From contig JAEUHP010000164.1 in NCBI GenBank assembly GCA_016795295.1, positions 1-32,790 on the forward strand: 32,790 nt of DNA. Reading direction: 5' to 3'. The position numbers and the translations under genes were made by a program. The DNA is from Planctomycetota bacterium. Lineage in GTDB: Bacteria > Planctomycetota > UBA1135 > UBA2386. The notes under the pieces are model-generated. The model saw only the letters and a list, made by a program, of their open reading frames with translations, made no database searches and was not told the DNA's origin. Below are positions 1 to 32,790 of the stretch, piece by piece (positions within the stretch are counted from its first letter, which is position 1; the number at the start of each line of letters is the position of its first letter).

Positions 1-849
1 CCGTCCGACATCACCAACATGGCCGTGTTCTGCGACTTCGAGAACGTGGCGCTCGGCGTGGCCGACGCCAAGTACTCCAAGTTCGACATCGGCAAGGTCC
101 TCGACCGCCTGCTGCTCAAGGGCAGCATCGTGGTCAAGAAGGCCTACTGCGACTGGGAACGCTACAAGAGCTGGAAGGGTGCCATGCATGAGGCCGCCTT
201 CGAACTGATCGAGATCCCCCACGTGCGCATGTCGGGCAAGAACTCGGCCGACATCCGCCTGGTGGTCGACGCCCTCGACTTCTGCCACACCAAGCCTCAC
301 GTCGACACCTTCGTCATCATCTCCGGTGACTCGGACTTCTCGCCCCTGGTCAGCAAGCTGCGCGAGAACGACAAAACCGTGATCGGCGTCGGCGTCAAGA
401 ACTCGACCTCGGACCTGCTGATCGCCAATTGCGACGAGTTCATCTTCTACGACGACTTGGTGCGCGAGAAGCCGGCCCGCAAAGCCGGCGGCGGGGGCGG
501 TGGCCGGCAGAAGGCCGCCGGCCGCGGCGGCAAAGCGGCCGAAGGTGCGCCGGCGCAGGCACCGCGGAGTGGCGGGAGCGGCGGCAACGACCGCACCGGC
601 GAAGCGATCGACCTGATCCTGGAGACCATCGAAGCCCTGGCGGGCGAACGCGGCGGCGAAGGCCGGGTCTGGGGCTCCATGGTCAAGCAGACCCTGCGGC
701 GCATGCGCCCGGGCTTCCACGAGAGCTACTACGGCTTCCGCTCGTTCAACGAACTGCTGGAAGAGGCCGAAGCGCGGCGGCTGGTGCTGCTGGAGCGCGA
801 CGAACGTTCGGGCGGCTACGTGGTGCGCCTGGGCGACGGCAACGACTGA
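1..849 (+). CDS. NYN-domain (LabA/DUF88-like) protein with C-terminal OST-HTH domain, probably 5'-partial
   Basis: The reading frame is open from base 1; the first ATG is at 19, but coding potential continues upstream of it (PSDITN in frame), so the true start probably lies outside the window. Numbering from that ATG (276 aa), residues 1-145 form a NYN/PIN-like nuclease domain. The acidic residues expected at the metal site are visible: D6 in FCDFEN, D78/D84 in SADIRLVVDAL, and D104/D106 in SGDSDF. A Gly/Ala/Lys-rich flexible linker follows (about 152-192). Residues 195-272 look like an OST-HTH/LOTUS winged helix, a proposed RNA-binding module. Families with this layout are thought to be RNases or RNA-binding regulators; the substrate here is unknown. 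A gap of 95 bases separates it from the transporter gene downstream, so co-transcription is possible but not shown. Confidence 0.85.
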   Translation, partial: PSDITNMAVFCDFENVALGVADAKYSKFDIGKVLDRLLLKGSIVVKKAYCDWERYKSWKGAMHEAAFELIEIPHVRMSGKNSADIRLVVDALDFCHTKPHVDTFVIISGDSDFSPLVSKLRENDKTVIGVGVKNSTSDLLIANCDEFIFYDDLVREKPARKAGGGGGGRQKAAGRGGKAAEGAPAQAPRSGGSGGNDRTGEAIDLILETIEALAGERGGEGRVWGSMVKQTLRRMRPGFHESYYGFRSFNELLEEAEARRLVLLERDERSGGYVVRLGDGND

Positions 850-944
850 CCGGACCGGCGACGGCACCGGCACCGCGGCCAGCGCACCGCGAAAATGTCC
901 GCTTCGCACTCGGGCGCAGCGCGACTCCCGGCCATCATGCCGCG

Positions 945-2450
945 ATGGTGCCATCGGCCGCAGCAACCGTAGATCCGCGCCTCCAGGCGATCCGCAACTT
1001 CGAGGGCAAGTACCCGAGGCAGCTCTGGTGGCTGTTCCTGTCGGAGATGTGGGAGCGCTTCTGCTTCTACGGCATGCGCGGGGTGTTGACCGTCTTCATG
1101 ACGGAGCGCCTGCTGATGAAGGACGATGAAGCCCAGCTGCGCTACGGCGCGATCCAGGCATTCATCTACGCCATGACCTTCGTCGGTGGCTACTTCGCCG
1201 ACCGGATCCTCGGCTTCCGGCGATCGATCGTCTGGGGCGGCCTGCTGATGGTGATCGGGAGCTTCACGATCGCCGCGTCACCAGAGAACCTGTTCTACAT
1301 CGGTACCAGCTTCACGATCGTGGGCACCGGCTTCTTCAAGCCGAACATCTCGGGTGTGGTGGGGATGCTCTACCACCAGGGCGACAAGCGCCGGGACGCC
1401 GGCTTCGCGCTCTTCTACTCAGGCATCAACGTCGGAGCGTTCCTCGGCGGCATCGCCTGCTTCGAACTGGGCGACGCGTACGGCTGGGAATGGGCGTTCG
1501 CGAGTGCCGGCATCGTGATGATCTTCGGCGTGGCCGTATTCGGCCTGACCAAGCACACCCTCGGGCCGTTGGGCTTCTCGCCATTCGTGCCCGAAGGCAC
1601 CGCCCCGACCCCGGCCGCCCGGAACAAGATTCTCGGCGTCTACGGGGGCTCGCTGCTGGCCATCCCGTGCATCCTGCTGCTGGTCACCAACCACGCCTAC
1701 ACCGACACCTTCATGTATGTCGTCGGGCCGCTGGCGCTGATCTGGTTCGCGATGGGCATGAAGGGCTGCACGCGCGAACAGGTGAACAAGCTGGTGGTAG
1801 CACTCGTGCTGATCACCTTCTCGGTGTTCTTCTGGGCCTTCTTCGAGCAGGCTGGCGGCTCGTTGTCGCTGGTGGCTCGCAACCACCTGCCGACCGAGAA
1901 GCTGGCCGGGATCACGATCACCCCGAATTCGGTGAACAACAGCTCCAACTCGCTGTTCGTGATCCTGCTGAGCCCGCTGCTCGGCCTCCTGTGGCTGCGC
2001 CTCGGGCGGCGGGAGCCGGGCATGGTGGTGAAGTTTGCCTTCGGCTTCTTCTTCATCGCGGCGGGGTTCTTCGTGTTCTCCAGGCTGAGCGACTACGCTG
2101 GCCCCAACGGGGTCTCGTCGCTGATGGTGTTCTCGTTCGCCTGGCTGTTGGCCACGATCGGCGAACTGTGCCTGTCGCCCATCGGCCTGTCGGCAATGAC
2201 CAAGCTGGCCCCGCAGCGCATGTTCGGGATCATCATGGGCCTGTGGTTCCTGGCCAGTGCCTACGGCCAGTATCTGGCCAGCCTGTTGGGCGCTGGCATG
2301 GCCAAGGTGCCGGAAACCGCCTCCCCGCTCGAACGCCTGCGCGGCTATACCGACGGCTACCAGCAGCTGGCGATCTACGCCCTGGTCTGCGGTGTGGTCC
2401 TGTTGCTGATCGCGCCCTGGGCGCGGCGACGGATCGGCGTCGAAGAATGA
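945..2450 (+). CDS. POT/PTR2-family proton-coupled oligopeptide transporter
   Basis: A 501-aa inner-membrane protein, the usual length for bacterial POT (MFS) transporters, which import di- and tripeptides with protons. The family signatures are present: ExxERF (E34, E37, R38, F39) followed by FYG at 41-43 in the first helix; the PTR2 motif GFFKPNISGVVG around 129-140; FYSGINVG at 157-164; and FFEQAGGSLSL in the helix-7 region, with its conserved Glu. About 12-14 hydrophobic segments span the protein. I chose ATG 945 because the conserved region starts about 18 residues after it; the open frame extends upstream to 429, but that part overlaps the previous gene and has no family similarity. No clear Shine-Dalgarno sequence is seen. 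The exact substrate (peptides or another nitrogen compound) cannot be read from sequence. Confidence 0.9.
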   Translation: MVPSAAATVDPRLQAIRNFEGKYPRQLWWLFLSEMWERFCFYGMRGVLTVFMTERLLMKDDEAQLRYGAIQAFIYAMTFVGGYFADRILGFRRSIVWGGLLMVIGSFTIAASPENLFYIGTSFTIVGTGFFKPNISGVVGMLYHQGDKRRDAGFALFYSGINVGAFLGGIACFELGDAYGWEWAFASAGIVMIFGVAVFGLTKHTLGPLGFSPFVPEGTAPTPAARNKILGVYGGSLLAIPCILLLVTNHAYTDTFMYVVGPLALIWFAMGMKGCTREQVNKLVVALVLITFSVFFWAFFEQAGGSLSLVARNHLPTEKLAGITITPNSVNNSSNSLFVILLSPLLGLLWLRLGRREPGMVVKFAFGFFFIAAGFFVFSRLSDYAGPNGVSSLMVFSFAWLLATIGELCLSPIGLSAMTKLAPQRMFGIIMGLWFLASAYGQYLASLLGAGMAKVPETASPLERLRGYTDGYQQLAIYALVCGVVLLLIAPWARRRIGVEE

Positions 2451-2570
2451 CCCGAGCGCGGGCCGCAGTCGGCCCGCCGGCGCAGCCGATACGAACCGGC
2501 CTCCTGCGTGGCGCCAGCCCGCGGCACCGGTTACAACACCTCGCTTCGCCCGACTGCCCCGCCGCCCCGC

Positions 2571-3533
2571 ATGCCATTGCCCGAGCCCTGCCTGTTCGAA
2601 CGCCGCATCCTGCCCAAGGTCTGGGGTGGGCGGAACCTCGAACCGGTGCTGGGCATCGCCCTGCCGCCCGGGGAGCCGATCGGCGAGACCTGGGAACTCT
2701 TCGATCGCCCCGAGGGTTCGAGCCGGGTGCGGGGCAAGGACACGACCCTGGCCGAGCTGCTCGCGAGCCATGGCGAACGGGTACTCGGCCGCGGCGTGGC
2801 CACCGGCCATGGCGGGCGCTTCCCGCTGCTGCTGAAGTTCCTCGACACGCAGGAAGCCCTGTCGCTGCAGGTGCACCCCGACGACGCCCAGGCGGCGGCA
2901 GCGGCCGATTCGGGCAAGAACGAAGCGCTGGTGGTGCTGCACGCGGGCCCGCGGGCGCGCATCGTCTATGGCGTGCGCCGAGGCGTCGGCACCGCCGACT
3001 TCGCCCGCTGCGGCGATGCCCCGGAGGTCGCCGACTTGGTGCACAGTTTCCGGCCCGAAGTCGGCGACTGTGTGTTCGTGCCCGCGGGCACGGTGCACGC
3101 CACCGGCCCGGACGTGGTCGCCTTCGAGATCCAGCAGAACAGCGACCTGACCTACCGGCTGCACGACTGGGGCCGCGGCCGACCGGTGCACGTGCAGCAC
3201 GCGCTCGAAGTGCTGCGGACCGGCCCCGGCCACGCGCCGGGCACCCGTCCGGTCGCGGCTCCCGTGCCCAGCGCGGACGGCGGCGTCGAACTGATCGCCA
3301 CCCCCTGGTTTCGCGTGCATCGCCACCGCCTCACCCAACCCAAGCAGCTGCCGACCCACGGGCGCTTCCTCACCGTGACCGTGCTCGGTGGAGCTGGCAG
3401 CCTCGCTTGGCCGGGCGGCACCCTGCCGCTGGGCCGCGCCGACACCGCCCTGGTGCCCGCCTGCACACCGACCGTGACCCTGACTCCGCGCGCCGACCTC
3501 GATCTCGTGGTCTGCTCGCCAGGAACATCCTGA
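2571..3533 (+). CDS. manA: Mannose-6-phosphate isomerase, class I (zinc cupin)
   Basis: A 320-aa protein of the short type I phosphomannose isomerase class, which interconverts mannose 6-phosphate and fructose 6-phosphate and supplies mannose units for glycans. Zinc-site motifs are in place: LQVHPDD at 99-105 (Q100, H102), GKNEA at 115-119 (E118) and VHATG at 175-179 (H176). They are followed by the diagnostic IQQNSDLTYRLHDWGR at 187-202, whose Arg is part of the active site. The frame has a GTG at 2508, but ATG 2571 puts the conserved LFERRILPKVWGGRNL near residue 8, as in homologues, so I prefer it. The stop codon overlaps the next start by one base (TGATG), indicating translational coupling with the pseudouridine synthase gene. 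Mannose metabolism fits the glycosyltransferases elsewhere in the window, but no direct link is shown. Confidence 0.9.
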   Translation: MPLPEPCLFERRILPKVWGGRNLEPVLGIALPPGEPIGETWELFDRPEGSSRVRGKDTTLAELLASHGERVLGRGVATGHGGRFPLLLKFLDTQEALSLQVHPDDAQAAAAADSGKNEALVVLHAGPRARIVYGVRRGVGTADFARCGDAPEVADLVHSFRPEVGDCVFVPAGTVHATGPDVVAFEIQQNSDLTYRLHDWGRGRPVHVQHALEVLRTGPGHAPGTRPVAAPVPSADGGVELIATPWFRVHRHRLTQPKQLPTHGRFLTVTVLGGAGSLAWPGGTLPLGRADTALVPACTPTVTLTPRADLDLVVCSPGTS

Positions 3534-4567
3534 TGGCCAAACGACATGAAGATCGCCGCCGCGGCGAACGGTTCGCGCGCGGCTCCGGTGGCACTGGCAA
3601 CTCTGGTGGCACGGGTGGCCCGCAGCGCAAGGCCCAGGGCCCCCGCCGCAGCGGCCCAAGCTCCAGCAACCGCAGCGCTCCGGGGCGCCCCTCGACCCCG
3701 CGTCCCGGCCAACGCCCGGTGCGCACCAGCAAGCGCCGCGCCGAGGGCCTGAAGGTCACCCCGACCACCCGCCCTGGCACCGGCGTGGGCGACGGCAAGG
3801 TGCGCCTCAACCACTTCCTGGCCATGGCCGGGGTCTGCAGCCGCCGCGCGGCCGACGGCCTGATCGCCGGGGGCCGCGTGGAGGTCAACGGCGAACTGGT
3901 GCGCGAACTCGGCGTGCGCGTCGATCCGCAGCACGACGACGTACGCTGCGACGGCAGCCGCGTGCAGCCGGAGAAGCCCGTCTACGTGCTGCTCAACAAG
4001 CCTGCCGGGGTGGTGTGCACCAACGCCCGCCACGAGCAGAAGCAGCGCGTGATCGATCTGCTGCCGACGGTGCGCGGCCGCCTGTTCACGGTCGGGCGCC
4101 TCGACGCAGACAGCGAAGGGCTGCTCCTGGTCACCAACGACGGCAACTTCGCGCTGGAGATGACCCACCCACGCTACGGCGTGCCGAAGCTCTACGCCGT
4201 GCTGGTGCGCGGCCACCTGACCCAGGAGCATCTGCAGAAGGCGCGCGGCGGGGTGTGGCTCGCCGAAGGTCCGACCGCGGGCATGGACGTGCACGTCGAA
4301 CGCAGCGGCCGCGACCGCACCTACCTGAAGGTCACCCTGCGCGAGGGCAAGAACCGCGAGATCCGCCGCGTGTTCGCCAAACTCGGCTACCCCGTGGAGA
4401 CCCTGAAGCGCATCCGCATCGGCGACCTCAACCTGCACCGCCTGAGCGTCGGCGAGTGGCGGTTCTTGCAGGCCCACGAAGTGACGCGCCTGCGCGAAGT
4501 CGCGCGCGGCGCCGACGCGCCGCTGCGCGACGACGGCCCCAGCAACCAGGATCTCGGAGAGAACTGA
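3533..4567 (+). CDS. S4-domain rRNA pseudouridine synthase (RsuA/RluB/RluE/RluF family)
   Basis: 344 aa. Residues 1-87 are a low-complexity, Arg/Gly/Ser/Pro-rich basic extension without a recognisable domain. An S4 RNA-binding domain follows (about 88-150; VRLNHFLAMAGVCSRRAAD). The catalytic domain carries the GRLDADSEGLLLVTNDG signature with the catalytic Asp at 191. Downstream, LREGKNREIRR and the hydrophobic strand after it are also typical. The family isomerises uridine to pseudouridine in ribosomal RNA; the domain order and sequence are RluB-like (23S rRNA), but RsuA/RluE/RluF cannot be excluded. An AGGAA sequence at 3521-3525 is a plausible ribosome binding site seven bases before the ATG. 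The start overlaps the manA stop by one base, and the end overlaps the next start in the same way. Basic tails of this type probably help RNA binding (inference). Confidence 0.88.
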   Translation: MAKRHEDRRRGERFARGSGGTGNSGGTGGPQRKAQGPRRSGPSSSNRSAPGRPSTPRPGQRPVRTSKRRAEGLKVTPTTRPGTGVGDGKVRLNHFLAMAGVCSRRAADGLIAGGRVEVNGELVRELGVRVDPQHDDVRCDGSRVQPEKPVYVLLNKPAGVVCTNARHEQKQRVIDLLPTVRGRLFTVGRLDADSEGLLLVTNDGNFALEMTHPRYGVPKLYAVLVRGHLTQEHLQKARGGVWLAEGPTAGMDVHVERSGRDRTYLKVTLREGKNREIRRVFAKLGYPVETLKRIRIGDLNLHRLSVGEWRFLQAHEVTRLREVARGADAPLRDDGPSNQDLGEN

Positions 4568-6003
4568 TGGAACCCACCATGCTGCCACCCGTCGAGGTGG
4601 TCGAACTGGAGAACGGCTTCCGGGCACTGCTGGTCGAACGCGGACCGCTGCCGGTGGTCGCGTCGCTGTTGTGGTACCGGGTCGGCGCCCGCGACGAACG
4701 CACCGGCGAGACCGGCGTGTCGCACTTCCTCGAACACATGATGTTCAAGGGCACCACGCGGTTCCCGAAGGGGCAGATCGACCTGCTGACCAGCAAGATG
4801 GGCGGCAGCAACAACGCCTTCACCGACAACGACAGCACCGCCTACTACTTCGCCATGGCGGCCGATCGCTGGGAGACGGCGCTGGAGATCGAAGCCAGCC
4901 GCATGCGCGAGTGCCTGCTCGACCCGCACGAGTTCGCGGCCGAGAAAAACGTGGTGCTCGAAGAGCTGGCGATGGGCGAAGACGACCCGTGGCGCCCGCT
5001 CTACCAGGCCACCGAGAGCCTGATGTTCCAGGTGCATCCCTACCACCATCCGGTGATCGGCTACCGCCAGGACCTCGAACGGCTGTCGGCGCAGCAGATG
5101 CGCGACTACTACCAGCGCCACTACGGGCCGAACCGTGCGTTCCTGGTGGTGGTCGGCGCGATCGACCGCGCCCGCGCGGCGGCGCGCATCCGCGAACTGT
5201 TCGGCCCCCTGCCGAAGGCCGAGCCGCGCGGCGAACCGCTCGCCGAACCTGCCCCCAGCGGCGAACGGCGCGCCGAGCTGCGCACCCCGCACAGCGTGGT
5301 GCGGCTGTGCATCGGCTTCCCGACCTGCCGCATGGGCGAACGCGACGACTACGCGCTCGACGTGCTGTCGCACCACCTCGGCAACAGCAAGAACAGCCGG
5401 CTGTATCGGCGCCTCGTGCTGCGCGACGAGCTGGTCACCGACGTCAGCGTGCTCAACGAAACGCGCCAGGAGCCGGGTTCGCTGTTCGTGCTGTGCGAAC
5501 TGCGCGACGGCGCCGAGCCGGCACGGGTCGAACGCGCGGTGCGCGAGGAGATCGCGGCACTGATCGACGAAGGCGTGGGCAAGAAGGACCTCGAACGGAT
5601 CCGCACACAGATCCGCGCCTCGTTCCTGTTCCAGGACGAAGCGGTGCTGGACCTGGCGATGAAGCTGGCGCGTTTCGAGGCCGGCACGCCGGGGGGATAC
5701 CGCACCCTGGAAACGGTGCTGCCGACCTACGACTCGCTCACCGGCAAGGAGCTGCGCGCGGTCGCGGCGAAGTACTTCGATTTCCATCGCGCCGCGGTGG
5801 TCTGGGCACTGCCCGGGCGCCCCGAGCCGGCCGCCAAGCCGCCGCGCGTGGCCAAAGCCGCGCCGGCGCGCCCACCGGCGCGCGGCCACCAGACCAAACC
5901 CGACACCAAGGCCCCGGCCAAGGCGGCCGAACGAGCCAAACGCCAAGGCAAACACCGAGCGAAAGGCCGTGCCAGCTCGCCAGCCAAAGGGAAGCGCGCA
6001 TGA
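4567..6003 (+). CDS. M16-family zinc metallopeptidase, catalytic subunit, with Lys/Ala/Pro-rich tail
   Basis: 478 aa. The inverted zincin motif HxxEH is intact (H53-F-L-E-H57), with the third ligand Glu expected in VVLEEL at 129-134. The N-terminal half is the M16 peptidase domain, and the C-terminal half (about 180-410) is the M16 C-domain with the conserved Arg/Tyr segment NSRLYRRLV. Residues 418-478 form an unusual Lys/Ala/Arg/Pro-rich tail not needed for the fold. No signal peptide is visible, so the enzyme is probably cytoplasmic unless exported by another route. GGAGAG at 4556-4561 is a good ribosome binding site five bases before the ATG. The gene overlaps both neighbours; the next gene encodes an M16 protein without the zinc motif, and such pairs are known to form active/inactive heterodimers. 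The substrate is unknown; unfolded peptides are typical for the family. Confidence 0.9.
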   Translation: MEPTMLPPVEVVELENGFRALLVERGPLPVVASLLWYRVGARDERTGETGVSHFLEHMMFKGTTRFPKGQIDLLTSKMGGSNNAFTDNDSTAYYFAMAADRWETALEIEASRMRECLLDPHEFAAEKNVVLEELAMGEDDPWRPLYQATESLMFQVHPYHHPVIGYRQDLERLSAQQMRDYYQRHYGPNRAFLVVVGAIDRARAAARIRELFGPLPKAEPRGEPLAEPAPSGERRAELRTPHSVVRLCIGFPTCRMGERDDYALDVLSHHLGNSKNSRLYRRLVLRDELVTDVSVLNETRQEPGSLFVLCELRDGAEPARVERAVREEIAALIDEGVGKKDLERIRTQIRASFLFQDEAVLDLAMKLARFEAGTPGGYRTLETVLPTYDSLTGKELRAVAAKYFDFHRAAVVWALPGRPEPAAKPPRVAKAAPARPPARGHQTKPDTKAPAKAAERAKRQGKHRAKGRASSPAKGKRA

Positions 6004-7250
6004 ACGACACCATCCGCCTGAACATCGGCGAGCGTGAGCTGCCATCCGGCCTGACGCTGCTCGCCGTGCAGAATCCGGGGGTGCCGACGTTCGCCGCCGT
6101 GGTGTCCCTGGAGATCCGCGCCGGCGCCGAACCGGACGACCGCGGCGGGCTGGCGAATCTGGTCGGCGAATGCCTGGACGAAGGCACCCGCCACTACGAC
6201 GCCCTCGAACTCGCCACCGCCGCCGAACGGCTGGGCGCGGCGCTCGAAGGCAACCACCGGGGTGGTGTGGTGATGTGCCCAGCCACCTCGCAGAAGGAGG
6301 CGCTCGGCCTGCTGCGCGAGATGGTGCTCGACGCCGAGTTCCCCGGCCGCGAGGTGCGGCGCGTGCAGGCCGAGATCCTGACCGAGATCCAGGCGGAGGC
6401 CGACGACCCGCGCAGCGTGGCCGTCAAACGCTTCCGCAAGGAGATCTACGGCGACCACCCGCTCGGCCGCCCCGGCAACGGCACGGCCAAGAGTGTGGCC
6501 AAGCTCAAGCCCAAGGACTTGCGCGAGTTCCATGCCACCTGGTTCCGCCCGCAAGGCGGCTACGTGGCCGTGGCCGGCCCCGACGAACCAGAGCGCAGCC
6601 TCGACCGCCTGGAGAAGGTGTTCGGCAGCTTCCGCGGCAAGCCACCGAAGCACCCCGTGCTGCCCGACGTCGAACTGGCGAGCGGCCCGCGCGACGCCCA
6701 CGTGCCGATGCCGCGCGAGCAGGTCCACGTCTACCTCGGCCACCTGGGCATCCGGCGCACCCACCCCGACTTCTACGTGCTGTCGGTGATGGACCACATC
6801 CTGGGCACCGGACCAGGCTTCACCTCGCGCTGCTCGCGCAAGCTGCGCGACGAACAGGGCCTGTGCTACGCCGTGTCGGCGGGCATCACACCGAGTGCCG
6901 GCGAAGAGCCGGGCACCTTCACCGCCTACATCGGCACCTCGCCCGCCCACCGCCAACGCGCGATCGACGGCTTCCTGGACGAGATCCGCCGCATCCGCAC
7001 CGAAGCACCCTCGCTCCAGGAAGTGCGGGACGTGCAGGACTACCTGACCGGCAGCTTCGTGTTCGCCCTCGAACGCAACAGCAACCTCGCCGCCTACGCG
7101 ATCCGCGCGCGGCGCTTCGGCCTCGGTTTCGACTTCCTGCACCGGTATCCCGGCCTGGTCCGCGCCATCACGCCCGAGCAGGTCCGCGAAGCGGCCGAAC
7201 GACATCTGCATCCCGACCGGCTGGCCGTGGTCAGCGCCGGCGCTTCTTGA
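6000..7250 (+). CDS. M16-family peptidase-like protein, inactive partner subunit
   Basis: 416 aa with both M16 halves but without the zinc site: the HxxEH segment of the upstream protein aligns with N53-L-V-G56-E57, so both His and the catalytic Glu are replaced. The C-terminal half keeps the substrate-binding Arg/Tyr region (TSRCSRKLRDEQGLCY), which in M16 heterodimers is supplied by the non-catalytic subunit. This is the arrangement known from two-gene M16 systems in bacteria and from mitochondrial processing peptidase alpha/beta. I infer that it forms a complex with the product of the preceding gene. The ATG overlaps the upstream stop by four bases (ATGA), with an AGGGAAG-like ribosome binding site at about 5988-5994 inside the upstream Lys-rich tail. 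No signal peptide is visible. Confidence 0.9.
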   Translation: MNDTIRLNIGERELPSGLTLLAVQNPGVPTFAAVVSLEIRAGAEPDDRGGLANLVGECLDEGTRHYDALELATAAERLGAALEGNHRGGVVMCPATSQKEALGLLREMVLDAEFPGREVRRVQAEILTEIQAEADDPRSVAVKRFRKEIYGDHPLGRPGNGTAKSVAKLKPKDLREFHATWFRPQGGYVAVAGPDEPERSLDRLEKVFGSFRGKPPKHPVLPDVELASGPRDAHVPMPREQVHVYLGHLGIRRTHPDFYVLSVMDHILGTGPGFTSRCSRKLRDEQGLCYAVSAGITPSAGEEPGTFTAYIGTSPAHRQRAIDGFLDEIRRIRTEAPSLQEVRDVQDYLTGSFVFALERNSNLAAYAIRARRFGLGFDFLHRYPGLVRAITPEQVREAAERHLHPDRLAVVSAGAS

Positions 7251-7263
7251 GCCAGCCCACGCC

Positions 7264-8070
7264 ATGAGCAAAGCCCCCTCGCTCGCCGAAGTCCTCGACC
7301 TGCTGCACGAGATCGCGCCGCTGGAGCTGGCGGCCGACTGGGACAACACCGGGCTGCTGCTCGAGCCCAAGCGCCGCCGAGGCCCGGTGCGCCGCGCGTT
7401 GCTGGCCGTGGACCTGACCGAAGCCGTGGTTGCCGAAGCCGTGGCTTGGTCCGCCGACCTGCTGGTCACCTACCACCCACCGATCTTCCACGGCCAGAAG
7501 CGCCTCCGCAGCGACGACGGCCGCCAGCGGGTCCTGCTCGCGGCCATTGCCGCGGGTTGCGCGGTCTACTCGCCGCACACCGCGCTCGACGCCGCACCCT
7601 CGGGCCTCGCCGAGTGGCTGGCGGAAGGCGTGCTGGCCGGCGCCGAGCCGGACGACATCCGGCCCTGCGGCGAAGGCGAGTTCGGCCGCTGGGTGAAGCT
7701 GCCGCGTGCGGTGCCGTTCGCCGAACTGCTGCGGCGGGTGGCACGCCGCCTGCGCCGCAGCGACTTCGCCGTGGCACGCGGCACCGGCGTCGGCAACAGC
7801 GTGCGCACCGTGGCGGTGGCCGCAGGCGCCGGAGCCGGGGTGCTGCGGGGCTGCCGGGCCGATGTCTGGATCACCGGCGAACTACCCCACCACGACGTGC
7901 TGGCCGCGGTTGCGGACGGCACGTCGGTGGTGCTGGCGGGACACAGCCACACCGAGCGGCCCTACCTGCCGGTGCTCGGGCGGCGCCTGACGGCGGCGTT
8001 CGGCAAGGCACTCGCGGTGCGCGTGAGCCGGGCCGACCGCGATCCGCTGGCCATCGTGCGCACCCGCTGA
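7264..8070 (+). CDS. Nif3-like dinuclear metal-centre protein (GTP cyclohydrolase 1 type 2 homologue)
   Basis: 268 aa, the short single-module Nif3/YbgI length. Motifs seen in order: WDNTGLL (26-32), TYHPPIF (69-75), PHTALD (104-109), TGELPHHD (204-211) and GHSHTE (226-231). The expected metal ligands H71, D109, H227 and E231 are present. The first of the two adjacent His residues found in E. coli YbgI is Tyr here (Y70), as I recall from eukaryotic NIF3L1-type sequences. Proteins of this family are toroidal hexamers with two metal ions per subunit; some are annotated as GTP cyclohydrolase, but the cellular role is unsettled. The gene starts 13 bases after the M16 pair and is likely the last gene of that operon; the next gene is convergent, with only 13 bases between stops. 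Confidence 0.9.
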   Translation: MSKAPSLAEVLDLLHEIAPLELAADWDNTGLLLEPKRRRGPVRRALLAVDLTEAVVAEAVAWSADLLVTYHPPIFHGQKRLRSDDGRQRVLLAAIAAGCAVYSPHTALDAAPSGLAEWLAEGVLAGAEPDDIRPCGEGEFGRWVKLPRAVPFAELLRRVARRLRRSDFAVARGTGVGNSVRTVAVAAGAGAGVLRGCRADVWITGELPHHDVLAAVADGTSVVLAGHSHTERPYLPVLGRRLTAAFGKALAVRVSRADRDPLAIVRTR

Positions 8071-8083
8071 GCGGGGCGCGCGC

Positions 8084-8677
8084 TCAGTTGCCCGACTCGG
8101 CCGGCATGACCGGGCTCATCGACCAGGTGAAATTGTTCGCCACGGTGGCCTGGACGGTGCCCTGGGCATCGCCCGCGTAGATGCGCGGCCAGCGCACCAT
8201 CAGCGCTTGGCCTGGTTGCTGCGGCACGGCGCAGGTCACTTTGACGCCGGACACGCGCGACTTGCCGCGGATCCACACGGCTTCGCCGCCGGCCATGCCA
8301 CCGGTCGAGCCGGTCACCCAGTGGGTGCCTTCGAACATGCCCTGGTCGACGGTGCCGGGCATCTTCGGCACCACGCAGGTGTTGTTCTTGCGCAGCGCGC
8401 GTGCGTCGACCGTGACCCGCGCCACTTGGTCGCCCCACATGCCCTCGAGATCGGCGATCGGCACCAACAGGCCGTTGTCGCCGTCGTTGGCGAGGTCGAA
8501 GACCACGACGAAGTTGCTCCGCCCGGTGTCGACCTTGGTGGCGAGCACTTGCAGGCCGCACGGATCGGTGGCGGCGACCCCACCGACCGGCAGCTTGTAG
8601 GACGGACCGCTACGGCAGCCGGAGGCCAGGGCGACCGTCAGCAGCGCAGACAGAGAGAGACACTTGTGGCATTGCAT
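8084..8677 (-). CDS. Small putative lipoprotein
   Basis: 197 aa. The N-terminus has a hydrophobic stretch ending in the lipobox LASGC with Cys21 as the lipidation site, so the protein is predicted to be an exported lipoprotein. The frame is open far upstream (to 9238), but that part overlaps the transglutaminase-like gene in another frame; ATG 8677 places the signal peptide correctly and is preceded by AAGGA about a dozen bases upstream. The mature part is predicted to be beta-rich and has two or three further Cys; I do not recognise a named domain (phrases such as NFVVVFDLANDGDNGLLVP resemble extracellular Ig-like or uncharacterised secreted domains). It starts 26 bases after the transglutaminase-like gene on the same strand and is probably co-transcribed with it. 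Confidence 0.75.
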   Translation of the reverse strand: MQCHKCLSLSALLTVALASGCRSGPSYKLPVGGVAATDPCGLQVLATKVDTGRSNFVVVFDLANDGDNGLLVPIADLEGMWGDQVARVTVDARALRKNNTCVVPKMPGTVDQGMFEGTHWVTGSTGGMAGGEAVWIRGKSRVSGVKVTCAVPQQPGQALMVRWPRIYAGDAQGTVQATVANNFTWSMSPVMPAESGN

Positions 8678-8703
8678 GGGAGTTTGTCCTTGGCGTGTGG
8701 GGC

Positions 8704-10869
8704 TCAGGCGCGGCTGAGGCGGAAGGTCTCGCGGTCGCCGTTGCGGTCGCGGCGCACCCGCTCGACCACCAACACCGTGCTCGATTCGCGGCGCACGAAC
8801 AGTTCGGCCTTGGCGCGGTTGTCGGTGCGCACTTCCTTGGTGACCGAGTCGGTGACCGTGCGGGTCCGGAGGGTGAGGGTCAGGTTGCCGCCGTTGACGG
8901 GCCCTTCGTAGGTCTCGACGACCACGGCGTTGTCGAGCTGGGCCGACAGGGTGAGGCGCACGCCACGACCCGCCGGAGCGAGCTCCCCTTCGATCGCATA
9001 GGTCTTGCCGCCGGCCGAGCTGCCGCCGACCCACTTGCCGGTGAGGCCGTCTTCCAGGCCGTTGCCGGTGGCGCGCGGACCCACCGGATTGTTGCCCCCG
9101 GTCGGCGCCAGGTTGGGGTCGACGTTGTTCTGCAGCGCCTGCAGGCGTTGCCAGAGCTGCGCGCGGCCCATGCCCTTGCGCTCCCACATGTCGGAGTCCC
9201 ACTTCTCGAGCTGGGGCGGCGCCACACCATCGGCCCACAGCGCCTTCAGGTCGATCAGCAGCGCGTTCGGGCTGTTCATGTGCTCCTGGAGCTCCTTCAT
9301 GCCGGTCTCATAGGCCTGGCGCCAGGTGCCTCGGTTCGCACCGCTCGATGCGAGCATGGTCGCTTCGATGCCGAAGTAGTTGGAGCCGGACTGGATCACC
9401 GGGAAGCAGTGGCCAGGAATCAGCATCAGGTGCGGCGTGAAACCGAGTTCGAACGCCATCGCGGCGAACGCAATCGCGAGGTCGATGCAGGTGCCCGACT
9501 TGTTCTCGAACACCTCGCGCGGCATGTAGACGTTCTGCACGGTCTTGCGATCGAACACCTGCGCGCCGTTGAGCGTGGTGGTCGCCGGCAGCTTGTACTG
9601 CACGTCGCAGACGACCATCGTGTTGTAGATCCAGGCCAGCTTGTCCTCGACCGACATGTTCGGATTCAACTTCGCCGCGAAGTCCTGCGCGGTGCCCGCC
9701 ATCTGCTTGATCGCCGGGTCGTTGGTCGACACCCAGGCCGCGAGCATCGGGGCATTGCTGAAGTCGTCGGCCAGGATCTCGAGGCCGGTGCCGGCCTTGA
9801 GGTCGCTGAAGACGAAGCCGTTGCGGCCTTCGATGGTGGTCGAACGCGTGGCGCTGTCCTCACCCTTGCTGCCGTCGGCGTTGGTCCAGGTCCAGGCCAC
9901 GTCGATCGGCAGCACGTTGCGCGACACGTCGGTGACCAGATCCGGGCGGAACGACGGATAGTAGACGTCGACGATGGTCTGCCCAGGAATCAGTTCCGGG
10001 TAGTTGCGCGTCACGTCGTCGGCATGGCGCATCTTGTAGGTGACCTTCAAGCCACGGATCACGTTGTCGCTCGGGTTGGTGAACACCGTGCGCGCGACCC
10101 ACTGGTCCGGGAACTTGTTCTTGTTCGGGAACAAGCTGTAGATCTTGTAGGCGGTCGACATCACGACTTCCCGCGACTCGACCTGTGCCTCGAGCCGGGT
10201 CTGGCCGGCACCCTGCACCACCGGCAGCTTGTACTTCACCACCCGACGCCCGACGTCCCACTGGCCGCCGGTGGCTTCCTTGGGCAACAACACGCGGTAG
10301 CGACCGGAGAAACTGCCGAGCCCGCGCGCGACCGTGGCGGCAGAGCGGCATCCCTCGGCCGGCAGGATGTTGCCCGAGTAGGCGAAGTGGTAGACCGCGC
10401 GGCCCTCACCCTGGTTGTCGGTGACGAACTCGGCGTTCGGTGGCACCTTGAACTCCCAGTTGCCTCCACCGCGGTTCTGCGCGGCACCACGCTCGGCGAT
10501 GTTGAGTTCGAAGGTGTAGAACTGCCCTTCCTGGCGCTTCAGCGAGTAACTCTCCGAGCCATCCGCTTTGCGGCCCTCGGCCCAGTCGGCGCGTGACGCA
10601 CCGAGCAGGCGCTTGAAGTAAGAGCCGCCGATGCCGCTCAAGTTCATGCGGCGCGCGTCCGAGTCGGTCACCGAGTAACGCACCTGCTCGGCAACGTCCC
10701 CGTTGGCGGCGATGTCGATGACGGTTTCGTTGACCGCGGCGAAGTCGCGCGGTTCCTTGGGCGCCTGCGCGCGAACCGCGGTGGTGACGACCGCGGAGGA
10801 GAAGACCAGACCGAGCAGCGTGCCGAAGCACGAGTGGGCTGGCAATCGAAGCAGCGAGAGGTGGATCAT
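8704..10869 (-). CDS. Secreted transglutaminase-like superfamily protein
   Basis: 721 aa. Residues 1-36 look like a signal peptide (hydrophobic LLGLVFSSAVVTTAV, then AQA). The region 40-400 is mostly beta and may be a DUF3857-like N-terminal domain, though I cannot be sure. A transglutaminase-like (papain-fold) domain lies at about 400-510 with a plausible catalytic triad: C461 in NKSGTCIDLA, H487 in IPGHCFPVI and E502 in YFGIEATM; the third residue is more often Asp. The C-terminal 120 residues form a beta-rich module beginning LTGKWVGG. Likely role: thiol protease, amidase or crosslinker acting in the periplasm or outside the cell (inference). ATG 10869 is preferred over an upstream start at 10920 because it directly precedes the signal peptide. 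A lipoprotein gene follows after 26 bases. Confidence 0.82.
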   Translation of the reverse strand: MIHLSLLRLPAHSCFGTLLGLVFSSAVVTTAVRAQAPKEPRDFAAVNETVIDIAANGDVAEQVRYSVTDSDARRMNLSGIGGSYFKRLLGASRADWAEGRKADGSESYSLKRQEGQFYTFELNIAERGAAQNRGGGNWEFKVPPNAEFVTDNQGEGRAVYHFAYSGNILPAEGCRSAATVARGLGSFSGRYRVLLPKEATGGQWDVGRRVVKYKLPVVQGAGQTRLEAQVESREVVMSTAYKIYSLFPNKNKFPDQWVARTVFTNPSDNVIRGLKVTYKMRHADDVTRNYPELIPGQTIVDVYYPSFRPDLVTDVSRNVLPIDVAWTWTNADGSKGEDSATRSTTIEGRNGFVFSDLKAGTGLEILADDFSNAPMLAAWVSTNDPAIKQMAGTAQDFAAKLNPNMSVEDKLAWIYNTMVVCDVQYKLPATTTLNGAQVFDRKTVQNVYMPREVFENKSGTCIDLAIAFAAMAFELGFTPHLMLIPGHCFPVIQSGSNYFGIEATMLASSGANRGTWRQAYETGMKELQEHMNSPNALLIDLKALWADGVAPPQLEKWDSDMWERKGMGRAQLWQRLQALQNNVDPNLAPTGGNNPVGPRATGNGLEDGLTGKWVGGSSAGGKTYAIEGELAPAGRGVRLTLSAQLDNAVVVETYEGPVNGGNLTLTLRTRTVTDSVTKEVRTDNRAKAELFVRRESSTVLVVERVRRDRNGDRETFRLSRA

Positions 10870-11075
10870 GTTCACTTGAGGAGTGCGATCGAGAGTGTGA
10901 GCTCGGGCAACGGCGCGCATTGGGCAGCGTTGCGAAACTCAGCGGAGAATTGTCCGCAGTGGTCGATTGCAGACCATAAATCCATGCCCACCAAGAATCT
11001 GCAGCAGAATGAACGGCACCAGTCCGGTCCGTGTCCCCCCCCCGGGGCCGGCCACTGCGCTGGCCAGCTGGCCTG
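10870..11075. other. Intergenic gap upstream of the transglutaminase-like gene
   Basis: The 206 bases are less GC-rich between about 10935 and 11020 than the surrounding genes, which suggests that the promoter of the minus-strand transglutaminase-like gene lies here; I could not find convincing -35/-10 boxes. A run of nine C (11035-11043) follows. A perfect 12-base palindrome, GGCCAGCTGGCC at 11062-11073, lies directly after the VTC stop codon. Neither element is a standard terminator. Confidence 0.35.
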
Positions 11076-11759
11076 CTACCAAGCGCTGGGCGCCATGGCC
11101 TGCCCCGGATGGTGCGCCAGCACGAACTTCGAGCAGCGACTCGGTCGCAACGGCACCTCTTGCAACCACTTCTGCACTTCTGCCTCGTGCCCGGCGGCAG
11201 CTTTGACCTCGACCACCACGAGTTCGGGCAGCGGGGTTGGCCGGCGCCTCGACACCATGGCGCCAAAGCGCAAGTCGGCCGCGCCCAGGTCCCGGTCCAG
11301 GGTGACCCGCAGCCGGCCGTCCGCCGACCCGAAGTACTCGCGCCGGTACCAGATCCACTGCACCGGCTCCTGCCCCGACAGCAAGCCGCGCGCCGCCGCC
11401 GGCACCCGCTCCCGCAGCGCCGCCAGGAAGTCCCGCCGGGACACACCCTCGACGTCGAGGCGGCCCGCCACTTCGAACAGCGGCTTGTCGCCCAGCACGC
11501 CATGCCGGCGCTTGCACTCGAGTTGTGCCACCACGCCGGCCACCGCCTCGCCGTACCAGCGCACCCGCAGTTTCTGCCGCGCCGCGATGCCGGCCAGATT
11601 GTCGGCGAGCGCTCGGCCGTCGGGCGTGTCGAGATACACACTCTGCACCGTGCGCTCGGGATGCAGTTCGCGCAGCGCCGACGACAGCAGCTCGAGGTTG
11701 GCACGGATCCGGTGCAGGTCGATCCGCCGCCCGACCAGCTTGACCTCATAGCGACTCAT
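11076..11759 (-). CDS. VTC-domain protein (polyphosphate polymerase-type triphosphate tunnel fold)
   Basis: 227 aa, matching a single VTC (CYTH/TTM-like) domain. The tunnel-lining basic and acidic residues expected of the fold are visible: K63/R65/R67 in KLRVRWYG, E81/K83 in LECKRRHG, R139/R140 in WYRREYF, R151 and D155 in LRVTLDRD, E184/K186 in VVEVK, and S210/K211 near the end. In yeast Vtc4 this fold makes polyphosphate from ATP; in bacteria, VTC-domain proteins are often encoded beside CotH-like and DUF4956 proteins, as here, with an unproven role. No transmembrane segment is present, so it acts in the cytoplasm, perhaps tethered by the DUF4956 protein (inference). The start overlaps the stop of the CotH-like gene by four bases (ATGA). 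It could bind another triphosphate substrate instead of making polyphosphate. Confidence 0.88.
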   Translation of the reverse strand: MSRYEVKLVGRRIDLHRIRANLELLSSALRELHPERTVQSVYLDTPDGRALADNLAGIAARQKLRVRWYGEAVAGVVAQLECKRRHGVLGDKPLFEVAGRLDVEGVSRRDFLAALRERVPAAARGLLSGQEPVQWIWYRREYFGSADGRLRVTLDRDLGAADLRFGAMVSRRRPTPLPELVVVEVKAAAGHEAEVQKWLQEVPLRPSRCSKFVLAHHPGQAMAPSAW

Positions 11760-14503
11760 TTGCCGAGAATCCTCTGCCGGTAGAGCGCTTCGACGTCCAC
11801 GTCCTGGGTCGGCATCACTTGGTCGTCGACGAACAGTTCGCAGCCGGTCTGCACCAGCCGGGGCGCCGCCGCCGGCACCCGGCAACCCCGTAGGCGCAGG
11901 CGCGCCGGGCCGAACTCGGGCTTCTTCACGTAGACCGCCGCCAGGAAGTGCTCCACCGCGTCGACCTGGCAACCGGTGAGCAGCGCCTCGGCACGGTCTT
12001 TGGCCGCCACCGCGATCGCCGCAGCCTCGATGTGGCAGGCATCCGCCGTGAGGGACGAAGCCTCGCCGACCGACAGCGCTTTGTCGCCGATGTTGCGGAA
12101 CCGGCAGCCGCGCACCTGCACCGTGCTGCCGCTCACGTCGATCGCGTCCTCCCCCGCATCGGCGAACTCGCAGTCGACGATCGTGCCCGTGACGAAGTCG
12201 CCGTCGAGCAGGTCGCTCGGACCGCCGGCGAACGTGCAGCGCTCGAACTGCACACGGCAGCCGAACACGTTCACCACGTCTTCGCCGCGACCGGCCAGGA
12301 ACTGGCAGTCGCTGGCGTGCACCGGCGCGTCCAAACAGGTCAAGCCACCACTGCTGTGCCAGCCGCCACGCCGGATCTCGCCGGCATGGCGCAGTTCGAA
12401 GTGCTGCAGACGGCTCGGCCCGGCGCTGCCGAGCACCACCATGCCGGCGAAGCCCTGCGCCGGGTCCTGCGCGCCGACCCGCACCGGCCGTTCGGCCGTG
12501 CCGGCAGCCTGCAGCGCTCCGACCACCACCACCGCAGCGGGCGCCAGGTGCAGTTCGGCCCCCGGCGCAAGGTGCAGCGGCACGCCGACCGGCAGCAAGA
12601 AGTCGCCGTCGACCCGGTGGCGCCCTTCGGGCACCCAGAGTTGGCGCTCGCGCAGGTCGTAGTGCAGGAACGGATACCGTTCGAGCGCTTGCGCCAGGGT
12701 GGGCGCCGGGGGCCGGCCGAGGCTCGCCACCTCCGGCATCGGCGCGCGGCGCAGGACCAGGGGTTCGTGCCGCAACTCCGGTTCGGCCACGGGCCGGTAG
12801 AGCACTTCGAGATCGATGCCGGCGCCCCGCTCGGGGTCGGCGTTCTGCCGGATCGCACGCTTCAGCGCCGCCACTTCGCCGAGATCCGCCAGCCGGCGGT
12901 CGATGGGGATGCGAAACCGCACCCGCGCGCCGTCGGCCGGCAGCAACACCGCGCCACCGGGCAACACGGTCACCGCGTCTTCGGCCTCGGGCAGGGCAGC
13001 CAAACCGACCAGGGCCTCCGCCGCCGGCACGATGCGCCCGTTGCGGAACCGGAACCCGACCAGTTCGGTGGCGATGGTGGTGCGCGACCAGGACTCGACT
13101 TCGGCGGCCCGCTCGTCGCGGCCGTCGGCCGAGCGCAGGCCGACCAAGGCAGCCAGGAAACCCGCTGCGTGCCGCGGCCGCGCCACCTGCTGCAGTTCGG
13201 CGGCCTGGGCGCGCAGCAGGCTCTCGAGCGCGGCGGCGAGATCCACGCCCGGCATGCCGCTGCCCGCCGCCTGCATCGCCCGGTCGAACGCGCGCACCTG
13301 CGGCAGCAACTCGGCCAGCAGTGCGTCGACGAACTCGGGCGCCGTGAGCTGGCCGAGTTCGCGCCACGCGGCGACCAGCACTGCGTCGCTGCTGGTGAGC
13401 CAGCGGATCGCCGGGCTGTCGAGCACCAGTTCGCCGCGGTGCACGGTGAGATCCGCCGCCGTGTCGAAGACGATCGGCTCCAGCCGGTCGAGCACGGGAT
13501 CGTGGTACAGCCGCCACTGGATCCAGGAAACGCCGTGGAAGGCGCGGAACAGCGTGTAGAGCGCCAGCCACTTGCCCAGCCGCTCGGCGGCAAACAGGTC
13601 CTCGACCGCGCGCCCTTCGAGCCGGCGCAGCGCCAACAGCTGGCGCACCACCGACACTTCCGGATCGCCGGCGACCGCCAGGCGCTGCACGTCGCGCGCC
13701 ATGGCGATCGCGCGCAGCAAACGCGAGTCCAATCCGGGCGTGGCCAGCAACCGGCGTTCGTCGAAACCCGCGACCTCGGCATCGACCAAGGCCTGGGTGC
13801 GCAACAGACCTTCGGCCGGGGTGCCGGTGCGATGGAAACCGTACTGCAGCGTGGTGCCCCACCGCGCCGACTCGTCGAAGCGCACGATCGGGCCGTCGCG
13901 CCGGCCCTGGGACTCCAACAGCTCCTTGGCCGGGTGCTCTTCGAGGTAGTAGACGCCCTTCTGGGTGCCGTTGATCGCCACGGTGGCGAAGTCGGCTCGC
14001 GGCGCCAGGACACCGCGGCGCCGCGCCACGGCCATCACCACCCACTCCATGGTGTGGCCGCGCGTCTTCGGGTGCTGCACGGCGAACCGGCGCATGCCGC
14101 GAATCGGTGCATCGAGCTCGAACCGCAGCGACCACTGGTCGGTGTCGAGATGGTCGGTCCAATCGCCTTTCAGACGCACCCGGCCGCGCGCCGACTCGGC
14201 ACCGCAACGCACCACCACGGGCACCAGATCGGCGGCCTGCTGTTCCAGAATGCCGGCCGCGAGCGCCGCCGTGCGCCGCGCAGTGAGCCGGTCGAGATCC
14301 GCCGCGGTGAGGCTCAGCTCGTAGTGCGGCAGTTCGGGCAGCGGGCCCGGCTGCGGCGCGGCACTCGGCAACGGCGGCAGGTCGCGGCTCGGCCGCGGCT
14401 CGGCGAGGCTGTGCGTCACCAGCCCGCCGAGCGCGAACGCTCCGAGCGCCACGAGCCACGTGGCGCCGGTGCGTCGCTTCACCTGGTTGCCGCCGATGTG
14501 CAC
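11756..14503 (-). CDS. CotH-like kinase-fold protein fused to a right-handed parallel beta-helix
   Basis: 915 aa. One N-terminal transmembrane segment or uncleaved signal (about 14-33) predicts an extracytoplasmic protein. Residues about 105-360 have the CotH pattern: VRLKGDWTDH (109-118), NGTQKGVYYLEEH (178-190), GKWLALYTLFRAFHG (310-324) and FDTAADL (346-352). Residues about 625-880 are a run of short Cys/Asp/Gly-rich beta-strand repeats (for example DCQFLAGRGEDVVNV, DCEFADAGEDAIDV, GCRFRNIGDKALSV) typical of a parallel beta-helix of the pectate-lyase/NosD type. Bacillus CotH is a spore-coat protein kinase; the Asp residues of its active site look poorly kept here. The likely start is GTG at 14503; GTG at 14482 is an alternative. 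The gene lies 34 bases after the DUF4956 gene and overlaps the VTC gene, so the three form one operon. Confidence 0.8.
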   Translation of the reverse strand: MHIGGNQVKRRTGATWLVALGAFALGGLVTHSLAEPRPSRDLPPLPSAAPQPGPLPELPHYELSLTAADLDRLTARRTAALAAGILEQQAADLVPVVVRCGAESARGRVRLKGDWTDHLDTDQWSLRFELDAPIRGMRRFAVQHPKTRGHTMEWVVMAVARRRGVLAPRADFATVAINGTQKGVYYLEEHPAKELLESQGRRDGPIVRFDESARWGTTLQYGFHRTGTPAEGLLRTQALVDAEVAGFDERRLLATPGLDSRLLRAIAMARDVQRLAVAGDPEVSVVRQLLALRRLEGRAVEDLFAAERLGKWLALYTLFRAFHGVSWIQWRLYHDPVLDRLEPIVFDTAADLTVHRGELVLDSPAIRWLTSSDAVLVAAWRELGQLTAPEFVDALLAELLPQVRAFDRAMQAAGSGMPGVDLAAALESLLRAQAAELQQVARPRHAAGFLAALVGLRSADGRDERAAEVESWSRTTIATELVGFRFRNGRIVPAAEALVGLAALPEAEDAVTVLPGGAVLLPADGARVRFRIPIDRRLADLGEVAALKRAIRQNADPERGAGIDLEVLYRPVAEPELRHEPLVLRRAPMPEVASLGRPPAPTLAQALERYPFLHYDLRERQLWVPEGRHRVDGDFLLPVGVPLHLAPGAELHLAPAAVVVVGALQAAGTAERPVRVGAQDPAQGFAGMVVLGSAGPSRLQHFELRHAGEIRRGGWHSSGGLTCLDAPVHASDCQFLAGRGEDVVNVFGCRVQFERCTFAGGPSDLLDGDFVTGTIVDCEFADAGEDAIDVSGSTVQVRGCRFRNIGDKALSVGEASSLTADACHIEAAAIAVAAKDRAEALLTGCQVDAVEHFLAAVYVKKPEFGPARLRLRGCRVPAAAPRLVQTGCELFVDDQVMPTQDVDVEALYRQRILGK

Positions 14504-14537
14504 GGTGGGTCTGCCGGCCCGCGGACCGGCGCTCCGT

Positions 14538-15218
14538 TCATTCCAGGTGGTCGCGCTCGATCAGGCTGACATCGGCCCCGGGCACCGCCTTGCGCACGTC
14601 GTCGAGCAACGCTTGCAATTGGCTGGTGTCGCGCAGTTCGACGAACAGGCTGGCCTCGAAGCGCTCCCCATGGCAGTCGACGCGCCGCAGGTCGACGTGC
14701 TGGCAGTGGCCACTCACCGCCGGCAGCAGCACCGGCAGCGGCGCCGCCCCGGCAGGTGCCGGAGCGGCCACTTCGAGCACCGTGCGCAGCGGCACCCGCC
14801 CGCCGGGCAGGCCACTGCGCAGCGCCATCACCGCCAGCACCACCACGAACACCAACGCGGTCTCGTAGCGGCGGTCGGCGCCGAGCCCAACGCCGAGGGC
14901 AATCGCCAGGAACAGGTAGGCGAGTTCCTCCGGCTCCTTGATCGGCGTGCGGAAGCGGATGATGGACAGGGCACCGACGAGGCCCAGCGACAGCGCCAGG
15001 GACACCTTGACCACGGAGATGATCAACAGGGTGGTGGCGCTGATGAACACCAGCACCCGCGCCATTTTGGCTTTGTTGCCGAGCACTTGGCCGAAGCGCA
15101 CATAGTGCCAGCCCAGCACATGGCTGAGGGCCAAGCCGATCAGCAGATTGATGCCGAGGTCGGTGAGATGGAGCTCGGCGACGCCAGTCGCCTGGAGCGG
15201 GTTCTGCAGCGAGAGCAT
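14538..15218 (-). CDS. DUF4956-family membrane protein
   Basis: 226 aa. The N-terminal two thirds hold about four hydrophobic segments; the segment LVGALSIIRFRTPIKEPEE followed by LAYLFLAIALGVGLGA is the hallmark of DUF4956. The C-terminal 75 residues are soluble and resemble an ACT- or ferredoxin-like fold (alternating strands, ending DVSLIERDHLE). The molecular function of the family is unknown. Its genomic association with VTC-domain and CotH-like proteins is repeated in this operon, which suggests it is the membrane partner of the VTC protein, perhaps for export or positioning of a polymer (inference). ATG 15218 is chosen; a TTG at 15266 would add a 16-residue, Arg/Pro-rich extension without family similarity. 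The ribosome binding site is weak. Confidence 0.85.
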   Translation of the reverse strand: MLSLQNPLQATGVAELHLTDLGINLLIGLALSHVLGWHYVRFGQVLGNKAKMARVLVFISATTLLIISVVKVSLALSLGLVGALSIIRFRTPIKEPEELAYLFLAIALGVGLGADRRYETALVFVVVLAVMALRSGLPGGRVPLRTVLEVAAPAPAGAAPLPVLLPAVSGHCQHVDLRRVDCHGERFEASLFVELRDTSQLQALLDDVRKAVPGADVSLIERDHLE

Positions 15219-15324
15219 TGCTAAGGGGAAGCAACGCACCAGGCGGGGGCGGCCGGGCGCGGACAAGGCATGTTGCCGCAGGACGCGCGCGAGGGACAGG
15301 GGGTAGTGCAGATCGTTTTCTCAA

Positions 15325-15344
15325 CCCGGGACATCCAGCCCGGG
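15325..15344. other. Stem-loop between the AI-2E permease and DUF4956 genes
   Basis: CCCGGG at 15325-15330 and again at 15339-15344 can form a six-base-pair stem with an eight-base loop. Just beside it, at 15367-15380, CGGCC-GAAA-GGCCG forms a second hairpin with a GNRA tetraloop. They lie in the 187-base gap after the permease stop on the minus strand. Neither is followed by a T-run, so this could be a weak terminator, an mRNA-stabilising element or chance in GC-rich DNA. Confidence 0.35.
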
Positions 15345-15405
15345 CAACCCCGCCCACCCGTCCCCCCGGCCGAAAGGCCGCACCTCCGACGCCACCGGAC
15401 GCGGA

Positions 15406-16635
15406 TCAGGCTTCGTGGGGCCGCTCTTCGGGGCGGCGGATCGCGTGGCGGAACACGTAGTTCACGATCGGGATGCCCAACACCAGCCCCCACACGCCGA
15501 ACAGCTTGCCGCCGATCGTCAGCACGATCAGCACCAGCACCGGATTCATGTGCATGTGGTGGCCGTAGATCGCCGGGTTCAGCACGTAGGTCTCCAGCGC
15601 GTGGATCACGCAGATCAGTACGATCGCCAGGACCATGGTCCCGACCCCGCCCGCCTGCAGTGCCAGAAGGCAGATCGGCGTCGAGCTGATGAAGGTGCCG
15701 GCGACCGGGATGAAGCTGCACAGGAACACGATCGCCGACAGCACCAGCAGGTTGGGCAGCCCCATCATCCAGATGCCGATCGCCGTCAGGATGGTGTTGC
15801 ACACGGCGATGAACAGCTGGGCCTCCAGCGCCTTGCCGAGCACCTTGCCGAAACCCGCGATGTTGTCGGCGACTTCGTCGTAGATGAAGCCGATCTTGGT
15901 GCGCGACAGTCCCTGCACGCTGCGCTGCAGCTTGGGCAGGTCGAGCACGATCAGGAACGAGAACAGCAGCGACAGCAGGAACGCACTGGCGTAGCCGAGC
16001 ACCGACTCCCCGAGGTCGATCAGGCTCGAAGTCGGCGACTTGCCGTTCCCGGCCGCGGCCGGCGCCCCGGGTCCACCACCGCTGAAGGTGGCCTTCACCA
16101 AGTCGTCGATCAGGCGCAGGTTGGCCGGCGGCTTTTGCTCGACCGGCTTCGGCTCCGGCGGCTTCTCACCGTTGCCGGTCACCGGCGCCGGCGGCTCGTC
16201 CAGCACCTTCGACGGGTCCGGGGCATTCTTGTTCTTGACGATTGCGTCGTGGAGCGACGGCCACTGCCGCAGCACCCGATCGATCTCCGCGTCGGCGTCG
16301 GCGATGAACCGTTCACGGTTGCGCAGGAACGTACTCGCCTGCTCCTGGACCCGGGGCGCCAGGGTGAAGCCGGTGGCGAACAGCGTGCCGAGGAACACCA
16401 GGCCCACGATCGTCACCCGCAGCGGCCGATTCTTGACTCGGTGCGCCAGTCCGTCGACGCCGTGCGCCTGCACGTAGGCGAAGACGAACGTCAGGAAGAT
16501 CAACAGCAGGAACGGCCGCAGCAGGTACAGCACCGCCAGCAGCAGCGCCCACACGAACGCGCGGGTGGCGAGCGAGAAGATGCGGTCCCACGGCGGTGGG
16601 AGAGTCTTTTCGGGGTGGTCCAAACCGTGCTCCAT
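15406..16635 (-). CDS. AI-2E family transporter (PF01594-type permease)
   Basis: 409 aa with the family layout: two N-terminal transmembrane segments (about 25-55 and 72-92), a long extracytoplasmic helical region, then a C-terminal block of helices. Conserved motifs near the end are visible: FIPVAGTFISSTP (308-320), ALETYVLNPAIYG (346-358) and GVWGLVLGIPI (380-390). Members include TqsA (AI-2 export) and several Na+/H+ antiporters, so the substrate cannot be named. Between residues about 137 and 205 there is a Pro/Lys/Gly-rich insertion absent from typical members. ATG 16635 is preferred to an upstream start at 16674. The gene is divergent from the FG-GAP lipoprotein gene, with a 118-base shared upstream region. 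It lies 187 bases before the DUF4956 gene and may or may not be part of that operon. Confidence 0.88.
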   Translation of the reverse strand: MEHGLDHPEKTLPPPWDRIFSLATRAFVWALLLAVLYLLRPFLLLIFLTFVFAYVQAHGVDGLAHRVKNRPLRVTIVGLVFLGTLFATGFTLAPRVQEQASTFLRNRERFIADADAEIDRVLRQWPSLHDAIVKNKNAPDPSKVLDEPPAPVTGNGEKPPEPKPVEQKPPANLRLIDDLVKATFSGGGPGAPAAAGNGKSPTSSLIDLGESVLGYASAFLLSLLFSFLIVLDLPKLQRSVQGLSRTKIGFIYDEVADNIAGFGKVLGKALEAQLFIAVCNTILTAIGIWMMGLPNLLVLSAIVFLCSFIPVAGTFISSTPICLLALQAGGVGTMVLAIVLICVIHALETYVLNPAIYGHHMHMNPVLVLIVLTIGGKLFGVWGLVLGIPIVNYVFRHAIRRPEERPHEA

Positions 16636-16753
16636 GCGCCGAGGACGGTACTGACCGCCGCAGTGGATCGCCACAGCGCCGCATCAAGATTGTCGCGGCG
16701 GCCTGGGGCCTTGCGCCCCCCCCCACACCGCGGCGAACTTGCCGGGCCAGCAC

Positions 16754-18976
16754 ATGTTCGCCTGCATCCGCCTTCGCCCCGGGCTCAAAGCCCTCTGGCT
16801 GCTCGCCGCGCCGTTCGTGGCGGGCTGCAACCGGGAGGCCGAGCCGAGCCAGCGCCCGCCGGCTCCGCCGGCCCACCAGCGCATGCTCGACGTGCTGGCA
16901 GCCGAGGCCCGCCGCGGCGCCAGCGACAATCCGTTCTTCGGCAAAGCCACCCTGGAGCGACTGCACGCCGAGTTCGGCCAGCGCGGCGCGGCGGCGCCCT
17001 GGCAGCTGCGCCTCGAACTCGGCACCGAGGAGCTGCGCGCCGGCCACGAACGCGACGGCATCAAGATCCTCGCCGACGCGCGCTGGGCCCTGCAGCGCGG
17101 GACCATCCCGGGCGATGCTCAGGCCGCCGTCGCGATCAGTTTCCAGCTCGCGACGGGCTGGCTGCGGCTCGCCGAGACCGAGAACTGCTGCGCCCAACCG
17201 ACCCAGGACACCTGCATCCTGCCGCTGCGCGGCAGCGCCATCCACAGCCGTCGCGAAGGCGCCGAACGCGCCGCGGAACTGTTCGTCGAAGTGCTGCGCA
17301 ACACCGCCCCGGACGACCATTGGCACTATGCGGCCCGCTGGCTGCTCAACGTCGCGCACATGGCCCTGGGCGACCATCCCGACGGGGTCCCTGCCGAACA
17401 CCGGATCCCGGCCGAACACTTCGCGCCCGAGGCGCCGTTCCCACGCCTGCTGGACGTGGCCCCCGCCACCGGCCTCGACACCTGGGGGTGTGCTGGCGGC
17501 GTGCTGCTCGAGGACTTCGACGGCGACGAACACCTCGACGTGCTGGCCTCCGACTGGCACCCGAGCGGCCAGCTGCGGCTGTTCCGCAACCAACGCGACG
17601 GCACGTTCGCCGAGGTCACCGAACGCGCCGGCCTCTTCGGCCTCACCGGCGGCCTGCAGCTGGTCTGCGCCGACTACGACAACGACGGCGACCGCGACGT
17701 GCTGGTGCTGCGCGGCGCCTGGAGCTTCGAGTTCGGCCAGGTGCCGAATTCCCTGCTGCAGAACCGGGGCGACGGCACCTTCACCGACGTGACGTTCGCC
17801 GCCGGACTGGCCGAACCGGCGCTGCCGACCCAGACCGCGGCGTTCCTCGACTTCGATCGCGACGGCTGGCTCGACCTCTACGTCGGCAACGAGCACTCGC
17901 CGCGGCAGACCGCACCCTCCCAGCTGTTCCGCAACAACCGCGACGGCACCTTCACCGACGTGGCCGCGGCTGCAGGCGTGGCCAACCACGCCTATGCCAA
18001 GGGCGTCGCCGCCGGCGACTTCGACGCCGACGGTTGGCCCGATCTGTACGTCAGCAACATCGACGGTCCCAACCGCCTCTACCACAACCGCGGCAACGGC
18101 ACGTTCGTCGACGTGGCACCCCGGCTCGGTGTGACCGCCCCCCACGCCGGTTTTCCCACTTGGTTCTTCGACTACGACAACGACGGCGCGCTGGACCTGT
18201 TCGCCGCCAACTACGACACCGGCATCGGCCATCTGGCCTCGCACCTGCTCGGTGGCTCCCTGCACTGGGAACACCTGCGCGTCTACCGCGGCGATGGCAA
18301 AGGTGGTTTCCGCGACGTCACTGCCACGCTCGGCCTGGCCATGCCCGCCCTGCCGATGGGTTCGGGCTTCGGCGACCTCGACAACGACGGCTTCCCCGAC
18401 TTCTACCTGGGCACCGGCGATCCGAACTACTACTCCCTGATGCCGAACCTGCTGTTCCGCAACGAGGGTGGCCAGCGTTTCACCAATGTCACCATGGCCA
18501 GCGGCACCGGGCACTTGCAGAAGGGCCACGGGGTGGCGTTCGCCGACCTCGACGGCGACGGCGACCAGGACCTGTTCTGCGTGGTCGGCGGGGCGGTGCC
18601 CGGGGACGCGTTCCGCAACGTGCTGTTCGAGAATCCCGGCTTCGGCAACCACTGGCTCGCGGTGCGGCTCGTGGGGCAGGAGAGTCCACGCGACGGGCTC
18701 GGGGCGCGGCTGTGCGCGGTGGTGCGCGAAGGCGGCCACGAACGGCGGGTCTACGCGCAGGTGGGCCCTGGTGGCAGTTTCGCCGGCAGTCCGCTGCGCG
18801 TGCACCTGGGGCTCGGGCGCGCGGAGCAGCTGGAGCGGCTGGAGGTGCGGTGGCCGAAAACGGGGCAACTGCAGGTGGTCACCGGGCTGTCGCTGGACCG
18901 TGCGGTGCGGGTGGTCGAGGGGCAGGAGGGCTTCACGACCCTGGACCTGCAGCCGGTGCCGTTCCGCCGCAAGTAG
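16754..18976 (+). CDS. FG-GAP/VCBS-repeat lipoprotein with ASPIC/UnbV C-terminal domain
   Basis: 740 aa. A signal peptide ends in FVAGC, giving lipidated Cys25. Residues 45-230 are alpha-helical (TPR-like) and contain the Cys-rich segment ENCCAQPTQDTCILPL (143-158) often seen in this protein class. Seven Ca-binding FG-GAP/VCBS motifs of the form DxDxDGxxD follow (for example EDFDGDEHLD near 253, ADYDNDGDRD near 306, LDFDRDGWLD near 366, GDLDNDGFPD and ADLDGDGDQD later), consistent with a seven-bladed propeller. The last 110 residues match an ASPIC/UnbV domain (NHWLAVRLVG ... VGPGGSFAGSPL). Such proteins are abundant in Planctomycetota and related bacteria; functions are mostly unknown and are thought to concern surface adhesion or polymer handling. 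ATG 16754 is chosen over TTG 16739 because it directly precedes the signal peptide. Confidence 0.9.
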   Translation: MFACIRLRPGLKALWLLAAPFVAGCNREAEPSQRPPAPPAHQRMLDVLAAEARRGASDNPFFGKATLERLHAEFGQRGAAAPWQLRLELGTEELRAGHERDGIKILADARWALQRGTIPGDAQAAVAISFQLATGWLRLAETENCCAQPTQDTCILPLRGSAIHSRREGAERAAELFVEVLRNTAPDDHWHYAARWLLNVAHMALGDHPDGVPAEHRIPAEHFAPEAPFPRLLDVAPATGLDTWGCAGGVLLEDFDGDEHLDVLASDWHPSGQLRLFRNQRDGTFAEVTERAGLFGLTGGLQLVCADYDNDGDRDVLVLRGAWSFEFGQVPNSLLQNRGDGTFTDVTFAAGLAEPALPTQTAAFLDFDRDGWLDLYVGNEHSPRQTAPSQLFRNNRDGTFTDVAAAAGVANHAYAKGVAAGDFDADGWPDLYVSNIDGPNRLYHNRGNGTFVDVAPRLGVTAPHAGFPTWFFDYDNDGALDLFAANYDTGIGHLASHLLGGSLHWEHLRVYRGDGKGGFRDVTATLGLAMPALPMGSGFGDLDNDGFPDFYLGTGDPNYYSLMPNLLFRNEGGQRFTNVTMASGTGHLQKGHGVAFADLDGDGDQDLFCVVGGAVPGDAFRNVLFENPGFGNHWLAVRLVGQESPRDGLGARLCAVVREGGHERRVYAQVGPGGSFAGSPLRVHLGLGRAEQLERLEVRWPKTGQLQVVTGLSLDRAVRVVEGQEGFTTLDLQPVPFRRK

Positions 18977-19043
18977 GACCGGCGGCGGCCGCGAGCCGCC
19001 AGATTCCCTTCGCCACCAGCAGCCCAAGGGGCACACTGCTGCC

Positions 19044-20417
19044 GTGAAGCTGCTCGTCGTACTCGCCGTCGGCCTGCGCCCCAAAGACCTCGACCACGCC
19101 CCCAACCTGCGCCGCCTCGCCGACCGGGGCTTCGCCGCGCCGCTGGACACCGTGTTCCCGGCCGTCACCTGCACCGTCCAGGCGACCTTGCTCACCGGCC
19201 TCTTGCCGCGCGACCACGGCGCGGTGGCCAACGGCTGGTACTTCCGCGAGCTCGCCCAGGTGATGTTGTGGCGCCAGAGCAACCAACTGGTGCAGGGGGA
19301 GAAACTCTACGCAGCCGCCGCACAGCGCTTCGGCACCCGCACCGCCAAGCTGTTCTGGTGGTGGAACATGTACGCCAGGGACGTTGCGTGGTCGGTGACG
19401 CCGCGCCCCGAGTACCACGCCGATGGCCTGAAGAAGCCGGGCCTCTACAGCGAACCACCAGAGCTGCAGAGCCACTTGCAGCAGCACCTGGGCCCGTTCC
19501 CGCTGTTCGACTTCTGGGGCCCCAAAGCCGGCATCCGCAGCACGCGCTGGATCGTCGATGCGAGCCTGGCCGTGGCCAAGGAGCACGATCCCGACCTGCT
19601 GCTCGCCTACCTGCCACACCTCGACTACGACCACCAGCGCCACGGACCCGACGACCCGCGCAGCGTGCAGGCGGTGCGCGACCTCGACCGCGAATGCGCG
19701 CGCCTGCTCGAACTGGCCTACGAACGCGGCGCGCCGGTCGTGGTGCTCTCCGAGTACGGCATCGAACGCGCGACGCAGGTGGTCTATCCGAACCGTGTCC
19801 TGCACGAACGCGGCCTGCTGCGCGTGCAGGAGACCAGCCACGGCCAATTGCTCGACTGCGGCGCGTGCCGGGCCTTCGCGGTCGCCGACCACCAGTGTGC
19901 CCACGTCTACGTGCGCGACCCGCAGGACCTCGCCCCGGTGCGCGCACTGCTGGCGCGGGTGCCCGGCGTGGCGCGCGTGCTCGACCGCGAGCAGCAACGC
20001 GAACTCGGCATCGACCACGAGCGCAGCGGCGAACTGGTGTGCATCGCCGAACCGGGGGCGTGGTTCGCCTACCACTACTGGCTCGACGAGGCGCGGCGCC
20101 CCGACTTCGCGCCCACCGTCGACATCCACCGCAAACCCGGCTACGACCCGGCGGAACTGTTCCTCGACCCGGCGCTGCGGCTGCCCAAGCTGAAGATCGC
20201 CAGCGTGCTGGCCAAGAAGCTGCTCGGCTTCCGCTACCTCATGGACGTGATTCCGACCGACCCGCAGCTGGTGCGCGGCTCGCACGGACGCATCTACGAC
20301 GACGCGCAAGCCGGACCGGTGCTGCTGTGCAGCGCACGCGAGCTGGCGCGCGACCGCATCGCCGCGACCGACGTGAAGGGGCTGTGCCTGCAACTGCTCG
20401 GCCGTGCCGCGCGGTGA
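19044..20417 (+). CDS. EboF-like alkaline-phosphatase-superfamily phosphodiesterase
   Basis: 457 aa with a GTG start at 19044. The sequence resembles the nucleotide-pyrophosphatase-like protein of ebo gene clusters (EboF): VFPAVTCTVQATLLTG (37-52, with T42 in the nucleophile position), NGWYFRE, WRQSNQLVQ, FWWWNMYARD, SVTPRPEYHADG, PLFDFWGPKAGIRST, LPHLDYDHQRHGP and ADHQCAHVYV. The Asp usually found after the first strand of alkaline phosphatases is not evident (VLAVGL). The His in the DxxGH motif aligns with Q198, and the usual Asp-His pair of the second site reads SEYG, so metal binding may differ from ordinary phosphodiesterases. In cyanobacteria and other bacteria ebo genes are linked to export of prenylated secondary metabolites; none of the other ebo genes is in this window. 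It begins 67 bases after the FG-GAP gene, and its end is five bases from a convergent gene. Confidence 0.75.
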   Translation: MKLLVVLAVGLRPKDLDHAPNLRRLADRGFAAPLDTVFPAVTCTVQATLLTGLLPRDHGAVANGWYFRELAQVMLWRQSNQLVQGEKLYAAAAQRFGTRTAKLFWWWNMYARDVAWSVTPRPEYHADGLKKPGLYSEPPELQSHLQQHLGPFPLFDFWGPKAGIRSTRWIVDASLAVAKEHDPDLLLAYLPHLDYDHQRHGPDDPRSVQAVRDLDRECARLLELAYERGAPVVVLSEYGIERATQVVYPNRVLHERGLLRVQETSHGQLLDCGACRAFAVADHQCAHVYVRDPQDLAPVRALLARVPGVARVLDREQQRELGIDHERSGELVCIAEPGAWFAYHYWLDEARRPDFAPTVDIHRKPGYDPAELFLDPALRLPKLKIASVLAKKLLGFRYLMDVIPTDPQLVRGSHGRIYDDAQAGPVLLCSARELARDRIAATDVKGLCLQLLGRAAR

Positions 20418-20423
20418 CCCGAC

Positions 20424-20684
20424 TCAGGGCCGCGTGTCGCGTTCGAGTTGGGTGAGGATCGCCAGGGCCTCTCGGGCATCGCCGCCGCACATCGCCGGCT
20501 CCGGCAGCAGATCGCGGCAGAACTGCGGCCGTTCGGGCCGGCCGAACAGACGGCACTGCTGCTGGTCGTCGAGGTGCACGCAGCGCACACCTGCAGGCTT
20601 GCCCTGCGGCATGCCGAAGAACGGCGTGGTGATGGAAGGTGCGATGCAACAGGCACCGCAGCCGGACCGGCAGGCGAAGGCCAT
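20424..20684 (-). CDS. YkgJ-family cysteine cluster protein
   Basis: 86 aa. It has the cysteine pattern of the YkgJ/UPF0153 family (putative zinc- or iron-chelating domain): C5, C9, C12 and C13 in CRSGCGACC, followed by C35, C44, C56 and C66. The spacing RCVHLDDQQQCRLFGRP and PQFCRDL is characteristic. Function of the family is unknown; metal binding is presumed from the cysteines. The frame is open further upstream to 20996, but that part is the reverse of a clearly coding region; ATG 20684 starts three residues before the first family Cys. The gene is convergent with the EboF-like gene and divergent from the thioredoxin-like gene, with a 106-base shared upstream region. Confidence 0.82.
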   Translation of the reverse strand: MAFACRSGCGACCIAPSITTPFFGMPQGKPAGVRCVHLDDQQQCRLFGRPERPQFCRDLLPEPAMCGGDAREALAILTQLERDTRP

Positions 20685-20790
20685 CCCGGTATGGTGGCGA
20701 GCCGGCGGCCCGAATGCACCGGTACATCCGCCCTCGCTCCTGGGCACTGGTGGCTTGCGCAACCGACCCTCGGCACGCGACGATCGGCGC

Positions 20791-22788
20791 ATGCCCCTGG
20801 CCCCGCTGCTCGCGACGCTGTTGGCCCCCGCCGCCCTCGTGACGCCCCAAGCTCCGCCAGCGAGTGCACCGCCCCAGATCGCCTGGCAACGCACCCTCGA
20901 CGACGCCCTGGCGGTGCAACGCGCGACCGGCCTGCCGCTGCTGATCGCCGTCAACATGGACGGGGAGGTGTTCAACGACCGTTTCGCCAACACCACCTAC
21001 CGTGATCCGGCGTTCGTCGGCAGCACCGAGGGCTACGTGTGCGTGGTCGCCTCGCCCGACCGCCACACCGAACGCGACTACGACCACCGCGGGCGCCGCA
21101 TCGAGTGCCCGCGCTTTCCCGGATGCACCTGCAGCGAACATCAGGCGATCGAGCCCGAACTGTTCCGCCGCTGGTTCGGTGGGCGGCGCAATGCACCGCG
21201 CCACCTGGCGGTCGCGGCCGACGGCACGGTGCAGTTCGATCGGTACCTCGATGCCAGCATGCAGACGGCGATCGATGCCATCCAGAAGCACCGCGGCACT
21301 CCCGCCGCGGGCGAACGCACCGAATCGCCGTGGACCAGCCGCGCCGCCGCGGCGCGGCGCCAGCTCGAAGCGCGGTATGCCGCGGGCGATGGCCCCACCC
21401 GCGCCGAGCTGCTGCGCGCCGCGGCCAAGGCGCCGCACCCGGCGATCGACCTCGTGCGCATGGGCCTGCGCGAGCTCGATGCCGAACTGGTGACCCTGGC
21501 GGCCACGGCGCTCGCCAGCACCGCCGCACGCGACCACCTGATCGACCTCGAAGACGCCCTGGCCCTGCCGCTGCCCGCCGCCGTGACGACCGCGCTGCTC
21601 GAACGCCTGACCAAACTCGCCGCGGCCGAGCCGGCAGCAAAGCACCTGCTCGCGCACTGGCACGCCAAACCTGCGGTGCCACTTCCCTGGCAGGAGCCCT
21701 GGACGCCGAGCCCGTTCGACGCCAACGATCGGGAGCAGATCGACCAGGCCCTCGACACCGCCGAGGCGGGCGTGCGCACCCAGGCCGGCCCGGCCGAACT
21801 CGCCGCCCTCGCCAACGCCCAGCTCGCCCTCGGCCTGTGGCTCGCGGCACACCGCGGCAAACACGCCGAGTCGTGGCTGGAAGACGCCGAACGCACCGCG
21901 GCGCGGCTCCAGGACGCAGCCTTTGCCCCCCTGGCCGCGGCCGTGGCTGCGGTGGCGGCTTGGCACCGCAGCGATGCCGCAGGAGCAGCGGCGGCGGCAG
22001 CGCGCGCCATGTCCGCCCAAGGCCAGAGCACCCCGCCCAGCGCTTGGCTGGCGGCCCAGTTCGGTGCGGTGGCGGTGCAGAGCACCGCAGCCGCGGTGTT
22101 CGCCCGCGCGAGCCAGGCCGGCACCGACCTCACCAGCGCAGTCGCGCAGTGCAGTGGCTGGCTCGACCTGCTGCGCGCGCGGCGAGCGCTGGACGAGGCC
22201 ACCGCGCTGGCCGGCATCGGCGTGCTCGAACAGGCGGGTTTGCGCCGGCGCGCGACCACGGCGCTGTGCGAGCTGGCGGTGGCGGCGGCGACCTCCGCGC
22301 GGGTGCACGAACGCCTGCGCCAGCGCCTGTGGGTCGACCGCGGCGCCGAAGGCATGCGGCGTGCCGTCCTGGAGCTCGCCGCCGCCCATCCCGAAGGCGG
22401 CGCCAACACCTGGTTCGCCGGCTACGCAGCGCTGCTCGCTGCCGAACAGCACGTGCGCGACGCCGAACCGACCTGGGCCAAGGACGCCTACGACGCCGCC
22501 GTCGAGCAGTTCGCCGCCAGCGCCCACAGCAACCCGGACTTCGCCGATTCGGCCCAGCACTATGCGGTCTTGAGCCAAGTCGGCCGAGCCGCCCTGCGAC
22601 GGCGCGCGGGGGATCTGGCCGGCGCGGCGCAGGATCTGCTGGCGGCAGCCCCCCTGCGTCCGGCCAGCTTCGCCGAACGCGACGGCCTGCAGCAGCAGGG
22701 CGCCGAGCTGGCGACGGCCGTCGCGGCCGAATTGGCCGCAGCCGGCCAGCAGGATCTGGCCCAGCGCCTGCGCGAACTCGGCAAGTAG
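20791..22788 (+). CDS. Secreted protein with thioredoxin-like N-terminus lacking CxxC and helical-repeat C-terminus
   Basis: 665 aa. Residues 1-27 are a probable signal peptide (LAPLLATLLAPAALVTP). Residues about 30-165 look like a thioredoxin-like fold: ALAVQRATGLPLLIAVN, then VCVVASPD, and APRHLAVAADGTVQFDRYLD, which matches the usual 'P..v..d..G....r..g' pattern. The redox CxxC is missing; the equivalent position reads VNMDGEVFND. A different cluster follows, C84, C106, C112, C114 and H117 (IECPRFPGCTCSEHQ). The remaining 500 residues are Ala/Leu-rich helices, probably TPR- or HEAT-like. I do not know a named family. The gene is followed after 20 bases by the GT-C/TPR gene, so the two may form an operon. 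Confidence 0.75.
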   Translation: MPLAPLLATLLAPAALVTPQAPPASAPPQIAWQRTLDDALAVQRATGLPLLIAVNMDGEVFNDRFANTTYRDPAFVGSTEGYVCVVASPDRHTERDYDHRGRRIECPRFPGCTCSEHQAIEPELFRRWFGGRRNAPRHLAVAADGTVQFDRYLDASMQTAIDAIQKHRGTPAAGERTESPWTSRAAAARRQLEARYAAGDGPTRAELLRAAAKAPHPAIDLVRMGLRELDAELVTLAATALASTAARDHLIDLEDALALPLPAAVTTALLERLTKLAAAEPAAKHLLAHWHAKPAVPLPWQEPWTPSPFDANDREQIDQALDTAEAGVRTQAGPAELAALANAQLALGLWLAAHRGKHAESWLEDAERTAARLQDAAFAPLAAAVAAVAAWHRSDAAGAAAAAARAMSAQGQSTPPSAWLAAQFGAVAVQSTAAAVFARASQAGTDLTSAVAQCSGWLDLLRARRALDEATALAGIGVLEQAGLRRRATTALCELAVAAATSARVHERLRQRLWVDRGAEGMRRAVLELAAAHPEGGANTWFAGYAALLAAEQHVRDAEPTWAKDAYDAAVEQFAASAHSNPDFADSAQHYAVLSQVGRAALRRRAGDLAGAAQDLLAAAPLRPASFAERDGLQQQGAELATAVAAELAAAGQQDLAQRLRELGK

Positions 22789-22808
22789 CGAACCACGCCG
22801 TCCGGACC

Positions 22809-24911
22809 ATGCCCGAGCATCCCTTCGAGCCCCAAGCTCCAGCGCGCGGCCGCGGCCGCTGGGCGATCGCCTGGGTGCTGGGCGTCGCCGCGTTGCTGCG
22901 GTTCGCCTACTGGCGCGAATTGGCCGCGTCCCCCGAAGTGGCAGCGCCGGCCCTCGACGCGGCGTTCCACGACCATTGGGCCCGTGCGCTGGTGACCGGC
23001 GACTGGTCGCCGCCGGTGCACTTCCCCGACCCGCAGATCCACACCACGCCGTACTTCCGCCCGCCTGGCTATCCGTACTTCTTGGCGGCACTCTACGCAC
23101 TCACCGGGTGCCGGCCGCTCGCCGCGATCGCTCTGCAGATGCTGCTCGGCCTGTGCAACTGCTGGCTGCTGTTCCGGATCGGCCGCAACCTGATCGGCTC
23201 GCGCGGCGCGCTGCTCGCCGCGGCGGGCCTCGGCTGCACGTGGACCAGCATCTACTTCGAAGGCGAACTGCTGGCGCCGGTGCTGTTGGTGCACCTGCTG
23301 CTGTGGCTCTTGTGGGCCGTGCAGCGCTGGAGTGCCACCGGCAGCACCCGCGGTGCTCTTGGCACGGGCGCCCTGCTCGGCCTGCTCGCACTGTGCCTGC
23401 CGAATGCGCTGCTGCTCTGGCCGGTGCTGGTCCTGTGGGCGATCTGGTGGGCACGGCGGCCCAACCAGCCACGCCCGCCGGCGCCGGGCACCGGCCGCCG
23501 CTTCGCCCTGGCCAGCGCCGCCGGCCTCGCCCTCGTGATCGCGCCCGCCACGCTGCGCAACCACGCAACCGCCGGCGACTGGGTCCTGATCTCGTCGAAC
23601 GGCGGCGTCAACCTCTACATCGGCAACCACCCGCACGCCGACGGCCACTCGGCGAGCATCCCGATCCTCGGCGACCTCACCGGCCTCTCGGGTTGGACGT
23701 GTTTCGACCAACCAGCACTCGTGCGCGGCGTCGAACGGCTGGTCGGGCGCCCCCTGCGCGCCAGCGAAGTGTCGGCATTCTTCTCGGGCAAGGCGTGGGA
23801 CCATCTCACCAGCGCCCCACTCGCCAGCGCCGGCCTGTGGCTGCGCAAGGCGGCGCTGTTCTGGGGCCCGCTCGAGGTCGCCAACAACCGGGAACTCGAG
23901 CTGGTGCGCGCCGATTCCGCGGTCCTGGCCTGGCTGCCCGGCTTCCCGATCGTCTGGCCGCTGGCGCTGCTGGGCGCGTTGGTCTTGCTGCGGCCGCGCA
24001 CACCGGCCCGTGGCCACCCACTGCTGTGGCTCGCCGCGGCGCTGGCCCTCGCCCTGTTCGCCAGTTACCTGCCGTTCTTCGTCGCCGGGCGTTACCGCGC
24101 GCCGCTGCTGCCGATCCTGTGGCTGTTCGCCAGCGAGGGCCTGCGGCACCTGCTGGCGCTGCGCCGGGCCCCGCACCGCGGTCCGGCCCTGGCCTGGCTC
24201 GGGGCAGCCCTGGGCCTGCTGGCGCTGGCCCACGTGCGCACCACCGCCTACCAGCCCAACCCAGGCCGCTACCACTTCCAGACCGGGGATGCGCACCGGC
24301 GGCTCGGGGACCACGATGCCGCGATCGCGGCGTTCCGCCGCGCCATCGCCCTGGCCCCGGACTCGGCCGAAGCGCACAACAGCCTCGGCGCGTTGCTGCT
24401 GCAGCGCGGCGAGGCCAACGGGGCACTGGCCAGCCTGCAGCGTGCGGTACAGGCGTCGCCACAGTTCGCCGAAGCGCGCTTCAATCTGGGCAAAGCCCTC
24501 GCGGCCTCCGGCCAGCTCGAAGCCGCGGTGGCGACGTTCGCGGCGTTGGCCGACCACGATCAGGCAGGCCCCGCCGCCCGCCTGCAGCTCGGCGCGTTGC
24601 TGCTGCAGCTGCAGCGCCCCGCCGAGGCCGCGCCGCACCTCGAACGCGCTGCTCGCGACCGGCCGGCAGATCCTGCACCCGCCTACCTGCACGCAATGGC
24701 CCTGCTGGACCTCGGCCAGACCAGTGCGGCGCGCGCACGGCTCACGGCCCTCGTGGCCTTGCACCCCACCCACGCCGATGCCCATGTGGTGCTCGCCGAG
24801 CTGCTGTTCGCCGCCGGCGATCGCGCCGGCGCGGCCGCGCAGCTCCAGAAGGCGCTGGCCATTGCCCCGCGGCATCCCGGTGCCCTGGCACTGCGCGAAC
24901 GGCTGCGCTGA
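22809..24911 (+). CDS. GT-C-type membrane glycosyltransferase (GT39/ArnT-like) fused to TPR repeats
   Basis: 700 aa. The N-terminal 470 residues have about 11-12 transmembrane segments of the GT-C fold (PMT_2/ArnT type), with a candidate catalytic Asp in the first periplasmic loop (D50 in APALDAAFHDHWARAL) and the conserved TPYFRPPGYPYFLAALY at 80-96. Such enzymes use a polyprenyl-phosphate sugar donor at the outer face of the membrane. Residues about 489-700 are roughly six TPRs (FQTGDAHRRLGDHDAAIAAF, then NSLGALLLQRGEANGALASL, and so on) that would lie on one side of the membrane and could bind acceptor proteins. ATG 22809 follows the preceding stop by 20 bases; no strong ribosome binding site is seen. 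The acceptor and sugar are unknown. Confidence 0.85.
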   Translation: MPEHPFEPQAPARGRGRWAIAWVLGVAALLRFAYWRELAASPEVAAPALDAAFHDHWARALVTGDWSPPVHFPDPQIHTTPYFRPPGYPYFLAALYALTGCRPLAAIALQMLLGLCNCWLLFRIGRNLIGSRGALLAAAGLGCTWTSIYFEGELLAPVLLVHLLLWLLWAVQRWSATGSTRGALGTGALLGLLALCLPNALLLWPVLVLWAIWWARRPNQPRPPAPGTGRRFALASAAGLALVIAPATLRNHATAGDWVLISSNGGVNLYIGNHPHADGHSASIPILGDLTGLSGWTCFDQPALVRGVERLVGRPLRASEVSAFFSGKAWDHLTSAPLASAGLWLRKAALFWGPLEVANNRELELVRADSAVLAWLPGFPIVWPLALLGALVLLRPRTPARGHPLLWLAAALALALFASYLPFFVAGRYRAPLLPILWLFASEGLRHLLALRRAPHRGPALAWLGAALGLLALAHVRTTAYQPNPGRYHFQTGDAHRRLGDHDAAIAAFRRAIALAPDSAEAHNSLGALLLQRGEANGALASLQRAVQASPQFAEARFNLGKALAASGQLEAAVATFAALADHDQAGPAARLQLGALLLQLQRPAEAAPHLERAARDRPADPAPAYLHAMALLDLGQTSAARARLTALVALHPTHADAHVVLAELLFAAGDRAGAAAQLQKALAIAPRHPGALALRERLR

Positions 24912-24951
24912 CGCGAACGGGCACGGCGTCAGGCACGGGTCGGCACGCCGG

Positions 24952-24984
24952 GGCCATCCGCGGCGCGCGAGACCCGCGATGGCC
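24952..24984. terminator. Candidate bidirectional terminator hairpin
   Basis: In the 78-base gap between two convergent genes (stops at 24911 and 24990) the arms 24952-24963 and 24974-24984 form an 11-base-pair stem (GGCCATC plus GCGG against CCGCGATGGCC) with one bulged C at 24959 and a ten-base loop. The placement between convergent stop codons supports a shared transcription terminator, although there is no T-run on either side. Confidence 0.5.
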
Positions 24985-24989
24985 GCCGA

Positions 24990-26612
24990 TCACAACCCGC
25001 CGATGACACACGACAGCCCGTTGGAGCTGCGATCACGGGGACCGACGAAGTCCGGCAACGCAAAGGACTGCACGCAGAACGGCAGACCCCACCATGACGA
25101 GCCGCCGCCGAGGGGCAGTGCGGTCCACGCCAGGGAAGGCGGCGGAAACGCGGTCATGTCCATCAGCACATCCAAGGAGCAGTAGGCAGAGCAACCGCTG
25201 GGGAAACCGAAGACGTCGAGTCGGAACGGGCGAGGTAAGGTGGAGAAACCCACGTAACCGAGGTGCCACAACGAGGCAGTCGGGATGTTCGAAGTCTCGA
25301 CGCGGAACAGGTTGGGACCCTGCCAGGGTCGCGAACCGCCCAGCGGTGCGAGAGTGAGAGGCAAGACGTCTTGGGCAGGGACGTAGAGTGACAGTAGACC
25401 CGAGAGATCCGTGGGCCCCGGGTCGACACCGGCCCCGTAGCCGACGAGCCAGGGCGTGTTGTTCGGTGGATTGCTGATGGCGAAATCGATGGTGAAGTTG
25501 CCAGAGGATCTGTGGAACGAAAACTCCACCGAGTATCCAGGACCTCCGCCAAGAGGTTGCACGTTCTCGTAGAGCACTCGAATGAGGTATGGCGGAGTTC
25601 CCCCGCCTTCCACCCAGTAGACGCCGCCCCCGCGACTCAGGTCGACGTCGAACCAAGCGCAGTAGTTCGAGAATCCCTGGCTGAGCATGGCTGCCGCGCT
25701 GGGTGGCCCCTGGGTGAGGCCAGAGAACGCGGCGATCTTGCAGTCCTCCCCGACATGGACCTGGCCACCCCAAGCTGCGGTGCCGACGGCCACCTCGCCG
25801 TTGGAGGGAATGGCAAGCGGCGTCATGATGTCTGGATTGACGCGGGAGAAGGTGGCGAGGCTGGGTTCGACCGTCACGACGTAGGGAGCGCCCGCGTTGC
25901 CCATGACGCTGGTCCCTCTCACTCTCTTGCCGGCCAGATCCATGGTGCCGGGCGGGAAAAGCTCGTAGAACGATCGATACTCCGCAAGGCAGCCTTGGCC
26001 GACCGGTGTCACTGTAGCCAAGTTGGGGCACTTGCCTCCCACGGTGTAGCGCAGTGTGGTGTTGACGATGCGCGGCGTGAGCCGCGCCCCCGCAAAGGGC
26101 ACATTCGTCGCCTCCCCGGCCATGAGCTGCAAGTGGATGTTCTGCAACCCAACGGTGGGGGTGAGGCCGCCGTAGAGCGTGCCTGGCGGGTAGGCCAAGC
26201 TGCCATTGGTGTAATGGTGCCGCAGACCGTTGGCCACCACGGCAACGGTCAGAACGCAACCCTGCCCAAGCTCGATCGGGCGATTCAGGTTGAGCGGCGT
26301 CGCCGAGCCAGGAGCCACTGCGGTCACGGGGTTGGCGAGCGACCAGGGTTGCCAGGTTCCTGACGGCGCGAATGGCGACACCGCAGCGCCCAACGCAACG
26401 TAGACGTCGATCGTGCCTGAGACCCCCTGCGGTCCGAGATTGAGGTCGAGGCTCGGGATCGTGACGCCGGAAACATTGACCGCAGCGAGCGTGAAGTAGA
26501 CGGCGCCGCCGATGGAGCCACTGTTGTTGTTGGCAAAGGTGGTCGTCAGCGGGCTCTGGGCGGTGAGCGCAGCAGCTGTCGCGACGAGGATGGAGAAGAG
26601 ACGACGTAGCAT
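24990..26612 (-). CDS. Secreted protein of unknown function, low-G+C island
   Basis: 540 aa. Residues 1-19 form a signal peptide (MLRRLFSILVATAAALTAQ), with ATG 26612 chosen for that reason over an upstream start at 26666. The mature protein is predicted to be all-beta; the N-terminal part (20-190) contains a strand-rich module with IPSLDLNLGPQGVSGTIDVYVALG-like phrasing (residues 52-75). A Cys-rich PVGQGC segment lies at 195-208, and a second beta domain fills the C-terminal half, with Cys near CSAYCSLDVLMDM. I recognise no named domain; the style is that of large planctomycete-type secreted families. Counted stretches give about 60-65% G+C, against about 72% in a line of the upstream glycosyltransferase gene, so the gene may have been acquired or is under different codon selection. 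It ends 78 bases from the convergent GT-C/TPR gene. Confidence 0.78.
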   Translation of the reverse strand: MLRRLFSILVATAAALTAQSPLTTTFANNNSGSIGGAVYFTLAAVNVSGVTIPSLDLNLGPQGVSGTIDVYVALGAAVSPFAPSGTWQPWSLANPVTAVAPGSATPLNLNRPIELGQGCVLTVAVVANGLRHHYTNGSLAYPPGTLYGGLTPTVGLQNIHLQLMAGEATNVPFAGARLTPRIVNTTLRYTVGGKCPNLATVTPVGQGCLAEYRSFYELFPPGTMDLAGKRVRGTSVMGNAGAPYVVTVEPSLATFSRVNPDIMTPLAIPSNGEVAVGTAAWGGQVHVGEDCKIAAFSGLTQGPPSAAAMLSQGFSNYCAWFDVDLSRGGGVYWVEGGGTPPYLIRVLYENVQPLGGGPGYSVEFSFHRSSGNFTIDFAISNPPNNTPWLVGYGAGVDPGPTDLSGLLSLYVPAQDVLPLTLAPLGGSRPWQGPNLFRVETSNIPTASLWHLGYVGFSTLPRPFRLDVFGFPSGCSAYCSLDVLMDMTAFPPPSLAWTALPLGGGSSWWGLPFCVQSFALPDFVGPRDRSSNGLSCVIGGL

Positions 26613-26653
26613 GATCGCGCCTGGCCGTTCTGGCCCTTGGGGTGGAGGGTGGC

Positions 26654-26679
26654 GGCCGCGCCCCACTGCGGGGGCGGCC
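26654..26679. promoter_or_regulatory. Strong hairpin in the 5' leader of the secreted protein gene
   Basis: The arms 26654-26664 (GGCCGCGCCCC) and 26671-26679 (GGGGCGGCC) pair over nine base pairs with a two-base bulge and a six-base loop. The element lies 42-67 bases upstream of the minus-strand ATG at 26612 and about 195 bases after the stop of the next upstream minus-strand gene. It may be a terminator for that gene or a leader structure. The rest of the 261-base gap shows nothing further that I can support. Confidence 0.35.
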
Positions 26680-26873
26680 CATCCAACCGATCAGTGACAG
26701 CGGAGAGCCCGGCTGGACACGAATTCCCAAGATCCTCGTGGGGCAGCGCCAAACCCCAAGCTGACGGGCACAGCAGCCCATTCCGCCGCGGTGGCCGCAG
26801 GCCAGCACGGTCCGACCCCACCGAACCGCCGACGGCAACTTCCACACTCGGCCGCAGCCGCGCTCGGCGACAC

Positions 26874-28301
26874 TCAGCGCGCCGTCCAGCGCACGAAGGT
26901 GCCGACCGCCGCGTCATAGCGCCACACCGGCAGCGCCGGATCGGCAGCCAAGCCGCTGAGCTCGGCCGCGTCGACCGCGCGGTGGTCCGAAGTGGTCCAG
27001 CACCTCGGCACGCGCAACAACAGCCATGGCCCATCGATCCCGCGCGCCGCGAGGGCTTCGGCCAGGCCCCAGTTGGCGACCGGGATGTCGTTGTCGCCCC
27101 CCACATGGTCCGGAGCGTCCACCAGCGCGACGCGTTGGCCGGGGCCAGCCGCAGCACGCGCCGCAGCGGCTCCATCGCCAAGGCGCTGCAGCAGCTGACC
27201 AGCCTTTTGCAGCTCCCGGATGTCGACAGCGTGATCGAAGGCCCACAACGCCCCCACCAAGACCGGCACCCCCCAAACCCGCAGCGCCCCGCCCACTCGG
27301 TCGATGCTGCGCGCCAGCGCGATCGCCAGCAGCGCCGCCCCGAAGTACGCGTAGCGACCGACGAACCCCGTCGTCGCAACCGGCAGCACGAGGTCGAGCG
27401 GCACGATGGCCAGCAGCCAACGCGTCGTCGCGTCGCCGCGCCAGAATGCCCATGCCCAGGCGCCGGCAAGTCCGGCAACCGCGGCACCCCCGAGGACGAG
27501 CCCGGCCCCGCCGCTGCGCAGGCCGTCGAGTGCCGGCAGCCGCAACCACTCCGGCGCGAACGCGAGCACTGCCCGCGCGACGTTCGCCGCAATCGCCCCG
27601 CCCTGCGCCGCACCGTGGTAGCTGCGCTGTTGCAGCACTCCGACATAGAACGCGTAGCCAGCCGCCAGCAGCACGAACCCGAGCAGCATTGGCTGGCGGA
27701 GCGCTGCGCAGGCGGCCCTGGCGCGCTGCAGCAGGGTCCCCGAAGCGAGCGCGACCAGCCCGAGGCCGACGACCACCGGCGCGATCACGCAACTCTGATG
27801 GAAGCCGAGGGCGATCGCGAGCACCGCGACCATGCCCGCACCCAAAGCCGCCGACGGTCGCTGAGACCAGGCCACCGCCGCCCAGCTGAGCCACAACAGA
27901 CAGCAGGTGCGTGCCGGACCGCTGACCGCGGCGAGCCAAGTCAGGCCTTTGGCGCTCGGCCAGGCCAGAAACAGCAGCATGGCGCACCACGCCGCACGCC
28001 GCGAGGCACCCAGCCGCACGGTGATGGCAAACACCAGCAGAGCGGCCCCGACGTGGCAACCGAAGGTCACGGCGCGACCGACGGCAGGTTCGGCGCCGAC
28101 ACGATCGAACAGCCAGAACCCGAGATGCTGCAGCGGCCGAAACGGCACCAGCGCCGGATCGAACGCGCTCGCCGGTCCGGCGAAGCCACGTACCAGCGCC
28201 AATTGCGTCCAGCTCTCCGAGAGCAACGGCATGCCGGCCACCGCCGCCCAAGCAGCGGCGACGACGGCAAGCACGACCACGGCGGGAGCGAACCGCGTCA
28301 T
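26874..28301 (-). CDS. Polytopic membrane protein, probable GT-C-type glycosyltransferase
   Basis: 475 aa with about ten to eleven hydrophobic segments and a soluble C-terminus of about 100 residues. The first loop contains LLSESWTQL and then FDPALVPFRPLQHLGFWLF (47-65), where the FRPLQ phrase (54-58) is typical of GT-C/PMT_2-like membrane enzymes with a large N-terminal loop; an acidic catalytic residue could be E29, as the usual Asp is not obvious. The ATG overlaps the stop of the GT2 gene by four bases (ATGA), so the two proteins are made together. Pairs of a GtrB-like GT2 and a polytopic partner are known to make and then use a polyprenyl-phosphate sugar, which is the most likely role here (inference). 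A flippase or an uncharacterised membrane protein is an alternative. Confidence 0.75.
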   Translation of the reverse strand: MTRFAPAVVVLAVVAAAWAAVAGMPLLSESWTQLALVRGFAGPASAFDPALVPFRPLQHLGFWLFDRVGAEPAVGRAVTFGCHVGAALLVFAITVRLGASRRAAWCAMLLFLAWPSAKGLTWLAAVSGPARTCCLLWLSWAAVAWSQRPSAALGAGMVAVLAIALGFHQSCVIAPVVVGLGLVALASGTLLQRARAACAALRQPMLLGFVLLAAGYAFYVGVLQQRSYHGAAQGGAIAANVARAVLAFAPEWLRLPALDGLRSGGAGLVLGGAAVAGLAGAWAWAFWRGDATTRWLLAIVPLDLVLPVATTGFVGRYAYFGAALLAIALARSIDRVGGALRVWGVPVLVGALWAFDHAVDIRELQKAGQLLQRLGDGAAAARAAAGPGQRVALVDAPDHVGGDNDIPVANWGLAEALAARGIDGPWLLLRVPRCWTTSDHRAVDAAELSGLAADPALPVWRYDAAVGTFVRWTAR

Positions 28302-29257
28302 CGCCGCGCCTCCGGCGGGACGTCGCGGCGCAGCACGTAGAGCGGGCGGCCCTTGGCCTGTTCGAACACGCGGCCGAGGTAGGCACCGAGCACCCCGATG
28401 AACACGATCTGCAGGCCACCGAGGATCAAGACCACCGAGATCAGCGACGGCCAGCCGGCGACGACGTCACCCGTCCACAGCGCCTTGCCGAGCACGTAGG
28501 CGAGGTAGAGCGCGCCGAGCACGGCGACGGCGCAGCCGACCCAGATCGCCAGCCGCATCGGCGCCGTCGAAAAGCCGAGCATGCCGTCGACGGCGAGCGC
28601 CACGCGCTTCCGCCAACTGAACTTCGTGGTGCCAGCAGCGCGCGCCGGTGCATCGAAGTCGAGGAACCGGCGGCGGAAACCCACCCACGCCAGCATGCCG
28701 CGCAGCATGCGGTGGCGCTCCGGCATCGCGACGAGCTGGTCGCGCACCCGCTTCGTCAGCAGGCAGAAGTCGGCGGCGGACGGCTCGATCGGCACCTCGG
28801 ACAACCGATTCAGCAGCCAGTAGAAGCCGCGCGAAGTGACGCGCTGCAGCCAGGGCGCGGCGGTGCGGCGACGGATCGTCGACACGATGTCGCAGCCTTC
28901 GCGCCACTTCGCGAGCAGCGCCGGGAGCAGTGCCGGCGGGTGCTGCAGGTCGGAGTCCATCAGCACGACGAGATCGCCCCGGGCGTGGTCGAGGCCGGCA
29001 CTGAGGGCGATCTGGTGGCCGAAGTTGCGCGACAACGCCACCGGCCGCAACCGCGCGTCCTCGGCGGCCAGCCGGTCGAGCGCGGCGAGCGTGCCGTCGC
29101 GGCTGCCGTCGTCGACGAGCACCATCTCATGGTCGAACTCCGGCAGCGTGGCGAGCACCCGCTGCAGTTCGCGTACGAACAACTCGATCGCGCTCTCTTC
29201 GTTGAAGCATGGCGCGACGACGCTCAGCAGCAGGCGGGGGGCGGCGGCAGCTGGCAT
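28298..29257 (-). CDS. GT2-family polyprenyl-phosphate glycosyltransferase (GtrB/DPM-like)
   Basis: 319 aa. The N-terminal GT-A domain shows VVAPCFNEE (13-21), VLVDDGSRDGT (46-56, D49/D50), ALSRNFGHQIALSAG (74-88) and the metal-binding DSDLQHPP (D101, D103; 101-108). The acceptor region includes MLRGMLAWVGF and KFSWRKRVALAVDGMLGFS, typical of dolichol- or polyprenyl-phosphate mannose/glucose synthases of the GtrB and ArnC group. Two C-terminal transmembrane helices follow (about 225-285). ATG 29257 is chosen over a GTG at 29272 because the family begins close to the LLLSVVAPCFNEE strand. The donor sugar cannot be deduced. It is the first gene of a two-gene unit with the polytopic protein downstream. 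Confidence 0.9.
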   Translation of the reverse strand: MPAAAAPRLLLSVVAPCFNEESAIELFVRELQRVLATLPEFDHEMVLVDDGSRDGTLAALDRLAAEDARLRPVALSRNFGHQIALSAGLDHARGDLVVLMDSDLQHPPALLPALLAKWREGCDIVSTIRRRTAAPWLQRVTSRGFYWLLNRLSEVPIEPSAADFCLLTKRVRDQLVAMPERHRMLRGMLAWVGFRRRFLDFDAPARAAGTTKFSWRKRVALAVDGMLGFSTAPMRLAIWVGCAVAVLGALYLAYVLGKALWTGDVVAGWPSLISVVLILGGLQIVFIGVLGAYLGRVFEQAKGRPLYVLRRDVPPEARR

Positions 29258-29396
29258 GCGTTCGTGCCGCACGCAGCGGCCTCACTAGTGTGCCGTCCCA
29301 ACGAGCGCCGTGCGAGCCACCCCTTGGATTCCTCCCAAGCCGAGACCGGTGCCGTCGCAACGCCCAACCGAACCGCCCGGCGCCCAGACACCGGAT

Positions 29397-31955
29397 TCAA
29401 TACGTTCCCGTGGTCAACACCAGCGCATTCGAGCCACCGAGCCACGTGATGCCTCCGCCCGCACCGAGCTCGGCCTGCAACACCTGGTTGCGGAGCGTCA
29501 CCCCGACCAAAGCCGGATTCAGCGGCAGCGCGAATTGGTGGCTCACCACACCCGCGGCCGGGAACAGCAGGGTTGCCGCATCGGCAGTCGTCAGCAACAG
29601 GCACGCAGGTCCACCCGCCGGGTGCAAAACCGACAGTGGCGTGTTCTGCGGCAAGAGGCCGATCAAGCTCGCAGCCAGCGCGTTGCTGGCCATGCCGGTG
29701 CAGAGATTGCGGTAGGTGCCGCCGAGCCAAGGCAGCCCAGGCGCCGTGAGCGCCATCGCACCCCCGGTCCCCGCACAGCCAGCTCCCACCGGGACGACCT
29801 GGGCTGGACAGGTCGGGGCCACGAGCGCGATGCAGCCCGCCGCCGTCCCGCCGGCGATCGAGAACCCACCCGCCATCGCCAGCCGACCATCCGGCAGCAC
29901 CCCGAATGCCTCGACGCCATGGTTGAGCCCCGAGCCGACCGTCGACCACGCGCTGCCGTTCCAGCGCGCAATGCCGTTCGCGGGGGCGCCACCCGCGGTG
30001 GCGAATTCGCCGCCCGCGACGAGGGTGCCATCGGGCAAGGTCGCGAGGGCCCAGACGCGATCGAACAAGCCGACCAGCGGCACCGACACACCCGCGCCAA
30101 GCGCCGACCACGACGTGCCGTCCCACTGCGCGACGCGGCTGACACTCACCGACCCAGCCGTACCGAACTCCCCACCCGCGACCAGCCGACCGCCGGGCAA
30201 CACGGTGAGTGCATAGATCGTGGAGTTGAAGCCAGTACCCACCGGCGACCAGGCGCTGCCGTTCCAGCTGGCGATGTACCGCACCGCGGTACCACCCGCC
30301 ACCGTGAAGGACCCGCCCGCGACGAGTTCGCCATTCGGCAGTACCGCCAGGGCCCGCACGTCGCCGGCCCGCGGCTGCGAGGTCGAGTTGATGATCCCGG
30401 TGCCCAGGGGCGACCAAGCGGCACCGTCCCAGCGCGCGATGCCCATCGCCGGCACGCCACCCACATTGCTGAAAGGGCCGCCGACGACGAGGTCCCCGTT
30501 CGGCAGCTCGACCATCGCCTTCACCTCGCGGTCCAAAGTGCCAAAGGTCGTCCAACTGGCGCCGTCCCAACGAGCCACGCGAAACGCGAGCGAGGTGCCC
30601 CCGGCCGGCGACCAACCGGCCGCGACCAAGTGGCCGTTCGACAGCGCCAACAAGGCCGAGACCACGTCGTCGCGGCTCGGGCCGAACCCGGTGCCGAGCG
30701 CCGACCAACTGGATCCCGACCAGCGCGCCGGCGTCGGGATGTCCGGACCACCAGGCACCGCCATCCGGCAACCGACGACGACGTCGCCAGCGCGGGTCAC
30801 GGCCATCGTCCGCGCGAACACCACCCCACCGCCGGACGCCCGCCACGCGGAGCCGTCCCAGCGGGCCAGGTTCCGCAACACGTTGCCCCCGGCCGCGGCG
30901 ATCATGCCGCCGATCACGAGGTCGCCGTTGCCGAGCACCGTGAGCGCGCGCACCGTACCATTCGGCAGGCCGCTGCCGAACGGCGCCCATGCCGTGCCAT
31001 TCCACCGCGCCACGGCCCGCAGCGACACGCCGCCGAAGCCCCAGAAGTCCCCGCCGGCGATGATGTCGCCGTTCGGCAGCACGGCAAGCGCGAGCACCCT
31101 ACCGTTGGCGCCCGCACCGGGCGCACCGAGTTCGGTCCAGTTGCTGCCGTCCCACCGGAACGGACTGGCGATGTCCTCGGTACCAGCCAGCAGATCGCCG
31201 TTCGGCATGAGCGCGAGCGAGCGCACCACCGGCAGCCCCGAGCCGAAGGGAGACCACCCGATCCCGTCCCAACGCGCCACCCGCATGGCACTGCTGCCGC
31301 CGGCCTGGGTGAACTGCCCACCGACGACGAGGTCGCCGTTGGGCATCACCAGGAGCGCTTGGACCTGGTTGTTGGTGCCGGAGCCGAGCGGGGACCACGC
31401 CACGCCGTCCCAGCGCGCGATCCGGCTCGCCGGCACCCCACCGGCAGTGGTGAACAGCCCGCCAGCGACCACGTCGCCGCTCGGCAAGACCGCCAGCGCC
31501 TGCACCCGGGCATCCGTTCCAGCGCCAAGGGCGGTCCAAGCCGAACCGTTCCAGCGGGCGACGTTGTTGGCCGGCTGGCCACCTGCCATCGTGAACTGGC
31601 CGCCAACCAGCAGGTCGCCGTTCGGCGCAACGGCGATCGCGTAGACCGTGCCGTTCATCCCCGCACCGAGGGTTCCCCAAACTCCCGTCGCGGGGTCGTA
31701 GGTCGCCACGCGGCTCGCGACGACGGTGCCCGCCACCACGAACTGGCCACCCAAGACCAGGACCGGCGTCGCAGGACCGGCCCCGTCCGGATCCCAGGTG
31801 GCCATCGCGTGGATCTCCTGATCGGTGCCGGGCACGCCGATCGTCGCCTCCCAGCTCGTGGTGCATTGGGCGGCCACCGGTGCCAGCAAGCCGGCGAGTG
31901 CGGCACTGGACCGGAGCACGAGCGCAAGGGCTCGACGCGGGAAGGTGTGGGTCAT
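29397..31955 (-). CDS. Secreted 14-repeat beta-propeller-like protein with conserved C-terminal domain
   Basis: 852 aa. A signal peptide (1-30, ending APVAAQ) is followed by about 14 tandem repeats of roughly 47 residues (49-712). The consensus reads like VxALAVLPNGDLVVGG, then FTxAGGxPA, then ARWDGxAWSPLGSG, which is a known propeller-forming or delta-60-like repeat found in large secreted proteins. Repeat 5 is shortened and repeats 7-8 are divergent. Residues 713-852 are a different module beginning with CPAQVVPVGAGC, rich in Gly and Leu, which I take to be a conserved C-terminal surface or sorting domain. Fourteen repeats would suit two seven-bladed propellers (inference). No enzymatic residues are evident; adhesion or binding is the likely role. 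It is 139 bases upstream of the GT2 gene on the same strand. Confidence 0.85.
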   Translation of the reverse strand: MTHTFPRRALALVLRSSAALAGLLAPVAAQCTTSWEATIGVPGTDQEIHAMATWDPDGAGPATPVLVLGGQFVVAGTVVASRVATYDPATGVWGTLGAGMNGTVYAIAVAPNGDLLVGGQFTMAGGQPANNVARWNGSAWTALGAGTDARVQALAVLPSGDVVAGGLFTTAGGVPASRIARWDGVAWSPLGSGTNNQVQALLVMPNGDLVVGGQFTQAGGSSAMRVARWDGIGWSPFGSGLPVVRSLALMPNGDLLAGTEDIASPFRWDGSNWTELGAPGAGANGRVLALAVLPNGDIIAGGDFWGFGGVSLRAVARWNGTAWAPFGSGLPNGTVRALTVLGNGDLVIGGMIAAAGGNVLRNLARWDGSAWRASGGGVVFARTMAVTRAGDVVVGCRMAVPGGPDIPTPARWSGSSWSALGTGFGPSRDDVVSALLALSNGHLVAAGWSPAGGTSLAFRVARWDGASWTTFGTLDREVKAMVELPNGDLVVGGPFSNVGGVPAMGIARWDGAAWSPLGTGIINSTSQPRAGDVRALAVLPNGELVAGGSFTVAGGTAVRYIASWNGSAWSPVGTGFNSTIYALTVLPGGRLVAGGEFGTAGSVSVSRVAQWDGTSWSALGAGVSVPLVGLFDRVWALATLPDGTLVAGGEFATAGGAPANGIARWNGSAWSTVGSGLNHGVEAFGVLPDGRLAMAGGFSIAGGTAAGCIALVAPTCPAQVVPVGAGCAGTGGAMALTAPGLPWLGGTYRNLCTGMASNALAASLIGLLPQNTPLSVLHPAGGPACLLLTTADAATLLFPAAGVVSHQFALPLNPALVGVTLRNQVLQAELGAGGGITWLGGSNALVLTTGTY
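29820..31811 (-). repeat. Tandem array of about 14 coding repeats (~141 bp each)
   Basis: The coding region for residues 49-712 is built from tandem units of about 47 codons. Phrases recur almost unchanged at DNA level: on the plus strand 'cgccgttcggca' and 'gcgccgaccac' or 'ccgtcccagcg' return at regular distance. The units differ by 30% or more, so the array is old rather than a recent expansion. Confidence 0.85.
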
Positions 31956-32067
31956 GCTCTGCTGGAAGCCAAGTCTATCCTAGGCATCGGCGCCCGCCGA
32001 CCACCCAGCGGCGCAGCCGCCCGAGATGCGGCGGCGAGCATGGGCGACCGGGCGGCGGCCTCAGGGC

Positions 32068-32508
32068 CTACTCTCGGGTCAGGTCGAAGGTCGTCCCGGC
32101 GCCGGGGCCTTCGATGTAGTCCTGCTTGAAGTTGCGCCCGTCGACCCGCAACTCGCCGCTGGACACAGTGTTCGGGTCCTCCCCGAGGCTTCGCCACGTA
32201 TAGCGATGACCCTGCCGCACGGCGATGAAGTGGGCATTGGGATCTCGGCGCACCACCGGGCCACGGCCGTAATCGACGGTCGTGACGCCCCAGTAGTAGC
32301 CGAGGTTCATGGGCAAATCGACATAGACCCAGGTGATGCGAGTCACGGCGCCCTCGATGGGCGGTTCGCCTTCCCAGGTCACCTTGAACGTGCCCACCAG
32401 GGGGTCCGCCGTCGCCGGGGGCGGCGGCGGAGGCGTCTGGCCGAGGACCGGCTGGACGAACGAGGAGATGCCGAACAGGAGCAGCAGGAGGGCCTGGAGG
32501 AGGTGCAT
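32068..32508 (-). CDS. Small secreted protein of unknown function
   Basis: 146 aa. Residues 1-24 form a signal peptide (MHLLQALLLLLFGISSFVQP, then VLGQ). A Pro run (26-31) and a beta-rich module follow, starting LVGTFKVTWEGEPPIEG, with several aromatic residues (YVDLPMNLGYYWGVTTVDYG). ATG 32508 is chosen because the frame upstream to 32775 lacks protein-like composition. Similar short modules beginning 'LxGxW/F' occur at the C-terminus of the transglutaminase-like protein in this window, but the match is too weak to claim homology. It is followed 112 bases later by the propeller gene on the same strand; function is unknown. Confidence 0.65.
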   Translation of the reverse strand: MHLLQALLLLLFGISSFVQPVLGQTPPPPPPATADPLVGTFKVTWEGEPPIEGAVTRITWVYVDLPMNLGYYWGVTTVDYGRGPVVRRDPNAHFIAVRQGHRYTWRSLGEDPNTVSSGELRVDGRNFKQDYIEGPGAGTTFDLTRE

Positions 32509-32790
32509 TGGGCTGAGGTTCGTGAGGACGACCAAGGACAGGTGCGAGCAGCCGCGCTGCCCGGCCGCCGGTCTCGTCTGCCGACGCCTCGATCGTCGGG
32601 AAAAATCCGCGCAGTGCGTTGGGCGCCGCCAACCCGAACGGGCGCGGTTCGCGCGGCAGCGGCCAAGCGCGCACAGGAAAGGAAGTTGGCCGCCCCTGGA
32701 GCCGTGGTCCGCGGTAGGCTCGACCTTCGGCCGAGCGTACTCGCCATGCGGCCCACCCCAAGCCATCCAGAGCACCGCCGATGGACGACA
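32509..32790. other. Terminal stretch without a supported gene
   Basis: The region upstream of the small secreted protein gene. An ATG on the plus strand at 32746 opens a frame that reaches the window edge after 15 codons; this is too short to judge. I see no repeat, terminator or RNA gene here. Confidence 0.4.

Follow-up and report, generated by a model that had tools for sequence, protein, structure and literature searches.

A gene trio of DUF4956, CotH/beta-helix and VTC proteins is conserved across bacterial and archaeal phyla and may function in extracytoplasmic phosphate chemistry

The genes for a DUF4956 membrane protein, a CotH/beta-helix protein and a VTC-domain protein form a trio that is conserved across phyla and, within the order that includes the genome analyzed here, the linkage of the VTC gene with the DUF4956 gene is near-obligate. 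We analyzed the trio in a 32,790-nucleotide stretch of DNA from a Planctomycetota bacterium (hereinafter the window) and tentatively propose, as a possibility well short of even confidence, that the VTC protein makes polyphosphate inside the cell, the DUF4956 protein passes it out and the CotH/beta-helix protein uses it to phosphorylate a surface glycan. Many cells carry phosphate groups on extracellular proteins and glycans but the energy source for this modification in prokaryotes is largely open; to our knowledge, no ATP is expected outside the cell. The cassette makes the energizing of extracellular phosphorylation testable with three genes and could help assign functions to DUF4956 and the bacterial VTC proteins.

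Organization of the locus

All three genes are located on the minus strand of the window: the DUF4956 gene at 15218..14538 (226 aa; ATG start, with an alternative TTG start at 15266), the CotH/beta-helix gene at 14503..11756 (915 aa; GTG start) and the VTC gene at 11759..11076 (227 aa; ATG start). The first two genes are separated by 34 bases (14504-14537) and the last two share a 4-base overlap, ATGA, which reproduces the layout described in an earlier note on this DNA (range 11076-15218). The domain identities given there are borne out by Pfam matches, each above the respective cut-off, and the assignment of the three proteins to the membrane, the exported fraction and the cytoplasm holds as a prediction; a search of NCBIfam yielded no match for any of the three. 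The third-position G+C content is 0.88-0.89 across the trio genes, and the G+C content of the window is 70%.

The same-strand neighbors of the trio are an AI-2E transporter gene upstream (187 nt away) and a gene for a transglutaminase-like protein downstream (155 nt away; the Pfam transglutaminase matches are below the curated cut-off). Neither neighbor produced a tblastn match (E 1e-10) in the loci from other genomes, in which the flank length varies, whereas DUF4956 and VTC were matched in 73 and 79 of the same loci, respectively, and therefore the conserved unit is the trio itself. No polysaccharide gene or phosphatase gene adjoins the trio within the window. At a greater distance, the window encodes a PMT_2-like glycosyltransferase joined to TPR repeats (21039-24911, plus strand, ~6 kb from the trio), a GT2 glycosyltransferase (28298-29272, minus strand, ~13 kb from the trio) and an FG-GAP repeat/UnbV_ASPIC protein (16739-18976, plus strand), the gene for which lies upstream of the AI-2E transporter gene in divergent orientation.

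Co-occurrence of the three genes

Among 121 genomes of the same order, VTC is represented in 85, DUF4956 in 88 and CotH in at least 93. A DUF4956 gene is located on the same strand within 6 kb of VTC in 111 of the 113 VTC places found in those 85 genomes (113 places from 114 rows, with two G116:C9 rows merged, compared with 124 DUF4956 rows), and the two remaining places lie at contig ends (in one case on a contig of only 3211 bases; in the other, the match starts at base 10). The two genes are at most 600 nt apart in 90 of these 111 pairs and, in 14 of the 21 wider-spaced pairs, the CotH/beta-helix gene sits between the partners, as it does in the window. CotH was also found in 15 of 20 regions chosen from the 90 close pairs, two of which are shortened below 8 kb by contig ends. 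When the CotH/beta-helix gene is taken as the starting point, 20 of the 30 places in the order (chosen from the profile matches, with weaker partial matches left out) have both partners within 6 kb (on the same strand in 18 cases). DUF4956 alone accompanies the gene in 2 places, and the remaining 8, some of them at contig ends, have neither partner.

One of the partnerless genes belongs to the genome that contains the window (G000:C161:78052-80808, L011). It is a second full-length CotH/beta-helix gene, with 1123.6 bits to the family profile, and no VTC or DUF4956 gene was detected in the surrounding 18 kb, so that a second operon at this site was rejected; the next gene, on the other strand, encodes a PilT/GspE-like ATPase, as read from motifs. 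Orphan copies are present in some other genomes of the order as well. The same genome harbors a second VTC and DUF4956 pair (G000:C109:2110-3388, L010), for which the initial 12 kb of the contig (19 kb in all) contained no CotH partner. An apparent natural VTC-DUF4956 fusion in another genome of the order (G074; one 518-aa open frame) was rejected as well, given that the sequence between the VTC and DUF4956 parts contains an ambiguous base and that the VTC end is garbled.

A pattern scan of named genomes detected at least 531 CotH/beta-helix relatives, of which 80 loci were kept, from Planctomycetota, Sulfidibacter, Chloroflexota, Bacteroidota, Prochlorococcus, Omnitrophota, a Woesearchaeon, Methanogenium and others. 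All three families are encoded in 55 of these loci, a count that is lowered by short contigs; 10 loci contain CotH/beta-helix and DUF4956, 5 contain CotH/beta-helix and VTC, and in 10, the CotH/beta-helix gene is alone. In 50 of the 80 loci, including both archaea, the trio is on the same strand, with both partners at most 3 kb from the CotH/beta-helix gene, and three gene orders are observed (D, DUF4956; B, CotH/beta-helix; V, VTC): DBV in 39 loci, BDV in 6 and DVB in 5. A neighborhood survey, as advocated in the earlier note, thus shows that the trio co-occurs, both in the linkage of VTC with DUF4956 and in the same-strand clusters. The distances among the three proteins are correlated (r of 0.75, 0.80 and 0.81, values reached in none of 500 permutations), which partly reflects common descent.

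The VTC and DUF4956 proteins

The VTC protein matches PF09359 (E 6.5e-19, above the cut-off) and lacks a hydrophobic segment (the highest 19-residue hydropathy is 0.67). The family profile (alignment A5) matches yeast Vtc4 (3g3q) over nearly the whole domain (E 1.5e-15), indicating homology to the Vtc4 tunnel domain, and pairs K7, E184, K186, S210 and K211 with K200, E426, K428, S457 and K458 of Vtc4 (native numbers derived from the offset between 5iiq and 8i6v_E), so that the site residues K200, E426 and K458 are all represented. K7, E184, K186 and K211 are invariant in the 33 rows of A5, S210 is conserved in at least 90%, and K7, E184 and K211 are also invariant in the 47 rows of A4. In Vtc4, K458 has been described as catalytic, and in tripolyphosphatases, glutamates replace four basic chain-guiding residues of Vtc4 (PMC4641920). 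The family is basic at two positions, R3 (at least 90%) and K186, that seem to correspond to tripolyphosphatase glutamates. Judging from these residues, the VTC protein is likely to be polyphosphate polymerase-like and would synthesize polyphosphate from ATP. The genome also encodes a PPK1-type kinase (PF02503); therefore, the VTC protein is not the sole candidate polyphosphate enzyme and would be a special-purpose one.

The DUF4956 protein matches PF16316 with 57.6 bits against a curated cut-off of 30.6 (E 1.7e-15). The AlphaFold model (pLDDT 86.4, pTM 0.71), together with the hydrophobic segments, suggests a helical hydrophobic part followed by a C-terminal ACT/ferredoxin-like domain that is predicted to be cytoplasmic. 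Many invariant residues fall in GALSIIRFRTPIKEPEELAYLF (residues 82-103; alignment A3, 54 rows), and the conserved RFRTPxK stretch could contact a polyanion. A fold search with the model retrieved, for the C-terminal part, ACT-like folds and the MgtC C-terminal domain (E 0.014), all of them weak matches; among the 50 matches listed, none reached E 0.001 and none covered the membrane part, the others being C-terminal or unrelated. A sequence search of solved structures with DUF4956 yielded no match.

The CotH/beta-helix protein

The central protein of the window trio matches PF08757 (3.5e-7, profile positions 1-111 of 322 only) and PF13229 (9.6e-7). Among 7994 scored candidates, 193 homologs were detected at E<=1e-3, and most of the 120 listed cover more than 90% of the query. 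The model (pLDDT 92.1, pTM 0.72) starts with a hydrophobic helix (residues 12-33; 14405..14470, minus strand) that is likely a signal anchor or a signal peptide, with a hydropathy peak of 1.61 (at least 1.6 in 91 of the 97 family rows); accordingly placed, the protein is predicted to be membrane-anchored or exported. The literature searches turned up no account of this family; an SH3-CotH protein has been reported in stalk-forming bacteria (PMC8250860).

Residues 56-446 (13166..14338, minus strand) are predicted to adopt the CotH kinase fold, with the AMP-bound 5jda as the best fold match. The position of the CotH catalytic aspartate (D228 of Bacillus subtilis, where D228Q is reported to be dead; PMC7821199), which was placed by alignment with three canonical CotH proteins of the same genome, is occupied by His323 (codon 13535..13537, minus strand). 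This column contains histidine in 97 of the 97 family rows (alignment A2) and in 75 of the 80 named loci (the other five have R, S, E, G and a gap), the loci having been selected by two conserved patterns, so that conservation of the patterned residues is partly built in. In the 18 CotH proteins found in the 20 regions of close VTC/DUF4956 pairs, by contrast, this column is aspartate throughout. When HMMER is used to align the family with 5jd9, the aspartate falls one column later, and no row has aspartate there either. The second essential aspartate, D251 of CotH, is retained as Asp347 (codon 13463..13465, minus strand) in 97 of 97 family rows and 78 of 80 named loci. Because the catalytic aspartate is absent, the kinase half may be a pseudokinase.

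Residues 589-903 (11795..12739, minus strand) are predicted to form a right-handed parallel beta-helix similar to that of AlgG, the periplasmic mannuronan C5-epimerase. The invariant residues E741, D742, N745, D764, D767, D769, D786, D789, D807, K808, E814, K835, D836 and K861 are placed in the predicted groove, with the acidic ones on successive turns. AlgG uses a catalytic histidine in the groove. The window beta-helix is only 11-12% identical to AlgG and differs from it in an Asp/Lys-rich invariant set that includes no histidine or tyrosine; in residues 600-915, no histidine is conserved at 90% or more in the 97 rows, the nearest being H610 at 84%. The whole protein has 34 invariant columns, 17 in the beta-helix and 15 in the kinase half, and conserved basic residues are found in both the kinase half (K112, R127, K193 and R201) and the beta-helix (K808, K835, K860 and K861). 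The earlier note had drawn an analogy with CotH kinases, which for an ordinary Ser/Thr kinase is made less plausible by the invariant histidine at the catalytic position and by the AlgG-like beta-helix, with its half of the invariant columns.

Genomic context of the trio in other genomes

We clustered the ORFs within 6 kb of the 50 same-strand trios by BLAST links and ran 1-3 members of each cluster against Pfam, with the exception of the pyrophosphatase, which was identified in all 7 genomes; the resulting neighbor frequencies come without a random-gene control. Of the 50 loci, 10 contain a member of a GT2 glycosyltransferase cluster and 4 a member of an MBOAT cluster. Calcineurin-type phosphoesterases (the L051 member of this cluster has no Pfam match) and pyrophosphatases form two further clusters, each represented in 7 loci; in five Bacteroidota loci, the pyrophosphatase gene immediately follows VTC. 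By eye, the N-termini in the phosphohydrolase clusters are export-type, namely lipobox-like, signal-like or anchor-like, with those of the pyrophosphatases being lipobox-like. Altogether, 13 of the 50 loci encode a phosphoesterase or a pyrophosphatase, 10 of them on the trio strand and 3 on the other strand only. In all 7 genomes with a pyrophosphatase near the trio, another one with a higher score is encoded elsewhere, which makes the trio-linked copy an additional one; the genome with the window has a single PF00719 pyrophosphatase, on another contig than the trio. This context fits extracytoplasmic phosphate and glycan chemistry, and to that extent, the connection between a phosphate polymer and surface modification suggested in the earlier note agrees with what is found in other genomes.

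Comparison with known systems

The same three families form a gene set next to Gram-positive pel operons, where genes for CotH, a poly-phosphate polymerase, DUF4956 and DUF4832 have been described (PMC7112168). In the Streptococcus intermedius pel locus, the genes SIR_1591-1594 include those for a secreted CotH-domain protein, for the membrane protein SIR_1592 and for a polyphosphate polymerase domain; SIR_1592 is described as MgtC-like, with an ACT domain and four TM segments (PMC12345266), which in our reading equates it with DUF4956. Deletion of SIR_1592 is reported to increase the amount of Pel and deletion of the CotH gene to decrease it, with aggregation in dilute sputum medium reduced by more than 50% in both cases; upon deletion of the VTC gene, aggregation and Pel persist, and the text cited reports no change (PMC12345266). 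The latter result argues against polyphosphate being essential in that system, and because of it, the polymerase may be dispensable in S. intermedius. Thus, the role of such trios, called undescribed in the earlier note, is not entirely so, given the related gene sets and deletion phenotypes near Gram-positive pel (PMC7112168, PMC12345266), while our literature searches found no biochemistry for the trio. In the open-access literature searched, DUF4956 is named in three papers.

The S. intermedius CotH protein contains FN3 instead of the beta-helix and is encoded inside the pel operon, whereas the genome with the window (91% complete), the one in which pel genes were sought, has no match for PelG (PF16933), and its trio does not fit the description of a Gram-positive Pel accessory cluster. 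The authors of the 2025 paper report having found no such arrangement of the three genes outside the Pel locus (PMC12345266); the joint occurrence of the same families in many other genomes goes against this statement and extends a gene set described as specific to Pel to many phyla and two archaea. In Clostridium perfringens, NELoc-2 contains VTC, 'tubulin', CotH and chitin-synthase-like (putative glycosyltransferase) genes close together, with no function demonstrated for them in that report (PMC2879425); from their size and place, our guess is that the 'tubulin' genes are DUF4956.

The resemblance to the yeast VTC complex consists in the Vtc4-type tunnel domain with matching catalytic residues and, here, a membrane-protein gene as a near-constant neighbor. 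The trio differs in that the catalytic and membrane parts are separate proteins and in that the polymer would be destined for the cell exterior; DUF4956 did not match a solved VTC membrane subunit by sequence or among the 50 fold matches listed. The spore-coat kinases CotH of Bacillus cereus and B. subtilis have the catalytic aspartate (D228 in B. subtilis) where the window protein has the invariant histidine, and the latter also differs by the fused beta-helix and the N-terminal membrane helix.

A possible phosphate relay and alternative explanations

We consider a two-compartment phosphate relay to be the most economical account of these observations. The cytoplasmic VTC protein would likely polymerize phosphate from ATP, and DUF4956, its predicted partner, would conduct the chain outward; the CotH/beta-helix protein, which is predicted to be exported, would then take polyphosphate, rather than ATP, as the phosphate donor, with a cell-surface glycan, presumably bound by the AlgG-like beta-helix, as the acceptor, and leftover pyrophosphate or polymer remainder would be cleared by exported hydrolases where these are present. 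The relay is supported by the VTC-DUF4956 linkage, the conservation of the trio, the Vtc4-type residues, the CotH and AlgG-like folds, the nearby export-type phosphohydrolases and GT2/MBOAT genes in other genomes and the effects of deleting SIR_1592 or the CotH gene on Pel and aggregation in S. intermedius (PMC12345266). Against it are the lack of an adjoining polysaccharide or phosphatase gene in the window, the PPK1-type kinase, the location of the only PF00719 pyrophosphatase of that genome on another contig, the lack of a listed fold match for the membrane part of DUF4956, the 3 of 13 phosphohydrolase loci with the gene on the opposite strand only and the 8 of 30 orphan CotH/beta-helix places; the weightiest objections come from the reported VTC deletion and from the possibility that the His-type CotH is a pseudokinase. 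A more specific form, in which DUF4956 exports the chain and a His-type CotH, perhaps through phospho-His323, phosphorylates the helix-held glycan at the expense of polyphosphate, seems unlikely; if true, it would be a general answer, in bacteria and archaea, to the problem of energizing phosphoryl transfer without ATP.

In two other readings, the kinase half transfers no phosphate. The beta-helix could itself carry the enzymatic activity, as an epimerase, lyase or glycosidase with an exopolysaccharide as its substrate, with the kinase fold as a regulatory pseudokinase and VTC-DUF4956 sensing phosphate or nucleotide and gating the activity; this we regard as rather doubtful, since it leaves unexplained both the Vtc4 catalytic residues kept by VTC and the pyrophosphatases and phosphoesterases with export-type N-termini. 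Those apparently exported pyrophosphatases could instead trim or recycle a polymer if VTC and DUF4956 make and export a polyphosphate coat, for which the CotH/beta-helix protein would be a polyphosphate- and glycan-binding anchor and not a phosphotransferase, a role that the replacement of the catalytic aspartate by histidine and the conserved basic residues of both halves would suit; however, with Asp347 retained and acidic residues invariant in the beta-helix, the protein has more than a binding scaffold would require, and a row of invariant aspartates would be a poor polyphosphate binder, so the coat, too, appears improbable. The least probable explanation, to which we assign little weight, has the CotH/beta-helix protein acting as a classical ATP-dependent kinase of surface proteins, with VTC being a tripolyphosphatase or an NTP-binding housekeeping protein that accompanies it without a functional link. 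The CotH fold with its AMP-bound best match and the use of ATP by Bacillus CotH in vitro (PMC7821199) speak for this possibility, but the histidine in all 97 rows, the expected lack of ATP outside the cell and a VTC-DUF4956 linkage that is far from incidental speak against it. Moreover, R3 and K186 of VTC are basic where, by our matching of the residues, tripolyphosphatases would carry glutamates (PMC4641920).

Additional genes near the trio

Large CotH proteins (open frames of 1081-1488 aa) encoded near VTC/DUF4956 pairs in L142, L143 and L144 have a divergent catalytic loop, GDPFH or GDPYH, and match the profile of the CotH/beta-helix family in part. In three Bacteroidota loci (L076, L093 and L099), the gene order is DUF4956, CotH/beta-helix, VTC, pyrophosphatase, MBOAT and an SGNH-like gene (the last identified by eye), where the MBOAT and SGNH-like genes resemble an alginate-type acetylation pair. 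In five loci, of which four are from named Planctomycetota (L048:13354-14523; L051:13240-14493; L052:12525-13694; L053:12560-13669; L065:4164-5327), the gene that immediately follows the trio encodes a conserved protein (open frames of 370-418 aa); the two members tested per library had no Pfam or NCBIfam match and, by eye, this protein is possibly SGNH-like as well.
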